Positions 1 to 64,000 of a stretch of DNA of 64,000 nucleotides are shown piece after piece. Each line of letters starts with the position of its first letter. The first letter of the stretch is position 1. A model generated the notes under the pieces. That model saw only the letters and a program-made list of their open reading frames with translations. It had not been told where the DNA came from and ran no database searches. Source of the DNA: Alphaproteobacteria bacterium SO-S41 (GTDB taxonomy: Bacteria; Pseudomonadota; Alphaproteobacteria; Micropepsales; Micropepsaceae); the NCBI GenBank assembly GCA_019670725.1, contig AP024629.1, forward strand, positions 4,216,001-4,280,000, in the 5' to 3' direction. The position numbers and the translations under genes are program-made.

Positions 1-373
1 CGACCGGCTGTTCGTTGCCGTAGTCCGTCGCGAGATTGCCGACGCCGCGGATCGACAGTGCGCCGCCATTGCCGCCGCCGCCGGTCCTCGACAAGGTCAC
101 GCCGGGTACTTCCCGCGCGACGGTGGCAAGATCGGTGGAGTTGTATTTTTCGACCGCCTTCGTGCCCAGCGCGCTTGCGGCGACCGGAACGTCGATCAGA
201 CGTTCCTCGCGGCGGCGCGCGGTGACGACGACTTCTTCGGATCCAGCATCCGTGGCGGCGTCGGCCGCGGCAGCTGCGGCTTCTTCCTGTGCGTAGGCCG
301 GCATCGCCAAGGCAGCCGCCATGGCGCAGCTTCCCCAAAAGAGACGCCGCGCGCTGATCAGATTTTTGGGCAT
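1..373 (-). CDS. TonB-dependent receptor, N-terminal part (runs off the window)
   Basis: Outer-membrane receptor for active uptake of a ligand that cannot be told from this part. The minus-strand frame opens with ATG at 373 and stays open to base 1 (124 codons). Residues 1-28 form a signal peptide ending PAYA. An Ala-rich linker follows, then a TonB-box-like stretch EEVVVTARRREE at about 46-57, then the start of the plug domain with the motifs DVPVAASALG, VPGVTLSRTGG and LSIRGVG. The frame and motif order are unambiguous; only the substrate is unknown. It diverges from the SDR gene at 662, and the operon that follows suggests an organic nutrient. The barrel lies outside the window, so intactness cannot be judged. 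Confidence 0.9.
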   Translation of the reverse strand, partial: MPKNLISARRLFWGSCAMAAALAMPAYAQEEAAAAAADAATDAGSEEVVVTARRREERLIDVPVAASALGTKAVEKYNSTDLATVAREVPGVTLSRTGGGGNGGALSIRGVGNLATDYGNEQPV

Positions 374-484
374 AGTTCCTCCCCTCGGCGCCGCAGCGCC
401 GTGTCCCAAGCCGTTTCCCCGCCTGCCCTGTCGCAAGCGTCGCCACCCCCGAGAATCTTACGTCCTCGAAAAGCGCACCATGTG

Positions 485-514
485 ATACAATCGTGTCGTG
501 CTAGCGCTGTCAAG
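485..514 (-). promoter_or_regulatory. Possible promoter for the TonB-dependent receptor
   Basis: On the minus strand a perfect -35 hexamer TTGACA lies at 514-509. An 18-base spacer separates it from a weak -10, TTGTAT, at 490-485. It lies about 110 bases upstream of the receptor ATG. The -35 is convincing, the -10 is poor, and the leader would be long. Confidence 0.3.
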
Positions 515-573
515 CTTACTGCAAGGCGTTGCACTTTTTAGTTTGAGCGGTCGCCGAAATTTTCTGGCCGCAG

Positions 574-601
574 TTGGATAAAGTAGAACGTCTGCTAATA
601 T
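574..601 (+). promoter_or_regulatory. Possible promoter for the SDR gene at 662
   Basis: TTGGAT (574-579), a 16-base spacer and TAATAT (596-601) form a sigma-70-like promoter about 60 bases before the SDR start, within the AT-richer divergent region 374-661. Assigned by consensus only. Confidence 0.4.
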
Positions 602-661
602 TGTCGAGTAACAGGCAAAGCGGCGCTCGTTGGAACAAGCCCGCGCAGAGGGAGAGAAGAG

Positions 662-1399
662 ATGGACATCAAGGGCAAGACCGCTCTGGTCACCGGCGCG
701 AGCGCAGGCATCGGCAGGGCCACCGTGAAGATGCTGGCGGCGAGCGGCGCGGCGCATATCGTGCTGGTCGATATCGACGAAGCCGGCCTCAAGTCGCTCG
801 CCGCCGAGGTGGAGCAGCAGGGAGCCAAGGCCACCTGGCTGCGCGCCGATCTCAGCAAGCCCGATGAGGTCATCTCCATCTTCGAGCGCGCCGACAGCGC
901 GACGGGCGGGCTTGATTTCGTGCACAACAATGCGGGCATCATGACGGGGCAGCCCGATTTCCCCGACACGGTGATGTCTAAGATGATCGCCGTCATCCAG
1001 ATCAACCTGATCGCGATGATGGTGGGCACGCGGATCGCCATCGAGCAGATGCGCAAGCGCGGCAAGCCGGGCGTCATCATCAACACTTCGTCGGTCGCGG
1101 CATTCAGCACGATGCCGGCGGACCCCGCTTATTCGGCCTCGAAGCATGGCATCCTCGCCTTCACGCGCTCGTGCCTGCCGCTGGCGGAGAAGTTCAACAT
1201 CCGCGTGATGGCGATCTGCCCGGGGATCACCGATACCGCGATCGTTCCCTATGACGCGCCGTGGCTGAAGCCGGCGCTGGAGCGGGTGAAAGTCCTCAGC
1301 CCCGACGATATCGCGCGCGTCGTCGCCGACATCATCCGCGACGACAGCCTCGCCGGCGACCAGGTGACGATCCAGAACGCGCCGGCAGCGGCCGCTTAG
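662..1399 (+). CDS. SDR-family NAD(P)-dependent oxidoreductase
   Basis: Cytosolic short-chain dehydrogenase of 245 aa, the usual classical-SDR length. The cofactor motif TGASAGIG is at residues 11-18, NNAG near 89-92, catalytic Ser at 143/144 and the YSASK pair Tyr157/Lys161, followed by CPG. The acidic residue after strand 2 (VDID) favours NAD over NADP. A purine-rich ribosome-binding site (GGGAGAGAAGAG) precedes the ATG. The substrate cannot be read from sequence; the flavoprotein operon that converges on it suggests oxidation of a hydroxyl in the same catabolic route. Its stop overlaps the stop of the convergent SnoaL-like gene by four bases. Confidence 0.88.
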   Translation: MDIKGKTALVTGASAGIGRATVKMLAASGAAHIVLVDIDEAGLKSLAAEVEQQGAKATWLRADLSKPDEVISIFERADSATGGLDFVHNNAGIMTGQPDFPDTVMSKMIAVIQINLIAMMVGTRIAIEQMRKRGKPGVIINTSSVAAFSTMPADPAYSASKHGILAFTRSCLPLAEKFNIRVMAICPGITDTAIVPYDAPWLKPALERVKVLSPDDIARVVADIIRDDSLAGDQVTIQNAPAAAA

Positions 1400-1902
1400 G
1401 CTGCGCCGACTCCGGTGGCGGCGGAAGGATCGCGCTCGCGCCTTCCGCCGGCCGGGAAGTAAGCCGCACCCGGCCAATCATTCATGTGGTCGAGAACGCG
1501 TGTGACGTCGAGCACGACGACACGGTCGGCAATCAGCCACACCCCATTCCTCAACTCGAAACGGTCTAGATAGCGGCCACCCACAAGTGCTAGGCGCGCA
1601 GTGTCGCCAGCATTTTCCGGATGGAAGGCGACGAAGTAGCTCTCAACATCGGCGTGCTCACCCGAGAGCTCGATGAGAATGTTGGTAATGTGGTGCTGAC
1701 CGATGAGCGGAACCTTGTCCATGGCCGGCACGAGATAGGCACCGAAGTCGATGCCCCTGCCTTTCCAGGCGCCGTGATTGTCGATTGCGTCCGGGTGGTA
1801 GACCCCGGCAATCATCTCCGCGTCCCCGCGATCGACGCCGCGGCAGTAGCGATAGAGGACCTGCTGGATTTCCAGATGAGCGCTGATCTCGTCCAGGGTC
1901 AT
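1396..1902 (-). CDS. SnoaL-like / NTF2-fold protein
   Basis: 168 aa with the NTF2-like (SnoaL_4) pattern: an N-terminal helix (LEIQQVLYRYCRGVDRGD), an acidic WYHPDA-like segment (VYHPDAIDNHG) and a strand-rich C-terminal half. Members are small cone-shaped enzymes or binding proteins, often isomerases, dehydratases or hydrolases of cyclic compounds such as steroids and polyketides. It is the last gene of a minus-strand operon, 11 bases after the first flavin oxidoreductase. That placement suggests a role in the same pathway, but the actual reaction is not predictable. Confidence 0.75.
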   Translation of the reverse strand: MTLDEISAHLEIQQVLYRYCRGVDRGDAEMIAGVYHPDAIDNHGAWKGRGIDFGAYLVPAMDKVPLIGQHHITNILIELSGEHADVESYFVAFHPENAGDTARLALVGGRYLDRFELRNGVWLIADRVVVLDVTRVLDHMNDWPGAAYFPAGGRRERDPSAATGVGAA

Positions 1903-1913
1903 CGCCGTATCTC

Positions 1914-3881
1914 CTAAATGATCGAAGCGCCCGCGCGATGGCCTTCGCGGACCGCCGTTTCGAGATAGCGCGGCGCGTTGGCATCGCCGGCGATGAACAC
2001 CTGCGGAACGCGGCCCTCAAGGGCGTCATAGAGATCGCGGTTGGGCCGGTTCGCGGTGACGAGCACGACGATATCGGCGGGCGCGCGTTGCACGCGGTTG
2101 GAGCGCACCGGCAGATAGGTCGGGCCGAAGACGACGCCTTCGGCATCGATCGCAATGGCGCGACTGCGTAGGTGCAGCTGGAAGGCACCGGCGCCGAGGC
2201 GCTGTAGCGCGGGTTCCGACATCAGCGCGGTTTCGACACCGGGGCCGAAGCTGGTGTGGCGGGTAATATAGGTCACAGAGAGGCCCTGCCCGATCAGGTG
2301 CTCGGCAGCGGCGATGGCTTCGTAGTGGCCGGTATCGTCGATGACGACGGCCGTCTTGCCCCAGCCGCGCTTGGGGGATTCGAACAGGTCGTTGGCGGAC
2401 AGGACATGGCTGAGGGTGACACCCTGGATGGGCTCGCCGGGATTGGAGGCCTGCACGCCGTCGAGGCGCGGTGTCGCGCCGGTCGCGATGATGACCGCAT
2501 CGGGCTTCAGATCGGCGATCTCTTCCTCGTCGATCGCCGTGCTGAGCCGCACGGTGACGCCGAGGCGATAGATCTCGCTTTCCAGCCACTGCACGAAATC
2601 GCCGATCTGGTGACGCGTCGGCGCGCGCTTGGCGAGCGACGCGGCCCCGCCGAGTTGGGCACGTGCTTCAACCAACGTCACCGCGTGGCCGTTCAGCGCC
2701 GCCGTCCGCGCAGCCTCCATGCCGGCGACGCCGCCACCGACGACGAGAACAGACTTCGGATTTTCTGCCGGCATCGCGCGATGGTCGCCCATGCGCATCT
2801 CATGCCCCGCGCCGGGATTGACGACACACGCGACGCGGTGGGTCGGCCCCAAGAGGTTGCCGACGCAGCCCTGGTTGCAGGCGATGCAGGGGCGGATCTG
2901 CTCGACTTTGCCTAACAAGGTCTTGTTGACGAGATCGGGATCGGCGATGTGGGCGCGCGTCAAGCCGACGAGATCGGCCTCCCCCGCACGCACGACCTGA
3001 TCGGCCTCTTCCAATGTGCGGAAGCGGCCGGTCACAATGGTGACGGACTTCACGGCCCTGGCGACCGGTGCACTGCTGGGCAGCTCATAGCCGACCGGCT
3101 CGTGCATGCCGCCGATCATCTTGGGGAAGCTCTGATAATTGCCGGCTGAAATGTCGACGAAGTCAATGAGCCCCTCGCCCTCAAGCAACAAGGCCGCATC
3201 CCGCGCTTCGTCCGAACCGATGCCGCCCGCCGTGAAATCGGGCGCGACGCGGACGCCGACGGGGTAGCCCGCCGGCACCGCGGCGCGAACGGCGCGCATG
3301 ATCTCGAGCATGAACCGCGCGCGGCCCGCGAAATCCCCGCCATAGGCGTCGCGACGCTTATTGGTCGCGGGCGACAGGAACTGGGCGGGCAGATAGCCGT
3401 GGGCGCAGTGGATCTCGACGCCGTCAATGCCCCACGCCACGCATTTCGCGGCGGCATCCGCATAGGCCCCGACGATCGTATCGATCATGCCTTGCGTCAT
3501 GGGCACGGTCGGAACGCCTTGCGTGCTGCCAGGAATATCGGAGGGCCCCCAAGGCGGCGAGCCGTCGATGGGCAGCGAATTCTGCCCGCCATGCCAGATC
3601 TGCTGGAAGAGCCGCATGCCGGTCGGCCGCACGGCCTCGACCAGACGCTCGTAACGCTTGGGCAGGTTCGGATCGAAGGCGTTGAGCGAGGCCGGGCTGG
3701 TCGGATGGACGGCGAGGATCTCGAGAATGGAAAGCCCAACGCCACCCTGCGCGCGCAACAGGTGGTACTGGATGAGATCGTCATTCATCGGACCAAGTCC
3801 GGTGGCATGGGCCGTGCGGACGACACGATTCTTGATCTCGCAGCCGGCGATACGGGTCGGCTTGTCGATATGCGTCAGCAT
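1914..3881 (-). CDS. NADH:flavin oxidoreductase, 2,4-dienoyl-CoA reductase-like (copy 1)
   Basis: 655-aa enzyme with the architecture of 2,4-dienoyl-CoA reductase, trimethylamine dehydrogenase and N-methylproline demethylase. An FMN-binding TIM barrel fills about residues 1-330 (motifs HGYLPAQFLSP and DAYGG). A 4Fe-4S site follows (Cys332, Cys335, Cys339, Cys352). An FAD/NAD(P) module then starts with VVGGGVAGMEAA near 380. All expected cofactor motifs are present. Substrate unknown; candidates are enoyl-type double bonds or N-methyl groups. A ribosome-binding site (GGGAGCGG) precedes ATG 3881. It follows a paralogue by 22 bases in the same operon. Confidence 0.88.
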   Translation of the reverse strand: MLTHIDKPTRIAGCEIKNRVVRTAHATGLGPMNDDLIQYHLLRAQGGVGLSILEILAVHPTSPASLNAFDPNLPKRYERLVEAVRPTGMRLFQQIWHGGQNSLPIDGSPPWGPSDIPGSTQGVPTVPMTQGMIDTIVGAYADAAAKCVAWGIDGVEIHCAHGYLPAQFLSPATNKRRDAYGGDFAGRARFMLEIMRAVRAAVPAGYPVGVRVAPDFTAGGIGSDEARDAALLLEGEGLIDFVDISAGNYQSFPKMIGGMHEPVGYELPSSAPVARAVKSVTIVTGRFRTLEEADQVVRAGEADLVGLTRAHIADPDLVNKTLLGKVEQIRPCIACNQGCVGNLLGPTHRVACVVNPGAGHEMRMGDHRAMPAENPKSVLVVGGGVAGMEAARTAALNGHAVTLVEARAQLGGAASLAKRAPTRHQIGDFVQWLESEIYRLGVTVRLSTAIDEEEIADLKPDAVIIATGATPRLDGVQASNPGEPIQGVTLSHVLSANDLFESPKRGWGKTAVVIDDTGHYEAIAAAEHLIGQGLSVTYITRHTSFGPGVETALMSEPALQRLGAGAFQLHLRSRAIAIDAEGVVFGPTYLPVRSNRVQRAPADIVVLVTANRPNRDLYDALEGRVPQVFIAGDANAPRYLETAVREGHRAGASII

Positions 3882-3903
3882 CGCCGCCGCTCCCTAACCC
3901 GCG

Positions 3904-5877
3904 CTAGACCGCGGCGCCGGCAAGGTGCCCCTCGCGGATCGCCGTCGGCAGGAAGCGCGGCGCGTTGGCGTCGCCGGCGATGCGCGCCTTGGTGCCGGCG
4001 GCGAGCGCCTCGTTGTAGAGCTCGCGATTGGCATGGTTGGCGGACACGAACACCACGGTGTCGGCCGGCACCTTGCTAATCATGTTGCTGCCGGCCGGCG
4101 CATAGGTCGGGCCGATCAGCACGCCGTCGCGATCGATCGCTATGGCGCGGGTGCGCGTCTTCACCGTGAACGCACCGCGGCTGAGCCGCTGGAGCGCGGG
4201 CACGGTCATCAGCGCGCTCTCGACCAGTGGGCCGAAGGCGAGATGCCGCGTGACGAAGGTGACGTCGAGACCCTTGGCGACCAGATGCTCGGCGGCGGCA
4301 ATGGCTTCGTAGTGGCCGAGATCGTCGATCACCACGGCGGTGCGGCCGAAATCGCGACCCGTCGCCTGGAAGAGATCATGCGAAGAGAGGACATGGCCCT
4401 GCTCCATGCCGCGCACCGGCTCGCCGGGGTTGGAGGCCTGGACGCCGTCCATGCGCGGGGTCGAGCCGCAGGCGACGATGACGTGGTCAGGCGCCTCCGC
4501 CGCGATGTCGGCGGCCTCCATATAGGTGTTGAGGCGCACGTCCACGCCGAGGCGATAGATCTCGTCCTGCATCCAGACGATGATGTCCTTGATCCCCCCG
4601 CGATTGGGCGCCGCGCCGGCGAGCTTGATCGTGCCGCCGAGATTGGCCTCGGCCTCGGCGAGGATCACCTTGTGGCCGCGCAGTGCGGCGACGCGCGCCG
4701 CTTCCATGCCCGCAGGCCCGCCGCCGACGACCAGCACCTTTTGCGGGGTCTCGGCCTTCACCAGCCGATCGTCGCCGAGCCGCAGCTCGAACCCGACGGC
4801 GGGGTTCACCGCACAGCCCATGCGATGGGGGGGCGCCAGCAACTGCCCGATGCAGCCCTGGTTACAGCCGATGCAGGGGCGGACCTGTTCGGGCAGGCCG
4901 GCGAACGATTTCGCGACGAGATCGGGATCGGCGATGGTGGCGCGCACCATGCCGACGAGGTCCGCCTCGCCCGAACGGATCAACTGATCGGCTTCTTCAA
5001 GCGTGCGGACGCGGCCGACGGCGATGGTCGGGACGTCCAGCGCGGTGGTGATCGGCGCGCTCGTCACCATCTCGAAGCCGGCGGGCTCGTGCATGCCGCC
5101 GATCATCTTGTGCATGGTCTGGAAGGTACCGGAGGAGACGCTGACGAAATCGACCAGCTTCTCCGCAACGATGCGCTTGGACAGCGCGAGATTGTCCTCG
5201 ACGGTGACGCCGCCTTCCAGCAGGTCGGGCGACAGGCGGATGCCGACGACGAAGCCCGGCGGCACCGACGCGCGGATCGCGGCGAGAATCTCAACAATGA
5301 AGCGGGAGCGGTTCTCGAACGAACCGCCGTAATCGTCGTCGCGGCGGTTGGCGTAGGTCGAAAGGAATTGCTGCGGCAGGAAGCCGTGGCCGGCATGCAG
5401 CTCGACGCCGTCGCTGCCCCACTGCGCGACAGATTGCGCGGCCTTGGCGTAGGCGCCGATCAGCGTGTCGATCATCGCCTTGGTCATCGGGACCGGCGCG
5501 ACGCCGTTTTCCGAGCTGACGACATCGGACGCGCCCCAGGGCGGCGAGCCGTCGAGCTGGCGGCCGTGATGGCCTGCATGGAAAAGCTGCTGGAACATGC
5601 GCATGCCGTAGGGCCGCAAGCGCTCGATCATCCGCGGATATTTCTCCGCGAGCGTCGGGTCGATCATGTTCAGCGTGGAGAGCGCCGAGGGATGCACCGA
5701 CATCGCCTCCAGGACCGACAGCCCGACGCCGCCCTTGGCGCGCGCTTCGTGATAGGCGACGAGATCGTCGCTCAGCGTGCCGCCGCCGATTGCGGTGCTG
5801 TGCGCTGTGCGGACGACGCGGTTCTTGATTTCGACCGAGCCGATCGTGATCGGCTTGTGGACATGGGTGAACGCCAT
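3904..5877 (-). CDS. NADH:flavin oxidoreductase, 2,4-dienoyl-CoA reductase-like (copy 2)
   Basis: 657-aa paralogue of the next gene, collinear over its full length: TIM barrel with HGFLPQQFLSTYANRRDDDY, 4Fe-4S cysteines 335, 338, 342 and 355, and a dinucleotide fold beginning VVGGGPAGMEAARVA. Both copies share segments such as GGMHEP and LEEADQ, so they arose by duplication, but they have diverged well beyond recent copies. Retention of both suggests different substrates or subunits of a heteromer (inference). A strong purine-rich ribosome-binding site (GGGAAGAAG) lies directly before ATG 5877. The MDR reductase gene ends 14 bases upstream. Confidence 0.88.
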   Translation of the reverse strand: MAFTHVHKPITIGSVEIKNRVVRTAHSTAIGGGTLSDDLVAYHEARAKGGVGLSVLEAMSVHPSALSTLNMIDPTLAEKYPRMIERLRPYGMRMFQQLFHAGHHGRQLDGSPPWGASDVVSSENGVAPVPMTKAMIDTLIGAYAKAAQSVAQWGSDGVELHAGHGFLPQQFLSTYANRRDDDYGGSFENRSRFIVEILAAIRASVPPGFVVGIRLSPDLLEGGVTVEDNLALSKRIVAEKLVDFVSVSSGTFQTMHKMIGGMHEPAGFEMVTSAPITTALDVPTIAVGRVRTLEEADQLIRSGEADLVGMVRATIADPDLVAKSFAGLPEQVRPCIGCNQGCIGQLLAPPHRMGCAVNPAVGFELRLGDDRLVKAETPQKVLVVGGGPAGMEAARVAALRGHKVILAEAEANLGGTIKLAGAAPNRGGIKDIIVWMQDEIYRLGVDVRLNTYMEAADIAAEAPDHVIVACGSTPRMDGVQASNPGEPVRGMEQGHVLSSHDLFQATGRDFGRTAVVIDDLGHYEAIAAAEHLVAKGLDVTFVTRHLAFGPLVESALMTVPALQRLSRGAFTVKTRTRAIAIDRDGVLIGPTYAPAGSNMISKVPADTVVFVSANHANRELYNEALAAGTKARIAGDANAPRFLPTAIREGHLAGAAV

Positions 5878-5891
5878 CTTCTTCCCGCGAC

Positions 5892-6893
5892 CTAGAGCCG
5901 AACGATGACTTTGCCGATGCTGCGCCCGTCGAAGAGCGAGGCAAAGGCATCGGGCACATTGGCGATGCCCTCGAAAGTGACCTCATGCCAGATCAGCTTC
6001 CCGGCCTTCAGATGCGCGGCGAGGGTCGGCAGGAAAGCGGCGGCCTTGGCGCCGTACATGCCGGCGTTGAAGCCGGTGATCGTCAGGCCCTTTTCGATGA
6101 CGGTGAAGAACTCACTCGGGCCGGCGCGATAGTTGTCGTCGTTGTACTGGGACATCGCGCCGCACAGACCGATGCGTCCGCGCGGGCGCAGCGCGCGCAG
6201 CGCGGCGTCGAGCGTCGTGCCGCCGACATTGTCGAAATAACAGTCGAGCCCGTTGGGGCACTCGCGCGCGAGGAAGGCGCCGAGATCCTCGGAGCGATAA
6301 TTGACGGCAGCGTCGAGCCCGACTTCACCAACCAGCCAGCGGCATTTTTCATCCGAGCCTGCGCTGCCGATCACACGCGCACCGCGCAGTTTCGCGAGCT
6401 GCGCCGCCAGCACGCCGACGGCGCCCGCGGCCGAGGAGACGAACAGCGTTTCCAAAGCGGTCGGCTGGATGACCTCCTCGATCCCGGCATAGGCGGTGAT
6501 GCCTGAGAGACCGAGAATGCCCAGATACCAGCTGGGTTCGATGCCATCGACATTCAGCTTCTGCAGCGCGGCCGCAGACACGACGGCGCGATCGCACCAG
6601 CCGCTCTGGCCCATCACGGTGTCGCCTGCGGCAAGGCGCGGCGATCTCGACTGCTCCACGATTCCGACGGCCGCACCCGACATTTCGCTGCCGATGCCGA
6701 TCGGCGCCTTGACCCCGGCCCGCCCCGTCAGGGGCAGGCGCATATAGGGATCGACGCTGACGAAGAGATTGCGGACGAGCACGTCGCCATCCGCGAGCGG
6801 CGCCAGATCCTTCGCGGCAATCTCGAAATCCGCCGCCGAAACCGCGCCCTCGACCTTGCGCTTCACGCGCACAACATTCGCCCTCTCGCTCAT
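5892..6893 (-). CDS. NADP-dependent medium-chain oxidoreductase (zinc-free, CurA/prostaglandin-reductase type)
   Basis: 333-aa MDR enzyme that reduces activated C=C bonds of enones. The N-terminal GroES-like part carries SVDPYMRLPL, typical of the leukotriene B4 dehydrogenase/CurA subgroup, and lacks the Cys/His zinc ligands of alcohol dehydrogenases. The Rossmann motif AAGAVGVLAAQLAK lies near 155-168, and YFDNVGG is a further family hallmark. It is the first gene of the minus-strand operon running to 1396. The reductase plus two OYE-like enzymes points to stepwise reduction of an unsaturated cyclic compound (inference). Confidence 0.87.
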   Translation of the reverse strand: MSERANVVRVKRKVEGAVSAADFEIAAKDLAPLADGDVLVRNLFVSVDPYMRLPLTGRAGVKAPIGIGSEMSGAAVGIVEQSRSPRLAAGDTVMGQSGWCDRAVVSAAALQKLNVDGIEPSWYLGILGLSGITAYAGIEEVIQPTALETLFVSSAAGAVGVLAAQLAKLRGARVIGSAGSDEKCRWLVGEVGLDAAVNYRSEDLGAFLARECPNGLDCYFDNVGGTTLDAALRALRPRGRIGLCGAMSQYNDDNYRAGPSEFFTVIEKGLTITGFNAGMYGAKAAAFLPTLAAHLKAGKLIWHEVTFEGIANVPDAFASLFDGRSIGKVIVRL

Positions 6894-7066
6894 CGCGCGG
6901 CTACTTCCAGCGTCACAACTTCACAGCGCACGTAACGATCCTCCCAAGGCCGGCCCGCATTCATGCGTGCGGTTTCCGGCCTGGAATTAGTCGGACCCAA
7001 TTTTACATTGCGTGTCAAGTTTCGTGATTGAGGGCGCGCAAACGTCCGCCGTTGCGGCGACCAGCC

Positions 7067-8062
7067 TCAATCCGTCGCGACCGGCAGGCCATCCCGCCAG
7101 GCGCCCTGCGCGGCGATACTGCCGTCCGGCGCGTAGAGCACACCCCTCTTCGGTTTTGCCTCGGCGAGCGCAGGGCCGTCCTCGATCTCGCCGACGAACA
7201 GGTGCCCGTCGCGATAGGCGATGGAGCCCGACTGCGCATTCCCGTCCAGAAACGTGCCGCTCACGACGTCGCCCGACGCGGGATAGGCGACGATGCCGGA
7301 GATCAACTTGCCCGCCTGCCAGCGGCCGCGCAGTACGCGCTTGTCGGATCGTTCGTAGACGCCCAATCCGTCCAGCTTGTACTCCGCCATCTCGCCGCGC
7401 ATGCGCGACCCGGTGGGATAGTCGAGCTGGATCGGGTTCTTGCCCGCGCCGGCCAGCCACTCGGCCGAGATCGCCGCGGCTTCGGAATTATAGCTGATGC
7501 CGAAGCCCGACCACGCCGAGGCGACCTGCTGTCCGCAATAGGTGGTGACGCCCTTCATCGAGTCGCAGCCGAGCACCAGCGACCAGTTCTCCCACTTGCC
7601 CTGTGACTCCCACCCGCGCCTCTCATCGGTGAAAACCCCGAAGCCGTCGGGGCCGCAGCCGTCAGTGCGGCAGGCCTGCGCGCCCTCATAGCGCGTGCCG
7701 TCCTCGGCAGTGGCACAGGCAAGGGTCGCGCTCGGCGCCTTGCATGCTTTCTTGGCTATCTTGGCGGCTTCCTCGGCGGCGGTCTTGCCGTCAGCAGCGA
7801 ACTTCGCCGCGCTGGCCGCGACCTTGTCCGTCGCCGCCGAGACCGCATCGGCCGCGTTGGCATCAGAGGTGGCTTGCGCGGCTGCCGCCCGCGCGGCCTC
7901 GACCACCGGAACAAGCCTTGGATTGACTGTCTCAGGGGGCGCTTCCGGCTGCGTTACGGCATCCCTTGCGACGTCGCTTCCGAACAGACCGGAAAACCAC
8001 AACGCAGCCACAACCGCGATAAGGATCGCGCCAATGGCGGCAAAGAGGAACCGCCCGTTCAT
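7067..8062 (-). CDS. Membrane-anchored protein with MORN-like C-terminal repeats
   Basis: 331 aa, not assigned to a named family. Residues 4-27 form one hydrophobic segment after a short positive N-terminus, so a single N-terminal anchor with a periplasmic body is likely. Residues 35-120 are Ala-rich and low complexity. The C-terminal 150 residues contain spaced G-x-G and aromatic units (RMRGEMAEYKLDGLGVYE, LRGRWQAGKLISG, FVGEIEDG) resembling MORN repeats, plus cysteines in the middle (CRTDGCG, LGCDSM, YCGQ) that could form disulphides. It is flanked by non-operonic genes. Function unknown; a cell-surface or envelope role is only a guess. Confidence 0.7.
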   Translation of the reverse strand: MNGRFLFAAIGAILIAVVAALWFSGLFGSDVARDAVTQPEAPPETVNPRLVPVVEAARAAAAQATSDANAADAVSAATDKVAASAAKFAADGKTAAEEAAKIAKKACKAPSATLACATAEDGTRYEGAQACRTDGCGPDGFGVFTDERRGWESQGKWENWSLVLGCDSMKGVTTYCGQQVASAWSGFGISYNSEAAAISAEWLAGAGKNPIQLDYPTGSRMRGEMAEYKLDGLGVYERSDKRVLRGRWQAGKLISGIVAYPASGDVVSGTFLDGNAQSGSIAYRDGHLFVGEIEDGPALAEAKPKRGVLYAPDGSIAAQGAWRDGLPVATD

Positions 8063-8199
8063 GGCGACCGCGAGGTACGGCGATGCGGGGAAAGCGGGCG
8101 CGGTATCTGGCTCATCCGGCCGATACTAGGCGACGACATTCCGTAAGATAGTCCCGGCGGCACCGAAACAGGCGCCGCCGGAAACGGCCGCCGGGTCGA

Positions 8200-8310
8200 T
8201 CAGAATTTCAGCCGCACCTGCATCGCCAGCGTGCGCGGTGGATCGACCTGGAAGACATAGGCCCCGGTGATGAGCGGTACGCTGGGCGTCGACTTCGCGA
8301 AGCGCCCGAC
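8200..8310 (-). pseudogene. TonB-dependent receptor remnant (last ~36 codons)
   Basis: Read on the minus strand, these bases encode a typical receptor C-terminus with TGAYVFQVDPPRTLAMQVRL and a terminal Phe, then TGA at 8202-8200. This matches the last beta-strands of TonB-dependent receptor barrels, which end in an aromatic residue. No upstream part of the gene exists: just above 8296-8310 the sequence becomes the tail of a glyoxalase gene on the other strand. A GC hairpin (arms 8154-8161 and 8174-8181) lies beyond the stop and may be the original 3' hairpin. Interpreted as a decayed fragment. Confidence 0.7.
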
Positions 8311-8409
8311 GACAGCCGCATGAAAGGCCTCGCCTTCATCAAGGACCCCGACGGCTACTGGATCGAAATCCTGTCGGCCCGCGGCCTCGCGTCGATCGTC
8401 TCAGTCTGA
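8311..8409 (+). pseudogene. Glyoxalase I (lactoylglutathione lyase) remnant, C-terminal end
   Basis: The plus-strand frame reads DSRMKGLAFIKDPDGYWIEI followed by about a dozen residues and TGA at 8407-8409. MKGLAFIxDPDGYWIEIL is the hallmark C-terminal block of glyoxalase I, including the Glu metal ligand in WIEIL. The remaining ~100 N-terminal residues are absent. The in-frame sequence before 8311 gives a plausible PDD, so the junction with the receptor remnant lies about 8296-8310. Without a start or most of the fold it cannot be functional. Confidence 0.75.
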
Positions 8410-8462
8410 GGCCGGCGCATCTTCGTGCGCCGTCGCCGTCTCGCGTTCATGCGGGTGAAGAA

Positions 8463-8539
8463 TGGCGCGCCCGAAAGGATTCGAACCTCTGACCCCCAGA
8501 TTCGTAGTCTGGTGCTCTATCCAGCTGAGCTACGGGCGC
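8463..8539 (-). tRNA. tRNA-Arg (anticodon ACG)
   Basis: The minus-strand sequence folds into a complete cloverleaf. The 7-bp acceptor stem pairs GCGCCCG (8539-8533) with CGGGCGC. The D arm carries AGCTCAGCTGGATAGAGC. The anticodon stem CCAGA/TCTGG closes the loop CTACGAA with anticodon ACG, and the T arm contains GGTTCGAATCC. Discriminator G is followed by an encoded CCA (8465-8463). The wobble A is expected to be deaminated to inosine by TadA, allowing CGU, CGC and CGA to be read. Confidence 0.97.
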
Positions 8540-8670
8540 GCGCCGCGGGACGGCCGGGGCCGTTCGCGAAGGGTGCAGCGTTTAAGGGGGTGAGGCGGGA
8601 AAGGCAAGCCCGCTTCGCGTGGCAGCGATCATCTTGACGCCGCGAGCCGTCCGGCGCACCCCGGGGGACG

Positions 8671-9441
8671 ATGGGCGACGCGCAAGACCCCCCTTATGAC
8701 GACGGCCCGCCGCCAAACACGCGGCAAAACGGCCTTCCGGACACCATCGAGGACGGACTGGCGCGCTGGCGCGAGGCGTTGCCCTTTGCCCTTCTGGTCT
8801 TGGGCCTTGCAGCCTTTCTCGCGGCCGGAGGCGATCACCGCCTGACACCGGAGGCGCTGCAGGCCGACGCCGTTGCCCTTGCCGATTGGGCCTACGGCCA
8901 CTCGTTGCTCGCCCCCTTCGCCTATCTGGGGTCCGCGATCGCCGCCTCAACGCTGGCCGTGCCCGGCGGCGCGGTCGTCACCATGGCCGGCGGAACGCTG
9001 TTCGGCGCGCCGCTCGGCGCCTGCCTCGCTTTGCTGGGCGCCACCACCGGGGCCGGTCTCCTGATGCTGGCCGCGCGGGCGGCGCTCCGCCCGATGCTGC
9101 GGCGGAATTTTTCGCCCTGGCTGATCCGCGCGGAGCAGGCGCTGCAGCGGCACGGCTTTCTCTGGCTGCTCGCCCCCCGGCTCGCCTTGCCCTTCGCGCC
9201 CTTCGCGGTGACCCTGCTCGCGGCGGCGCTCGGTGCACGCCTCCGCCCCTTTCTGGCCGCGACGGCGCTCGGCAGCCTTCCCGGAACGGTGCTGCTTACC
9301 CTGCAGGGCGCCGCGCTCGCCGTCGGCGCGCCGGCGCGCGCCAACATCCTGCTCGCCTGGCCCATACCGCTCATCGGCGTGGGGCTGGCCTTGATCGCGT
9401 TGTCGCCTATGGTCCTCGGCCTCAGGGCGCGGAAGGATTGA
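8671..9441 (+). CDS. VTT/TVP38-family (DedA-like) membrane protein
   Basis: 256-aa inner-membrane protein. A hydrophilic N-terminus of about 35 residues precedes several hydrophobic segments. The VTT-domain signature region includes PGGAVVTMAGGTLFGAPLG and, in the second half, a paired APRLALPFAPF reentrant-like stretch and GSLPGT. Family members (TVP38/TMEM64, DedA) act in lipid transport or envelope homeostasis. The stop overlaps the start of the histidine kinase (ATGA at 9441), so the two are translationally coupled. The specific cargo is unknown. Family call firm, function general. Confidence 0.85.
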   Translation: MGDAQDPPYDDGPPPNTRQNGLPDTIEDGLARWREALPFALLVLGLAAFLAAGGDHRLTPEALQADAVALADWAYGHSLLAPFAYLGSAIAASTLAVPGGAVVTMAGGTLFGAPLGACLALLGATTGAGLLMLAARAALRPMLRRNFSPWLIRAEQALQRHGFLWLLAPRLALPFAPFAVTLLAAALGARLRPFLAATALGSLPGTVLLTLQGAALAVGAPARANILLAWPIPLIGVGLALIALSPMVLGLRARKD

Positions 9442-10871
9442 TGGCGGGAACGGACACATCGGGCGGCTGGCGATTCGGGCGATCCCTGTCCGGGCGTCTG
9501 CTGCTGCTGACCGTGCTCTTTGCGCTCGCGGCGCAGCTCGCGATCTATGCCCCCATCGTCGCCGCTCAGCATCAGGACCTGCTGCTGAGCCGGATCGCGG
9601 CGGCGCAGACGGCGGTTTTGGCGTTGGAGGAAACGCAGAATAATCAGGTTTCTCCGCGGCTTAGAGAGGAATTGCTGGCGAATGCAGGGGTGAAAGCGGT
9701 GGCGTTGAAGCGCGATGAAGCGCGTCTTCTCTTCCTCGCCGACGACATGCCGGGGCCGGTCACCAAGGTCTACGACCTGCGCAATCACGGCTTCTTCACC
9801 GCCATCGGCGATGCGCTGGAATGCCTGTGGGGCGACGGCATCCGCATCGTGCGCATCATCGACACGCCCCGGCTCGGCGGCGGCCAGTTCATCGAAGTCA
9901 TCGCCGAGGAGCAGCCGATCCGCGCCGCGCTCGCCGCCTTTGCCTGGCGCACGCTGTTCATCGGCCTCGCCATCGCGATGGCGACCGGCGCGCTGGTCTT
10001 CCTCGCCCTCAATCTGGCGCTTGTGCGGCCCATCCGGCGGCTGATCCGTTCGATGACCGCCTTCCGCGAGGCGCCCGAAAGCGCCGATCGGGTCCTCGTC
10101 CCCAGCGGCCGGCGTGACGAGATCGGCGATGCGGAAGAGGCGCTCGCGGCCATGCAGGGCCAGGTCCGCCAGTCCCTCACCCAGAGCGCGCATCTCGCGG
10201 CGATGGGCGCTGCCGTCGCCAAGATCAACCACGACCTCCGCAACATGCTGGGTGGCGCGCAGCTCGCCTCCGAACGGCTGGAGGTCAGCCGGGACCCAGC
10301 CGTGCGACTGATGGCGCCGCGCCTCATCCGCACGCTCGACCGCGCCATCGCGCTGGCGACGGACACGCTGACCTACGGCAAGGCCGGCGAACGGGCGCCT
10401 CTGCCGGACACCATTCCCCTCCACGCTCTGGTCCAGGAGGCCGCCGCCGCGGCGGGTGCGCTCGACCGCCCGCCGGTCCGGTTCGAGAACGCGGTGCCCG
10501 CCGAGCTCACGGTCTGGGCGGACGGCGAGCAGCTCTATCGCATTCTGCTCAACCTCCTGCGCAACGCGGCCCAGGCGATCGAGTCCTGCGAGAAGCCCGC
10601 CGGTCTCACCGTTTCCGCGGCCTGCACGCCGGCAGGCGCCACCATCGATGTCGCCGACGAAGGGCCGGGCATTCCCAATGCGATGCTGCCGCATCTCTTT
10701 CAGCCGTTCGGCGGCGCGGGCAAGGTCGCCGGCACGGGCCTCGGCCTCGCCATCGCGCGGGAACTGGCACGCAATCATGGCGGCGAGATTGCGCTCTTGC
10801 GCACCGGGCCCCAGGGCACGATCTTCCGCCTCCAGCTTCCGGCCCGCGAAGGTGTAAGGCGCGCGCTATGA
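9441..10871 (+). CDS. Sensor histidine kinase (HAMP, orphan)
   Basis: 476-aa membrane sensor kinase. Two transmembrane segments (about 17-40 and 172-195) bracket a ~130-residue periplasmic sensing region; a HAMP linker follows (LVRPIRRLIRSM). The dimerisation box is AKINHDLRNML, with phospho-acceptor His264; HDLRN instead of HELRT marks a known alphaproteobacterial subtype. ATPase boxes are NLLRNAAQAI (N), VADEGPGIP (G1) and GTGLGLAIAREL (G2). ATG 9441 is chosen because it overlaps the upstream stop and starts a coherent cytoplasmic N-terminus. No response regulator is in the window, so the partner is encoded elsewhere. It overlaps glucokinase by four bases. Confidence 0.9.
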   Translation: MAGTDTSGGWRFGRSLSGRLLLLTVLFALAAQLAIYAPIVAAQHQDLLLSRIAAAQTAVLALEETQNNQVSPRLREELLANAGVKAVALKRDEARLLFLADDMPGPVTKVYDLRNHGFFTAIGDALECLWGDGIRIVRIIDTPRLGGGQFIEVIAEEQPIRAALAAFAWRTLFIGLAIAMATGALVFLALNLALVRPIRRLIRSMTAFREAPESADRVLVPSGRRDEIGDAEEALAAMQGQVRQSLTQSAHLAAMGAAVAKINHDLRNMLGGAQLASERLEVSRDPAVRLMAPRLIRTLDRAIALATDTLTYGKAGERAPLPDTIPLHALVQEAAAAAGALDRPPVRFENAVPAELTVWADGEQLYRILLNLLRNAAQAIESCEKPAGLTVSAACTPAGATIDVADEGPGIPNAMLPHLFQPFGGAGKVAGTGLGLAIARELARNHGGEIALLRTGPQGTIFRLQLPAREGVRRAL

Positions 10872-11827
10872 CAGAGCTCACTTTGCTCGCCGATGCCGGC
10901 GGCACGTTCACGCGTTTCGCGCTCGCCGACGGCGCCACCATCGGTCCCGTCCGGATCGTCGAGAGCGGCCATTATCGCTCCTTCATCGACGCCGCGCGCG
11001 AGTTCCTGAAGGACGCGGGCGGCAAGCCCAGCCATGCCGCCATCGCCGCGGCGGGGCCGCTCAGCCATGGCGAGATCACCCTCACCAACGGGCCGCGCTG
11101 GCGCATCGCGCCGCATGACGTCGCGACCGGCCTGCAGCTTTCGAGCGTCAGGGTGGTCAACGATTTCGCGGCGCTCGCCGCCGCCGCCCCCCATCTGGAC
11201 CCTGCAGGCCTTACGGATATCGCGCCGGGCACGGCCGATCCCGCCGGGGCGATCGCGGTCATCGGCCCGGGGACCGGGCTCGGCGTCGCGCTGCTGGCGC
11301 CGCTGGGCGAAGGCCGGCACCGCGTGCTGCCGGGCGAAGGCGGCCATGCCGGCCTTTCGCCCACGAATGATCGCGAGAGCGCCATACTGTCGCGGCTTGT
11401 CGCCCGCTTCGGCCATGTGAAGGCGGAACACGTGCTTTCCGGCCTCGGTCTCGAAATCCTCTGGGAAACGCTGGCGGAGCTTGACGGCGTCGCCACCACG
11501 CCGAAGCCGAGCGCCGGCGAAATCGCCGAACGGGCTGAGGCCGGGACCTGCGCCATCGCGCGCGAAACGGTCGCGATCTTCACGGGCTGGCTCGGCGGCT
11601 TTGCCGGCGACATCGCGCTGATCGCCGGGGCGAGCGGCGGCGTCTATCTCGCCGGCGGCATCCTGCCGCGCTGGGGCACGCTGTTCGACACCGCGCTCTT
11701 CCACCGCCGCTTCACCGCCAAGGGCGCGCATCAGGCGCTGATGGAGGCGATCCCCGTTCGCCTGGTTACCGATCCGCAAGTCACCTTCCGCGGCCTGCTC
11801 GCGCTCGGCGCCGGTGAGGCGGCATGA
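10868..11827 (+). CDS. glk: Glucokinase
   Basis: 319-aa ROK/hexokinase-fold enzyme phosphorylating glucose to glucose-6-phosphate with ATP. The N-terminal phosphate-binding loop is LLADAGGTFTRFAL, with the phosphate 1 Asp at residue 9. The catalytic Asp lies in VVNDFAALA (about 97-105). GPGTGLGVALL is the second phosphate loop, and LPGEGGHAGLSP contains the glucose-binding Glu and His. VYLAGGILPR is the adenosine motif. Length and motifs match the bacterial Glk group A. ATGA couplings to the kinase before it and the P1 peptidase after it make it part of one transcript. Confidence 0.92.
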   Translation: MTELTLLADAGGTFTRFALADGATIGPVRIVESGHYRSFIDAAREFLKDAGGKPSHAAIAAAGPLSHGEITLTNGPRWRIAPHDVATGLQLSSVRVVNDFAALAAAAPHLDPAGLTDIAPGTADPAGAIAVIGPGTGLGVALLAPLGEGRHRVLPGEGGHAGLSPTNDRESAILSRLVARFGHVKAEHVLSGLGLEILWETLAELDGVATTPKPSAGEIAERAEAGTCAIARETVAIFTGWLGGFAGDIALIAGASGGVYLAGGILPRWGTLFDTALFHRRFTAKGAHQALMEAIPVRLVTDPQVTFRGLLALGAGEAA

Positions 11828-12840
11828 CCGCCCGCCCCGGTCCGCACAATCTCATCACGGACGTCCCCGGCCTTCGCGTCGGCAATGCCGAGGACGCAGC
11901 CGCCTTCACCGGCGTCACCGTTATCGTGCCCGGTAGCCGTGCGGTCGCCGCCGTCGATGTCCGCGGCGGGGCGCCCGGCACGCGCGAGACCGATGCGCTG
12001 GCGCCCGAAAACCTTGTCGATGCCGTCGATGCCGTCGTGCTCGCGGGCGGCTCGGTCTACGGGCTCGACGCCGCCGGGGCGGTGGTCGCGCAACTCGGCG
12101 CGGAGGGCCGCGGCTTCCGCCTCGCCAATTCCAGCCTGGTTGCGCCGGTCGTGCCGTCGGCCATTCTCTTTGATCTCGCCAATGGCGGCGACAAGGCGTG
12201 GGGCGCCGAGCCGCCCTATCGCCGGCTTGGCCGCGCCGCGCTTGCCGCTGCCGCCGACCGGTTCGCCCTCGGCAATGCCGGCGCGGGGTTGGGCGCCAAG
12301 GCCGGCGCTTATAAAGGCGGACTAGGCTCCGCGTCGATCATCACCGATGACGGCCTCATCGTCGGCGCGCTCGTTGCCGCCAATCCGTTCGGCTCGCCGG
12401 TCATGCCGGGGACGACCACGCTCTGGGCTTGGCCGTTCGAGCTGGACGGCGAACTCGGGCATCAGGCGCCGCCCACGGACTACCGCGCGGCGCCGGACTG
12501 GCCTTCCGACACCAAGAACCCGACGCTCGGCCGCACCAATACGACGATCGGCGTCGTCGCAACCAATGCGGCGCTGACCCCCGCGGAGGCAAAGCGCGTC
12601 GCGATCATGGCGCAGGACGGCTATGCCCGGGCCTGCCGCCCGATCCACACCGCGACCGACGGCGATGTGATCTTCGCGCTGGCGATGGGGTCATGGGACG
12701 CGCCGGAGACGCCGCGGCCGCTGCTCGTCTCGCGCATCGGCATGCTGGCGGCGGATTGCGCCGCCCGCGCCCTGGCGCGGGGGGTCTATGAAGCAAAAAC
12801 GGTAGGCGGGATCCCCGCCTACCGTGATCTCAAGCCCTGA
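11824..12840 (+). CDS. P1-family (DmpA/BapA-like) aminopeptidase
   Basis: 338-aa N-terminal-nucleophile peptidase related to L-aminopeptidase DmpA and beta-peptidyl aminopeptidase BapA. The precursor is expected to cut itself between Asn239 and Thr240 in RTNTTIGVVATNA, giving two chains with Thr240 as nucleophile (family knowledge plus position of the motif). Other signatures are ITDVPGLRVGNAED near the N-terminus, AVVLAGGSVYGLDAA and NAGAGLGAKAGAYKGG. No signal peptide, so cytosolic. Last of four coupled genes. Its final codons double as the transcription terminator of the convergent cytochrome c gene. Confidence 0.88.
   Translation: MTARPGPHNLITDVPGLRVGNAEDAAAFTGVTVIVPGSRAVAAVDVRGGAPGTRETDALAPENLVDAVDAVVLAGGSVYGLDAAGAVVAQLGAEGRGFRLANSSLVAPVVPSAILFDLANGGDKAWGAEPPYRRLGRAALAAAADRFALGNAGAGLGAKAGAYKGGLGSASIITDDGLIVGALVAANPFGSPVMPGTTTLWAWPFELDGELGHQAPPTDYRAAPDWPSDTKNPTLGRTNTTIGVVATNAALTPAEAKRVAIMAQDGYARACRPIHTATDGDVIFALAMGSWDAPETPRPLLVSRIGMLAADCAARALARGVYEAKTVGGIPAYRDLKP
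12795..12825 (-). terminator. Rho-independent terminator of the cytochrome c gene, inside the P1 peptidase ORF
   Basis: A perfect 12-bp stem (12799-12810 with 12814-12825) closes a 3-base loop. On the minus strand it is followed by TTTTTG (12800-12795 region), a classic intrinsic terminator about 25 bases past the cytochrome c stop. It lies entirely within the last codons of the opposing peptidase gene. Confidence 0.8.
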
Positions 12841-12850
12841 TCAGCGACGC

Positions 12851-13780
12851 TTAATGCGTCGGTGGCTTGGCGGGCTGGTCGCCGGCAGGCGCAGCCGTCG
12901 CGCCTTCATCGGTCGGCGGATTGGCATCGACCCGGCCGGGCTCAGCGTCGCCCGGAGGCGCAGCCGGAGCAGGGGGCGGGGGCGGCGAACCGACGGCCGG
13001 CTCGGGCTCGGGCGCGGGCTCGGCGGGCGCGGGTTCGGTTCCCGGCGGCGTTTCGGCAGGCGTGGCCGTCCCTTCGGCCGGAGCCGTGGCAGGCGCAGCG
13101 GGCGTACCCTCGGCAGGCGCGGGGGCCGCACCACCTTCGGCCGGGGCCGGAGCGGCAGGGGTCGCGCCGCCTTCGGTGGGCGGGGCCGGAGCAGCAGCAC
13201 CTTCGGCCGGCGCGGCGCCGGCGGGCGCCGGGGCCGGCAGCGGGAAGGGCGAGTCGGCCTGCGTCCGCAGGAAGGCGATCAGGTTGATGCGGTCTTCGGA
13301 CTTCTTCAGGCCGGCAAAGGCCATCTTGGTGCCCTTGATGACCTTGGCCGGCGATTCGATGAACTGATAGAGCGCGGCGTAATCCCAGATATCGCCCGAC
13401 TTCGCCTTCATGGCGGCGGAATAGCCGAACGCATCGCCGAGATGGGCGTGATGATTGCCGACGACACCATAGAGATTGGGGCCGACCTTGTTGGGGCCGC
13501 CCTTGTCCCAGGTGTGGCACTGGGCGCACTTGGCGGCGACCTTCTCGCCCGCCGCGACGTCGGCGGCGGCCAGGACGGTGCCGAAATCCGGCAGCGCGAC
13601 CGGCGCGCCCGCATCGGTGCCAGGCCCGGCATCGGCGACCTCGACGCCTTCGACGACATAGCCCACTTCCGCGGGCTTCTCGACGTCGTACAGCGCCTTG
13701 GTCAACTCGTTGATGCCGAAGACGGCAAGGGCCGAGAAACCGAGCCCCATAAAGATCTTATTCCACTCGAAGGAATCCAT
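12851..13780 (-). CDS. cycM: Membrane-anchored cytochrome c (CycM/c552-like) with long Pro-Ala-Glu tail
   Basis: 309-aa electron carrier. Residues 6-24 form an uncleaved signal anchor ([17 protein letters not shown]). The class I cytochrome c domain follows, with haem motif CAQCH and axial Met ligand in [10 protein letters not shown]. The domain ends near LIAFLRTQ. The last ~120 residues are a low-complexity tail built from PAPAEGxA repeats, unusually long for this family. ATG 13780 is preferred because GGAGTGGGG precedes it. Family members pass electrons from the bc1 complex to terminal oxidases. Gene neighbours kdsB and pheA match the arrangement seen in other alphaproteobacteria. Confidence 0.87.
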
Positions 13781-13943
13781 GCCCCACTCCGCACGATGCG
13801 TGGACGGCAACCACGCGCTTTACGCCAGCGCGCTTTGACCCCGACGCGGCGGCGATCCTATAACCCGTCGCCCGCGCGGGCGGAAGAGTCCGCATGCGCG
13901 ATGGGGAATTTATGTCCGCCCTGCGGATTTGGGGAAAATCAGC

Positions 13944-14687
13944 TTGCCGTTACGTCCGATTGTCCTCATTCCCGCCCGCATGGCGTCGACCCGCCTGCCG
14001 GGCAAGCCGCTGGCCGACATCGCGGGCAAGCCGATGATCGTGCAGGTGCTGGATCGGGCCCGGGAAGCCGGGTTTGAGCGGGTCGCGGTCGCCTGTGCCG
14101 AGCCGGAAATCGCCGCGGCCGTGCGGGCGGCCGGGGGCGAGGCCGTCCTCACCGATCCGGACCACCCCTCCGGCTCCGACCGCATCGCCGAGGCGCTTGC
14201 CCAGCTCGATCCGGAGCGGTTGCATGATGCCGTCATAAACCTCCAGGGCGATCTCCCCACCCTCGATCCCCAGGCGATTCGCGACGTCGCCGCTACGCTG
14301 TTCGAAATGGACGCCGATATCGCGACCCTGGTTGCCCCCACGGCGCCCGAAGACCGCGACAATCCGAATGTCGTGAAGGCCGTCGTCGCCTGGAATGCCG
14401 ATGAAACCCGCGGCCGCGCGCTCTATTTCACCCGCGCGAGCGCCCCGTCCGGCGCAGGCGAACTGCTTCATCATATCGGCATCTACGCCTATCGCCGCGA
14501 AGCGCTGGAGCGCTTTGTCGCCCTGCCGCCCTCGCCGCTCGAGAAACGCGAAAAGCTGGAACAGCTTCGCGCGCTCGAAGCCGGCATGACCATCGCCGTC
14601 GCCCGCGTCGGCGGTGTCCCGCTGGGCGTCGATACGCCTGAAGATCTCGCCAAGGCCCGTGCGGCCCTTACATCGGAAACGCCATGA
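13944..14687 (+). CDS. kdsB: 3-deoxy-manno-octulosonate cytidylyltransferase
   Basis: CMP-Kdo synthetase: activates Kdo with CTP for lipopolysaccharide inner-core assembly; cytosolic, Mg-dependent. The nucleotide-binding motif [15 protein letters not shown] is near the N-terminus, followed by [15 protein letters not shown] and the metal-binding INLQGDLP. The C-terminal [12 protein letters not shown] is typical. About 247 aa, standard length. No ATG is suitably placed; TTG 13944 has GGGGAAAA eight bases upstream, while TTG 13929 (five residues longer) has no such site. The stop overlaps the pheA start as ATGA. An equivalent start ambiguity affects only the first residues. Confidence 0.93.
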
Positions 14688-15580
14688 CCTCGCTGATTGC
14701 CCAAGCCAAACGCGTCGCCTTCCAGGGCGAGGCCGGTGCCTTCGGCAACCAGGCCGCCCGCGAGGCCGTGCCGCATGCCGAGGCCGTGCCGCAGGAAACC
14801 TTCGAGGATGCGATCGAGGCGGTGCGCTCCGGCGCCACCGATCTCTGCATCATTCCGATCGAGAATGCGCTGCATGGCCGGATCGCCGACATCCATCACC
14901 TGCTGCCCGATGCCGGGTTGCATATCGTCGGCGAGCATTTCCTCCGCATCAACCTCCAGCTCCTCGGGCTGAAAGGCGCGCCGGTTGACGGCGTGCGCAC
15001 GATCTTCAGCCAGGGTCCGGCGCTCGGTCAGTGCCGCAAGCTGATCCGCGAGCTGAAGCTGCACGCGCAGGAATGGCACGACACTGCGGGCTCTGCGCGT
15101 CATGTCGCCGAACTGAACGATCCCACGGTCGCCGCCGTCGCCTCGGCGCTGGCCGGTGAGCTCTATGGGCTTGAGGTGCTGCGGCGCGATGTCGAGGACG
15201 AGCCGCACAACATGACGCGCTTCCTCATCATGTCGCGCACCGCCGAGGAACCGGCGCCCCATGGCGACGCGACCGTGATGACCAGCCTCGTCTTCCGCGT
15301 CCGCAACGTCCCCGCCGCGCTCTACAAGGCGATGGGCGGCTTCGCGACCAATGGGGTCAACATGACCAAGCTGGAAAGCTATCAGGTCGGCGGCACGTTC
15401 ACGGCGACCCAGTTCTATGCCGAGATCGAGGGCCATCCCGAAGACCGCCCCGTGCGCCTGGCGCTGGAGGAACTCCAGTTCTTCTCCAGCCAGTCGCAAA
15501 TTCTGGGCGTCTATCCGGCCCATGCCCTGCGCGCGGTGGCGGCGGCCGGCGCGGTCGGAGCGTCGTCAAGCCGAACTTAA
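14684..15580 (+). CDS. pheA: Prephenate dehydratase
   Basis: 298-aa monofunctional prephenate dehydratase, converting prephenate to phenylpyruvate in phenylalanine synthesis. The catalytic domain (about 8-185) begins [15 protein letters not shown] and contains [12 protein letters not shown] and the catalytic NMTRFLIM, with the essential Thr-Arg-Phe. The C-terminal ACT domain (about 205-285, containing [12 protein letters not shown]) gives feedback inhibition by phenylalanine. No chorismate mutase domain is fused. Co-translated with kdsB through an ATGA overlap; the pairing is recurrent in alphaproteobacteria and does not imply a shared pathway. Confidence 0.95.
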
Positions 15581-15628
15581 GCATTCTGTCCTAGCCTGGC
15601 GTCAGCAGAACGCTGAAGGCCGGCCAGA

Positions 15629-16324
15629 ATGACCTTGATGCCCCTGACGACGGCCCGCCCGTCGGCGACCGCCTACATGCCCCCGGCGACGCGGGATGCG
15701 TCCGCGCGCGAGACGCCTGCGGCCTCCACCCCGTCCAAACCGGCCGAGACCAAGACGGTCGAAACGAAGGACGCGGAAGACGCGGCCGCCGCCGATCCCG
15801 CCAAGGAGCGCCGTCAGGCCGCCAAGGCCGAGGCCAAGGCGCGCATCCTGCAGATCCTCGACCGGCTGCGCGAACTGAAGAAGGCCGGGGCCGACAATCC
15901 CGAATTCATGGCCAAGCAGCTCGCGCAGATCGCCAAGGAGTTGAAGGCGGCGCTGAAAGCCTATGCCCAGGCCGGCGGCTCGGCGGCGGGCTGGCAGACC
16001 TCGCTCAACGCCCCCGCCCCGGCCGAACCCGGCGCGCCGCCCAAGGACGTCTACGAGCAGATGAAGGAGCAGGTCTCCGGCTCGGAAGCGGCGGGCGACA
16101 TGGACGTCCTGAAATACGCCAAGGGGATCGCAAAGACGATCCGCGAGGAGCTTGAAAAGGCGAGGCTCAAGCTCACCTTCGCCAAGCCAGACGACAAGAC
16201 CAAGGACGCGATCGACGAGACCGAGACGACGCTGAAAGAGGTCGGCAAGGCGATCGAGGACATGGACCGCGGCATCAAGGCGAGTTCGCCCGCCGCGGGC
16301 CTGTTCGTTGCGATGTATGCCTGA
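15629..16324 (+). CDS. Hypothetical helical protein
   Basis: 231 aa, no family recognised. No signal peptide or membrane segment. Residues 20-70 are Ala/Lys/Glu-rich with PAETKTVETKDAE; residues 68-115 are strongly helical and amphipathic (KARILQILDRLRELKKAG and LAQIAKELKAALKAYAQ), probably coiled coil. A second helical region covers 150-215. The C-terminus is hydrophobic (AAGLFVAMYA). It follows pheA by 48 bases. It could be a flagellar or structural accessory protein, but nothing in the sequence proves this. Confidence 0.65.
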   Translation: MTLMPLTTARPSATAYMPPATRDASARETPAASTPSKPAETKTVETKDAEDAAAADPAKERRQAAKAEAKARILQILDRLRELKKAGADNPEFMAKQLAQIAKELKAALKAYAQAGGSAAGWQTSLNAPAPAEPGAPPKDVYEQMKEQVSGSEAAGDMDVLKYAKGIAKTIREELEKARLKLTFAKPDDKTKDAIDETETTLKEVGKAIEDMDRGIKASSPAAGLFVAMYA

Positions 16325-16330
16325 GCCGCG

Positions 16331-16765
16331 TCAGTAGTCCGCGAGGCAGCGCGACTTCTCGATCGCGACCGAGCGATTCTCGGTCCAGCCGTCATCGCTC
16401 GGCGAATAGTCCTCCCATTCCACCGCGGGCACGAAGGCGCCGGTGCGATCGAGCTCGCCGCAGGCCAGTGCCCAGCGGAAACGCCGCTTGGTCGAACAGT
16501 CGAAATCGGTCTGGAGCGTCCCGGCGAAAACATCGCCCGCCTCGATCAGCAGCGTCTTCTGGCTGTTGTCGACGCCTGTGATGCGGCCCTTGTAGTTCGC
16601 CCAGACGCCCAGCTTGATCTTCGAGGCGGAGCGCTCGAGGTCGATCTGCAGCGGCCCATGACCGGTATTGGTGACACGCAGATTGATGTTGCAGCCGGCC
16701 GAAGCGGGCGGTGCGGTGAGGACGGCGGCGGCGCAGAGCGTGCCGAGCAGCATGAAATGACGCAT
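16331..16765 (-). CDS. Small secreted protein, unknown function
   Basis: 144 aa with a clear signal peptide (residues 1-23, ending ASA before GCNINLRV). The mature part is strand-rich and has four cysteines (in GCNIN, TDFDCSTKR, LACGEL and SRCLADY), which suggests two disulphides in the periplasm or outside the cell. No known domain is visible. It lies 11 bases after another secreted-protein gene on the same strand, so both are probably one operon. Confidence 0.7.
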   Translation of the reverse strand: MRHFMLLGTLCAAAVLTAPPASAGCNINLRVTNTGHGPLQIDLERSASKIKLGVWANYKGRITGVDNSQKTLLIEAGDVFAGTLQTDFDCSTKRRFRWALACGELDRTGAFVPAVEWEDYSPSDDGWTENRSVAIEKSRCLADY

Positions 16766-16776
16766 AGCGGTACTCC

Positions 16777-17349
16777 CTAGGATGAGCGCGGATTGAAGGG
16801 CGGCGTGCCGCCGGTGCGATCGCCGCCCTCGCCGGCGGTGTCGTTGCCGTCGTCATCGTCGTCACTCGACGAAGACGAGGACGACGAGGCGGTCTGCTTC
16901 TCGCCGCGCTCGAGTTCGAACTCGATGCCGAAGATCTTCACCTTGATGTGGAAATAGCGGCCACCGCCATCGGCCGGCGGGGGTGGCGGCGGTTTGTCCT
17001 TGTCCTTCTTCTTTTTCATCGGCGCCGGGGCACCGCCGGCCGCGGCCGTCGCGTCCAGCACGGTGTTCGCCTCGGCCGCGGTCAGCGGCAGCGCCGTCTT
17101 GAACGCGCCGCAGAAGGTCTCGGTCGCCGCCTTGGTCGGCGCCTTGTCGACCGCCGCGGCTTTCAGGAAATAGCCGAGCGCCGATGCCTGATCGCGCGGC
17201 GTCATGACGGTGCAGACCGCCGAGACGGTGCGGGCATAGTCGTCCGTCCCGGTCATGACGATGGGGTCTTGCTGCGCGGCGCGAGCCGTCCCCAGCAGGG
17301 CGGATAGGGCTGCGGCAGCTAGGCCAAGTCTCAGTCGCGCGTGGCGCAT
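16777..17349 (-). CDS. Secreted low-complexity protein with Lys, Pro, Ser and Asp tracts
   Basis: 190 aa. ATG 17349 is preceded by AGGAGA. Signal peptide at 1-24 (LGTARAAQ). The N-terminal half is an ordinary Ala/Thr-rich domain with two cysteines (SAVCTVMT, ETFCGAF). The second half has consecutive low-complexity tracts: KKKKDKDKPPPPPP near 112-125, then SSSSSSSSDDDDDGND near 162-177. Between them lies an amphipathic segment HIKVKIFGIEFELERGE. The tracts suggest an unstructured, highly charged surface tail. No family recognised. First gene of a two-gene secreted-protein unit. Confidence 0.7.
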   Translation of the reverse strand: MRHARLRLGLAAAALSALLGTARAAQQDPIVMTGTDDYARTVSAVCTVMTPRDQASALGYFLKAAAVDKAPTKAATETFCGAFKTALPLTAAEANTVLDATAAAGGAPAPMKKKKDKDKPPPPPPADGGGRYFHIKVKIFGIEFELERGEKQTASSSSSSSSDDDDDGNDTAGEGGDRTGGTPPFNPRSS

Positions 17350-17579
17350 GCGGGTCTCCTCAGAAGGCGCCCGGCAGCGGTTTCGCCGTCCGGATCGGGT
17401 CCTGAGGCTGGCGCGCGCAGCGCGCTCCGTCTGTCGGGAGAACGGGGGACAAACCCCGCTCCGGGACGAAATGGCGCAGGCCACGCGCCGACGGCGGGAC
17501 AATTCGTCCGACTTGCGGCGGGCGACGGCATGGCTAGGGTGCGCCATCGCGTCTCCCCGGGGGGAGGCAAGGAGGATTT

Positions 17580-17954
17580 ATGACCGTACTGCGTTTCGCA
17601 TCGGCCGCCGTGCTGGCCGGCCTGTTCTCGGCCTCGGCCTTGGCGGATGCCCCGCCCTGCAACGAGGAACCCCTGCTGCCGGTGGTCAAGGTCAACGCAG
17701 CGAAACTCTCGGCGGAAGCGGAAGCCGCGCCTGGCGATGAAGCGGTTCTCGCGGCGCTTGCCGAGGGCATCACGCTCTCGGATATCGTCGAGGACAGCTA
17801 TGACGCGGCGACCAATACGCGCGTCTGCTACGCCAACATCACGGCAACGACGACCAAGGCGTTCGAAGGCGCCGGCATTGTCTACACGCTGGTCGGCACC
17901 GCCGGCACGGCGGAAGGCGTCTCCGTCAAGGTCGATGGCGTGCCGAAGCGCTAA
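17580..17954 (+). CDS. Small periplasmic protein, unknown function
   Basis: 124 aa with a signal peptide (1-22, ending ALADA). GGAGGATTT lies immediately before ATG 17580. The mature protein has two cysteines (PPCNEEP and RVCYANI) likely bridged, and ends in beta-strand-like GTAEGVSVKVDG. It diverges from the 16777-17349 gene, so all three small secreted proteins may be functionally linked. No known domain recognised. Confidence 0.7.
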   Translation: MTVLRFASAAVLAGLFSASALADAPPCNEEPLLPVVKVNAAKLSAEAEAAPGDEAVLAALAEGITLSDIVEDSYDAATNTRVCYANITATTTKAFEGAGIVYTLVGTAGTAEGVSVKVDGVPKR

Positions 17955-17985
17955 CCGCGCAGCTTGACGATCTGACTAAATTCCT

Positions 17986-18018
17986 ATATCCCTCTCATCG
18001 AGCCGATGGGAGGGATAT
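17986..18018. other. Strong hairpin between convergent genes
   Basis: 15-base arms (17986-18000 and 18004-18018) pair at 14 of 15 positions around a 3-base loop, 32 bases after the stop at 17954. Only a short T-rich stretch follows, so it may be an intrinsic terminator for the upstream gene or an RNA 3'-end stabiliser. Farther right, at 18070-18097, a G-rich run, a 5-bp G/C hairpin and eight A residues lie before the nudC stop. Nothing else is seen between 17955 and 18136. Confidence 0.45.
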
Positions 18019-18136
18019 TCTTTGGAGCGAATGACGGAAGCAGAAAGCTGGGCCAGCGCGCTGCTCTGAGGGGGAGGGGGTACACCCCCAAAAAAAATCC
18101 CGGAACAATTCTACCCCGCTTGGCGGAAATGCGGTG

Positions 18137-19072
18137 TTAGTCCGTCTCCGCCCAGGCGCGGATGAGCTGGTGCGCGATGGCGAGCTTGGGGGGAATCCAG
18201 AAGCCTTCCGGCCCCTTGCCCGCCAGCGTCGCGCGCATGGTTTCCTTGTCGATCCAGCGCGCCTCGGCGATCTCGTCATTGTCGATATTGATGTCCTCGC
18301 TCTCGGCCTCGGCGTAGCAGCCGACCATGAGCTGCGAGGGCCAGGGCCAGGGCTGGCAGGAGTAATAGGTGACCGACTTCACCTTGACGCCCGCTTCCTC
18401 GAAGAGTTCGCGGGCGACCGCCTCCTCGAAGGTCTCGCCTGGTTCGATGAAGCCGGCGAGGGCCGAGAACATGCCCTGCGGGAATTGCTTGGAGCGCCCG
18501 ACCAGGCATTTGTCGCCGGAGGTCGCGAGCATGATCGAGACCGGGTTCACGCGCGGGAAATGCTCGGCCTTGCAGGCGCCGCAGACGCGCCGGAAACCGC
18601 CATCGGCCGCCTCCGTCGCCTGCCCGCATTTGGAGCAGAACAGGTGATTTTCGTGCCAGTCGAGGATCGAGCGCGCGGTGCCCAGAATCGCCGCATCGCC
18701 GGCATCGATCTGCAGCGCGAGGCCGCGCAGGTCCTCGAACACGCCCATCCCCGCCAGCGGTCCGTTATTCTCCGGGTCCCGCGCGGCCGTGATGTCCACG
18801 GCAAAATAGGGCCGCTGCTTTTTATCCAGCCCCAGAAACACCAGGGGCGAGCCCGGCGTGCGCTGTGCTTCCGCCAGTCCCGGCGCCAGAAATCCGGCTT
18901 CCTTGCCTTTCGGCCCCTTCACGACGAAGGGCCGCAATTTCCAGAACGGGATGATGAAGCCGTTCGGATCGGCCGCCATTTTCGCCAGCCCGGCCGCATC
19001 GGCCCTGAGCTGTGACGCCCGGTCGAGCGGGTAGTTGGCGAAGGTATTGGGATTGTCGAAGGTAAATGCCAT
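18137..19072 (-). CDS. nudC: NAD+ diphosphatase / decapping Nudix hydrolase
   Basis: 311-aa NudC, hydrolysing NAD(H) to NMN(H) and AMP and removing NAD caps from RNA. A Zn ribbon (Cys146, Cys149, Cys164, Cys167) precedes the Nudix box GFIEPGETFEEAVARELFEE (starting at 207). CQPWPWPSQ at 239-247 is the NADH-pyrophosphatase motif that distinguishes NudC from other Nudix enzymes. ATG 19072 is preferred; an upstream in-frame TTG at 19117 would add 15 residues without support. Cytosolic dimer by family knowledge. It diverges from the SRP RNA gene. Confidence 0.93.
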   Translation of the reverse strand: MAFTFDNPNTFANYPLDRASQLRADAAGLAKMAADPNGFIIPFWKLRPFVVKGPKGKEAGFLAPGLAEAQRTPGSPLVFLGLDKKQRPYFAVDITAARDPENNGPLAGMGVFEDLRGLALQIDAGDAAILGTARSILDWHENHLFCSKCGQATEAADGGFRRVCGACKAEHFPRVNPVSIMLATSGDKCLVGRSKQFPQGMFSALAGFIEPGETFEEAVARELFEEAGVKVKSVTYYSCQPWPWPSQLMVGCYAEAESEDINIDNDEIAEARWIDKETMRATLAGKGPEGFWIPPKLAIAHQLIRAWAETD

Positions 19073-19125
19073 GCGCCGAGAAATCACACGGCCCCCCGCG
19101 TCGTGCAAGATGGGCAAGGCAAGAC

Positions 19126-19156
19126 TTGCGGAGAGGCCACCCGGTTCTGATATACT
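19126..19156 (+). promoter_or_regulatory. Promoter of the SRP RNA gene
   Basis: TTGCGG (19126-19131), a 19-base spacer and TATACT (19151-19156). The predicted start, six or seven bases later, coincides with the first paired base of the SRP RNA helix at 19163. The spacer is longer than ideal, but position and the strong -10 support the call. Confidence 0.6.
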
Positions 19157-19162
19157 CCCCTC

Positions 19163-19254
19163 GGGAGGTTGGCGCGGACGTGATCCTCGCCAACCCGGTC
19201 AGGTCCGGAAGGAAGCAGCCGTAACGAGTTCTTCTCGGGTCATGTCAGCCTCCC
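19163..19254 (+). ncRNA. ffs: Signal recognition particle RNA (4.5S type)
   Basis: Bacterial small SRP RNA scaffold for Ffh, guiding ribosomes making membrane proteins to FtsY. The invariant apical part is present: GGTCAGGTCCGGAAGGAAGC and AGCCGTAACGA, including the GGAA tetraloop and the asymmetric loop bound by the Ffh M domain. The ends pair (GGGAGG at 19163 with CCTCCC ending 19254). No Alu domain, as in other Gram-negative bacteria. Located 44 bases before dnaX, the usual alphaproteobacterial position. Exact ends are inferred from pairing. Confidence 0.93.
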
Positions 19255-19297
19255 ACCCGTATTCCCTCCCTCGCAGGATAGAGGCGCGACGCGGCGC

Positions 19298-21049
19298 ATG
19301 ACGGACGAACCGTCGCTCCTCGGGCTCGACGCCCCACCCCAGCGCAGCGCCGAGGCCTACCGCGTCCTCGCGCGCAAATACCGCCCGCAGACCTTCGACA
19401 GCCTGATCGGTCAGGATGCGATGGTGCGCACGCTCGGCAACGCCTTCGCGTCCAAGCGCATCGCCCACGCCTTCATGCTGACGGGCGTCCGCGGCGTCGG
19501 CAAAACCACCACCGCCCGCATCGTCGCCCGCGCGCTCAACTGCATCGGCGCCGACGGCAAGCGGACCGAGCCGACCATCCAGCCCTGCGGCGTCTGCGGC
19601 CCCTGCCTCGCCATCACCGAGTCGCGCCATCCCGACGTCTTCGAGATGGACGCCGCCAGCCGCACCGGCATCGACGACATCCGCGAGATCATCGACGGCA
19701 CGCGCTACCTGCCCGCCGAGGCGCGCTACAAGGTCTACATCATCGACGAAGTCCACATGCTCTCGAAGAACGCCTTCAACGGGTTGTTGAAGACGCTGGA
19801 AGAGCCGCCCCCGCATGTGAAGTTCATCTTCGCGACGACCGAGATCCGCAAGGTCCCCGTGACCGTGCTGTCGCGCTGCCAGCGCTTCGATCTTCGCCGC
19901 ATTTCCTCCGAAGCGCTGATCGCGCATCTGAAAGGCATCGCGACCGAGGAAGGTTTCGACGTGCCTGACGACGCGCTCGCCATCGTCGCGCGCGCCGCGG
20001 AAGGCTCGGCCCGCGACGCGCTCTCGATTCTCGACCAGGCCTTGGCCCTCGCCGAAGACGGCGCGCCGCCCACTTCCGAGACGGTGCGCGCCATGCTCGG
20101 CCTCGCCGATCGCGGGCGGGTGCTCGATCTCTACGATCTCACCATGAAGGGCGACGCGACCGCCGCCCTCACGGAACTGCGCAGCCAGTACGATGCCGGC
20201 GCTGATCCCATCGCCGTGCTGCAGGACATGCTGGAGCTGACGCACTGGCTGACGCGGCTCAAGATCGCGCCGGAAGCGGCGAAGGACGCCTCCGCCTCGC
20301 CTGCCGAGCGCGACCAGGGTCTCGCCATTGCCGCCCGTCTCACCATGCAGACGCTGACCCGCGCCTGGACGCTGCTGCTGAAATCGCTGGGCGAGACCCG
20401 CGATGCGCCGCTCGCGATCCAGGCGGCGGAAATGGCGATCGCGCGGCTCTGCTTCGCCGCCGACCTGCCGCCGCTCGACCGCCTCGTCGCCGATATCGAG
20501 AAGAACGGCGCCGGCTCGTCTGCTGCGCCGCGCAATGCCGCTCCGCCGCCGTCCGGCGGCGCGCGCGCGACGGCCGACGGGCGCGGCGCGCCAGCCCGCA
20601 ACGAAGCCCGGCCTCAGCCGGAGGCGCAGCCGACCGCCGCTTCCATCCCCAGCTTCGAAGCGCTGCTGAAACGGCTTGAGGAAGAAGACGACCTCATCCT
20701 CAAGGCCAAGGTCGAGAAATCCGTCCGTCTCGTCAGCTTCGCCGATGGACGCATCGCGGCCGCCTTCGCGCCGGGCGCGAACACCAAGGAAATCGTTTCG
20801 GGCCTGCAAGACCGGCTCAAGACCTGGACCGGCAAGACCTGGTTCTTTGATCTCCGCGAAAGCGGCGGCGTGCCCAGCGTCTCTGAAGCGCGTGAGACGG
20901 CCCGCGAAACCACCTTGAACACGATCTCGCAGCACCCGCTGGTCAAGGCGGCGCTGGAGACCTTCCCGGGGGCGAAGATCATCGACGTCACCGATCCCGA
21001 AACCGTAGAGGCGCCCGACGGCGACCCCGACATGATGGAAGACGCATGA
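19298..21049 (+). CDS. dnaX: DNA polymerase III subunit gamma/tau
   Basis: 583-aa AAA+ clamp-loader subunit that loads the beta clamp and couples polymerase cores. Walker A GVRGVGKT is at 63-70; zinc cysteines are 82, 97, 100 and 103; Walker B DEVH is at 150-153; sensor 1 (FATTEIRKVP) and the arginine-finger SRC motif are present. Domain III spans about 220-400. A Pro/Ala-rich linker at ~405-450 leads to a C-terminal tau domain. No obvious slippery A-run for programmed frameshifting was seen. The stop overlaps ybaB (ATGA). Confidence 0.96.
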   Translation: MTDEPSLLGLDAPPQRSAEAYRVLARKYRPQTFDSLIGQDAMVRTLGNAFASKRIAHAFMLTGVRGVGKTTTARIVARALNCIGADGKRTEPTIQPCGVCGPCLAITESRHPDVFEMDAASRTGIDDIREIIDGTRYLPAEARYKVYIIDEVHMLSKNAFNGLLKTLEEPPPHVKFIFATTEIRKVPVTVLSRCQRFDLRRISSEALIAHLKGIATEEGFDVPDDALAIVARAAEGSARDALSILDQALALAEDGAPPTSETVRAMLGLADRGRVLDLYDLTMKGDATAALTELRSQYDAGADPIAVLQDMLELTHWLTRLKIAPEAAKDASASPAERDQGLAIAARLTMQTLTRAWTLLLKSLGETRDAPLAIQAAEMAIARLCFAADLPPLDRLVADIEKNGAGSSAAPRNAAPPPSGGARATADGRGAPARNEARPQPEAQPTAASIPSFEALLKRLEEEDDLILKAKVEKSVRLVSFADGRIAAAFAPGANTKEIVSGLQDRLKTWTGKTWFFDLRESGGVPSVSEARETARETTLNTISQHPLVKAALETFPGAKIIDVTDPETVEAPDGDPDMMEDA

Positions 21050-21366
21050 AAATCGAAGAGCTGATGCAGCAGGCCGCGGCGATGCAGGAAAAGCTCGCCG
21101 GCGCTCAGGCCCGGGTCGAGACGCTGGAAGCCGACGGCGTCAGCGGCGGCGGCCTTGTCGTCGTCACCCTGCACAACAAGGGCGCGATGAAGCGCCTCGT
21201 CGTCGACAAGTCGTTGCTGAAGGCCGACGAGGGCGAGATCCTGGAAGACCTCATCATGGCCGCGCACGCCGCCGCGAAAGCGAAGCTCGACCAGAAGATG
21301 AACGAGGAAATGCAGAAGATGACGTCCGGCCTGGCACTGCCGCCCGGCTTCAAGATGCCGTTCTGA
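21046..21366 (+). CDS. YbaB/EbfC-family nucleoid-associated protein
   Basis: 106-aa DNA-binding protein that coats and bends DNA as a tweezer-like dimer. An N-terminal helix ([18 protein letters not shown]) precedes the central sheet ([21 protein letters not shown]) and a C-terminal helix ([20 protein letters not shown]), the complete family pattern. It sits between dnaX and recR in the conserved trio, overlapping dnaX and ending eight bases before recR. Confidence 0.94.
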
Positions 21367-21373
21367 TTTCCGG

Positions 21374-21976
21374 ATGAAGGCCGCCCTCTCAGGGCCCGAG
21401 ATCGAACGTCTCGTCCAGGCGCTCGGCAAGCTGCCGGGGCTCGGACCGCGTTCGGCCAGGCGCGCGGCGCTGGCGCTGATCAAGAAGCGCGAGACCTTGC
21501 TCGATCCGCTCAGCACCGCGCTTCGTGAAGCGGCGGCGGCGATCAAGGTGTGCTCGACCTGCGGCCATATCGACACGACCGACCCGTGCGGTCTCTGCAC
21601 CGATCCGCGCCGCGACGACCATCTGCTCTGCGTCGTCGAGGATGTCGGCGATGTCTGGGCGCTGGAACGGGCGGGCGTCTATCGCGGCCGCTATCATGTT
21701 CTGGGCGGCACGCTGTCGGCACTCGACGGCCGCGGGCCGGATGCGCTGAACATCGCCAGCCTCATCGACCGCATGACGGGCAAGACCGGCGTCGAGGTCG
21801 TGCTGGCGCTGTCGGCGACCGTCGAGGGCCAGGCGACGGCGCATTACATCACCGAGCGGCTGGGCGCGGGCGTGAACGTCACGCGCCTCGGCCATGGCGT
21901 GCCGATCGGCGGCGAGCTCGGCTATCTCGACGAAGGCACGCTGGCCGCGGCCTTCAAATCGCGACGGCCGCTCTAG
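21374..21976 (+). CDS. recR: Recombination mediator RecR
   Basis: 200-aa ring-forming protein that with RecO/RecF loads RecA onto gapped DNA. The helix-hairpin-helix [13 protein letters not shown] is at 20-32. The zinc finger has Cys60, Cys63, Cys72 and Cys75. The Toprim domain begins [14 protein letters not shown] near 85 and contains [13 protein letters not shown]; the C-terminal Walker-like [16 protein letters not shown] completes the standard architecture. Last gene of the dnaX-ybaB-recR operon. Its stop shares CTAG with the convergent small membrane-protein gene. Confidence 0.96.
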
Positions 21977-22146
21977 CCCTCGAAACGGGCGACGTGCGAA
22001 GCGGCCAGCGTGCCCGCCGGGCTTTCGAACGCGACGGTGGCGAGCACGAAGAAACCGAGCACGGCGACGAAGGCGAGCGGCAGCACAGCCAGCGCATCGA
22101 GGCGGCTGTTGATCTGATCGTTGACGTGGTTGATCCAGGCAAACAT
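21973..22146 (-). CDS. Small membrane protein, twin A (57 aa)
   Basis: 57 residues with one transmembrane segment, about 17-41 ([20 protein letters not shown]). The N-terminal 16 residues are amphipathic and polar ([16 protein letters not shown]); the tail is short. GAGGAC lies upstream of ATG 22146. It aligns without gaps over all 57 residues with the gene at 22272-22445, sharing a N-x-x-LD-x-x-A-x-x-PLAFVA-x-LG core. No known family recognised. Conservation between the copies makes it a real gene despite its size. Confidence 0.72.
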
Positions 22147-22271
22147 GGCGGTGGTCCTCATTGGGTGGCGGCGATGTACGCCTGCCCCGGACCGCGCTCT
22201 GTGCGCTAGATCACACCGGAAATCACGATGCGGCGGACGAGCAGCGCTTGTCACGCCCGTGCGCGATGTGA

Positions 22272-22445
22272 TCAGCCGTCGAGCTGGAGCAGGGCCGCCG
22301 CGGCGCGCGTGGCGGTATCGGTTTCGAGCGCGAAGGCCGCAACGACGGCGAGACCGAGAATGGCGACAAAGGCCAGAGGTACGATCGCAAAGCGGTCGAG
22401 ATTGGCATTCATGCGGGTGAAAAGCGTATCGAAGTGAGAGAACAT
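22272..22445 (-). CDS. Small membrane protein, twin B (57 aa)
   Basis: 57 residues from ATG 22445 to TGA at 22272-22274. One hydrophobic segment (RFAIVPLAFVAILGLAVVAA, about 18-37) follows an amphipathic N-terminus (MFSHFDTLFTRMNANL). Same length and same strand as twin A, 125 bases apart, with the transmembrane core nearly identical in character and the flanks diverged. The pattern indicates an old tandem duplication kept by selection. Function unknown; a small membrane regulator or toxin-like peptide are both possible. Confidence 0.7.
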   Translation of the reverse strand: MFSHFDTLFTRMNANLDRFAIVPLAFVAILGLAVVAAFALETDTATRAAAALLQLDG

Positions 22446-22517
22446 GGGTACTGGGAGTCCTTAGAAGAAAATCGCAGGACACGGGCCCTTGCCCGCGCCT
22501 GTAAGCGTTATCGCTGG

Positions 22518-22547
22518 TTGTTAGGATATTTCGTAATACACTAATAA
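22518..22547 (+). promoter_or_regulatory. Possible promoter for the DUF1993 gene
   Basis: TTGTTA (22518-22523), an 18-base spacer and TAATAA (22542-22547) lie in a strikingly AT-rich stretch (about 22505-22590) about 80 bases before the gene start. Consensus-based. Confidence 0.4.
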
Positions 22548-22629
22548 AGTTTCAAGATGGTGTAATTATATTTTGGTTGGTTAATCCACGCCCGATCCCC
22601 AGATGCGGAGCATAAAGGGGAGACACACC

Positions 22630-23142
22630 ATGACGATTTCCATGCACCAGGCCGCCATCCCGGTCCTCGTGCGCCTGCTGACCAATCTCAGACACGTGCT
22701 GGCCAAGGGCGAAGCCCATGCCGAAGCCCGGAAAGTGGACCCGTCCGCGCTGCTGAATGCCCGTCTCGCGCTCGACATGCTGCCGCTGCTGCGCCAGGTG
22801 CAGATGGTCTCGGATTCGACCAAGGGCGCGGGCGCCCGTCTCGCCGGCGTCGATGTCCCGTCCTATGCCGACACCGAAGCGACCTTCGCCGAGCTTTACG
22901 CCCGCATCGACAAGACGATCGCCTTCCTGAAGGGCCTCGACGCCGCCAAGTTCGACGGCGCCGAAAGCCGCGAAGTCGTCATGAAGACGCCGTCCTCGGA
23001 GCTGAAGTTCAGCGGCCTCGATTATCTGCAGACCTTCGCCCTGCCCAACGCGTTCTTCCACGCGGTCACGGCCTACGACATCCTGCGCCACAACGGCGTG
23101 GATGTCGGCAAGATGGACTTCCTCGCCGGCGGCGCCCGCTAG
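22630..23142 (+). CDS. DUF1993 family protein
   Basis: 170 aa, matching the DUF1993 family: N-terminal SMHQAAIPVLVRLLTNLRHVLAKG, then LPLLRQVQMVSDSTKGAGARLAG, and a C-terminal FFHAVTAYDILRHNGVDVGK. These are helical-bundle proteins distantly like DinB, with spaced histidines and acidic residues, and no established reaction. GGGGAG six bases before ATG 22630 fixes the start. Cytosolic. Its stop shares CTAG with the convergent phosphatase gene. Confidence 0.85.
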   Translation: MTISMHQAAIPVLVRLLTNLRHVLAKGEAHAEARKVDPSALLNARLALDMLPLLRQVQMVSDSTKGAGARLAGVDVPSYADTEATFAELYARIDKTIAFLKGLDAAKFDGAESREVVMKTPSSELKFSGLDYLQTFALPNAFFHAVTAYDILRHNGVDVGKMDFLAGGAR

Positions 23143-23930
23143 ACCGTTTCGATTAGGCGTTCACGCAGGCGCGCCTTCAGCGCCGGCGTGACGCCGAGGC
23201 GATTCTCGATATAGGCGTCGAGTGAGCCGTCGGCCTCCGCGATCGCCTGATAGGCGGTGCGGAGATAGGCCTCCTCCACCCGGTAGACGTGGCGCAGCAG
23301 GTTCAGCGGCGCGTCATGGCCGTTCACCTCGCGGAAGGTGCGCGCGATTTCCGGCAGGCGATCGTCGATCCGGCTCGCCGTATTGGTTTTGAGGTAGTCC
23401 GCCAGAATGTCGTCCGCCGAAACACCCAACGTGTGCTGGATGAAGGCGACGATGAGCCCCGTGCGATCCTTGCCGGCATGGCAATGGACGACGATCGGCC
23501 CCTCGGCCTCGGCCAGCGCCTGAAAGGCCTCGCCGAACACCTGAAGGTGGCCCGGCTCGTGCGCGAGGCCGCGATAGACCTCGACCATGCGCTCCGAAAT
23601 GATCGCCTCGGTGATGCCGGGATCGCCGAGCGTGCCGAGATGCGGCGGCTCGATCTCGTCGGACGGCGCGCCATAGGCGATCATCCGTGCCCCGCAGCTC
23701 TCGGCGCGCCGCGTCACGAAACGCGCGCGTTCGGCGGGACGGCGCAGATCGACGATGGCGGACATGCCGAGATCAGCGAAGGTCGCGAGATCCTCGTCCG
23801 TCGCCGTCGCATAATGGGCGGAGCGATAGAGCTTGCCGGTGCGGACCCGGCCGCCGGGCACGGCATAGCCGCCGAAATCGCGGAAATTGTGGATGCCCTC
23901 GAAATGCGGGCCGGTGGTCATGATGTTCAT
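23139..23930 (-). CDS. Tyrosine/serine protein phosphatase (Y_phosphatase3 type)
   Basis: 263-aa cysteine phosphatase of the bacterial dual-specificity kind. The P-loop VHCHAGKDRTG carries nucleophile Cys150 and Arg156. NFRDFGGY near residue 15 and KLYRSAHY near 33 are the N-terminal signatures of the family. Substrates may be phosphoproteins or phosphoinositide-like lipids; the sequence does not say. No signal peptide. Downstream of it, on the convergent side, is the DUF1993 gene; no obvious operon partner. Confidence 0.88.
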   Translation of the reverse strand: MNIMTTGPHFEGIHNFRDFGGYAVPGGRVRTGKLYRSAHYATATDEDLATFADLGMSAIVDLRRPAERARFVTRRAESCGARMIAYGAPSDEIEPPHLGTLGDPGITEAIISERMVEVYRGLAHEPGHLQVFGEAFQALAEAEGPIVVHCHAGKDRTGLIVAFIQHTLGVSADDILADYLKTNTASRIDDRLPEIARTFREVNGHDAPLNLLRHVYRVEEAYLRTAYQAIAEADGSLDAYIENRLGVTPALKARLRERLIETV

Positions 23931-23981
23931 GGCGCCTAGATAGTCCGCCGCCGTGACGGATGTAAGACGCCAGGCGCCCCG

Positions 23982-24425
23982 CTATTTCGGCGGCACGAAG
24001 CGGCGGAAAGCGGACGGCCCCAGATAGCTGCGTTCCGAATCCTCCAGCGTGAAACTGTCATGGCCGTCGAACACCAGTGTCAGTTCCGTTGCCCGGCCCT
24101 CGCCCTGGTCGAGCGTGATCTTGAGCGTTTTGTCGTCGACCCGCTTGGCGGTCCAGGTCCCGCGCATCGCAGAGGTATTGTAGTCCTTGGAATAGGAGAT
24201 GCCGCCGAAGGTCAGCACGGTCAGATCGCTATTGCCGAAGGCGATCGTGCGCAGCTGGAAGCCGTGGCCCATGGCGCGGCCCTCCGGCGCGTCCTGCTCC
24301 TGCCAGACGCCGATCAGCAGATCCTGCTCGGCGGTCAGCTCCATCGGCATGGGGATGGCGTCCGCGAAAGCGGGGCCAGCGAACGCCAAGGCGGCGCACA
24401 GGGCGAAAATGGGCTTGAAACGCAT
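23982..24425 (-). CDS. Secreted protein, unknown function
   Basis: 147 aa with a signal peptide (1-21, AGPAFADA). The mature part starts MPMELTAEQDLLIGVWQEQD and alternates beta strands (TLKITLDQGEGRATELTLVFDG), resembling lipocalin-like stress or lipid-binding domains in layout, but no family motif is decisive. No cysteines in the mature part. It lies 51 bases after the phosphatase start region on the same strand and upstream of it, so co-transcription is possible. Confidence 0.65.
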   Translation of the reverse strand: MRFKPIFALCAALAFAGPAFADAIPMPMELTAEQDLLIGVWQEQDAPEGRAMGHGFQLRTIAFGNSDLTVLTFGGISYSKDYNTSAMRGTWTAKRVDDKTLKITLDQGEGRATELTLVFDGHDSFTLEDSERSYLGPSAFRRFVPPK

Positions 24426-24541
24426 GGTCGTCTCCTCAGTGGCTCCCGATCCTTCGTGCCAATCGGGGCGAACTCAAGGCGGTCACGGCCTACGATCCGC
24501 AAGATCAACGGCGCATAGGCTTGAAGACCATTGCGAATAAG

Positions 24542-25357
24542 ATGACCTCACACCGGCAATTGACCAAACGCGGCAGCCCAATGGTCCCAAAACCATCAAA
24601 ACCACTCAAAGCAAAACTGGCACCTGGTCATCCGTTTTTCGCCCTGATTGAAGACGCCTATCGTGTCTTCGCCAATCCCAAGCCTGCGCGCATCGGCGTT
24701 TGCGAGCGAGGCTGCTGCATGGGCGATAAGATCAGAGCTGATTTCTTCAACCCACCCATTGCTGAGCTGCCGCTGCACTATGTTCGAGACTGGTATTTTG
24801 CCGCTTACGACACCGGCGGCGTGCCGCGGGAAACCTGGGTCTACCTTCTGCCCCGCATTCTCGAAATTCTAGCATCCGGCGAGGATATCGCCGCCGTAGG
24901 GCTTGAGGTCAGCCTAGAGCGCTTCGACACCGGCAACGCTGAAAAATGGTCGGCGAGGGAATGGCAGATTCTCGACGCCTTTCAGCGCCGGTATCTGCGC
25001 CGCAACATTGAAGAGGGCAAAGATCCTCTGGACGATGTGCTGTGCATGTTCGCTCTGGCGGGCTGGCCCGTGCCCGCCCTGCTGGAGCAGGTCGCAGCCA
25101 CTCCCGACGAGGTTCTGGCGCGGAAACTATGGCGTGACTGGTGCGACGGGCGCGTGCCCGGGCGAGAGAGCATCTGGATAACTGCGTTTTGGAAATCGCC
25201 GGGCAATTCCACAGTTTTCGATTTCTACGCATCGCCGATCCTCCGCGACCGCATGGAAGCATTGACGCTCGACGAGACGACCGCCGCGGACCTCGTGGCA
25301 AAAGCCTCCGCCGTCGTGCAGGTGATCGAGGCAAATACCGCCTCTGGCGGCTGTTAG
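24542..25357 (+). CDS. Hypothetical protein of atypical base composition
   Basis: About 271 aa, no recognised family. The first ~200 bases are much richer in A/T and use codons such as CCA, ACA and TCA that its neighbours avoid, which suggests transfer. Cysteines cluster in VCERGCCMGDKI near residue 60, and a DWYFAAYDTGGVPRETWVYLLPRILEIL segment suggests a folded helical domain. Neither TTG 24521, ATG 24542 nor ATG 24581 has a good ribosome-binding site, so the start is uncertain. No signal peptide. Located just before the rpmH operon. Confidence 0.6.
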   Translation: MTSHRQLTKRGSPMVPKPSKPLKAKLAPGHPFFALIEDAYRVFANPKPARIGVCERGCCMGDKIRADFFNPPIAELPLHYVRDWYFAAYDTGGVPRETWVYLLPRILEILASGEDIAAVGLEVSLERFDTGNAEKWSAREWQILDAFQRRYLRRNIEEGKDPLDDVLCMFALAGWPVPALLEQVAATPDEVLARKLWRDWCDGRVPGRESIWITAFWKSPGNSTVFDFYASPILRDRMEALTLDETTAADLVAKASAVVQVIEANTASGGC

Positions 25358-25368
25358 TGCTCCAAGTG

Positions 25369-25397
25369 TTGACTTGGCGATGCCGTTCCCGTATCGA
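25369..25397 (+). promoter_or_regulatory. Possible promoter of the rpmH operon
   Basis: TTGACT (25369-25374), a 17-base spacer and TATCGA (25392-25397) lie about 80 bases before rpmH. Good -35, mediocre -10. It is the only sigma-70-like candidate in the 120-base gap. Confidence 0.4.
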
Positions 25398-25477
25398 CAC
25401 GCCTCTTTTGCAAGGACGGCCTTCTCAGAGGCGCGGAAATCCGCGACTTTCGAGGCCAACTAGAGTGAGTCACCGAG

Positions 25478-25612
25478 ATGAAGCGCACCTATCAGCCCTC
25501 GAAAATCGTGCGCAAGCGCCGTCACGGTTTCCGTACCCGTTCCGCGACCGTCGGCGGCCGCAAGGTCCTGGCGAAGCGCCGCGCCCACGGCCGCAAGCGC
25601 CTGTCGGCCTAA
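25478..25612 (+). CDS. rpmH: 50S ribosomal protein L34
   Basis: 44-aa ribosomal protein: [19 protein letters not shown] followed by [19 protein letters not shown] and KRLSA, the invariant L34 sequence. It binds 23S rRNA in the large subunit. First gene of a run rpmH-rnpA-yidD-yidC-engB-argB, the widely conserved order linking ribosome, tRNA processing and membrane insertion. Confidence 0.98.
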
Positions 25613-25646
25613 TCGGGGTTCGACGGGTCTTTAAGCCCGTCTCGCC

Positions 25647-26102
25647 ATGACCGACGACGTCACGCCTCAGGAAACCGGCCGCAGGGCCGGTTTCTGCGTT
25701 TTGCGCCAGCTGACGAAGCGCAGCCAGTTCCTGGAAACCGCCAAGGGCGTGCGCGCCCACAAGCCCTGCCTCTCGCTGCAGCGCCGCGACCGGCGCGACG
25801 GCGACGCGGCGATCGGGATCGGCTTCACGGTGACCAAGAAGGAAGGCAACGCCGTCGCGCGCAACCGCATCCGCCGCCGTTTCCGCGCCGCCGCCGCGGC
25901 CGTCCTGCCCGAAGCGGGCGCCGCGGGCGCTGACTATGTGATCGTCGGGCGGCAGGCGGCGCTCGCGGCCCCCTTCCCTTCGCTGCTGGCGGACCTTAAA
26001 GAAGCGCTGGCCGAAGCCGGAAGGCGCGCGGCCAAAGGCGCGAAAGCCGCGCCCCGACCTCCCGCACCCCTGACGGACTCACACGGGCCAAGCGATGCCT
26101 GA
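25647..26102 (+). CDS. rnpA: Ribonuclease P protein component
   Basis: 151-aa protein subunit of RNase P, which removes 5' leaders from tRNA precursors. The core starts [36 protein letters not shown] contains the RNR motif that contacts the RNA subunit, followed by RRFRAAA. A 35-base gap separates it from rpmH. The last ~30 residues are an Ala/Lys/Pro-rich extension. It overlaps yidD by eight bases. Confidence 0.94.
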
Positions 26103-26403
26103 CGCGGCCAAGACCACGACGATGCGCCGCTGGACGCGGGCGATCGCCTCGGCTCCGATCCGCGCCTACAAATACGTCATCTCGCCATGGCTGCCGCAGG
26201 CCTGCCGGTTCGAGCCGACCTGTTCGCGCTATGCGCTGGAGGCGATCGAAACCCATGGCGCCATCAAGGGTCTGTGGCTCGGCATCCGGCGCATTCTGCG
26301 CTGTCACCCCATCACCTGGCTGGGTGGTGGCGCGGGTTACGACCCCGTGCCGCCCGCCCGCCCCCACCGGCACGCCGCGCATGACTGCGCCGGCCATCCC
26401 TGA
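26095..26403 (+). CDS. yidD: Membrane protein insertion efficiency factor YidD
   Basis: 102-aa membrane-associated protein assisting YidC. Signature [20 protein letters not shown] with conserved cysteines, then [23 protein letters not shown] and GGYDPVP-like GAGYDPVPP. An amphipathic N-terminal helix binds the membrane. ATG 26095 overlaps rnpA; internal ATG 26122 would also fit the family. Standard position between rnpA and yidC. Confidence 0.94.
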
Positions 26404-26412
26404 ACGGACTCC

Positions 26413-28194
26413 ATGGCTCAGCAACCCCAAGGCGGCGATACCCGCAACCTGATCATCGCCGTCGTCCTGTCGATGGCGGTCTTCGTCGCGTGGTTCGTCA
26501 TTTTCCCGCCCGCCGACAAGGCCAAGCAGGAAGCCAAGCAGCAGGCCGCCGCCGAAGCGACCGTCCCCACCGTGACGCCGCAGGGCGATGCCGCCTTCCA
26601 GCACCAGAACCGCGAGGCGGCGCTGGCGCAAGATGGCGGGCGCGTCGTCATCGATACGCCCGCGGTCGACGGCTCGATCCGCCTCAAGGGCGCGCGTTTC
26701 GACGACCTCAACCTCAAGAACTACCGCACGACGATCGATCCCAAATCGCCCGAGATCACGCTGCTGGAGCCGGTCGGCGTGATGAACCCGCTCTATGGCG
26801 AGTTCGGCTGGACGGCCGAGCCGGGCGCGACCGTCGCGCTGCCCAACGCCGAGACGGTCTGGCGCCAGGCGAGCGGCGACGTGCTCAGCCCCGGCAAGCC
26901 CGTGGGCCTCGAATGGGACAACGGTGCCGGCCTCACCTTCCGTCGCACGCTCAGCATCGATGAAAACTACATGCTCTCCATCGAGGACAGCGTGGAGAAC
27001 AAGAGCGGCGCGGCGGTGAAGCTGTTCCCGTATGGCGCGATCGTGCGTGGCGGCGTGCCCTTCTTCCACAAGATCTGGGTCGTCCATCAGGGCATGGTCG
27101 GCGTCATGAACGGGACGCTGCACGAGAAGGACTATGACGAGATCGTCGAGGAAGGCGCGCGGATCGACAGCCAGGACACGACCGGCGGCTGGCTCGGCTT
27201 CACCGATCACTATTTCATGGCCTCGCTCATTCCCGACCAGGCCGAGCCGGTGACGGCGACCTTCCGTGCCGCCAATCAGGGCACGTGGGAGCGCTACCAG
27301 GCCGACTTCGTCTACACGACCGCGCGCGAGGTGGCGCCCGGCGCGACGACGAGCGTCACCCATCGCCTGTTCGCCGGCGCCAAAGTCGTGTCGCTGGTCG
27401 ACAAATATGCCGAGAACGGCATCCAGCGCTTCGATATGGCGGTCGACTGGGGTTGGTTCTTCTTCCTCACCAAGCCGATCTTCCTGGTGATGGACTGGCT
27501 GTTCTCGCTCATCGGCAATTTCGGCGTCGCCATTCTGCTGCTGACCGTCATGCTCAAGGCGCTGTTCTTCCCGCTCGCCAACAAGTCGTACGAGTCGATG
27601 GCGAAGATGAAGAAGATCCAGCCTGAGATGGTCGCGCTGCGCGAACGCTGGAAGGAAGACCCGGCCAAGCAGCAGCAGGAGATGATGGCGCTCTATCGCC
27701 GCGAGAAGGTGAACCCGGTCGCCGGCTGCCTGCCGCTGCTCCTCCAGATCCCCGTCTTCTTCTCGCTCTACAAGGTGCTCTACGTCACCATCGAGATGCG
27801 GCATGCGCCGTTCTTCGGCTGGATCCAGGATCTCTCGGCGCCCGACCCGACCTCGGTCTTCAACCTGTTCGGCCTCATCCCCTATGCCCTGCCGACCTTC
27901 CTGGTGCTGGGCGCCTGGCCGATCATCAATGGCCTCGTGATGTGGGTTCAGATGAAGATGAACCCGCCCGCGCCCGACCCGGTGCAGCAGCGGCTCTTCG
28001 GCATCATGCCGTGGATCTTCATGTTCATGCTGGCGGCGTTCCCGGCGGGCCTCGTCATCTACTGGGCGTGGAACGGCCTCCTCTCGGTGACGCAGCAATA
28101 TGTCATCCTGCGGCGCACGGGCGCCGAGGTGCACCTGTTCGACAACCTCAAGAAGAGCTGGCCAGCCCGGCTGTTCGTTCGCGCCAAGTCATGA
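26413..28194 (+). CDS. yidC: Membrane protein insertase YidC
   Basis: 593-aa Oxa1-type insertase that inserts proteins into the inner membrane alone or with Sec. TM1 at about 13-32 (IIAVVLSMAVFVAWFVIFPP); a long periplasmic beta domain (about 60-350); then the conserved hydrophobic core with GWFFFLTKPIF, NFGVAILLLTVMLKA, YRREKVNPVAGCLPLLLQIP (the hydrophilic groove region) and the C-terminal AAFPAGLVIYWAWNGLLSV. Length is typical of Gram-negative YidC. Its stop overlaps engB as ATGA. Confidence 0.97.
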   Translation: MAQQPQGGDTRNLIIAVVLSMAVFVAWFVIFPPADKAKQEAKQQAAAEATVPTVTPQGDAAFQHQNREAALAQDGGRVVIDTPAVDGSIRLKGARFDDLNLKNYRTTIDPKSPEITLLEPVGVMNPLYGEFGWTAEPGATVALPNAETVWRQASGDVLSPGKPVGLEWDNGAGLTFRRTLSIDENYMLSIEDSVENKSGAAVKLFPYGAIVRGGVPFFHKIWVVHQGMVGVMNGTLHEKDYDEIVEEGARIDSQDTTGGWLGFTDHYFMASLIPDQAEPVTATFRAANQGTWERYQADFVYTTAREVAPGATTSVTHRLFAGAKVVSLVDKYAENGIQRFDMAVDWGWFFFLTKPIFLVMDWLFSLIGNFGVAILLLTVMLKALFFPLANKSYESMAKMKKIQPEMVALRERWKEDPAKQQQEMMALYRREKVNPVAGCLPLLLQIPVFFSLYKVLYVTIEMRHAPFFGWIQDLSAPDPTSVFNLFGLIPYALPTFLVLGAWPIINGLVMWVQMKMNPPAPDPVQQRLFGIMPWIFMFMLAAFPAGLVIYWAWNGLLSVTQQYVILRRTGAEVHLFDNLKKSWPARLFVRAKS

Positions 28195-28895
28195 CGGGCG
28201 TCGCCGGCCGCTACGAGGCCTATCTGCCCGCGGTCGGGCCTGAGGATATCGAGTTCGGCCGCTGGCTGTTCGCGCAGGAATGCCAGTTCCTGCGCGGCGT
28301 CGTGAACATGGACGGGCTGCCGCCGGCTGAGATGCCGGAGATCGCGTTTGCCGGCCGCTCCAATGTCGGCAAATCCAGCCTCGTGAACGCGCTGACGGGG
28401 CGAAAGACGCTGGCCCGCGTCTCCAACACGCCCGGCCGGACCCGCGAACTCAACTTCTTCGCCCTTGCCGGCGTCCTCAGCCTCGCGGACCTGCCGGGCT
28501 ACGGCTATGCCCGGATCGAGCGCAAGCAGGTCGAGAACTGGACCAAGCTGATCTTCAAATATCTGCGGGGGCGCCCGACGTTGCAGCGCGTGATGGTGCT
28601 GATCGACAGCCGCCATGGCCTGAAACCCTCCGACGAGGAGGCCATGGAAGCGCTCGACGAGGCGGCGGTCAGCTACCAACTGGTGCTGACCAAGATCGAC
28701 AAGCTGAAAACCGCCGAACTTGCCCAAGTTATGGCCGATACGGCGGCGAAGGCGGCCAAGCACCCCGCTGCGCACCCGGTGATCGCCCCGACCTCCAGCG
28801 AGACCGGGTTCGGCATTCCCGAACTGCGGGCCCTCGTTGCCGTCGCGTCCGGCTTGGAAGCGCGGGCGGTGCCGGGCTATAAGCCCGCGTCCTGA
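28191..28895 (+). CDS. engB: Ribosome-biogenesis GTPase EngB (YihA/YsxC)
   Basis: 234-aa small GTPase needed for late 50S assembly. G1 GRSNVGKSS at 55-63, G2 Thr in SNTPGRT, G3 DLPGYGYA at 100-107, G4 TKID at 167-170, and a G5-like TSSETG region. ATG 28191 overlaps the yidC stop, giving the family-standard N-terminus (an in-frame open stretch further upstream lies inside yidC and is not used). Confidence 0.96.
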
Positions 28896-28920
28896 AATCT
28901 CACGCGAAGCGGGCCGCCTC

Positions 28921-29859
28921 ATGTCCACCGACGACACGACCCGCGACGACCTGCCGTTCGAACGGCGACAGCTCGCCAACTGGCGCCGCACCGCGCGCAC
29001 GCTGGTCGAGGCGCTGCCCTATATCCTGCGCTATGACGGCAAGACGATCGTCGTGAAATATGGCGGCCACGCCATGGGTGAGGACGGTGTTTCCGAGCAT
29101 TTCGCGCAGAGCCTGGTGCTGATGAAGCAGACGGGCATCGACCCCATCGTCGTGCATGGCGGCGGGCCGCAGATCGGCGCGATGCTGGAGCGGCTGAACA
29201 TCAAGAGCGAATTCGTCGACGGGCTGCGCGTCACCGACCGCAGCGCCATCGACGTGGTCGAGATGGTCCTGACCGGCTCGATCAACAAAGCGCTGGTCTC
29301 GGCGATCAACTCGGCCGGCGGCCGCGCCGTCGGGATCTCCGGCAAGGACGGCAACCTCATCATCGCCAAGAAGCTTCAGAAGGTGAAGCGCGACCCCAGC
29401 GGCAATGTCGAGCGCATCATCGATCTGGGCTTCGTCGGCGAGCCTGAGACGATCAATCCCGAAGTGCTCGAAACGATCATGAACTCCGACCTGATCCCGG
29501 TCGTGGCCCCGATCGGCGTCGGCAAGAACGGCGAGACCTACAACATCAATGCCGACACGGTGGCGGGCGCCGTCGCCGGCGCGCTGAACGCCGACCGCCT
29601 GCTGTTCCTCACCGACGTGCCGGGCGTGATGGACAAGGAGGGCAACATCATGCCCTCGCTGACCATTTCGCAGGCCAAGGCGCTCATCAAGGACGGCACG
29701 ATCTCGGGCGGCATGATCCCCAAGGTGCAGACCTGCATCGACGCGTTGGAAGCGGGAGTCGAGGCGGTCGTCATCCTGGACGGGCGCATTCCCCATGTGC
29801 TGCTGGTCGAGCTCTTCACCGAGCATGGCGCCGGCACGCTGCTGCGGCACGACGACTGA
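28921..29859 (+). CDS. argB: Acetylglutamate kinase
   Basis: 312-aa enzyme phosphorylating N-acetylglutamate, the second step of arginine synthesis. The amino-acid-kinase fold shows [11 protein letters not shown] near 40-50, [13 protein letters not shown], and the C-terminal DAEAGGxxKV-like [16 protein letters not shown]. The N-terminal extension with [13 protein letters not shown] is typical of arginine-sensitive, hexameric ArgB. ATG 28921 gives the family length. It follows engB by 25 bases, the alphaproteobacterial arrangement, and overlaps the GFA gene. Confidence 0.95.
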
Positions 29860-30341
29860 TGGCGGCGCGGCCCGCTTTGCCGGCGCTGCCGTTGACCGGC
29901 GGGTGCCTGTGCGGCGCGGTGCGCTATCGCATCGACGCCAGGCCGCTCGCCGTCAATGCGTGCCACTGCCTGCATTGCCAGCGCCTGTCGGGCACGGACG
30001 CGACGGTGTCGCTGCACCTGAAGGCCGAGGCGGTGAGCGTCGAGGGCGAACTGGTCCGCTATCGCCGCACCGCCGATAGCGGCCGGCAGATCGATGCGGC
30101 GCGCTGCGCGGCCTGCGGCACGCGGCTGTTCCACGAGCCGGTCTCCGTGCCTGAGCTTGTCCTCGTTGCCGCGGGAACGCTGGACGATGCGGGCTGGGCG
30201 ATCCCCGTCTCGCATATCTGGCTCAGCCGTTCGAACGGCTCCTTCGTCCCGGCGGCGGACGCGCTGGCTTTCCAGGAAAGTGCGCCGGACCGCCAGACGA
30301 TCTGGGGTCATTTCGCGGCGCTGTATCCGGCCGCGCCCTAA
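29859..30341 (+). CDS. GFA/CENP-V-fold zinc protein
   Basis: 160 aa with the glutathione-dependent formaldehyde-activating (GFA) fold. Zinc ligands: Cys16 and Cys18 (GGCLCGAVRY), Cys35, Cys37, Cys40 (ACHCLHC) and Cys83, Cys86 (CAAC). Only some family members act on S-hydroxymethylglutathione; most have unknown substrates. The start overlaps the argB stop (TGATG), so it is co-translated with argB even though the functions are unrelated. The stop overlaps the convergent CmcJ-like gene. Confidence 0.88.
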   Translation: MAARPALPALPLTGGCLCGAVRYRIDARPLAVNACHCLHCQRLSGTDATVSLHLKAEAVSVEGELVRYRRTADSGRQIDAARCAACGTRLFHEPVSVPELVLVAAGTLDDAGWAIPVSHIWLSRSNGSFVPAADALAFQESAPDRQTIWGHFAALYPAAP

Positions 30342-31165
30342 TCCCCGAAGAACACCAGCGCGCGCACCTCGATGCTTTCGCGGGGCTTCGGCGACGTGCG
30401 CGAGGCGGGGTCGGCGAACGCGGTATGGGGCGTGAAGCGCGAGCGGCCGTCGCTGCTGGAGTCGAACGACTTGATGAGGATCGCTTCGTCCGGCCGCAGG
30501 TCCGGGTAATAGAACCAGCGATGGCCGGGATTGTAGGCGACGCCGTAGGTCTCGCCGATCTTGTCGGGATAGATGAGATCGGTCGCCACGAGGTCCGCCG
30601 GGTTCACCGACTGCGCATCGGCCACGGCGAGCGGCGATTCTTCGACCGGCCCGCGCACGGGACGCCAGACATTGATGATGGCATGACGGCCCCGCAGCCG
30701 CCGCTCGGCTTCTTCCTTGGGCAAATGATCGTAAACCCGCCGGCGGCCCGACAGCTCGCTGTAGTCGTTGTGCACGGAAAGCACGGGCTCGCGCAGCTTC
30801 TCCACTGCCTTTCGTTGGGCGGGATCGTTGGAGCGCCTCGTGTGGTCGAAGATGATGACCAGTGACGCGCCGGTCTCGCGCTTCAGCAGCGCCTCGACCT
30901 CGGGATAGTAGACGCTGCGCACCTCGTCTTCGTCATAGAAGTCGGTGACGTCCGTGTCGTGGGGCACCAGCGCAAAGCCTTCGCGCTCCAGCACCGGCGT
31001 CGCCTCCAGCACCCGCGCATTGGCGATGCGCACCCGCCGCTCGTCGCGCACACCCGAGCGCCACGGTTTTCCCGGCGGCGGCTCGAATGTGTAGGAAAAC
31101 GGCTTCGGTCCGCCCGGCGCGAGATAGTTTACCGCGGCATATACGGCGTCCAGTCTGAGGTTCAT
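30338..31165 (-). CDS. CmcJ/NvfI-family (iron/2-oxoglutarate-type) oxygenase
   Basis: 275 aa. The family includes CmcJ (cephamycin 7-alpha hydroxylation), fungal NvfI and gibberellin-cluster proteins. Characteristic segments: N-terminal AAVNYLAPGG, LPHDTDVTDFYDEDEVRSVYY, VIIFDHTRRS, HNDYSELSGRRRVYDHLP, INVWRPVRGPVEESPLAVAD and the end LIKSFDSSSDGRSRFTPHTAF. The HND and late His are plausible iron ligands. Substrate unknown. ATG 31165 is followed upstream by a 26-base palindrome that overlaps the leader. No biosynthetic cluster surrounds it, so detoxification or housekeeping oxidation is as likely as secondary metabolism. Confidence 0.85.
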   Translation of the reverse strand: MNLRLDAVYAAVNYLAPGGPKPFSYTFEPPPGKPWRSGVRDERRVRIANARVLEATPVLEREGFALVPHDTDVTDFYDEDEVRSVYYPEVEALLKRETGASLVIIFDHTRRSNDPAQRKAVEKLREPVLSVHNDYSELSGRRRVYDHLPKEEAERRLRGRHAIINVWRPVRGPVEESPLAVADAQSVNPADLVATDLIYPDKIGETYGVAYNPGHRWFYYPDLRPDEAILIKSFDSSSDGRSRFTPHTAFADPASRTSPKPRESIEVRALVFFGD

Positions 31166-31172
31166 GGCCCGG

Positions 31173-31198
31173 TCTCCGTCAGGATGTCCTGACGGAGA
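31173..31198. promoter_or_regulatory. 26-base perfect palindrome before the CmcJ-like gene
   Basis: Two perfect 12-base arms (31173-31184 and 31187-31198; arm TCTCCGTCAGGA) flank a 2-base centre, seven bases before the gene's ATG. It is either a dimeric repressor operator or an mRNA hairpin that hides the ribosome-binding region (GGAG lies in the stem). Confidence 0.6.
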
Positions 31199-31269
31199 TG
31201 AGCACCGCCGCGCGGCGCCACCATTCCGGCCGGACTTAACCGACAGGGAAGCAAGGCTGAAGTGTCGCC

Positions 31270-32016
31270 CTAGCCCGTATAGGCCGTCCGCCCTTCCGTC
31301 TCGACCGGTCGGGCGCGCTGGTTGTAGAGCAGCTTGCGCAGCCGCTCGGCCTCTTCGGGGCTGGGTGCGTGCGGATTGGCCGGTACCCAGTCCGCTCCCA
31401 CCGCCATGCCGCGCTGCACCGCCGGCCGCGCGCTCAGCGCGTCGTACCAGCGCTTCAGATGGACGAACTCGTCGATCGGCTGCTTCTGCGCCACCAGCGC
31501 GGCAATCCACGGATACGAGATCATGTCGGCGATCGAATACTCACCCGCGATGAACGGGCGGTCGTAAAGCCGGTTGTTCAGCACACCGTTCAACCGATGC
31601 ACCTCGTCGGTGAAGCGGGTGACGGCATAGGTCTGGTCGCCCTGGGTGTCGCCCAGCCGCCGGAAATGGCCGGCCTCGCCGGTCTTCGGGCCCTGATTGG
31701 CCATCTGCCAGATCAGCCACTGGGTGACTTCGTATTTGCCGTGGACGTCAGCGGGCAGGAAGCGGCCTTCCTTCTCGGCGAGGTAGAGCATGATCGCGCC
31801 GCTCTCGAAGATATTGACGGGCGCGCCGCCGCCCTTGGGCGCGTGATCGACCAGCGCCGGCATGCGGTTGTTGGGGGAGATGCCGAGGAAATCCCTGGTG
31901 AACTGGTCGCCCTTGCCGATCGCCACGGGAACAACATTGTAGGGGATGCCCAGCTCCTCCAGCAGGATCGTCACCTTCTTGCCGTTGGGGGTCGGCCAGT
32001 AATGCACGTCGATCAT
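31270..32016 (-). CDS. Glutathione S-transferase, Nu/YghU-YfcG-like
   Basis: 248-aa GST. The thioredoxin-fold domain (1-85) begins IDVHYWPTPNGKKVTILLEE, with Thr/Asn in TPNGKK at the place of the Nu-class catalytic residues; NNRMPALVDH has the cis-Pro and FESGAIMLYLAEK binds the gamma-Glu. The helical domain follows with GEYSIADMISYPW. Nu-class members are often disulphide-bond reductases toward organic hydroperoxides (family knowledge). Upstream of the CmcJ-like gene on the same strand. Confidence 0.9.
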   Translation of the reverse strand: MIDVHYWPTPNGKKVTILLEELGIPYNVVPVAIGKGDQFTRDFLGISPNNRMPALVDHAPKGGGAPVNIFESGAIMLYLAEKEGRFLPADVHGKYEVTQWLIWQMANQGPKTGEAGHFRRLGDTQGDQTYAVTRFTDEVHRLNGVLNNRLYDRPFIAGEYSIADMISYPWIAALVAQKQPIDEFVHLKRWYDALSARPAVQRGMAVGADWVPANPHAPSPEEAERLRKLLYNQRARPVETEGRTAYTG

Positions 32017-32106
32017 GTTGTGCCTTTCCGCGGATGATGTCCGATGGAAAAGGGGACGACCCGCGCACCGTTCAATAGCCGAGCGGCGAATCGCCGCGAT
32101 GCCCCG

Positions 32107-32673
32107 TCAGCGCCGGGCGAGGCCTACCATGACGATGTCGATCAGGCGGTCGGCACTTTCCTTCCAGCCCGGCGCGGAGACCCCGGCGGCGAGGCCGGAG
32201 AAAACCGGGAAGAGATCGGACGCCTGCACATCGGGCCTGATCTCGCCCGCCGCGATTCCCGCGCCGACCAGCAGCTCGATCGCCTCCTGCAGGCTGGCGC
32301 CGGAATGGGCGTAGAGCGCGGAGGCGCCGCCGGTGAGCGTGCCCAGTGCGGGCACGATCAGCCGCTTGGTCGCGAGATAATCGAGCGACAGATGCAGCCA
32401 GCGCGAAAATGCCTCGGCCGGCCGGACCTCTGCCAGCAGGCTGCGGGCCGCGGCGGCGAGCTGGTCGACTTCGCGGCGATAGACCGCCTCGATGATCGCA
32501 TCGCGCGTCGGGAAATGGCGGTACAGCGTGCCGATCCCGACGCCGGTCCGCCGGGCGATTTCCTCGAGACTCACGTCGGGGCCGACCTCGCCGAAGGCGG
32601 CCTTGGCGGCGTCGATCAGCCGCTCGCGATTGCGCAGCGCGTCGGCGCGCGGGCGGCGCGCGACGTCAGCCAT
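32107..32673 (-). CDS. TetR-family transcriptional repressor
   Basis: 188 aa. N-terminal helix-turn-helix (about 28-52): SLEEIARRTGVGIGTLYRHF, then the ligand-binding helical domain, ending WKESADRLIDIVMVGLARR. Divergent from an SDR gene, and a double-repeat operator lies between them, so it almost certainly represses that gene and itself. The C-terminal domain resembles the TetR_C_33-like group; the ligand is unknown, plausibly the SDR substrate. Confidence 0.9.
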   Translation of the reverse strand: MADVARRPRADALRNRERLIDAAKAAFGEVGPDVSLEEIARRTGVGIGTLYRHFPTRDAIIEAVYRREVDQLAAAARSLLAEVRPAEAFSRWLHLSLDYLATKRLIVPALGTLTGGASALYAHSGASLQEAIELLVGAGIAAGEIRPDVQASDLFPVFSGLAAGVSAPGWKESADRLIDIVMVGLARR

Positions 32674-32685
32674 CTCTGCCTCTTG

Positions 32686-32732
32686 ATAAGCGGAGGCATC
32701 CTCCGTATATAACCGGAACCATCCTCCGCTTA
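32686..32732. promoter_or_regulatory. Tandem operator between the TetR and SDR genes
   Basis: Two copies of an ATAA-[GC]-CGGA-NN-CATCCTCCG site start at 32686 and 32709 with a 23-base period. The first is also a palindrome (CGGAGG, CAT, CCTCCG; 32691-32705). The outer halves TAAGCGGAGG (32687-32696) and CCTCCGCTTA (32723-32732) are perfect inverted copies. The spacing fits two TetR dimers on one face of the DNA. It covers the divergent promoter region (32674-32782). Confidence 0.75.
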
Positions 32733-32782
32733 TAGTCGCGCAGACGGTTCAGCCCAAGCGGAAAACCAACAGGAGACCAGAC

Positions 32783-33730
32783 ATGGCCAACGCATTCGGC
32801 GCGACCTCCACCACCGACGAGGTGCTGGACGGCGTCGACCTCACCGGCAAGCGCGTGCTGATCACCGGCGTCTCCGCCGGGCTCGGCGTCGAAACGGCGC
32901 GGGCGCTGGCCGCCCATGGCGCGACCGTCGTGGGCGCGGCCCGCGATCTCGACAAGGCGCGCAAGGCGACGGCCGGCATTCCCGGGATCGAATTGATCGA
33001 ACTCGACCTCGCCTCGCTCGCCAGCGTGCGCAAGGCGGCCGACGCGCTAAACGCCAAGGGCGATGAGTTCGACCTCCTGATCAACAATGCCGGCGTCATG
33101 GCCTGTCCGCAGGGCAAGACCGCCGACGGGTTCGAGACGCAGTTCGGGACCAATCATCTTGGTCATTTCGTTTTTGCCAATCGGATCGCGGGCTTGCTGA
33201 AATCCGGCGGGCGTCTGGTGAGCCTGTCTTCGGCCGGGCATCGCTTTGCGAATGTCGATCTGACCGATCCGAATTTCGAGACGACGCCGTATGCGGAATT
33301 CGTCGCCTATGGCCGCGCGAAGACCGCGAATGCGCTCTTCGCCGTGGAATTCGACCGCCGCCACAAGGCGCGCGGCGTGCGCGCGACCGCCGTGCATCCC
33401 GGCGGCATCCAGACCGAACTCGGCCGCCACATGAGCCCCGAGCTGATCCAGGGCATGATCGACAATATCGCCAAGGCGACGCCCGCGGGTGCCGCGCCGT
33501 TCGAGTGGAAGACGATCCCGCAGGGCGCCGCGACCTCGGTCTGGGCCGGTGTCGTCGCCCCGGCCGATGCAGTCGGCGGCCGGTATTGCGAGGACTGCCA
33601 CGTCGCCGAGATCACGGGAGGCGGCACGGAAGTCCTGATGCGCGGCGGCGTGCAGGCCTATGCGCTCGACCCCGAAAACGCCAAGGCGCTGTGGGCGAAG
33701 AGTGAGGAAATGGTCGGCGAGCGCTTCTAG
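32783..33730 (+). CDS. SDR-family oxidoreductase (retinol-dehydrogenase/WWOX-like)
   Basis: 315-aa SDR. TGVSAGLG at about 29-36 is the cofactor loop, DLASLASVR follows strand 3, NNAGVMACP near 95-103, SLSSAGH the catalytic Ser region and YGRAKTANALF the catalytic Tyr-Lys, then VHPGGIQTELGRH. Longer than simple SDRs, matching the retinol dehydrogenase 11-14/WWOX-like cluster. The AARD motif suggests NADP. Probably induced when the divergent TetR repressor senses its ligand. Its stop shares CTAG with the convergent GhrA gene. Confidence 0.9.
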   Translation: MANAFGATSTTDEVLDGVDLTGKRVLITGVSAGLGVETARALAAHGATVVGAARDLDKARKATAGIPGIELIELDLASLASVRKAADALNAKGDEFDLLINNAGVMACPQGKTADGFETQFGTNHLGHFVFANRIAGLLKSGGRLVSLSSAGHRFANVDLTDPNFETTPYAEFVAYGRAKTANALFAVEFDRRHKARGVRATAVHPGGIQTELGRHMSPELIQGMIDNIAKATPAGAAPFEWKTIPQGAATSVWAGVVAPADAVGGRYCEDCHVAEITGGGTEVLMRGGVQAYALDPENAKALWAKSEEMVGERF

Positions 33731-34671
33731 TAGCCGCGCGCCAAGTCCACCGGGTTCAGCGGCGGCTCGTCCCGCCGCACCCGCGCCATGCTCTCCGCCA
33801 TCGCCATGGCGGTGGAGCGGGCGTCGGTCATCGCCGCCATATGCGGGGTGACGACGACCTTGGGATGCGCCCAGAGCGGGCTGTCCGCCGGCAACGGTTC
33901 TTGCTGGAAGACATCGAGCGTCGCACCGGCGAGATGGCCGGTGTCGAGCGCGTCGATCAGATCGCTCTCGATCAAATGCCCGCCGCGCGCCGCGTTGATA
34001 ACGCGCGCGCCCTGCGGCAGCAGGTCGAAGGTCGCGGTGTTGAGAATGCCGCTGGTCGCCTCGGTCAGCGGCAACAGGCAAACGAGAATATCGGTACGGC
34101 CAAGGAAGGCGGGCAGTTCGTCCAGCCCGGCAAAGCTCTCAATGCCCGGCTCTGACTTGCGCGTGTTGCTCCAGCCCGCGAGGCGATAGCCGAACGGCAC
34201 GAGCTTGCGCGCCGCATCCAGCCCCAGCTCGCCGAGGCCGAGAATGCCCACCCGCACCTCGTCGGCGCGCTTGGCCGCGAAGGGCTTCCAGCGCGCCTCG
34301 GCCTGCTCCTTCAGATTGCGGAAAAGGTCGCGGTGATGGGCGAGGACGTGGAGAACGACATACTCGGTCATGCCCGAGGTGAGATAGGGATCGACCACGC
34401 GCGAGAGCGGGACGTGGCGGGGGTATTCGCTGTCCGCCAGGACATGATCGACACCCGCACCCAGCGAGAACACGCATTTGAGGCCGGTCAATTTGGCGAG
34501 CGCGCCCTGGGGCGGTTTCCAGACCACGGCCCATTCGATGGTTTCCGGCGCGGCGATTTCGGCCTTCCCGCTGAGGAACTCGATCTCCGGCGCGACGGTG
34601 CGAAAGGCGGATTCCCATGCTTTCGGCGGCTCGCCGGGGGAAATGAAGACCAGCCGCTCTCGATCCGCCAT
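33727..34671 (-). CDS. ghrA: Glyoxylate/hydroxypyruvate reductase A-like dehydrogenase
   Basis: 314-aa D-2-hydroxyacid dehydrogenase of the GhrA type, reducing glyoxylate or hydroxypyruvate with NADPH. Dinucleotide loop VGILGLGELGLDAARKL (about 140-156); AGWSNTRKS supplies the cofactor-binding Arg/Lys; INAARGGHLIESDL includes the catalytic Arg, and LDVFQQEPLP and VVVTPHMAAMT carry the Glu and His of the relay. ATG 34671 is preferred over TTG 34692. Divergent from def with 47 bases between. Confidence 0.88.
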   Translation of the reverse strand: MADRERLVFISPGEPPKAWESAFRTVAPEIEFLSGKAEIAAPETIEWAVVWKPPQGALAKLTGLKCVFSLGAGVDHVLADSEYPRHVPLSRVVDPYLTSGMTEYVVLHVLAHHRDLFRNLKEQAEARWKPFAAKRADEVRVGILGLGELGLDAARKLVPFGYRLAGWSNTRKSEPGIESFAGLDELPAFLGRTDILVCLLPLTEATSGILNTATFDLLPQGARVINAARGGHLIESDLIDALDTGHLAGATLDVFQQEPLPADSPLWAHPKVVVTPHMAAMTDARSTAMAMAESMARVRRDEPPLNPVDLARGY

Positions 34672-34718
34672 CTGTACACCGCTTGACGCCAACGCAGGCG
34701 TTTCTTACCTGAGGCCCC

Positions 34719-35231
34719 ATGGCCATCCGCCCCATTCTGACCGCGCCCGATCCGCGCCTCAAGACGATCTCGAAGCCCGTCGAGCGCGTGGACGACGAAT
34801 TGCGCGCGCTGATGGATGACATGCTGGAGACGATGTACGACGCGCCGGGCATCGGCCTCGCGGCGATCCAGGTCGGCGTGCCGCACCGGGTCATCGTCAT
34901 GGATCTCGCCGGTAAGGACGAACCGCCGGCGCCTCAGTATTTCGTCAACCCCGAAATCACCTGGCGCTCCGAGGAGCTCGCCTCCTACGAGGAAGGCTGT
35001 CTCTCCGTCCCCGAAATGTACGAGGATGTTCAGCGCCCGGCCCGCATCAAGGCGAAGTGGCTGGACTACAACGGCAATCCCGTCGAGGTCGAAGCCGACG
35101 GCATGCTCGCCACCTGCCTGCAGCACGAGATGGATCACCTGGAGGGCGTGCTCTTCATCGACCATCTCTCAAAGCTGAAGCGCGACATCATCATGCGGAA
35201 GATGGTCAAGGCGAAGAAGCGCTACGGCTGA
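34719..35231 (+). CDS. def: Peptide deformylase
   Basis: 170-aa iron(II) enzyme removing N-formyl from new proteins. Motif 1 [11 protein letters not shown] (about 45-55), motif 2 EGCLSVPE with metal ligand Cys, motif 3 QHEMDHLEG with two His ligands and the catalytic Glu. Type I length. The stop overlaps the fmt start as ATGA, the usual operon linking formylation and deformylation. Confidence 0.97.
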
Positions 35232-36151
35232 TGGCCCTGCGCCTCGCCTTCATGGGGACGCCGGGCTTCTCGGTCGCCCCGCTCGCCCAGCTCATCTCGG
35301 CCGGGCACGAGATTGCCGCCGTCTATTCGCAGCCGCCCCGCCCCAGCGGCCGCGGCCACGCTGAGACCAAATCCGCCGTCCACGACTTCGCCGAGAAGAA
35401 CGGCATTCCCGTGCGCACGCCGAAATCGCTGCGCAACGCGGAAGCGCAGGCCGCGTTCGCGGCGCTGGAACTGGATGCCGCGGTCGTCGTCGCCTACGGC
35501 CTTATTCTTCCCAAGCCCATTCTCGAGGCGCCGCGGCTCGGCTGCATCAACATCCACGCCTCGCTGCTGCCGCGCTGGCGCGGGGCGGCGCCGATCCAAC
35601 GCGCGATCATGGCCGGCGACGACGAAACCGGCGTGATGACGATGCAGATGGACGAGGGCCTCGACACCGGCCCGGTCCTGATGGCGGAGCGGATCGCGAT
35701 CACGCCGGACATGACGGCGGGCCAGTTGCACGACGCGCTGTCGCCGCTGGGCGCCGATCTCATCGTCCGCACCATAGCGGCGCTGGAGCGCGGCACGATC
35801 ACCGCGCGCCCGCAGGCCGAAGACGGCACGACCTATGCTGCCAAGATTTCCAAGGACGAGTCGCGCCTCGACTGGTCGCGCCCGGCGGATGAGCTGCGCA
35901 ATCGCATTCGCGGCCTTGCCCCCGCGCCCGGCGCGTGGGCGGAGATTAAGGGCGAACGGATCAAGATTTTGAAGGCCGCGCTGGCCGAGGGATCGGGCAC
36001 GCCGGGTGCTGTGCTTGATGACCGCCTCACCATTGCCTGCGGCGACGGCGCGCTGCGGCTCGAAACCCTGCAGCGTCCGGGGCGTGGTCCGATGGCGGCA
36101 AGCGACCTGTTGCGCGGCTTCACGGTTGCGCGCGGCGACCGGCTGCCGTGA
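35231..36151 (+). CDS. fmt: Methionyl-tRNA formyltransferase
   Basis: 306-aa enzyme formylating initiator Met-tRNA with 10-formyl-THF. N-terminal [12 protein letters not shown]; insertion loop [13 protein letters not shown]; catalytic centre [20 protein letters not shown] with Asn and His, and [17 protein letters not shown] with the catalytic Asp. The C-terminal OB-fold starts about 205. ATG 35231 begins at the def stop and the stop overlaps truA. Confidence 0.97.
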
Positions 36152-36888
36152 CCCGCTGGAAGCTGACGATCGAATATGACGGCCGGCCCTTTGCGGGGTG
36201 GCAGCGCCAGGGCGAGGGTCTGACGACCGTGCAGGGCGCGCTGGAAGACGCGGTCTTCGCGTTCAGCGGCGAGCGCGTCACCGTCCATGGTGCGGGGCGC
36301 ACCGATGCGGGCGTCCATGCCCGCGGCCAGGTCGCGCATATCGATCTGCTGAAGGACACGACCGCGAGCGTCGTGCGCGATGCCGTCAACGCGCATCTGC
36401 GGCCCCATCCCGTCGCGGTGCTGCATGCCGAAGCTGTCGGCGCCGATTTCGAGGCGCGCTTCGGCGCGACGCGGCGCGCCTATCGCTACATAATCGTCAA
36501 TCGCCGGGCGCCGCTGACCGTCGAAGCCGGGCTCGCCTGGCAGGTACCGGTCGCGCTCGACGCCGATGCGATGCAGGCGGGCGCGCAGCACCTGATCGGC
36601 CGCCACGACTTCACCACCTTCCGCGCCGCGCAGTGCCAGGCGAAGTCGCCGGTGCGTTCCGTCGACGAGATCACCGTCACGCGTGACGGTGATCGCATCG
36701 TCATCGATGTCGCCGCGCGCTCGTTCCTGCACAGCCAGGTGCGCGCCTTCGCGGGGTCGCTGAAGCTGGTCGGCGAAGGCCGCTGGCTGCCCGACGAAAT
36801 CGCCGCCGCCCTCTCCGCCCGCGACCGCAGTCGCTGCGGCCCCGTCGCCCCGCCCGACGGGCTGGCGCTGATGCAGGTGGATTACTAA
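36148..36888 (+). CDS. truA: tRNA pseudouridine(38-40) synthase
   Basis: 246-aa TruA, which isomerises uridines 38-40 in the tRNA anticodon stem. [19 protein letters not shown] opens the fold; [17 protein letters not shown] contains the catalytic Asp; [23 protein letters not shown] and [14 protein letters not shown] complete the motifs. The start is GTG 36148, overlapping the fmt stop as GTGA. Its stop overlaps that of convergent murI by four bases. Confidence 0.96.
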
Positions 36889-37736
36889 GCCGCGTCGAAG
36901 GTGAGCGGGGCGCCCCAGAAGGCTTCGACGAGCCCGCTTTGTGGGCCGGGCGTCCCGGTGGTGAGGAAGCGCCGCGTGCCCCCCGTGCCCGGATCGTATT
37001 CGGGGTGGCGTTCCAGATAGAGCGCGATGGCGTCGGCCGTCGCCTGCGGCTGGTGGATCAGCGGCGTCCCCTGCGGCAGCGCCGCGCGGAACATGTCGGC
37101 GACGATCTCGTAGTGCGTGCAGCCAAGGATCGCGCGGTCGGGATGGCGGCCGAGGCGCGCGCGCAGGGCCTCGACATGCTTCTCAACGACGGTCGCGAGT
37201 TCGACGGCGCCCGCACCCTTTTCGATCAGACCCGCGAGGGTCGGACAGGGTTCGCAGAACACCGCGACATCGTCGCGTCGCTTGTCGATCTCGATCTCGT
37301 AGACGCGGCTGTTCGCCGTCGCGCTGGTGCAGAAGATGCCGAGGACGTCGAGCTTCTCGATCTTCTCGGCGCGGCGCTCGACCTCGTGCTGCCAGGGACG
37401 TCCCGTCGCCGCCTCGATGGTCGGCACGATGATGCCGAGCACGTTCACGGGACGGCCCAGCGCCTTGCGATAGCCGGGCAGCCAGGTCTGTTGCAGGCGG
37501 CGCAGCGCAATCGCGGAGGCCGTGTTGCAGGCGAGGATGACGAGACTCGCGCCGGCATCGAACAGGCGCTCGCAGCCGGCGCGCGTGAGGGTCACGATCT
37601 CCTCGCCGGGCCGCCCGCCATAGGGCGTGTGCGCCTGGTCGGCGAGATAGATGAAGTCGGCCGCCGGCATGCGGTCGACCAGCGTGTGGTGCACGGAGAG
37701 GCCGCCGACGCCGGAATCGAAAACGCCGATCGCCAT
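36885..37736 (-). CDS. murI: Glutamate racemase
   Basis: 283-aa racemase supplying D-glutamate for peptidoglycan. [17 protein letters not shown] contains the catalytic Asp and Ser; [13 protein letters not shown] follows; [14 protein letters not shown] has the first catalytic Cys and [14 protein letters not shown] the second, with its His. Length slightly above average. It starts three bases after dapE on the same strand: together they feed diaminopimelate and D-glutamate to the cell wall. Confidence 0.95.
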
Positions 37737-37739
37737 GGC

Positions 37740-38918
37740 CTAATCCTGAACCGAAGCCGCGTCGTCGAAATAGCGCTCGATCACCCGCGCATAGATCGCC
37801 TGCAGGGTGGCGATGTCGGCGACCGGGACCTGTTCGTCCACCTTGTGCATGCTTTCACCGACGAGGCCGAGTTCGGCGACGGGGCAATAGTTCTTGATGA
37901 AGCGCGCATCCGACGTGCCGCCGCCGGTCGAATAGACAGGCGTCTCGCCGGTGACGTCGGCGACCGCGCCGGCCAGCAAAGCGGTGAAGGCGCCGGGCGC
38001 GGTGAGGAAGACATCGCCGCCCACGGTCCAGTCGAGTTCATAGGCGCCGCCGCCCGCCGCGATGGCCGCATCGCAGACGCTGCGCACCCAGCGCTCCAGC
38101 TCGGCGCCCGAGTGGAGGTCGTTGTGGCGGATGTTGAAGACGGCGCGCGCCTCGGCCGGGATCACATTGGTCGCGGGATTGCCGACATCGACCGTCGTCA
38201 CTTCCAGGTTCGACGGCTCGAAATGATCGGTGCCTTCATCGAGCCGGCGCTGGGTGAGCGCGGCGAGAATGGCGATCAGCTTCGGAATGGGATTGTCGGC
38301 CTTGTGGGGATAGGCGACGTGACCCTGCGCGCCCAGCACGCGAAGCCGTCCGGTGCATGAGCCGCGGCGGCCGATCTTCAGCGTGTCGCCGATCCGGCGC
38401 TGGCTGGTCGGTTCGCCCACCACGCAATGGTCGATGCGCTCGCCGCGCTCGGCCAGCGTCTGGAGCATCTTCACCGTGCCGTTGACCGACGGGCCTTCCT
38501 CGTCGCCGGTGATGAGAAGGCCGATCGAACCGAAGGCACCGAGGCGCGGTGCGAAATCAGCGGCGGCCGCGGCGAAGGCGGCGATGGCGGTTTTCATGTC
38601 CACCGCGCCGCGGCCGACGAGAATGCCGTCCTCGATCCGCGCCGCGAAGGGATCGGCGCTCCACGACGCGGGGTCGCCGGGCGGCACGACATCGGTATGG
38701 CCGGCGAAGCAGAGCAACGGCCCGGTTGAGCCAAGTCGGGCGTAGAGGTTGTCGATCGTCGGGGTGTCTGCCTGTTCGAAGGTCATGGTCTCGCAGACAA
38801 AGCCATGCGGGGTCAGAGCCGCGGCCAGCGCACCGAGCGCGCCCGCATCCGCCGGCGTCACGCTGGGGCAGCGGATCAGCTCTTGGGTCAGCGCCAGGGC
38901 GTCGATGCGAGGGGCCAT
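37740..38918 (-). CDS. dapE: Succinyl-diaminopimelate desuccinylase
   Basis: 392-aa M20 metallohydrolase releasing L,L-diaminopimelate for lysine and peptidoglycan. [13 protein letters not shown] holds metal ligand His and catalytic Asp; [14 protein letters not shown] the bridging Asp; [13 protein letters not shown] the catalytic Glu and metal Glu; the late [17 protein letters not shown] supplies the dimer-domain His-like region. In GRGAVDMKT the usual Gly after K is Thr, a mild deviation. Operon with murI. Its promoter region contains a perfect inverted repeat at 38995. Confidence 0.94.
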
Positions 38919-38994
38919 AGGGCGGTGTAGAGTCGGTGTCCGCAGCGGTCAATCGAACCTCCAGGACCAGACGGTCAAATTGTCGCGGCGACGT

Positions 38995-39023
38995 TTACGT
39001 CAAGCCTATTTACCTTGACGTAA
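38995..39023. promoter_or_regulatory. Inverted repeat upstream of dapE (possible operator)
   Basis: TTACGTCAAG (38995-39004) and CTTGACGTAA (39014-39023) are perfect 10-base inverted copies around a 9-base spacer, between dapE and the divergent small gene. A third partial copy, CTTCGTAAGG, follows at 39032-39041. TTGAC inside the right arm could be a -35 element covered by the bound regulator. The ACGT-rich arms recall sites of MerR-type regulators such as LiuR, but that match is weak. Confidence 0.5.
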
Positions 39024-39140
39024 GGATATCACTTCGTAAGGGTTGTGGCGTGTGCTTTGATGCGTCGCAAAGGTTGGTCGCACTGCGGCAGCCGTGGCGC
39101 GCATGACCTGCACAGGGTCCCGCAGGGGAGTGGATCCGAC

Positions 39141-39470
39141 TTGACGATCGCACCGAAGATTCTCAATCAGCTGATCTGGAATCAGGTCATCAGCGCCTTC
39201 AGTTGGAACCGCTCGCAGGCGGGCGATGTCATGGTCATGACCGAGCCCGTGATGTCGGCGCTCGCCCATGCCGTCGCGCAGGTCCTGGCGCACACCACGG
39301 ATGTGGAAGCCGCGCTGGCGCAGTTCGCCGACGAGGTGCGTGATCATCTCGCGCGCCTGCCGGACGAGCCGGCCATGCCGCCTTTGGCGAAATTCGCGAC
39401 GGGCAAGCCTAAGGTCCTGGAACCCGTCGGCGAAGGCGCCGACATCATCGCCTTCAAGCGGACCGACTGA
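39141..39470 (+). CDS. Small hypothetical protein
   Basis: About 109 aa, no family recognised. TTG 39141 is chosen because AGGGGAG lies ten bases upstream; the open frame extends to 39045, but that extra N-terminus is Arg/His-rich and lacks a ribosome-binding site. Internal ATGs at 39228 are also possible. The protein is hydrophilic with a helical centre (SALAHAVAQVLAHTTDVEAALAQFADEV) and ends GADIIAFKRTD. Divergent from dapE. Confidence 0.5.
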   Translation: MTIAPKILNQLIWNQVISAFSWNRSQAGDVMVMTEPVMSALAHAVAQVLAHTTDVEAALAQFADEVRDHLARLPDEPAMPPLAKFATGKPKVLEPVGEGADIIAFKRTD

Positions 39471-39562
39471 ACCCTTTCTTCGCTGTCTTTTCGGCCGCAA
39501 GACGCTTGCCCCGGCACGCCGTCGCGGGGAATGTGCGCGCGTCAAAACAACAGGCAGGCATC

Positions 39563-40438
39563 ATGGGCGGACGTCTTCAGGGCAAGGTCGCGGTCATCAC
39601 CGGCGCGGCCTCGGGCATCGGGCGCGGCACGGCGGAACTGTTCGTGCGCGAGGGCGCCAAAGTCATCGGCGGCGACCTGCAGGACGACAAGGGCGCGCGG
39701 ATGACCGAGGAGCTCGGCGACGCGTTCCACTACACACGCTGCGACGTGACGGACGAGGCGGCCGTGAAGGCCATCGTCGATCTCGCGGTGTCGCGCTGGG
39801 GCAGGATCGACATCCTCTTCAACAATGCCGGCACGGGCGGTGCGATGGAGACGGCGGAGACCGTGACCGCCGAAGGCTTCGACGCGGTGATGCATCTCCA
39901 CATCCGCGCCGCGCTGTTCGGCATCAAGCATGCCGTGCCGCATATGAAGGCGGCGGGCGGCGGCTCGATCATCTCGACCGCGTCGGTGGCGGGCCTGCAG
40001 AACGGCTTCGGGCCGATCCTCTATTCAATCGCCAAGGCCGGGATCATCCAGATGACCAAGCTGGCGGCGGCGCAGCTCGGGCCGTTCTCGATCCGCGTCA
40101 ATGCGATCTGCCCCGGCCTCATCGCGACGCCGATCTTCGCGACCTCGATCGGCATGGCGCGCCAGGTGGCGGATACGACGGTGGAGGCGATCTCCAAGGC
40201 GGGCGGCGGATCGCAGCCGATCCCGCGCTCCGGCCTGCCGGCCGATATCGCGGAGGCGGCGCTCTATCTCGCCGGCGACGGCAGCACTTTCGTCAACGGC
40301 CATGCGCTGGTGGTGGACGGCGGCATCACGGTCGGCCCGACGGGCCTCGCGCAGATGTCGACCTTCGCGCCGATCATGCAGGCGATGGGCATCGATCTCA
40401 GCGCGCTCGATGCGCTCCAGCAGGGCGTCGCGCCATGA
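39563..40438 (+). CDS. SDR-family oxidoreductase (3-alpha/7-alpha-HSD-like)
   Basis: 291-aa classical SDR. TGAASGIG at about 13-20, GGDLQDD after strand 2 (Asp favours NAD), DVT, NNAGTGGAM near 88, ISTASVAG with Ser, YSIAKAGI with Tyr-Lys, CPGLIATPI and LVVDGGITV at the end. A 30-residue C-terminal extension (GLAQMSTFAPIMQAMGIDL) goes beyond the normal SDR end and may shape the active site. ATG 39563 gives the standard N-terminus. Overlaps the ABM monooxygenase gene as ATGA, so the two probably act on one substrate. Confidence 0.88.
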   Translation: MGGRLQGKVAVITGAASGIGRGTAELFVREGAKVIGGDLQDDKGARMTEELGDAFHYTRCDVTDEAAVKAIVDLAVSRWGRIDILFNNAGTGGAMETAETVTAEGFDAVMHLHIRAALFGIKHAVPHMKAAGGGSIISTASVAGLQNGFGPILYSIAKAGIIQMTKLAAAQLGPFSIRVNAICPGLIATPIFATSIGMARQVADTTVEAISKAGGGSQPIPRSGLPADIAEAALYLAGDGSTFVNGHALVVDGGITVGPTGLAQMSTFAPIMQAMGIDLSALDALQQGVAP

Positions 40439-40737
40439 TCGTCCTGGCCGGCACGTTCAAGTTCAATCCCGAGAAGATGGAGATCGCGCGGCCCGCCGTC
40501 GCGGCGGTGATCGCGGCCTCGCGCGCCGAGGAAGGGTGCATCACCTATTCCTTCGCGCAGGATGTCTCGGACCCCACACTGGTGCGCGTGTTCGAGGCCT
40601 ATGCCGATCGCGCCGCGCTGGAGACGCACTGGGCGTCGCCGCATTTCGCGGCCTGGAAAGGCATGCGCGAGGCGATCGGCATGCACGACCGCGACCTCAA
40701 GATCTATGAGGTCGCGAGCGTGACCCCGACGCCCTAG
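40435..40737 (+). CDS. Antibiotic-biosynthesis-monooxygenase (ABM) domain protein, quinol-monooxygenase-like
   Basis: 100-aa dimeric ferredoxin-like alpha-beta barrel protein. VLAGTFKFNPEKMEIARPAV, EEGCITYSFAQD, VFEAYADRAALETHWASPHFAAW are the ABM signatures seen in YgiN and ActVA-Orf6-like enzymes, which oxygenate quinols without cofactors. Substrate unknown. Translationally coupled to the SDR. Confidence 0.85.
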   Translation: MIVLAGTFKFNPEKMEIARPAVAAVIAASRAEEGCITYSFAQDVSDPTLVRVFEAYADRAALETHWASPHFAAWKGMREAIGMHDRDLKIYEVASVTPTP

Positions 40738-40753
40738 AAATTTCGGCCGGAAA

Positions 40754-40778
40754 ATGTTAGCTCGTTGACAGCCAACAT
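40754..40778. promoter_or_regulatory. Operator of the toxin-antitoxin pair
   Basis: ATGTTAGCT (40754-40762) and AGCCAACAT (40770-40778) are imperfect inverted copies (8 of 9) around a 7-base spacer. TTGACA (40765-40770) lies inside, so binding would block a -35 element. The position just before the antitoxin gene is the usual autoregulatory site. Confidence 0.6.
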
Positions 40779-40790
40779 GTGGACCGCGCC

Positions 40791-41072
40791 GTGACCCGTA
40801 TCGCCGCCGCAGAAGCCAAGAACCGTTTCGCCGAACTCATCGAGCGCGCCGAGAAGGGCGAGGACATCGAGGTGACGAAGTATGGGCGTGTGGTGGCGCG
40901 TATCGTGGCGCCCAAACAAGGGCGCGATGTCGAGGCCGCGATGGCTGCGTTCAGTCGCATGCGCGAAAACGCCAGAAAGATCGGGGGAAAATTCGATCTC
41001 GAGGAATTCAAGCGTTGGCGGGATGAAGGCAAGCTATCGACTAAACTCTTCGGGCATGATGGCGGCAAATGA
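40791..41072 (+). CDS. Type II antitoxin, Phd/YefM family
   Basis: About 93 aa. The N-terminal DNA-binding/dimer part TRIAAAEAKNRFAELIERAEKGEDIEVTKYGRVVARIV is the classic Phd pattern; the Lys/Asp-rich C-terminus (RRMRENARKIGGKFDLEEFKRW-like) would thread into the toxin. GTG 40791 places EAK at the family-typical distance; an in-frame GTG at 40779 also exists. The stop overlaps the toxin start (ATGA 41069-41072). Expected to bind the palindrome at 40754. Confidence 0.87.
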   Translation: MTRIAAAEAKNRFAELIERAEKGEDIEVTKYGRVVARIVAPKQGRDVEAAMAAFSRMRENARKIGGKFDLEEFKRWRDEGKLSTKLFGHDGGK

Positions 41073-41488
41073 CCGCCGGCCCTTTTGTCGCCGACGCATC
41101 CTTGGTCTTCGCGCTCGCCGCCCATGAGTTGCCGGGTGAATCGGCGGAAGACGCCGGCCGCCAGATCGCTGAAGCGGGCGCCATCGCACCGAGGCATTGG
41201 CCGCTGGAAATGGCCAATGCGTTCTTGATGTCCCTGAGGCGCAAACGCCTGACGAAAGCGCAGGTGCGTGCCGCCGCCGAAGCGGTCGGAGGATTTGGCA
41301 TCACCATCGACATGTCGGAAGTCGATGCGTTCGGCTCGCTGTTCGAGCTTGCCGAGCGGCATCGCCTGACCGTCTACGACGCCGCATATCTGGAACTCGC
41401 CTTGCGCACTGGCTACGCGCTGGCTTCGTTGGATGGCGAGTTGCGGGCGGCTGCGAAGAAGGAGGGGGTCGCCCTCCTGCCCGCCTAA
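41069..41488 (+). CDS. Type II toxin, VapC-like PIN ribonuclease
   Basis: 139-aa PIN-domain protein. The four acidic metal-binding residues are visible: Asp9 (FVADAS), Glu47 (PLEMANAF), Asp104 ([12 protein letters not shown]) and Asp122 (ALASLDGEL). Family members cleave tRNA or rRNA when freed from the antitoxin. All catalytic residues are kept, so it appears active. The pair could stabilise this chromosomal segment or act in stress response. Its stop overlaps that of convergent dapD. Confidence 0.9.
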
Positions 41489-42315
41489 TCCCGCAGCAGT
41501 TCGTTGATGCTGGTCTTGGAGCGGGTGCGGGCGTCCACCGTCTTCACGATGACCGCGCAGCTGAGCGCGATGTTGTTCGGACCGCCGCCGCCCATCGTGC
41601 CGGGCACGACGACCGAATAGGGCGGCACCTTGCCGACATGGATTTCGCCGGTGGCGCGATCGACGACCTTGGTCGTCGAGGTGATGAAGACGCCCATCGA
41701 GAGCACCGCGCCTTCGCCGACGATGACGCCCTCGGCGACTTCGGAACGCGCGCCGATGAAGCAGTCGTCCTCGACGATCACCGGACCGGCCTGGAGCGGT
41801 TCCAGCACGCCGCCAATGCCGGCGCCGCCGGAGATGTGGACGCGCGCGCCGATCTGGGCGCAGGAGCCGACGGTCGCCCAGGTGTCGACCATGGTGTTCT
41901 CGCCGACCCGCGCGCCGAGATTGACGAAGCTGGGCATCAGCACCGCGCCCTTGGCGATGAAGGCGGAGCGGCGGACGACGGCGCCCGGCACCGCGCGAAA
42001 GCCGGCGGCGCGGAATTCCGCCTCGCCCCAGCCATCGAACTTCGAGGGCACCTTGTCCCACCACTTCGCCTCGCCCGGCGCGCCGGCGATGAGGCCCATA
42101 TCGTTGAGGCGGAAGGAGAGCAGCACCGCCTTCTTCAGCCACTGATGGACGTGCCATTCGCCCTCGAGCTTTTCGGCGACGCGCAGCGTGCCGGCATCGA
42201 GCCCGGCCAAGGCGGCATCGACCGCCTCGCGTGTCGCGCCCTTGGTCGCCGGGGTCAGCGTGTCGCGCTCTTCCCAGGCCGCTTCGATCGCCGTGCGCAG
42301 ATTGGTGTCCGTCAT
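41485..42315 (-). CDS. dapD: Tetrahydrodipicolinate N-succinyltransferase
   Basis: 276-aa enzyme succinylating tetrahydrodipicolinate in the DAP pathway; dapE acts two steps later. Left-handed beta-helix hexapeptides span about 100-220 ([55 protein letters not shown]). The N-terminal helical domain has WKRD-like features and the C-terminus ends SINELLRD. Overlaps the HAD gene by four bases. Confidence 0.95.
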
Positions 42316-43010
42316 GTCGCGTCTCCGAGATCGAGCGAGTGCAGAAAGGTTGAGAGGGCTTCGGCGACGTGATGGACGTGGCCGTCAATGTCTTCGGGCG
42401 CGTCCGGCCCATGCGCGCTCCAGGGCGCGTCATTGGCGATCCAGACGGTGGTCATGCCGAGCTCGGACGCGGGTTTGAGGTTGCGCTTCAGGTCCTCGAA
42501 CATCGCGGCGCGGCGGCCTTCCGCGCCATAGTGGCCGAGCACCGCATGATAGGCGGCGGGATCGGGCTTGGGGCGGTAATCGGCCGAGACGATGTCGAAG
42601 ATGGCGTCGAAGTGATCGAGAATACCGAGCTTCGCCGCGACGTTTTCGGCGTGCTTGCGGCTGCCGTTCGTGAAGATCGCCTTGCGGCCGGGCAGGCGCG
42701 CCAGCGCCGTGTGCAGGTCGGCATCGTGGGCGAGTTCGCCGAAATCGATGTCGTGGACATGGTCCAGGAAGCGCGCAGGGTCGAGCTGGTGGCGGGTCAT
42801 CAGCCCGTTCAGCGTCGTGCCGTAGTCGCGGTAGAGCTCTTTCTGGTAGGCGTGGGCGTCCGCCTCGGCCAGATCGAACTCGGTCATCAGGAACCGCTTC
42901 ATGTTGCGGTCGATCTGCGGAAAAACGCCCGAATTCGCGTCATAGAGCGTGTTGTCGAGGTCGAACAGCCAGTGGTCGACGTGACGGAAATCGGGGCGGG
43001 AAACGGTCAT
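42312..43010 (-). CDS. HAD-family pyrimidine 5'-nucleotidase-like hydrolase
   Basis: 232 aa. HAD motif [10 protein letters not shown] with Asp17 nucleophile and Asp19; motif [13 protein letters not shown]; motif [16 protein letters not shown] with Lys; motif [19 protein letters not shown], where FEDLKRN replaces the usual FxDD. The subgroup (pyrimidine 5'-nucleotidase, SDT1-like) commonly sits beside dapD in alphaproteobacteria. First gene of the HAD-dapD operon. A CtrA-type box lies just upstream. Confidence 0.88.
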
Positions 43011-43032
43011 TTCGGCGTGGCGGATAGCAGAC

Positions 43033-43048
43033 TTAAATCCGCTTTAAC
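43033..43048. promoter_or_regulatory. CtrA-type box, exact consensus
   Basis: TTAA (43033-43036), seven bases, TTAAC (43044-43048): exact match to the full CtrA site TTAA-N7-TTAAC. It sits in the 78-base gap between the divergent HAD-dapD and DUF2336 genes. Binding is inferred from consensus only. Confidence 0.6.
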
Positions 43049-43088
43049 AGCACCGGCTTAGGGTGACGGGCATGAGCGAGGACATCTC

Positions 43089-44357
43089 ATGCTGAAGGCG
43101 ATGATCGGGCGGTTGTTCGGCAAATCGGACCTGCCGGAAAAGCCGAGTTATGAAGAGGCGCGCGGCGCGCTGGAACGGCACTCGAAGGAGCTGCGGCTGG
43201 ACCTCGCGGGCCGCCGGGGCGTCGGGCCGGAATTCCTGTACTTCCTGTCGGAGGATACCGACCCGCTCATCCGCCGCAAGGTCGCGGAAAATCCGACGAC
43301 CCCGATGCAGGCGAACGCCAAGCTGGTGGACGACGGCGACGAGGACGTGCGCGCGGCGCTGGCCAAGAAGATCGGCCGCCTGATGCCCGGCCTGCACAAC
43401 GAGCAGAGCGAGAAGATCCGCGATCTCGTGCTGGCGATGATCGGCAAGCTCGCCCAGGACCAGATGCCGCGCGTCCGGGCGATCCTCGCCGAGCAGATCA
43501 AGACCTGCAAAACCGCGCCGCCGGCCCTCATCCAGCGCCTGGCGCGCGACCAGCATATCGAGGTCGCCGGACCGATCCTGGAATATTCGCCGCTGCTGAG
43601 CGACACCGACCTGAAGGAGATCATCGATCTCGCCTGCGTCTCGGCCGCGCTGACGGCGATCGCCAAGCGGCGAAACCTCAGCCCGGGCATCTGCGACGCG
43701 GTGATCGCGCAGATGGATATCAAGGCGACGGCCGCGCTGCTGTCGAACCAGGCGGCGAATATTTCGAAAGCCGCGATGGAGACGATCCTCGAGAAGGCCG
43801 CGGAGGTGGAGAGCTGGCACGAGCCGCTGGTCCGCCGCCCGAACCTGTCGTCGCGCGTCGTGCGGCGGCTTGCCGGATTCGTCTCGTCCATCCTGGTGGA
43901 GCGGCTGGCGGCGCGGCCGGGTCTCGATCCGGACACCGCGGATGCGCTGAAGAAAAGCGTCCGGCGCAGCATCGAGGTCGGTGCGCTTGAGGCGACCGAG
44001 AACACCGATACGGCGGATCTTCGCGTGCGCACCGCGTTCGGCGCGGGCATGCTGGACGATCACTTCGTCTCGGGCGCGGCCGAACTCGGCGATCGCGAAT
44101 CCGTGACGCTGGCGCTCGCACTGCTCAGCTCATGCGGCATCACGATCGCCCGGCGCATCATGGACTCGCGCAGCGCCCATGCCATCACTGCGCTCGTCTG
44201 GAAGGCCGGCCTGCATATGCGGGTCTCGGTGGCGATCCAGACCTTTGTGCTGAAACTGCCCGGCCGCGATATGCTGCTGGCGCGCGGTGGCACGGAATTC
44301 CCGCTGCCGACGCAGGAAATGGCGACGCATCTCGGCGTCTTCGGGATCGCCGCCTGA
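43089..44357 (+). CDS. DUF2336 domain protein
   Basis: 422 aa, soluble, strongly alpha-helical with HEAT-like repeats (DPLIRRKVAENP, DEDVRAALAKKIGRLMPG, PRVRAILAEQIK, HIEVAGPILEYSPLLSDTDLKEII). This matches DUF2336, a family almost confined to Alphaproteobacteria and without an established reaction. No signal peptide or membrane segment. Placed 40 bases behind an exact CtrA box, which hints at cell-cycle-linked expression (inference). Confidence 0.85.
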   Translation: MLKAMIGRLFGKSDLPEKPSYEEARGALERHSKELRLDLAGRRGVGPEFLYFLSEDTDPLIRRKVAENPTTPMQANAKLVDDGDEDVRAALAKKIGRLMPGLHNEQSEKIRDLVLAMIGKLAQDQMPRVRAILAEQIKTCKTAPPALIQRLARDQHIEVAGPILEYSPLLSDTDLKEIIDLACVSAALTAIAKRRNLSPGICDAVIAQMDIKATAALLSNQAANISKAAMETILEKAAEVESWHEPLVRRPNLSSRVVRRLAGFVSSILVERLAARPGLDPDTADALKKSVRRSIEVGALEATENTDTADLRVRTAFGAGMLDDHFVSGAAELGDRESVTLALALLSSCGITIARRIMDSRSAHAITALVWKAGLHMRVSVAIQTFVLKLPGRDMLLARGGTEFPLPTQEMATHLGVFGIAA

Positions 44358-44397
44358 CCCTCTAGCGGTTGATGCTGATTGGGTGAATCACCCAGCC

Positions 44398-44478
44398 TGT
44401 CATGCCCGCGAAGGCGGGCATCCAGCGCCCTAAGCTCCGTGTTTGACCCAGTGGATTCCCGCCTTCGCGGGAATGACA
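44398..44478. repeat. REP-like element, two inverted copies
   Basis: Two 27-base units (44398-44424 and 44452-44478) are inverted copies. Each is itself a hairpin: GCCCGC, loop GAAG, GCGGGC in the first and TTCCCGC, loop CTTC, GCGGGAA in the second. The pair is separated by 27 bases. Typical of REP/BIME elements placed after stop codons; could also act as a 3'-end stabiliser for the DUF2336 and cupin transcripts. A third copy lies at 50186. Confidence 0.7.
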
Positions 44479-44510
44479 AGAGGAGTGGTTCAGATATTCC
44501 GCGCGCGGTC

Positions 44511-45068
44511 CTAGCGGTGGAACACGAAGTCATGCGCCGCGAGCACCGCGCGGCGCTCAGCGATCGACATGTCGGGATTCTCGCCCGCCTTGCGGAAGCC
44601 GCGCTCGTGTCCGGCGGGCGTATTCAGCGTGAACATCGCGGCCGTCGTCGTGCCGACATTGGCGAAGCGATGGGTGGTGTTGCGCGGGATATAGGCAAAG
44701 GCGCCTTTGCCTACGCGCATCGTGGTCTCGCCGACCGTCCATTCCCACTCGCCGTCCAGCGCGAACCAGAGTTCGTCCTCGCGCGGCTGGTGATGCGGCG
44801 GCGCGCCCGGCCCCGGCTCCAGCGTCACATAGGAGACCTGCAACGCGCCGGCGCTTTCATCGCCGGTGAGCACGGCGCGGATGACCTGACGCCCGTCCGC
44901 GAGGATGACGGCGCCCTCACCCGCGCCCAGCAGCCGCGGCAGGCGCGGCAGCGCGGTCCAGGCCTCGCGCAGCGCCTGATAGTCGTCGGTGGTCCGGATC
45001 TCGCGCACCAGCGGCACCGCCGCGACATTCACCCGTGCATCGCTCGCGCGGACTTCGTCCGTCTGCAT
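44511..45068 (-). CDS. Cupin-domain protein
   Basis: 185 aa. Residues 95-150 form a cupin: GPGAPPHHQPREDELWFALDGE holds the His-His-Glu metal triad of motif 1 and AYIPRNTTHRFAN is motif 2 with its His. The N-terminal ~90 residues are a separate alpha/beta part. GGGGAGGA just before ATG 45068 fixes the start. Possible oxygenase, isomerase or small-molecule sensor; metal and substrate unknown. Confidence 0.85.
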   Translation of the reverse strand: MQTDEVRASDARVNVAAVPLVREIRTTDDYQALREAWTALPRLPRLLGAGEGAVILADGRQVIRAVLTGDESAGALQVSYVTLEPGPGAPPHHQPREDELWFALDGEWEWTVGETTMRVGKGAFAYIPRNTTHRFANVGTTTAAMFTLNTPAGHERGFRKAGENPDMSIAERRAVLAAHDFVFHR

Positions 45069-45183
45069 CGTATCCTCCCCGAACCTGTCACCGCATTGTC
45101 CGGACATTGTGACATTGCCGGTGCTTGACGCCAGTGCGGCATAGCGTAAGCCAGCGCCGGGCAGCGCGGGCGCACAGGACTTC

Positions 45184-45930
45184 ATGGACCTGATCTTGAT
45201 CGGTACGACGGGCGTGGTGCTCGGCGCGCTCCTGCTGGCTGAGCGGCTGTGGCCCGCCCGGCAATTCCCGGTCATCCGCGGCTGGCGGCTGACCGGCGCG
45301 CTGTTCCTCGCCCTGTTCGTGCCGGTCAGCGGCAGCGTCGCGCTGATCCTGCCGCCGCGCTGGCTGGAGGCGCACGCGCTGCTGCATCTGGAGCCCCTGC
45401 CCTATGGGCTGGAACTCGTCTGCGGCTTCCTGCTCGCGACCTTTTCCTATTACTGGCTGCACCGGGCGCAGCACCGCTTCCACTGGTTCTGGCGCTCCGG
45501 CCACCAGATGCATCATGCGATCCAGCGGGTGGACCTGGGCGCCACCGCCTTCCTGCACCCAACCGATCTTTTCCTGCAGATCGCGGTGACGCTGGTCGTC
45601 TGCGCCTTCGTGCTCGGCCTGTCGCCGGAGGCGACGGCGACGGTCAGCCTGATCGCGGGGGTTGCCGGGTTCTTCCAGCACGTCAATCTCAGCACGCCGA
45701 CCTGGGTGGCGCTGTTCTGCCAGCGGCCGGAGGCGCATTGCCGCCATCACGAGATCGGCGTGCACTCTTATAATTTCGGCGACTTCCCGCTGTGGGATGT
45801 CCTGTTCGGGACCTTCAGCAATCCCAAGGACTGGGCGGGCGAGGCCGGGTTCGGATCGGCGCCGCGGATCAAGGACCTGATGCTGATGCGCGACGTGTCA
45901 GGCCCGCCCGAGGTCGCGGGCGCGCGCTGA
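45184..45930 (+). CDS. Sterol desaturase / fatty-acid hydroxylase family protein
   Basis: 248-aa integral membrane di-iron protein. Three or four transmembrane segments (about 5-20, 35-57, 75-92, 125-165). Histidine motifs WLHRAQHRF (His93, His97), GHQMHH (His107, His110, His111) and HCRHHE (His185, His188, His189) give the eight-His set of the superfamily. It could hydroxylate or desaturate a lipid, hopanoid or carotenoid; the exact lipid is unknown. Divergent from the cupin gene. Confidence 0.88.
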   Translation: MDLILIGTTGVVLGALLLAERLWPARQFPVIRGWRLTGALFLALFVPVSGSVALILPPRWLEAHALLHLEPLPYGLELVCGFLLATFSYYWLHRAQHRFHWFWRSGHQMHHAIQRVDLGATAFLHPTDLFLQIAVTLVVCAFVLGLSPEATATVSLIAGVAGFFQHVNLSTPTWVALFCQRPEAHCRHHEIGVHSYNFGDFPLWDVLFGTFSNPKDWAGEAGFGSAPRIKDLMLMRDVSGPPEVAGAR

Positions 45931-45996
45931 GCGTCGCATTGGCAGGCCTGCCGCATCGTGCGAGGGATGCGGCAACGATAACAGCGGAGGCCGCCG

Positions 45997-46770
45997 ATGG
46001 ACCTGAAACTCAAGGATCGCGTCATCTTCGTCGCCGGCGGCAGCCGGGGCATCGGGCTCGGCATTGTCGAGACGTGTCTTGCGGAAGGCGCAAAGGTCGC
46101 CTTCGCGGCGCGCGGGGCTGAGGCGCTGGAGGAAACGCGGGCGCGACTTGCGAAGCAGTATGGCGCGGACAAGGTGTGGGCCGCGGCGGGCGACCTCCGC
46201 GAAGGCGCCGTCATCGACGGGATGGTTGCGCGGATCGAAGCCGAGATGGGACCGATCTGGGGCGCGGTCGCCAATGTCGGCCTGCATCCCTGCCCGCCCG
46301 GTTTCGAAATCCAGGACGAGATCTGGGATGCCGGCTTCGTGCAGAATCTCGATTCCGCCTTCCGCCTCGCGCGGCCCGTGCTGCGCCACATGACGGCGCG
46401 CAAGGAAGGCTCGTTCATCTTCATCAGCTCGATCGCGGGTCTGGGCGCGCTGGGGACGGCGCTGACCTATGGCACCTCGAAGGCGGCGGTGAACCATCTC
46501 GCCAAGGAGCTGGCGAAGATCGCCGGGCCGAGCGGCGTGCGCGTCAATGCGATCGCGCCGGGCAATATCATCTTTCCCGGCGGGAGCTGGGAAGCGAACT
46601 CGACCGGCGAACGCGCGAGTTCGTGGGCGCGCTGGATCAAGCGCGAGGTGCCGCTGCAGCGCTACGGCACGCCGGAGGAGATCGGCGCGATGGCGGCGAT
46701 GCTGCTGAGCCCCGTGGCGAGCTTCGTCACCGGCGCGGTCATTCCCGTCGATGGCGGGCAGACGCGCTAG
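45997..46770 (+). CDS. SDR-family oxidoreductase
   Basis: 257-aa classical SDR. GGSRGIG at about 15-21, ARG after strand 2 suggesting NADP, ANVG in place of NNAG near 90, SSIAGLG with catalytic Ser, YGTSKAAVNH with Tyr-Lys, then APGNIIFPG and IPVDGGQTR at the C-terminus. Resembles the 3-oxoacyl-ACP reductase-like group but no fatty-acid synthesis genes are near. A purine-rich site (GCGGAGGCC) precedes the ATG. The stop shares CTAG with the NlpC/P60 gene. Confidence 0.9.
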   Translation: MDLKLKDRVIFVAGGSRGIGLGIVETCLAEGAKVAFAARGAEALEETRARLAKQYGADKVWAAAGDLREGAVIDGMVARIEAEMGPIWGAVANVGLHPCPPGFEIQDEIWDAGFVQNLDSAFRLARPVLRHMTARKEGSFIFISSIAGLGALGTALTYGTSKAAVNHLAKELAKIAGPSGVRVNAIAPGNIIFPGGSWEANSTGERASSWARWIKREVPLQRYGTPEEIGAMAAMLLSPVASFVTGAVIPVDGGQTR

Positions 46771-47606
46771 AGCCGCCGGATCGAGGTGATCGGAAAACCG
46801 CGCGCTTCGATGCGGGCGACGGCCTTGGCGAGCGGTTCGCTGGCGACCGTCATGTGATGGGCGTTGGCGTGGATGAGGCGCACCGCGTTCTGCATGATCC
46901 CGACATGGCCCTTCCAGAAGACGAGGTCGCCGCGATGAAGGCCTTGAAGAGTCTCGGTGAACGCGACCTCGGTTCCGAGCGCGGCCTCCTGCATGTCGGT
47001 ATCGCGGGGCGCGGCGATGCCGGCGAGTTCGAGCGCGGCCTGGACGAGGCCTGAGCAATCGAAGCCGAGCGGCGTGCGGCCGCCCCAGAGATAGGGGACG
47101 CCGACAAAGCGTTCGGCGACAGCGACAAAATCATAGGTGCGCGCCATCAAGGGCGCGAGGTGATGGGCGAAGATGAAGCCGCCGGTCGCGAGTTCGGCAT
47201 AGTCGCCCTTGCCCGGCGTGACCTTGGCGCCCAGCGGCAGCGTCAGACGCACCGGCGATTTCAGGTCGGGCGCGGCATAGACGAAGGTCGACGAGGCCGT
47301 GACCCGGTGGGTCGGCGCGGCGCCGGCGGGGCCGAGATCGGCGGCGGCGATATAGCCGACATAACCGTCAAATGCCGCCTGACCCCAGCAGAAGCCGTCT
47401 TTCGTTTCGTAGACCGTGAAGGTCTCGCCGAAGAGGAGTTCGGTTTCGACCGGCGCGTCCGCAGCGGGACGGCGGCGAATCCAGGTCTTGCCCGCGATGC
47501 AGGTCTGCGGCGTGCCGTCGGCATAGGCGTCGGCCGTCACCGCGCCTTTCAGGTGCGCGGCCGCGAGATCGGGGCGCGCCGGGGTGAGGCGGCGGTCGGT
47601 CGTCAT
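46767..47606 (-). CDS. NlpC/P60 (C40) peptidase with bacterial SH3 domains
   Basis: 279-aa peptidoglycan-hydrolase-like enzyme. Two SH3-like units cover about 30-135 and the papain-like domain 145-265: catalytic Cys184 in GFDCSGLVQ, His234 in GHVGIM and polar His246 in HANAHH. It would cut gamma-D-Glu-diaminopimelate or related bonds. No signal peptide is evident, which argues for cytosolic recycling of cell-wall peptides (as in DpnI/YkfC-like enzymes), unless exported otherwise. Starts four bases into the end of the MarR gene upstream. Confidence 0.88.
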   Translation of the reverse strand: MTTDRRLTPARPDLAAAHLKGAVTADAYADGTPQTCIAGKTWIRRRPAADAPVETELLFGETFTVYETKDGFCWGQAAFDGYVGYIAAADLGPAGAAPTHRVTASSTFVYAAPDLKSPVRLTLPLGAKVTPGKGDYAELATGGFIFAHHLAPLMARTYDFVAVAERFVGVPYLWGGRTPLGFDCSGLVQAALELAGIAAPRDTDMQEAALGTEVAFTETLQGLHRGDLVFWKGHVGIMQNAVRLIHANAHHMTVASEPLAKAVARIEARGFPITSIRRL

Positions 47607-47956
47607 GTGGCCGGAAAGGCGTCCGCGGCCGCCGCGACGCGGTCACCGAAATCGCTGAGGAAGACCGAGCCCTTCACGGTGCGCTGGACGAGGACGTTAC
47701 GGCGGTCCTCCTCGTCGCGGCGGCGCTTCAGAAGCTGCAAGCGGCCGAGCGTATCGAGCGCGCGGGTGATGGCGGGCTTCGTCACCTTCAGCAGCTTGGC
47801 GAGGCCGCGCACGGTGTGCGGCGGCGGCTGGAGATAGACGTGGAGCAGAATCGCCATCTGGCGCTGGGTGAGGTCCGGCGCGTCGGAGCGGACGCCTTCC
47901 AGCGTGACCTCGCGCCAGAGGGCGAGCGCGGTCATCGGCTTGATGTCGAGCGGCAT
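47603..47956 (-). CDS. MarR-family winged-helix regulator
   Basis: 117-aa. Winged helix: LTQRQMAILLHVYL, HTVRGLAKLLKVTKPAITRALDTLGRLQLLKRRRDEEDRRNVLVQRT, with recognition helix and wing intact. ATG 47956 preferred over a longer start, matching the shorter MarR subgroup. It overlaps and is upstream of the NlpC/P60 gene in one operon and may control it. Confidence 0.85.
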   Translation of the reverse strand: MPLDIKPMTALALWREVTLEGVRSDAPDLTQRQMAILLHVYLQPPPHTVRGLAKLLKVTKPAITRALDTLGRLQLLKRRRDEEDRRNVLVQRTVKGSVFLSDFGDRVAAAADAFPAT

Positions 47957-48010
47957 GGTGCGTCGTCGGCCCTGGGTCGGGCGCAACTGTGCGGCGTCAG
48001 TCCGATGCGA

Positions 48011-49411
48011 TCAAGACGTTTTTGAACCGAAACGGTTTTCGAGCAGCGCGAAGAGGGCGCGGATGCACTGCGCCTCGGCCCCCGCGGGGTGGCCGGGGCG
48101 CGGCTTGTCGGTCCAGGCCGCGACATCGAAATGCGCGAAGCTCTTCGTCTCGGTCACGAAGCGGTTGAGGAAGAGCGCCGCGGTGATCGAGCCGGCATAG
48201 GCGCTGTCGGCATTGTTCGAGATGTCGGCGACTTTGCCGTCGATCCAGCTTTCGTAATTCTTCCAGAGCGGCAGGCGCCACATCGGGTCCTGCTCGGCGA
48301 TCGCCTGGGTCGCGAGCTCGGCGGCGAGTGCGTCGTCATGCGTATACACGGGCGGGAGTTCGAAACCGGTCGCGACGCGCGCCGCGCCGGTGAGCGTCGC
48401 CATGCAGACGAGGAGGTCCGGCGTTTCGGTGTCGGCTTCGGCCAGCGCGTCGGCGAGGACGAGGCGGCCTTCCGCGTCGGTATTGCCGATCTCGACGGTG
48501 AGGCCCTTGCGGCTGGTGAGGACGTCGCCGGGGCGATAGGCATCGCCCGAGATGGCGTTCTCGACGGCGGGGATCAGAACGCGGAGGCGGACGGGGAGGT
48601 TCGCGTCCATGATCATATGGGCGAGACCAAGCATCGCCGCGGCGCCGCCCATGTCCTTCTTCATCAGCAGCATGCCGGCCGCGCCCTTGATGTCGAGGCC
48701 GCCGGAATCGAAGCAGACGCCCTTGCCGACCAGGGTCACTTTCGGCGCATCGGCATCGCCCCAGGTAACGTCGATCAGGCGGGGCGCGCGCACCGAGGCG
48801 CGGCCGACGGCGTGGATCATCGGGTAGTTGCCGGCGATGAGGTCGTCGCCCGCGACGATGCGCAGCGCGGCGTCATGCGTGTTGGCGACGACGCCCGCGG
48901 CGGCCGCGAGCTCGGCGGGGCCCATGACATTGGAGGGCGCGTTCACGAGATCGCGGGCGAAGGAGATCGCGACGGCCTGGCGTCTGGCGGTCGTGAAGGC
49001 CGCCTTGTCGACGAGAAGCCGCGCCTTCTCCGCCTTCACGCGCGAGGGCTTGAAAGTGTTGTAGGCATAGGCGCCGAGCGCAAAGCCGAGCGCCGCGAAA
49101 TGGGCGGTCACGCCCGCCTCGCCGACGATGCGGTAATCGCCGGCCGGCAATGCGGTCGCGGCGCTGCCATAGATGAGCTTGTCGTCGTTCTTGCCGAGGC
49201 CCAGTACGGCCAGCGACAGCGCGCCGTCCTCGCCGGGCACCAGCAGCAGCTTGCCGGCCTGCGCCTTGAAATCCTGCGCCTTCGCCCAGGCCGTGAAGCG
49301 CGCGCCCTGGCCTTCCGCGAAATCGCCCCAGCCGGCCGAGGTGACGCCGTGAAGGGGGACGGCCGCGCGGCCGTCATCGGAAAGGAGCACGTCGATCGTG
49401 GGCAGGGTCAT
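48011..49411 (-). CDS. M17 leucyl-aminopeptidase-family peptidase
   Basis: 466-aa di-zinc aminopeptidase. VGKGVCFDSGGLDIKGAAGM carries a metal Asp and catalytic Lys region; MKKDMGGAAA follows; NTDAEGRLVLADAL is the family signature with metal Asp/Glu and catalytic Arg. The N-terminal ~160-residue domain is PepB-like in size, and the enzyme is closest to the cytosolic proteobacterial PepA/PepB-like group. ATG 49411 avoids a poorly supported 22-residue extension. Probably a cytosolic hexamer for peptide turnover. Confidence 0.92.
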   Translation of the reverse strand: MTLPTIDVLLSDDGRAAVPLHGVTSAGWGDFAEGQGARFTAWAKAQDFKAQAGKLLLVPGEDGALSLAVLGLGKNDDKLIYGSAATALPAGDYRIVGEAGVTAHFAALGFALGAYAYNTFKPSRVKAEKARLLVDKAAFTTARRQAVAISFARDLVNAPSNVMGPAELAAAAGVVANTHDAALRIVAGDDLIAGNYPMIHAVGRASVRAPRLIDVTWGDADAPKVTLVGKGVCFDSGGLDIKGAAGMLLMKKDMGGAAAMLGLAHMIMDANLPVRLRVLIPAVENAISGDAYRPGDVLTSRKGLTVEIGNTDAEGRLVLADALAEADTETPDLLVCMATLTGAARVATGFELPPVYTHDDALAAELATQAIAEQDPMWRLPLWKNYESWIDGKVADISNNADSAYAGSITAALFLNRFVTETKSFAHFDVAAWTDKPRPGHPAGAEAQCIRALFALLENRFGSKTS

Positions 49412-49524
49412 GGACTGCAATCGCTGATTGGCGGGATAAGGGGTCGCAAATGGCGGATGCCGGCTGGCAAGCGTCACCCGGCAGAGAATAGTGTCTCGGC
49501 GCGCCGAATCAAACGGAGGGTCCG

Positions 49525-50175
49525 ATGAAACTCACCATCGCCGTGGGCACGAAGAACTGGTCGTCCTGGTCGCTGCGTGGCTGGCTGCCCGTCAGGGCCT
49601 CGGGCCTCGCCTTCACAGAGCAATATATCCGCCTCCGCCATGACGACACCGAGAGCGACGTGAAGGCGATCTCGCCGTCCGGCCTGGTGCCGCTGCTGAG
49701 CGTCGAGGACGGGGACGCCAAGTTTCAGATCTGGGACAGCCTGGCGATCGCCGAGTTCATGGCCGAGATCGCGCCGGCCGCCCGGCTGTGGCCCGAAGAC
49801 CGGGTGGCGCGCGCCAAGGCCCGTTCGGTGGCGGCGGAGATGCATTCGGGCTTCCCGGCCCTCAGGCAGCAATTCTCGATGGAATTCGCCCGTCATATGC
49901 CCGGCGTGACGCCGACGGAAGGCACCGCCAAGGCGATCGCCCGGATCGTGACGGTGTGGGAGGACGCCCTGAAGGAGTCCGGCGGACCGTTCCTCTTCGG
50001 CAAGACGTTCGGGAATGCCGACTTCTTCTATGCCCCGGTCGTCTCGCGCTTCCACTCCTATGACGTGAAGCTGACCGGCGCGGCCAAGGCCTATGCCGAC
50101 ACGGTGTGGCACCACCCCTTCATGCGCGAATGGCTGAAGGCCTCGGCGCAGGAGGTGGCGGAGGGCGTCGTCTAG
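49525..50175 (+). CDS. Glutathione S-transferase family protein
   Basis: 216-aa GST. Thioredoxin-fold motif TKNWSSWSLRGWLPVRASG holds Ser residues at the catalytic loop; PSGLVPLLSVED has the cis-Pro; WDSLAIAEFMAE the gamma-Glu site. The helical domain ends FMREWLKAS. Belongs to a GstA-like group of dehalogenating or detoxifying GSTs of uncertain substrate. Different subgroup from the GST at 31270. Confidence 0.9.
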   Translation: MKLTIAVGTKNWSSWSLRGWLPVRASGLAFTEQYIRLRHDDTESDVKAISPSGLVPLLSVEDGDAKFQIWDSLAIAEFMAEIAPAARLWPEDRVARAKARSVAAEMHSGFPALRQQFSMEFARHMPGVTPTEGTAKAIARIVTVWEDALKESGGPFLFGKTFGNADFFYAPVVSRFHSYDVKLTGAAKAYADTVWHHPFMREWLKASAQEVAEGVV

Positions 50176-50185
50176 TTCGAAGGCG

Positions 50186-50213
50186 TGGATGGTCCGCCTT
50201 CGCGGACCATGAC
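50186..50213. repeat. REP-like element, single copy
   Basis: Hairpin ATGGTCCGC, loop CTTC, GCGGACCAT within a unit that aligns with the second copy at 44452: shared ends TGGAT and ATGAC and shared core CCGCCTTCGCGG. A second 9-bp hairpin (GACGGGCGC with GCGCCCGTC, to 50238) follows. It fills the gap between the convergent GST and TAXI genes. Confidence 0.65.
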
Positions 50214-50236
50214 GGGCGCGCGGACGCTTGCGCCCG

Positions 50237-51250
50237 TCAGTTCGGCTGGCCGAGCGAGGCGTAATAGGCGGCGGCGCCGGGGTGGAGTGGGACCGGCAGG
50301 CCGCTCTGCGCGGTTTCCAGCCGGATCAGCTTGCCCTTGGGATGGCCGCTGTCGAGCAGACCGCGATTGTCGGGATGGAAGAGCGCGCGGGCGATGGCGA
50401 AGACGAGATCGTCGGGCACCGCCGCATTGACCAGCCAGATCGCGCGCACCTCGATGGTCGGGACGGCCGGCATGTTCTGGTAGGTGCCGGCGGGGATGTC
50501 GGCCTTCACGAGATAGGGCGTGTTCTTGACGAGGGCGTCGATCTCCTTGCCCTCGACCGGCAGCAGGCGAATCTTGCCCTGCGCGGCCAGTTCCTCGACG
50601 ACGCCGAGCGGCGCGCCGCCGACGAAGAAGAAGGCGTCCAGTTCGCCCGCCTGCAGCATCTCCAGCGAGCGGTCGGCGTTCTCGAAGGTGAACGGCACCG
50701 TCTTTTCGCCCATCTTGAAGGCGCCGAGCACGGTGCGCGCCATGGCATTGGTGCCCGACCCCGCCGCGTCGATCGAGACGCGCTTCCATTTCAGATCCTT
50801 GATCGTCTGGATCTTGGAATCGGCGAGCACGACGATATGGACGGTTTCGGGGAAGAGCGCGGCGATGGCGCGCAGCTCGGTCGCCTTGCCTTCCTTCTTG
50901 AAGATGCCGCGGCCCTCGAAGGCGTCGGCGGCGATGTCGGCCTGGGCAAGGCCCGAGGTCACGCGGCCCTCATTGACCGCGCGGACATTGGCGATCGAGC
51001 CTTCCGAGGCGCGCGCCGCCGCGATCAGCCCGACCGGCCCGCAGCGGCCTTCGGCCTCGCAGCGCGCGACGCCGGGCGGATGGCTGATCAGCGAGGCCAG
51101 CATCTGGCCGATCGGGAAGTAGGTGCCCGAGCTTGAACCCGTCGCGATCTGGAAGGCGATCCGCTCAGGCGTGTCGGTGGGCGGCGTCGTCATCGCCATG
51201 GCCGCACCGGCGGCGGCGAAGAGAATGGCGAGGGTTCGGACGAGACGCAT
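50237..51250 (-). CDS. TAXI-family TRAP transporter solute-binding protein
   Basis: 337 aa, signal peptide 1-19 (LFAAAGAAMA), periplasmic. IATGSSSGTYFPIGQMLA is the TAXI signature that grips a carboxylate or glutamate; RVSIDAAGSGTNAMA and GELDAFFFVGGAP are second-lobe motifs. TAXI proteins normally work with fused DctQM permeases; none is in the window, so it is an orphan or pairs with a distant permease. Also possible: a sensor-associated binding protein. Ligand unknown. Confidence 0.85.
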   Translation of the reverse strand: MRLVRTLAILFAAAGAAMAMTTPPTDTPERIAFQIATGSSSGTYFPIGQMLASLISHPPGVARCEAEGRCGPVGLIAAARASEGSIANVRAVNEGRVTSGLAQADIAADAFEGRGIFKKEGKATELRAIAALFPETVHIVVLADSKIQTIKDLKWKRVSIDAAGSGTNAMARTVLGAFKMGEKTVPFTFENADRSLEMLQAGELDAFFFVGGAPLGVVEELAAQGKIRLLPVEGKEIDALVKNTPYLVKADIPAGTYQNMPAVPTIEVRAIWLVNAAVPDDLVFAIARALFHPDNRGLLDSGHPKGKLIRLETAQSGLPVPLHPGAAAYYASLGQPN

Positions 51251-51347
51251 CGGGCTACGGTAAGTGGCGGGGGCGCGGCGACTATAGACCGGCAAATGGC
51301 GGCGGCACAAAAACTTCGCCATCGTCGTCGGGCCGCGGGACCTCGAT

Positions 51348-51363
51348 CTTAAGACTTTCTTGA
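51348..51363. promoter_or_regulatory. CtrA-type box upstream of tadD (one mismatch)
   Basis: TTAA (51348-51351), seven bases, TTGAC (51359-51363), one base off TTAAC. It is 54 bases before tadD, with a GGTTAACC palindrome at 51367-51374 beside it. Together with the boxes near flp this supports, but does not prove, CtrA control. Confidence 0.4.
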
Positions 51364-51416
51364 CCCCGGTTAACCAAACTGAGGGGTGAAATCTCTGCAT
51401 TCCCGAGGGGTCTATC

Positions 51417-52334
51417 ATGTCCGCTGCGCACCGCGTCCTGCGCCGGCCGCTTCGTCTCGCCGCCATCCTGATGGCCGGCAGTGTGCTTGCCGCCTGCGCC
51501 TCCGACGGCGCGACGCAGGCCGCCGCGCCCGCCCCCAACGACGAGCGCGCCGCAGCGATCGCCGACCTGAAATCGCGCCCGGTGCCCGACGATCCGATCG
51601 GCAAGGCGGCCTATTGGGCGCAGCGCTCCGAAGTGGAGCCGGACAATGTCGAAATCTCCGTCCAGTTCGCCAAGGCGCTGCGCGGCATCGGCTCGAACGA
51701 TCGCGCGGTGGAATTCCTCGAGGAGCGCCTCATCAAGCAGCCCGGCCAGCCCGAGCTGATGGCGGAGTACGGCAAGTCGCTGGTCGCCGCGCGCCGCCCG
51801 CAGGAGGCGCTGCCCGTGCTCGCCCAGGCGCGCCAGATGAAGCCCGACGACTGGACCATCCTGGTCGCGCAGGGCGTCGCCTATGACCAGCTCGGCGATT
51901 TCCCCCATGCCCGCCAGAGCTATGAAGCGGCGCTGGCGATCTCGCCCAACAATCCCGCGATCCTCAACAATCTCGGCCTCTCCTATATGATGGCCGGCGA
52001 CAAGCAGAACGCGGCGAAATATCTGCGCATGGCGGCCGCCGCGCCGGGCGCCAATGCGCAGGTCAGGGCGAATTTGGCGATGGTCGCCGATGTGCCCGTC
52101 GCCGCCGCGGAAGCGCCCCCGCCGGCCCCGCCCGTCGAGGCGGCGGAGGCAGCCCCGGCACCCGCCCCTGCCCCGGCATCCAAGCCCGCCCCGAAACCAA
52201 AGACGGAGCGTGCGATGACGACGCCCGTCGCGAAGCCCGTTGCCACACCGGCAGCCGAAGTTCCTGTTGCGACCGGGGCGCCGCGCGCCATGGCCACGAC
52301 CAAGGGCGCGTCCGAACTGCGCGGCTCGGACTAA
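51417..52334 (+). CDS. tadD: Tad pilus assembly lipoprotein TadD
   Basis: 305-aa TPR lipoprotein. Lipobox LAAC with Cys27 gives an outer-membrane anchor. Tetratricopeptide repeats fill about 60-225 (ISVQFAKALRGIGSNDRAVE, LMAEYGKSLVAARRPQEALP, LNNLGLSYMMAGDKQNAAKYL). The C-terminal 80 residues are Pro/Ala-rich with PAPAPAPAS-like repeats. TadD helps assemble or localise the secretin in Tad systems. It faces the tadC-ending pilus operon on the opposite strand. Confidence 0.9.
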   Translation: MSAAHRVLRRPLRLAAILMAGSVLAACASDGATQAAAPAPNDERAAAIADLKSRPVPDDPIGKAAYWAQRSEVEPDNVEISVQFAKALRGIGSNDRAVEFLEERLIKQPGQPELMAEYGKSLVAARRPQEALPVLAQARQMKPDDWTILVAQGVAYDQLGDFPHARQSYEAALAISPNNPAILNNLGLSYMMAGDKQNAAKYLRMAAAAPGANAQVRANLAMVADVPVAAAEAPPPAPPVEAAEAAPAPAPAPASKPAPKPKTERAMTTPVAKPVATPAAEVPVATGAPRAMATTKGASELRGSD

Positions 52335-52400
52335 AACGACATCGCCGCACCCAGAAGGCGCGGCGATCCCCTGACAGTCCTTGAGATGGTGAGGCGGCGC

Positions 52401-53363
52401 TTACTGCGCCGCCATGATCTTCATGGCCGCCGGGCCGAGAATGATGACGAAGAGCGGCGGCAGGAAGAACAGGATCATCGGAACCGTCAGCTTGGCGGGC
52501 AGCGAGGCCGCCTTCTGTTCGGCCGCCTGCATGCGCAGTTCGCGATTTTCGAGCGCCATGACGCGCAACGCCGAAGCGAGCGGGGTACCGTATTTCTCGG
52601 CCTGATTGAGCGCGGTCGAGACCGCCTTCACGCCGGGATGGCCGCAGCGTTTGGCCAGGTTGTCATAGGCCTGTCGCCGGTCGGGCAGATAGGAGAGCTC
52701 GGCGGTCAGCAGCGAGAATTCCTCGGCGAGTTCGACCGACTGGCTGCCGACCTCGCCCGCGACGCGGCCGAAGGCGGCTTCGATCGACATGCCGGATTCG
52801 ACGCAGATGAGCAGCAGGTCGAGCGCGTCCGGGAAGGCGCGCATGATCGATTCCTGCCGCTTCGCGGCGATGTTCTTCACGTAGAGATCGGGCACGTAGA
52901 AGCCGAGCGCGGCGGCGCCGATGGTGAAGGCGACCTTGTTGAACATCGGCATCTGGCTCTTCGAAATCACGAAGAGATAGATCGCCGCGATCGCCAGCAG
53001 CACGAACGGCATGGCGAAGCGGAAGAAGAGGAAGGCATAGACCGGGCCCTGGCCGCGATAGCCGGCGGCGTTCAGCTTCTCGCGGATGCCGGGCGTTTCG
53101 AGCAGGTTCTGAAGCTTGAGCTGATCGACCGCCCGCTTCATAAAGTCCATCTGCTGGCCGCGGATGTTCGCCTTCTTGTTCAGCTCCTCCATCTGACGGC
53201 GGCGGAGGACCTCGCGCTGATCGGAGACCGCCTTCAGGCGGCCCGCGAGCTTGTCACCCTTCAGAAGCGGCGCGGCCAGCGTGATGACCGTGGCGAACAC
53301 GGCGAAGCCGGCCAGCACGGAGCCGACAAACTGCGCGTCGAAAAAGAGGTTCACCCAGTTCAT
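52401..53363 (-). CDS. tadC: Tad pilus inner-membrane platform protein TadC
   Basis: 320-aa T2SS-F domain protein. Hydrophobic segments near 12-32, 110-135, 140-160 and 290-312 surround a cytoplasmic F domain (RAFPDALDLLLICVESGMSIEAA, a hallmark of TadB/C). Paired with TadB, it forms the platform around the CpaF ATPase. An 8-bp GC hairpin (52393-52413) covers its stop codon, with no T run. Last gene of the minus-strand operon. Confidence 0.93.
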   Translation of the reverse strand: MNWVNLFFDAQFVGSVLAGFAVFATVITLAAPLLKGDKLAGRLKAVSDQREVLRRRQMEELNKKANIRGQQMDFMKRAVDQLKLQNLLETPGIREKLNAAGYRGQGPVYAFLFFRFAMPFVLLAIAAIYLFVISKSQMPMFNKVAFTIGAAALGFYVPDLYVKNIAAKRQESIMRAFPDALDLLLICVESGMSIEAAFGRVAGEVGSQSVELAEEFSLLTAELSYLPDRRQAYDNLAKRCGHPGVKAVSTALNQAEKYGTPLASALRVMALENRELRMQAAEQKAASLPAKLTVPMILFFLPPLFVIILGPAAMKIMAAQ

Positions 53364-53373
53364 GCGCGGGGCC

Positions 53374-54357
53374 CTAGATCTTGAACGCGATCATCTTGCG
53401 CATCACGAGGACGCCCAGGAACATCCAAGCCCCGGCGCCGCCGAGCATGATGTTGCCGAGCCGCTCGGTGAACAGCGGCATGATGTAGGTCGGGGTGGTG
53501 AGGTAGACCATGCCCATCATCAGGACCGGCAGCGCGCCGATGATCGCGGCGGAGGACTTGGCTTCCGACGACAGCGCCTTGATCTTGCCCTGGAGACGCT
53601 TGCGGTCGCGCAGCACGCCCGAGAGGTTGGAGAGTGCTTCGGAGAGATTGCCGCCCGCCTTGGACTGGATCGAAAGCACGATCTGGAAGAAGTTCACCTC
53701 GGCCAGCGGCATGCGGTCGTAGAAGCGCTTGAGGCAATCCTCGACGGTGACGCCGACGCGCTGGCTTTCGTTGATCAGGCGGAACTCGCTGCCGACGGGA
53801 TCGGGCGCTTCCTGGCCGATCATGCGCATACAGTCGTTGAGCGGGAGACCCGATTTCACGCCGCGCACGATGACGTCGATGGAGTTGGCGAACTCGACAA
53901 GAAACTTCTTCTGCCGCCGGGCGCGCAGGAAGCCGAGGACCCAGCGCGGCAGACCGAGACCGGCCGCAAAGCCGCCGCCGAGCGCGATCCACGGCCCCAT
54001 GCCCTTGGCATAGAGCAGGAAGGCGACGACGGCCGCGAGGGCCGCGGACATGATCCAGAAACGGCTGATCGGCAGCGTCACCCCCGCCTGCTCGATGAGC
54101 TGTTTGGTTGTCGCGCGCGCGCGCTGCTTCTTGGCCTTGCGGTCGAGATCCTTCAGCGTCTCGGCGACCTGTTTGCGCCGGCGGTCGGCCGGATCGGCGG
54201 CGCTGCCCGCACGGCCCTTGGCCGACGCGCCACGCGTCGATGCCGCGGCGATGCGCTTGACGGTCTTGCGATCGGCGCCGGCGCCGGCGAAGACGAAAAC
54301 GGTCGCGGCAAGCGCGAAGACGCCAAGGCAGACGACCGCGATCATCGTGCTGTCCAT
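53374..54357 (-). CDS. tadB: Tad pilus inner-membrane platform protein TadB
   Basis: 327-aa protein with TMs at about 5-25, 105-150 and 270-325 and a T2SS-F domain (FANSIDVIVRGVKSGLPLNDC, ESQRVGVTVEDCLKRFYDRMP). The N-terminal cytosolic stretch is Lys/Arg-rich. It partners TadC. Ten bases separate it from tadC and nine from cpaF. Confidence 0.93.
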   Translation of the reverse strand: MDSTMIAVVCLGVFALAATVFVFAGAGADRKTVKRIAAASTRGASAKGRAGSAADPADRRRKQVAETLKDLDRKAKKQRARATTKQLIEQAGVTLPISRFWIMSAALAAVVAFLLYAKGMGPWIALGGGFAAGLGLPRWVLGFLRARRQKKFLVEFANSIDVIVRGVKSGLPLNDCMRMIGQEAPDPVGSEFRLINESQRVGVTVEDCLKRFYDRMPLAEVNFFQIVLSIQSKAGGNLSEALSNLSGVLRDRKRLQGKIKALSSEAKSSAAIIGALPVLMMGMVYLTTPTYIMPLFTERLGNIMLGGAGAWMFLGVLVMRKMIAFKI

Positions 54358-54366
54358 GGCGACGCC

Positions 54367-55821
54367 TTACCCTTGACCCTGCTGCGCCTGATCGAGCGCC
54401 ATGGCGAGGTCGCGTTCCAGATTGAAGTAGCGCGCGCGTTCCCAGAAGGCCGGGCGCGAAATGCCGGTCGAGCGATGCACGCCGGAGACGCGGCCCTGCT
54501 CGTCTTCGCCGGTGATCTCGTAGACGAAGAGATCCTGCGTCACGATGACCTCGCCTTCCATCCCCAGCACTTCGGTGATGTGCGTGATGCGGCGCGAGCC
54601 GTCGCGCAGGCGCGCGGCCTGGACGATGACGTCGACCGCCGCGCAGATCATCTCGCGGATGGTCTTGGAGGGCAGCGCGTAGCCGCCCATGGTGATCATC
54701 GATTCCATACGGCTGAGCGCTTCGCGCGGGCTGTTCGCGTGCAGCGTCCCCATCGAGCCGTCATGGCCGGTGTTCATGGCCTGCAGAAGGTCGAACGCCT
54801 CGGGTCCGCGGACTTCGCCGACGATGATGCGTTCGGGACGCATACGCAGGCAGTTCTTGATGAGATCGCGCATCTTGATCTCGCCTGTGCCTTCAAGGCT
54901 GGGCGGACGGGTTTCGAGGCGCACGACGTGAGGCTGCTGGAGCTGGAGTTCGGCGGCGTCCTCGCAGGTGATGACGCGCTCGTCCTGCTCGATATAGGCG
55001 GTGAGGCAGTTGAGCAGTGTCGTCTTGCCCGAGCCGGTACCGCCGGAAATGATCGTGTTGCAGCGGCTGGCGCCGACGATTTCGAGCACCTTGGCGCCGG
55101 CTTCGGAGATCGAGCCGAAGCGCACCAGATCGGTCAGCTTCAGCTTGTCCTTCTTGAACTTACGAATGGTGAGCGTCGGGCCGTCGATCGCGAGCGGCGG
55201 CGCAATGACGTTCACGCGAGAGCCGTCGGGGAGACGCGCGTCGCAGATGGGCGATGATTCGTCGACGCGGCGGCCGATCTGGCTGACGATGCGCTGACAG
55301 ATGTTCATCAGCTGTCCGTTGTCACGGAAGCGGATGTTGGTGAGCTGGACCTTGCCGCCGACTTCGATGAAGACCCGTTCGGCGCCGTTGACCATGATGT
55401 CGGCGATGTCGTCGCGGGCCAGCAGCGGCTCGAGCGGGCCGTAGCCCAGAACGTCGTTGCAGATATCCTGGAGCAGGGTTTCCTGCTCCGCGATCGACAT
55501 GACGACGTTCTTGATCGAGATGATCTCGTTGACGATGTCGCGGATTTCCTCGCGCGCGGATTCCGCGTCGAGCTGCGCGAGCTGGGCGAGATCGATCGTG
55601 TCGATCAGCGCGTTGAAGATCGTCGTCTTGATCTGGTAGTAGCCGTCCGAGCGGGTCTCGACGGCGATGGCTGCGACGGCCGCCTTGTTGGCGGGGCGGC
55701 CGGCCGGTTTCGCCGCAGGGGGCGGCGGGGGCGGCGCAGCGACGCGCTCGGCCGCGGGCGCCGCCTTGGAGACGGGCGAACGCGGGCTCAGCGTGTCGGT
55801 GCCGGGACGCTTGCCGAACAT
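54367..55821 (-). CDS. cpaF: Tad pilus secretion ATPase CpaF/TadA
   Basis: 484-aa VirB11/GspE-like ATPase that powers Flp pilus assembly. N-terminal ~55 residues are Pro/Ala-rich with a PPPPPP run. Walker A GGTGSGKT at 260-267, Asp box [13 protein letters not shown] with [14 protein letters not shown], Walker [19 protein letters not shown], His box [18 protein letters not shown]. All motifs are intact. Its product is cytosolic and docks on TadB/TadC. Confidence 0.96.
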
Positions 55822-55824
55822 GAA

Positions 55825-57111
55825 CTAGCCCGCCTTCCTCATCGGTTTCTTGTTGAGATTGCCGAGGAACTTGAAGATCGATTCCCGCTTCACCTTGGTG
55901 TCGGCGATGGTCTCGCGGCCGGTCAGCAGCTTGGCGACATGCTGGAAGCCGAGCGCTGCGCGCGACTGGGGATTGAGCTGCGCGATCATCTGGCCGTTAT
56001 TGGCGGCCGTGCCGAAGAGCTGGGGATCGAAGGGCAGGACGAGGATCGGCTCGGCGCCGATCGCCTCGGCGAAATCCTTCACCGGAATTTCCGGCCGCTT
56101 CACGACGCCGACCTGGTTGAGGATCAACCGGGGCTTGGCGTCATGCGGGCGGGCGCCGGCGAAGACGTCGTAGATGTTCTTGGCGTTGCGCAGCGAGGCG
56201 AGATCGGGCGTCGCGGTGACGACGATCTCGTCGGCCGCCATCAGCGTCTGGCGCGTCCAGGCGTTCCAACCATGGGGCACGTCGACCACCACGGCGGGCG
56301 AGGTGCCGCGCACGATGTCCATGACGGTTTCGAAGGCCTGGGGATCGATGTCGTAATCGCGGTCGAGCACGGCAGGGGCGGCAAAGAGATGCAGCCGTTC
56401 CGCCGCCTTGACCAGCAGGCGTTCGAGCAGCACGTCGTCGAGACGTTCGGGCGCGGTCAGCGCGTCGGCGACGCCCTGGGCCGGGTCCTGGTTGAAGTCG
56501 AGGCCGGCCGTGCCGAAGGGCAGGTCGAGATCGACGAGGGTCGCGGAGATGCCGATCTGGGTGGCGAGGCTCCAGGCGAAATTATGGGCGATCGTGGACG
56601 AACCGCTGCCGCCCTTGGCGCCGACAAAGGCGAAGATCTTGCCGATGGGATCGGACTCGGGCGCCGAGTAGAGGCTGGCCACCGCCTCGATCACCTGCAT
56701 GGGGTGGATCGGCGCCATCAGATATTCGCTGATGCCCTGGCGGATCAGTTCGCGATAGAGCGTGATGTCGTTCGAGCCGCCGACCACGATGACCTTGGTC
56801 GCGGGGTCGCAGACGCCCGCCAGCATCTCAAGCTGCGCCAGCAGAGGCGCACGCTCGGTCTCGCGCGATTCGACGATGAGGAGATTGGGCGTCGCGGTCT
56901 CGCCGTAGAGTTCGGCCGCCGCCTGCACGCCGCCCATATGGACGGTGAGATGGGTCTTGGCGAGGCGGCGATCCTGGGCGGCGCGCTGCATGACCGCGCC
57001 GGTCTCGGGATTTTCGCAGAACGCCGCGATCGAAATCCGCGGAACGGGCCGATCCTTGAGATCGACGCCGAAGCCGTCGGAGTCGGACGTAAGACGCTGG
57101 ACTTTGCTCAT
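55825..57111 (-). CDS. cpaE: Pilus assembly protein CpaE/TadZ
   Basis: 428-aa MinD/ParA-like localisation factor. A receiver-like N-terminal domain covers about 25-145; the ATPase domain begins FAFVGAKGGSGSSTIAHNFA, an atypical Walker A in which the lysine after GxG is Ser (K166 kept), as is usual in CpaE. LVDLDLPFGTAGLDFNQDP and VVVDVPHGWNAWT follow. It places the pilus at the pole in Caulobacter (family knowledge). ATG 57111 has GAGGAA upstream. Confidence 0.93.
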   Translation of the reverse strand: MSKVQRLTSDSDGFGVDLKDRPVPRISIAAFCENPETGAVMQRAAQDRRLAKTHLTVHMGGVQAAAELYGETATPNLLIVESRETERAPLLAQLEMLAGVCDPATKVIVVGGSNDITLYRELIRQGISEYLMAPIHPMQVIEAVASLYSAPESDPIGKIFAFVGAKGGSGSSTIAHNFAWSLATQIGISATLVDLDLPFGTAGLDFNQDPAQGVADALTAPERLDDVLLERLLVKAAERLHLFAAPAVLDRDYDIDPQAFETVMDIVRGTSPAVVVDVPHGWNAWTRQTLMAADEIVVTATPDLASLRNAKNIYDVFAGARPHDAKPRLILNQVGVVKRPEIPVKDFAEAIGAEPILVLPFDPQLFGTAANNGQMIAQLNPQSRAALGFQHVAKLLTGRETIADTKVKRESIFKFLGNLNKKPMRKAG

Positions 57112-57138
57112 GCTGTGTTCCTCGAAGCGTTCGTCCAA

Positions 57139-57837
57139 TTACTCGCGTTCCGTGCCGCTCTTGGTGGGCGCCAGCTTGCCGCTGTCCCCCTTGGTGCGTT
57201 CGGACGAGGGCGATTCGCCCTTTTCGTATTTGCCGACCACCGTGTCGCGGCGTTCGCTCGACGAGACCGGATCAAGCGGACGGGCGCGAACGAGGTCGCG
57301 CGGGTCGGCGGCCATGGCGGCCATGTTCTTCTGCATCGAGCAGCCGAGATTGGAGTAGCTGGTGTTATCCCAGGTCATCGCGAGGTTCTCGGACCAGTCG
57401 GGGTTTTCGCAGCTCGGGACGCTGGCGACGTAGCGGCCATAGGCGAGCTTCAGACCGGGATAGTCGCCCGGGCCGGGCACGACCTGCGTCACGCGGATGC
57501 GGTTCGACGGCACGCCGTAGAGCGCGGCGATTTCGCGGACTTCGCCTTCGGTCTGCTTCGTCCAGCGGGCGCTGCTGGGGCTCTGGATTTCCAGCGTCGT
57601 GCCGCCGTCGGCGTTGTAGCCCTGGAGGAAGCCGGCGACCTCGCTTTGCGAACGGCCGGTCAGGCGGCCGGACGTGTCGGTGCCGACGGCGAGCGTCGTC
57701 ACTTCGGCTTTCACCTCGATCGGATGGCGCTGCTCGATCGGCAGCGCCGCCTGGTAGCGGCTTTCGAACGAGGAGGAGCAGGCGCCGGCGATCAGGGCCA
57801 GCGGCAGCGCGACAAGGGAAGAAGAGAAGCGCGTCAT
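57139..57837 (-). CDS. cpaD: Pilus assembly lipoprotein CpaD
   Basis: 232-aa outer-membrane lipoprotein. Lipobox ALIAGAC with Cys20. CpaD-family core: IEVKAEVTTLAVGTDTSGRLTG, PSNRIRVTQVVPGPGDYPGLKLAYGRYVAS, NPDWSENLAMTWDNTSYSNLGC and AAMAADPRDLVRARPL. It probably pilots or stabilises the secretin. ATG 57837 is taken over an upstream alternative because a lipobox signal peptide then starts directly. Confidence 0.92.
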   Translation of the reverse strand: MTRFSSSLVALPLALIAGACSSSFESRYQAALPIEQRHPIEVKAEVTTLAVGTDTSGRLTGRSQSEVAGFLQGYNADGGTTLEIQSPSSARWTKQTEGEVREIAALYGVPSNRIRVTQVVPGPGDYPGLKLAYGRYVASVPSCENPDWSENLAMTWDNTSYSNLGCSMQKNMAAMAADPRDLVRARPLDPVSSSERRDTVVGKYEKGESPSSERTKGDSGKLAPTKSGTERE

Positions 57838-57850
57838 CGCGGGTGTCCCT

Positions 57851-59404
57851 CTATTCGATGATGTAGCCACCGGCCGGCGGCGTGCCGGCAGGCGCGGGAA
57901 CGGTCTTGGTCGTGTAGGTCGCGTTCGTCTGACCGTTGAGAATGGTCTGCGCGTCCGTCGCGGGGACGAAGCCGGTGGTCGGCAGGGTCAGTTCCTTGCC
58001 GGAAACCGGATCGACCAGGATGGCCGAGACGATGACGACGAGTTCCGTCTGGTTCATCTGGTAGTCGCGGCTGCGGAACAGGGCGCCGAGGACCGGAAGA
58101 TCCTTGAGGCCCGGATAGCCGTCGATGTTCTGCTTGTAGTCGTCGCGCAGCAGGCCGGCCATCATCATCGAGCCGCCGCTGGGCAGTTCGATCGAGGTCT
58201 CGGCGCGACGGACGCGCAGGCCCGGGATCGTCATGCCGTTCACGGTCGAGAGTTCGCCATTGGCGTCACGGACCGTGCGGCCGGGGATCACGAGCGAGCC
58301 TTCCGCGGTCAGTTCGCTGACCTCGGAGGAGACCTTGAGGTTGATGCGGCCCTCGCTGAGCACGACGGGCGTGAAAGCAAGGCCGACGCCGAACGACTTG
58401 AACTCGATGCGAACATTGCCGCTGTCGTCGATGCCCGACGGCACGGGGAATTCACCGCCGGCCATGAAGTTGGCGGTTTCGCCGGAGATCGCCGTGAGGT
58501 TGGGTTCGGACAGCAGCTTCAGCACGCCGGCGCGTTCCATCGCCCGCACGGTGCCTTCGACGTTGTTATAGGCGTCGCTGTTGTTGATCGCGGCGCAGGG
58601 CAGGCTGGCGCCCTCGCCCGTCGGCGCTTCGCCGTTACAGGTCAAATCATAGGGATTGTAGAGCTGTCCCGGCAGCATGCCGGCCGTGGCGTTGCCCGTT
58701 CCGAGGGCGCGGCCGAGCAGGCTGAACTCGTTGTTCGAGGTAAGGTTCAGCGGCACGCCGCCGGCGATCGCCATCGCCTTCAGATCGACGCCGAGCTGCT
58801 TGGCGACGACGCGCTGCATCTCGGCGACGCGGACGCGGATCATCACCTGCTCGCGGCCCGAGACGGTGATCATGTTCAGGACTTTTTCCGGCGCCCCGAC
58901 ATAACGCACCGCAAGCTCGCGGGCCTGTTCGGCAATCGAAGCCGACGGCGCGATACCGGTCAGCACGATATTGTCGTTGATGCTCTCGGCCTTGATCTGC
59001 GCGTTCGGGAAGTGCTGGGCGAGAATGCCGCTGAGCGAAACGATGTCGCGCTCGACGCGGATCTCGAGATTCAGCAGCTGCTTGCCGGAATCGGAGAAGA
59101 AGAAGGCATTGGTCTGACCGACCGTCAGGCCGAGAATATAGATGCGGCGCGGCGTGCGGACGATCGCGTCGACGATCGCCGGGTTGGACACCAGGACGTC
59201 CGACGCGTCGGCCGGCAGTTCGATGATCGCCGCCTTGTTGAGGCCGAGCGTGACGCGTTCGGTCGCAGGGCCATCGCCCCCGTCGCGCACGTTGAGCGTG
59301 GTGGAGACCGGACCGTCGCCGTTGCGCGAGGCCGCGGTCGCCGGCTGTGCCGCCGCCGCCAGCATCACGCCGGCGCAGACGATGATTTTCGCGATGTGCC
59401 GCAT
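57851..59404 (-). CDS. cpaC: Tad pilus outer-membrane secretin CpaC/RcpA
   Basis: 517-aa secretin. Signal peptide 1-24. Residues 50-135 form the pilus-assembly N domain (NKAAIIELPADASDVLVSNP, VGQTNAFFFSDSGKQLLN), the same fold found in the two small proteins at 62226 and 62648. A BON-like segment follows, then the secretin barrel with GGEFPVPSGIDDSGN, IPGLRVRRAETSIELPSGGS and DLPVLGALFRSRDYQMNQTE. GTGAGGCG precedes ATG 59404. Confidence 0.95.
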   Translation of the reverse strand: MRHIAKIIVCAGVMLAAAAQPATAASRNGDGPVSTTLNVRDGGDGPATERVTLGLNKAAIIELPADASDVLVSNPAIVDAIVRTPRRIYILGLTVGQTNAFFFSDSGKQLLNLEIRVERDIVSLSGILAQHFPNAQIKAESINDNIVLTGIAPSASIAEQARELAVRYVGAPEKVLNMITVSGREQVMIRVRVAEMQRVVAKQLGVDLKAMAIAGGVPLNLTSNNEFSLLGRALGTGNATAGMLPGQLYNPYDLTCNGEAPTGEGASLPCAAINNSDAYNNVEGTVRAMERAGVLKLLSEPNLTAISGETANFMAGGEFPVPSGIDDSGNVRIEFKSFGVGLAFTPVVLSEGRINLKVSSEVSELTAEGSLVIPGRTVRDANGELSTVNGMTIPGLRVRRAETSIELPSGGSMMMAGLLRDDYKQNIDGYPGLKDLPVLGALFRSRDYQMNQTELVVIVSAILVDPVSGKELTLPTTGFVPATDAQTILNGQTNATYTTKTVPAPAGTPPAGGYIIE

Positions 59405-59412
59405 AACGCGCC

Positions 59413-60249
59413 TCACTGGTTTTGCGCCGCCGTTACTTGGCTGACTTCGCCGTAGCGGATGATGGTGATCGTGCTGTTGGGCCGGCGCTGCCCGCCGGTG
59501 CCGGCCGGCACGCGGATGGCGGCGATCGGCGTGTCGGCGGCGGTCAGACCGCGCAGCGACAGCGACAGCTTGCCGGCCTCGGCGCCCTGCTGCAGCAGCT
59601 CGACCTCGGCCGGGCTGACTTCAAGCGTGGCGGTCTTGGCGGATACGTTCTGCGATTCGGCTTCGGCCGAACCGGTGGTTTCGCGGAAGGTCTGGCCGAC
59701 CGCCAGGACGCGCAGGTTCTGCAGCAGCGTGCGCGAGACGACCCGCTTGCCGCCGCCTTCATCGGAATTGCCGGCCTCGATCGTCACGACGACATCGACG
59801 CGGTCGTTCGGCAGGATGAACCCGCCTGCGCCGGTCTCTTCCCTGATCTCGACCGAAACGGCGCGCATGCCGGGCGCCAGCGTCGCGGCCATGAAGCTGG
59901 AGCTTTCGGCGCGGACCAGCTTGGCGTCGGTTGCCGGTTCGCCGGTGAACAGCACGGTGCGGGCCACCGCGCCGACCATGGATTCAAGTCCGGCGGGGTT
60001 GGTGTCCTTGGTGATGAAGGGCGCCGAGAGCGCGTCCTTCGGCCATTTCTGCCACTTGAGATCTTCCGCCAGGACGGCGTGGCCGACGTCGATATCCTTC
60101 GCCGCCACGAGGACTTCCGTCATTTCGACGACGGGACCTGCCGCCGCCGAAGCCTTGGTCTTGCCGCCGAAGAAGCCGCCGAGAAGTAATGCCGCCATGC
60201 CCGCAGCCCCCAATGCAACGAGAAGAACGAGAATCCGGATAGGGCTCAT
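59413..60249 (-). CDS. cpaB: Pilus assembly protein CpaB/RcpC
   Basis: 278-aa envelope protein. One N-terminal membrane anchor (about 4-25), then a SAF domain (VLVAAKDIDVGHAVLAEDLKWQKWP) and the RcpC/CpaB domain with TLAPGMRAVSVEI and LPNDRVDVVVTIE. SAF-like domains can bind pilin or peptidoglycan; the exact task is unsettled. Between cpaA and cpaC. Confidence 0.93.
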   Translation of the reverse strand: MSPIRILVLLVALGAAGMAALLLGGFFGGKTKASAAAGPVVEMTEVLVAAKDIDVGHAVLAEDLKWQKWPKDALSAPFITKDTNPAGLESMVGAVARTVLFTGEPATDAKLVRAESSSFMAATLAPGMRAVSVEIREETGAGGFILPNDRVDVVVTIEAGNSDEGGGKRVVSRTLLQNLRVLAVGQTFRETTGSAEAESQNVSAKTATLEVSPAEVELLQQGAEAGKLSLSLRGLTAADTPIAAIRVPAGTGGQRRPNSTITIIRYGEVSQVTAAQNQ

Positions 60250-60274
60250 AGGGTGGAATCTCCCGAAAGATCGC

Positions 60275-60784
60275 TCATGCGGCGAGTGCCATGACGAAGA
60301 GCGGCGTGGACGGCAGAACGATCAACGCGCCGAGGCCCAGCGCCACGCCGTAAGGCATGCCCGCCTTGGGGTGCAGCAGCTGGTTGAGCACCGGAATGCG
60401 GGCCGTCACCGTCGGCAACGGGGCCTTGCGCAGCATCAGCAGGGCGATCGCGAAGGCGCCGCCGATCAGCGCGAAGACCATGCCGTATTTCATGAGATAG
60501 AACGGGCCGACCCACAGCGCGCCGGCGGCGAAGAACTTCGCATCGCCTCCGCCCACCAGGCCGAAGGCGAACAGGCCCATGCCGAAGACGAGAACGCCGA
60601 AACAGGTGAGCGCGTGCCAGCCCACCGTAGCGAGCGGCATGTCCGACAGCACCGCGGCCAGCGCGAAGAGCGCGGCGAGCGCCACGGGAATCCAGTTGGG
60701 GATCTTGTAGCTGACCAGATCCGTCATCGCCCCCGCGGCGAACAGAACCGGGCATGCCACCAATACAACCGCCTCGAACATCAT
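60275..60784 (-). CDS. cpaA: Prepilin peptidase CpaA/TadV
   Basis: 169-aa aspartic prepilin peptidase of the A24 family. Five or six TMs; catalytic Asp residues in AMTDLVSYKIPN and VGGGDAKFFAAG. It cuts the Flp leader before Ala in GATAIEYG. Paired ATG codons at 60784/60781 are the likely start; GTG 60802 would add six residues. First gene of the cpaA-to-tadC operon. Confidence 0.94.
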   Translation of the reverse strand: MMFEAVVLVACPVLFAAGAMTDLVSYKIPNWIPVALAALFALAAVLSDMPLATVGWHALTCFGVLVFGMGLFAFGLVGGGDAKFFAAGALWVGPFYLMKYGMVFALIGGAFAIALLMLRKAPLPTVTARIPVLNQLLHPKAGMPYGVALGLGALIVLPSTPLFVMALAA

Positions 60785-60871
60785 CGCCCCGATAGACCGC
60801 ACGGACGAGCGCCCGCGCTTCAGCCGCGCCCTATCTTCACGGCGCCGTAGCGAACCTTAACGGGCAGCCCA

Positions 60872-60886
60872 TTAAGCGAGGCTTAA
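60872..60886. promoter_or_regulatory. CtrA-type box upstream of cpaA
   Basis: TTAA (60872-60875), GCGAGGC, TTAA (60883-60886): exact TTAA-N7-TTAA, 88 bases before cpaA. A further TTAAC lies at 60857. Consensus-based assignment. Confidence 0.55.
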
Positions 60887-60947
60887 ACAAACCCTTCTGA
60901 GTCCTTTCCACGATCTCAGGATGTCGAACGATCAAGGCCTTGGAGGG

Positions 60948-60962
60948 TTAACGCGCGTTTAC
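60948..60962. promoter_or_regulatory. CtrA-type box upstream of cpaA (one mismatch)
   Basis: On the minus strand GTAA, seven bases, TTAAC (60962-60947): one mismatch. It lies between the flp terminator and the exact box at 60872, so cpaA may have two CtrA sites 76 bases apart. Confidence 0.35.
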
Positions 60963-60984
60963 ACTTCACCGCCGCGCGCGGCCG

Positions 60985-61024
60985 GACAAAAGCAAAGAGG
61001 CCGCGGGTTGCCCCGCGGCCTCTT
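60985..61024 (-). terminator. Rho-independent terminator of flp
   Basis: A perfect 13-bp stem (60995-61007 with 61012-61024) and a 4-base loop, followed on the minus strand by a T-rich tail (TTTGCTTTTG), 24 bases after the flp stop. It separates abundant pilin mRNA from the cpaA operon. Confidence 0.85.
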
Positions 61025-61047
61025 CGATACGTCTTTTCAGACGAAGC

Positions 61048-61215
61048 TTAGCTGCCGATCTGCGTCGACACGTTCGCGAACATGTCGTTCAGGCTCAGGC
61101 CGAGCGCCTGGGCGCCGGCGATGATCGCGACGGCAATGAAGGTGGCGATCAGGCCGTATTCGATGGCCGTCGCACCCGATTCGTCCTTGAAGAAACGCGA
61201 AACAAACTTGCTCAT
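61048..61215 (-). CDS. flp: Flp/PilA-family major pilin
   Basis: 55-aa prepilin, the Tad pilus subunit. MSKFVSRFFKDESG is the leader; CpaA would cut after Gly14, leaving ATAIEYGLIATFIAVAIIAG with the family Glu5-Tyr6 pair. Single hydrophobic helix, then QALGLSLNDMFANVSTQIGS. GGAGGG precedes ATG 61215. Own terminator downstream. Confidence 0.97.
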   Translation of the reverse strand: MSKFVSRFFKDESGATAIEYGLIATFIAVAIIAGAQALGLSLNDMFANVSTQIGS

Positions 61216-61334
61216 TTTGAGCCCTCCGTTGAAGTACACCACAGCACCATGTTCATCGGCGGGTTCGACCTGGGTCATCGCCTCGAACAATTGCGAAGAT
61301 ACGCGTGCTGGGTTTCCATCCCTTTAAAAGACGA

Positions 61335-61353
61335 GGTAAATTCCCCGTTTACC
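61335..61353. promoter_or_regulatory. Inverted repeat upstream of flp
   Basis: GGTAAA (61335-61340) and TTTACC (61348-61353) are perfect inverted copies around seven bases, 120 bases before flp and 28 beyond the end of the Crp-like gene. Probable binding site of a dimeric regulator of flp. Confidence 0.45.
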
Positions 61354-61380
61354 GCGAATAATTCAGCGGACGGACGAATT

Positions 61381-62028
61381 TTATCCGGCGAGCGCTTTCA
61401 ATGCGTCGCGGTCCTCGATGTCGAGGGCGGGATAACGGCGGCGGGCGACGCCAAGCCGGACGAGATGGGCAATGGCGCTCGCAGCGGCTTCTTCCGCAAC
61501 GCCGGCGCGCTCGGCGATGTCGCGATGCCGCGGCAGCGGATCGACGGTCCAGCCTGCTTCACCCAAGGGACGGGCGGCGCGCAGCAGATCGCGGAAGATG
61601 CGCTGCAGCGGATCGTCGCTCGGCTCACGCGCGTTGACGTCTTTGGCGAAGCGCTGCGCGAGGGCGAACGCGGCCGGGGCGCTCGAAGCGATGGCGGCCA
61701 GCAGCGGCGCGGCGGGAAGCGCCAACGCCGCGGCCGCTTCCAAAGCCAGGACCGCGCGCGGTCCGGGCGGCGCGCCGGAGACCGCCTCCACCAAACCCGC
61801 CGCACCGCCGGTCCTATAATCCTGGAAGGCGATCTTGCCGCCCGCGCTCGTGGAAACGCGCAACGCCCCGGACATGACAAAGAGGACGAGGCCGGCTTCG
61901 GCGAGCGCATCGGAGGTCTCGCCGGCGGCGAGCTCGACCGGCCGGGCCAGCGCCGCCAGCCGCTCGCGCGCCCGCGCCGGCAGGGCGGCCGTGACATCGA
62001 TCGCCATCAAATCACTCGCGGGCGCCAT
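61381..62028 (-). CDS. Crp/Fnr-family regulator
   Basis: 215 aa. A cyclic-nucleotide-like beta-roll (about 20-125, Ala-rich; LVLFVMSGALRVSTSAGGKIAFQDY) and a C-terminal winged helix (PRHRDIAERAGVAEEAAASAIAHLVRLGV). No Cys cluster for an Fe-S centre, and the cAMP-contact Arg/Ser motif is not evident, so the effector may differ from cAMP. GGAGA before ATG 62028. Located between flp and the pilus N-domain genes; may control flp. Confidence 0.8.
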   Translation of the reverse strand: MAPASDLMAIDVTAALPARARERLAALARPVELAAGETSDALAEAGLVLFVMSGALRVSTSAGGKIAFQDYRTGGAAGLVEAVSGAPPGPRAVLALEAAAALALPAAPLLAAIASSAPAAFALAQRFAKDVNAREPSDDPLQRIFRDLLRAARPLGEAGWTVDPLPRHRDIAERAGVAEEAAASAIAHLVRLGVARRRYPALDIEDRDALKALAG

Positions 62029-62071
62029 GATCCGTGCTCTCCGGTCTGGCGTGGAGTAAACGCGCTGCTCT

Positions 62072-62087
62072 TTAAGGATCGCTAAAC
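62072..62087. promoter_or_regulatory. CtrA-type box near the divergent Crp-like and pilus genes (one mismatch)
   Basis: TTAA (62072-62075), seven bases, TAAAC (62083-62087), one base off TTAAC, in the 197-base divergent gap. No other clear element was seen in 62029-62225. Confidence 0.35.
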
Positions 62088-62225
62088 CCGGCTTACCAAA
62101 TCGTGCAGATCTTCCCTGCCGATTGGTAAGACCCGGCGGCCGGCGTTCAGACTTATTTCAAACCTAGAGGGGCAAACTGGCGACAAGGACCGCGCCGAGC
62201 GGCGCTGTCTCATGGAGCAGATGCG

Positions 62226-62609
62226 ATGAACCGAGTCATAGTGAGCCTCGCTTTTGCGGCCCTCGCCGCCAGCCCGGCGCTGGCCGACGATCTGTCGGTC
62301 GCCAAGGACCAGTCGAAAGTCATCAAGCTGACGGCGGCGGCGACGACGGTCGTGGTGGGCAATCCAGGGATCGCCGACGTCACGATGCAGGACGGTTCGA
62401 CCGCCTTCGTGACCGGCAAGAGCTTCGGCACGACCAATGTCATCGCCATGGACGCGCAGGGCCACCAGATCGCGAGCTTTCGCGTGCTCGTGACCGGCGA
62501 CCAGAACCGCTCGGTCACGCTGATGCGCGGTGGCCAGGTCGTGACGCTGAGCTGCGCGCCGCGCTGTGAAACCGTCGCGGCGGCCGGCGAACCCGCGGCG
62601 TCGAAGTGA
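62226..62609 (+). CDS. Standalone secretin-N-domain pilus protein, copy 1
   Basis: 127 aa, periplasmic (signal peptide 1-20, SPALADD). The mature protein matches the pilus-assembly N domain of CpaC: DLSVAKDQSKVIKLTAAATT, VVVGNPGIADVTMQDGS, FGTTNVIAMDAQG. The C-terminal part ends LSCAPRCETV with Cys110 and Cys114, likely a disulphide. The secretin barrel is absent. Possibly a periplasmic partner of the CpaC N domain. Confidence 0.85.
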   Translation: MNRVIVSLAFAALAASPALADDLSVAKDQSKVIKLTAAATTVVVGNPGIADVTMQDGSTAFVTGKSFGTTNVIAMDAQGHQIASFRVLVTGDQNRSVTLMRGGQVVTLSCAPRCETVAAAGEPAASK

Positions 62610-62647
62610 GCGACGCGACGCCGGCATCTCTCAAGGGATATGTTCGC

Positions 62648-63124
62648 ATGAAAAAGCTGATGATGAGCGTCGCCCTTGCGGCCTTCGCGACCTTCCCGGC
62701 GCTGGCCGAAGATCTCTCGGTCGCCAAGGACCAGTCTAAGGTCGTCAAGCTGACCACCGCGGCCTCGACCGTCGTCGTCGGCAATCCGGCCATCGCCGAT
62801 GTCGCGATGCAGGACGGGACCACCGCGGTCGTGACCGGCAAGGGCTTCGGCGCCACGAATGTCATCGCGATGGACAGCGGGGGCCGCCAGATCGCCAGCT
62901 TCCGCATCCTCGTCACCGGCGATTACAGCCGCTCGGTCACGCTGGTGCGCGGCGGCCAGGTCGTGACGCTGACCTGCGCGCCGCGCTGTGAAATGGTTTC
63001 GGCCGTCGGCGATCCCGGCGGCATCGCGGAATCCTCGACCGGGATGAAGGCCGCGCCGGCCGAGGCGGCGCCGGTGGTGCCCGCGCCGGTCGCGCCGCCC
63101 GCGCCCCCCGCCTCCATCGACTGA
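62648..63124 (+). CDS. Standalone secretin-N-domain pilus protein, copy 2
   Basis: 158 aa; signal peptide 1-20 (FPALAED). Gapless paralogue of copy 1 over residues 1-118, including Cys110 and Cys114 in TCAPRCE, but with an extra Ala/Pro-rich 35-residue tail (PVVPAPVAPPAPPASID). ATG 62648 is fixed by the signal peptide. Co-transcribed with copy 1 (38 bases apart) and ends in a strong terminator. Confidence 0.85.
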   Translation: MKKLMMSVALAAFATFPALAEDLSVAKDQSKVVKLTTAASTVVVGNPAIADVAMQDGTTAVVTGKGFGATNVIAMDSGGRQIASFRILVTGDYSRSVTLVRGGQVVTLTCAPRCEMVSAVGDPGGIAESSTGMKAAPAEAAPVVPAPVAPPAPPASID

Positions 63125-63145
63125 TCCGCCAGACATCCGAAAACG

Positions 63146-63184
63146 AAAAGGGCCGGGGAATTTCCCCGGCCCTTTTGTTTTTTC
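63146..63184. terminator. Rho-independent terminator, probably bidirectional
   Basis: Stem GGGCCGGGG/CCCCGGCCC (63150-63158 with 63164-63172), loop of five, then TTTTGTTTTTT on the plus strand. A-rich sequence on the left gives a weaker U tract for the convergent TadG-like gene. Confidence 0.85.
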
Positions 63185-63214
63185 GCCGGCAGGCGCCGGC
63201 GGCGACGCCGCCCG

Positions 63215-64000
63215 CTAGTGCGAGAGGCGCAGGCTGGAGATGTCGACCGCGATGGCGCGGAACGCGGCGCGCAGGGCCGCGCCGTTGTCGGCGAGATAGG
63301 CGTGCGCGGTGTCGGTCGCGCAGTTGCGCAGCTGGGTGACGAGCGCCGGCGTGTCGGCAATGTCGAAGCCGACCGTATAGACGATGACGCCGGCGGCCTT
63401 CATCGCCGTGCACTGCGCCGCGGCCTGCGCGAGCGCGTTGCCGTTGGTCGCGTTGCAATTGATATGGTCGGCGGCCGCGCCGCTGCCCGTGCCGGCATCG
63501 GCGGAGATGACGCCGTTGCAGTAGGACGTATTGAAGTCACCGTCCGTCATGAAGACGGCGATCTTGATGAGCTCCTCGGTGCCATAGGGCCTGGGCTGGC
63601 TGGCGACCGGCCACAGCGAGGCGAAGTTCGGCGAGATCATGTACCAGCCCCAGGCCGCACCGATCTGGCCCGCCGTCGAGCCGGTCGCGGCCAGGGCGTT
63701 GATGCGGGTCGTCAGCAGCGCCTTGTCGCTGGTGAGCGGCACGATCGTGTTGCCGAGGCAGGGATTGGAACTGGCCGGGTAGTTGCGGCCGACGAAAGCG
63801 GTGGCCGGTGCAACGTCGTCATATTTGTGGACGCCGATGCGTTCGGTGACGCAGGTGCTGATCTGCTGCACGCGCGCGTTCCCTTCGGCATTCGTGAAGG
63901 CGTAGTACTGGCAACCCGCCGTCGTGCAGAAGGCCTGTCCGCCGGAAGAATAGGTCGTGAAGTTGGGACCGAGCGAGCCCGACAGCGAGTAGCTGTTGGT
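63215..64000 (-). CDS. TadG-like pilus assembly protein with VWA domain, C-terminal part (runs off the window)
   Basis: The frame is open from 64000 to the TAG at 63215 (261 codons). It matches the C-terminal part of TadG-type proteins: CVTERIGVHKYDDVAPATAF, GRNYPASSNPCLGNTIVPL, STAGQIGAAWGWYMISPNF, IAVFMTDGDFNTSYCNG (the metal-site-like MTDGDFN of VWA domains), and VIVYTVGFDIADTPALVTQL. Such proteins have an N-terminal TadE-like anchor, here outside the window. Probable minor pilin-like or adhesive component of the Tad system. Confidence 0.9.
   Translation of the reverse strand, partial: TNSYSLSGSLGPNFTTYSSGGQAFCTTAGCQYYAFTNAEGNARVQQISTCVTERIGVHKYDDVAPATAFVGRNYPASSNPCLGNTIVPLTSDKALLTTRINALAATGSTAGQIGAAWGWYMISPNFASLWPVASQPRPYGTEELIKIAVFMTDGDFNTSYCNGVISADAGTGSGAAADHINCNATNGNALAQAAAQCTAMKAAGVIVYTVGFDIADTPALVTQLRNCATDTAHAYLADNGAALRAAFRAIAVDISSLRLSH

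Follow-up and report, generated by a model that had tools for sequence, protein, structure and literature searches.

A perfect palindrome before the start codon of a CmcJ-like oxygenase gene: a possible private hairpin over the ribosome-binding site

In Alphaproteobacteria bacterium SO-S41 a perfect palindrome stands immediately before an oxygenase gene, which raises the question of whether it acts as a site in DNA, as a structure in RNA, or not at all. The window studied here is the whole stretch of 64,000 nucleotides that was analysed. An earlier note on this DNA had described a 26-base palindrome with 12-base arms and a 2-base centre, ending 7 bases before an ATG, and that description was confirmed in every particular. 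The arms are complementary at 12 of 12 positions. On the plus strand the sequence reads TCTCCGTCAGGA-TG-TCCTGACGGAGA, and on the minus strand, from which the gene is read, TCTCCGTCAGGA-CA-TCCTGACGGAGA is followed by CCGGGCC and then by the ATG (31165..31163), 7 bases past the end of the palindrome. The coordinates of the locus are collected in Table 1.

The reading favoured here, tentatively, is that the palindrome acts as RNA: in the 5′ flank of the oxygenase it would form a hairpin private to this genome, occlude the Shine-Dalgarno (SD) sequence and so lower translation of the oxygenase as the final gene in a probable TetR-GST-oxygenase transcript. What was observed is the sequence itself, the fold predicted for it, the order of the genes and the lack of the palindrome in the relatives examined.

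The oxygenase gene and its neighbours

The assignment of the downstream gene to the CmcJ-like oxygenases was borne out by a match to the NCBIfam family CmcJ_NvfI_EfuI (NF041278), which begins at residue 10 and scores 336 bits, the cut-off being 80; no Pfam-A family was matched at an E-value of 0.001. The ATG is very probably the correct start, since the sole alternative in-frame start upstream of it before a stop codon is a GTG 345 nt away, within the glutathione S-transferase (GST) gene, and the N-termini of relatives are short, as in the window protein. The gene is patchily distributed. In a search of 96 genomes of the family, matches were found in 10, the window's own included, and in none of the four genus mates; the closest relative in the family is 57% identical. 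Beyond the family, the best relative in genome contigs is 53% identical over part of the protein, in a search that needs exact peptide words, and the best among 23 plasmid records is also 53% identical.

In the genus mates G013 and G014 the gene order is argB-GFA-TetR-SDR-dehydrogenase-def, with the GFA and TetR genes convergent. The window has two genes between this pair, oxygenase and GST, about 1.77 kb together, so the oxygenase probably arrived at the locus later than the genes that flank it. Its GC content, 0.659, falls within the range of its neighbours (0.651-0.714), and base composition therefore gives no date for the arrival. In a further genus mate, G012, a relative of the GST gene adjoins the dehydrogenase and def genes and is followed downstream by a different gene; no comparable palindrome was seen by eye after this GST relative.

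The TetR, GST and oxygenase genes all run in the same direction. From this, and since no promoter was recognised in the gap between GST and oxygenase, we infer that the three probably form one transcript with the oxygenase last. The scan found no sigma-70-like promoter anywhere within 30200-33000, and it is weak evidence because it also missed a promoter suspected by eye before the TetR gene.

Table 1. Features of the oxygenase locus, in window coordinates.
Feature	Position	Strand	Remarks
CmcJ/NvfI-family oxidoreductase gene, 275 aa	30338..31165	(-)	NCBIfam NF041278, 1.7e-100
GST-oxygenase intergenic gap, 104 nt	31166..31269	(-)	Without a recognised sigma-70-like promoter
Shine-Dalgarno GGAGA	31173..31177	(-)	Outer end of the 3′ arm of the palindrome
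Perfect palindrome	31173-31198	(-)	12-base arms and 2-base centre; as RNA, predicted 11-bp stem with ACAU loop
Glutathione S-transferase-like gene	31270..32016	(-)	Upstream of the oxygenase gene, same direction; Pfam GST_N/GST_C
TetR-family regulator gene	32107..32673	(-)	First of the probable TetR-GST-oxygenase transcript; Pfam TetR_N and TetR_C_43
Two tandem 25-bp operator-like sites, TetR/SDR divergent promoter	32686..32733	(-)	Conserved in two genus mates

A predicted hairpin over the Shine-Dalgarno sequence

Transcription that started at the TetR promoter and read through would yield an RNA with TetR, GST and, last, the oxygenase. In such a transcript the arm segment UCUCC would pair with GGAGA, the sole good SD sequence seen before the oxygenase ATG, as part of the 11-bp stem. 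Ribosomes would then seldom initiate at the oxygenase start, and little oxygenase would be made in comparison with GST.

The predicted folds are consistent with this anatomy. The 26 nt of the palindrome alone fold at -20.1 kcal/mol, into the stem and ACAU loop listed above. With 16 further nucleotides the energy is -22.3 kcal/mol (z -4.65), and none of 200 shuffled sequences was equally stable. The hairpin persists in a context of 131 nt, where the overall z is only -2.22 and 4 of 200 shuffles were equally good. In the predicted fold GGAGA is paired within the stem, and exposing it costs 11.2 kcal/mol. For 231 SD-led genes of the same genome the corresponding cost has a mean of 3.6 kcal/mol (sd 2.2) and a maximum of 9.7, so that the oxygenase exceeds them all. 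These 231 were kept, after a coding-composition filter, out of 356 that crude gene and start calls gave over 464 kb; the oxygenase was outside this set and was scored separately, the suspected cause being that its longest frame overlaps GST. In a looser ranking it came fourth of 156, behind three open reading frames judged spurious from their translations.

How strongly such a hairpin might act can be gauged from the coat gene of phage MS2, for which a published fit relates hairpin energy to expression (PMC9894550). Entering 11.2 kcal/mol in that fit gives about 2% of full expression, a figure that is an extrapolation, since the fit used whole-hairpin energies at 42 C. In the MS2 coat gene (PMC9894550), as here, a local hairpin holds the SD, and how stable it is should determine the level of translation; in the window the start codon lies outside the stem and the stem is more stable. 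The MS2 hairpins are bound by a protein (PMC9894550), of which no counterpart is known for the window hairpin.

The locus also resembles translationally coupled gene pairs (PMC12548453) in having an upstream gene in the same direction and, at the ribosome-binding site of the downstream gene, a repressive structure. It differs from them in its spacing, with 104 nt from the GST stop codon to the ATG and 71 nt to the hairpin. For the f1 VII/IX pair, coupling was prevented by a spacing of +89 nt that left the stop codon far upstream of the hairpin (PMC12548453). Judged by these distances and by analogy, coupling of the oxygenase to GST translation is unlikely.

Two other roles for the structure were considered and rejected. 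The stem is not followed by a run of T, and the palindrome is not among the three terminator-like sites found within 30200-33000, which removes an intrinsic terminator. A known RNA family was discarded as well, Rfam 15 giving three weak matches over 31000-31400, all far below their gathering scores.

Abundance of palindromes and the possibility of accident

The strongest rival explanation holds that the palindrome has no selected function, that it arose by chance or was made during replication, when a template switch corrected an imperfect inverted repeat, and that its proximity to the start codon is accidental. Template switching is reported to homogenise the arms of inverted repeats and to create RNA hairpins (PMC8604942, on yeast; PMC8794818). 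We regard an accident as rather unlikely taken by itself, though nearly as likely as the SD-occluding hairpin; the two are compatible, because an accidental palindrome would still depress translation.

The earlier note had placed the palindrome far beyond chance. This is right only in part. Among 30 order-2 Markov versions of the window, 2 contained a perfect palindrome with arms of at least 12 and a centre of at most 2; with a centre of up to 10 allowed, 12 of the 30 did. Measured against the genome the statement goes too far. In 20 evenly spaced 20-kb stretches (L085-L104), which make up 400 kb or 9% of the genome, there are 10 perfect palindromes with arms of at least 12 and a centre of 0-8, compared with a mean of 1.3 per 400 kb in order-3 Markov sequence (three runs) and 7 in 3 Mb of such sequence, an excess of about 7- to 11-fold. 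The window itself has 5. A run of T lies beside 1 of the 10 palindromes in the sample and 3 of the 5 in the window. At the observed density, and assuming 4000 starts, about 0.9-1.2 palindromes per genome would be expected to end 4-12 nt before a start codon by coincidence.

A second palindrome in the window supports the accident. Inside truA, at 36669-36694, lies a perfect 26-base palindrome with the longer arms of 13 bases and no centre, and it is likewise private: the three genus mates that were compared, whose sequences align there at 86-87%, all lack it.

The palindrome before the oxygenase gene is also absent from the leaders of relatives. No perfect arm of at least 9 bases with a centre of up to 8 was found within 100 nt of the start in any of 34 leaders, namely L003 to L034 and those of two of the 23 plasmid records. 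The starts were chosen by hand, that of L014 being doubtful, and several of these relatives are distant (32-40% identity). The largest palindromes among them have 8-base arms of unrelated sequence (L004, L012 and L015); that of L015 ends 18 nt before the start. Relatives L007 to L009 have terminator-like stems with a larger loop, some 70-110 nt upstream. Nor was conserved or covarying pairing found in the 34 leaders, the best relative being only 57% identical. Absence from the 34 leaders means that there is no sign of selection for the palindrome. As a separate observation, an inverted repeat rich in AT, TCTATTGA-C-TCAATAGA, lies in the leader of L004 49-65 nt upstream of the oxygenase start, and imperfect versions of it were seen by eye before the starts of L003 and L006; a repeat of this type may possibly be an operator in those relatives.

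Two points weigh against accident. If the region is transcribed, the sole good SD is still hidden, at a cost greater than for any of the 231 called genes. The placement of such stems may also exceed coincidence: at L097 165-196, in the 400-kb sample, a perfect 12-bp stem with a centre of 8 ends 10 nt short of the ATG that opens a 250-aa reading frame, where about 0.1 such start-adjacent stems were expected in the sample and one was seen. At L097 an SD-like GAGGAG precedes the stem and lies outside it, in contrast to the oxygenase SD, which is inside an arm. Elsewhere in the sample, at about 18700-18850 of L099, dense GGGGGAGG/CCTCCCCC inverted repeats resemble a dispersed repeat family.

The palindrome as a DNA site

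As a DNA operator, the 26-bp site would bind a dimeric repressor that keeps the oxygenase gene from being transcribed. This explanation, which we consider distinctly unlikely, is suggested by a perfectly symmetrical dyad so near a start codon. The gap of 104 nt before the gene has no promoter that was found, and the 14-base core TCAGGANNTCCTGA occurs once only in the 4,443,179-base genome, the earlier note having proposed a genome search for further copies. This single occurrence also removes a dispersed palindromic repeat of the REP or MITE kind. With up to two mismatches the 20-base core was met in 15 of 96 family genomes, the window's own included, compared with 8 of 96 for a reversed control. 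The 14 others all lie within open frames of at least 363 nt, most with gene-like codon-position composition. That these look-alikes sit in coding DNA is suggestive only, since long open frames are common in GC-rich DNA and the frames were assigned without start codons. Among 385 genomes drawn from the class, the window's own is the one that contains the exact 20-mer. In IMG/VR a single exact match to a 22-mer, within a phage reading frame, was attributed to chance and dismissed as a viral copy.

A shared exact site is thus rejected by the pattern searches of genome, family and class. The comparison of leaders in orthologues that the earlier note proposed went against it too, with the palindrome in none of the 34. 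The note had named absence before every orthologue together with a lack of other copies as what would count against the palindrome; within the searched set that is what was found for the palindrome itself, and it eliminates the shared site while leaving a private element unaffected.

An operator of the adjacent TetR regulator was rejected, as the TetR gene has different, conserved sites at its own promoter. These are ATATACGGAGGATGCCTCCGCTTAT and ATAAGCGGAGGATGGTTCCGGTTAT, of 25 bp each, with starts 23 bp apart (G000 4248686-4248733), in a block strongly conserved in G013 and G014. The pattern ATANRCGGAGG-N5-TCCGNTTAT, with up to 2 mismatches, is present at this locus in three of five genus genomes and at no other locus in the five. 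The TetR protein likely acts there, if conservation and position are a guide. The palindrome is unlike these sites, its CTCCG and CGGAG elements standing in the opposite order. In their own right the sites at 32686-32733 stand out cleanly as a candidate pair of operators for a regulator of the TetR_C_43 (SbtR-like) type.

What keeps a DNA-binding role alive is the looser dyad CCGTCA-N8-TGACGG, which, when one mismatch is allowed, has 23 places in the genome (3 exact, the palindrome among them, and 20 with one mismatch), compared with 5 for a reversed control, though the general excess of palindromes would alone raise this count. Fourteen of the 22 other places were inspected, and each of these overlaps an open frame at least 384 nt long. 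Two, both around 1501-1520 of their sequences, lie just before starts: L035 (G000 1843685), without mismatch, 13 nt before an ATG, and L039 (G000 170274), with one mismatch, about 8 nt before a GTG. About 0.15 would be expected among 14, by an estimate from 4000 starts and a 12-nt span, and the pair was noticed post hoc; it raises the odds of DNA binding slightly. The L039 block recurs at the same spot before the gene in three genus mates, G012 (1 mismatch), G013 and G014 (3 each). By this comparison the block is conserved and its symmetry is not strict, the dyad being degraded to 3 mismatches in two of the three, which counts against an operator. For the L035 gene a single genus relative was found, of 45% identity, and its leader is without the dyad. 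The dyad is absent from L121, a 36% relative, and the sequence of L120 is cut off.

An intercistronic mRNA-stability element, in which the hairpin would protect the 3′ end of a processed GST message and so give unequal amounts of GST and oxygenase, would suit a hairpin between two genes in the same direction, and is improbable for one that covers the downstream SD and sits 71 nt past the GST stop codon. The puf operon hairpin of Rhodobacter is reportedly a precedent for intercistronic mRNA stability (as credited to Klug et al. 1987, cited in PMC11354728). The two are alike in lying between two genes of one operon, probable here, and differ in that the window hairpin is a predicted one and also covers the downstream SD.

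Of the two interpretations that the earlier note had offered, the RNA hairpin fits the anatomy, with the SD in the 3′ arm, a strong predicted stem and no promoter recognised in the gap, and is plausible as modelled in this one genome. The repressor site finds little support in the comparisons, given a single copy of the core, 34 leaders that are without it and TetR sites that differ; the looser dyad at two starts is what retains it.

At most, the palindrome is an element of an ordinary kind. In this genome private accidents produce perfect palindromes of such a size, even within truA, so an operator is poorly supported by symmetry alone. In a more elaborate version of the SD-occluding hairpin, to which we give very little credence, a gene newly placed in the TetR-regulated cluster would have been silenced by a hairpin from replication template switching, to be opened by a dedicated RNA-binding protein, an RNase or a metabolite at times when the oxygenase is required; were this true, the locus would record the one-step birth of a translational switch. 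If the region is transcribed, hardly any translation of the oxygenase would be expected, a point that would matter for anyone hunting for its activity or expressing it from the native DNA.
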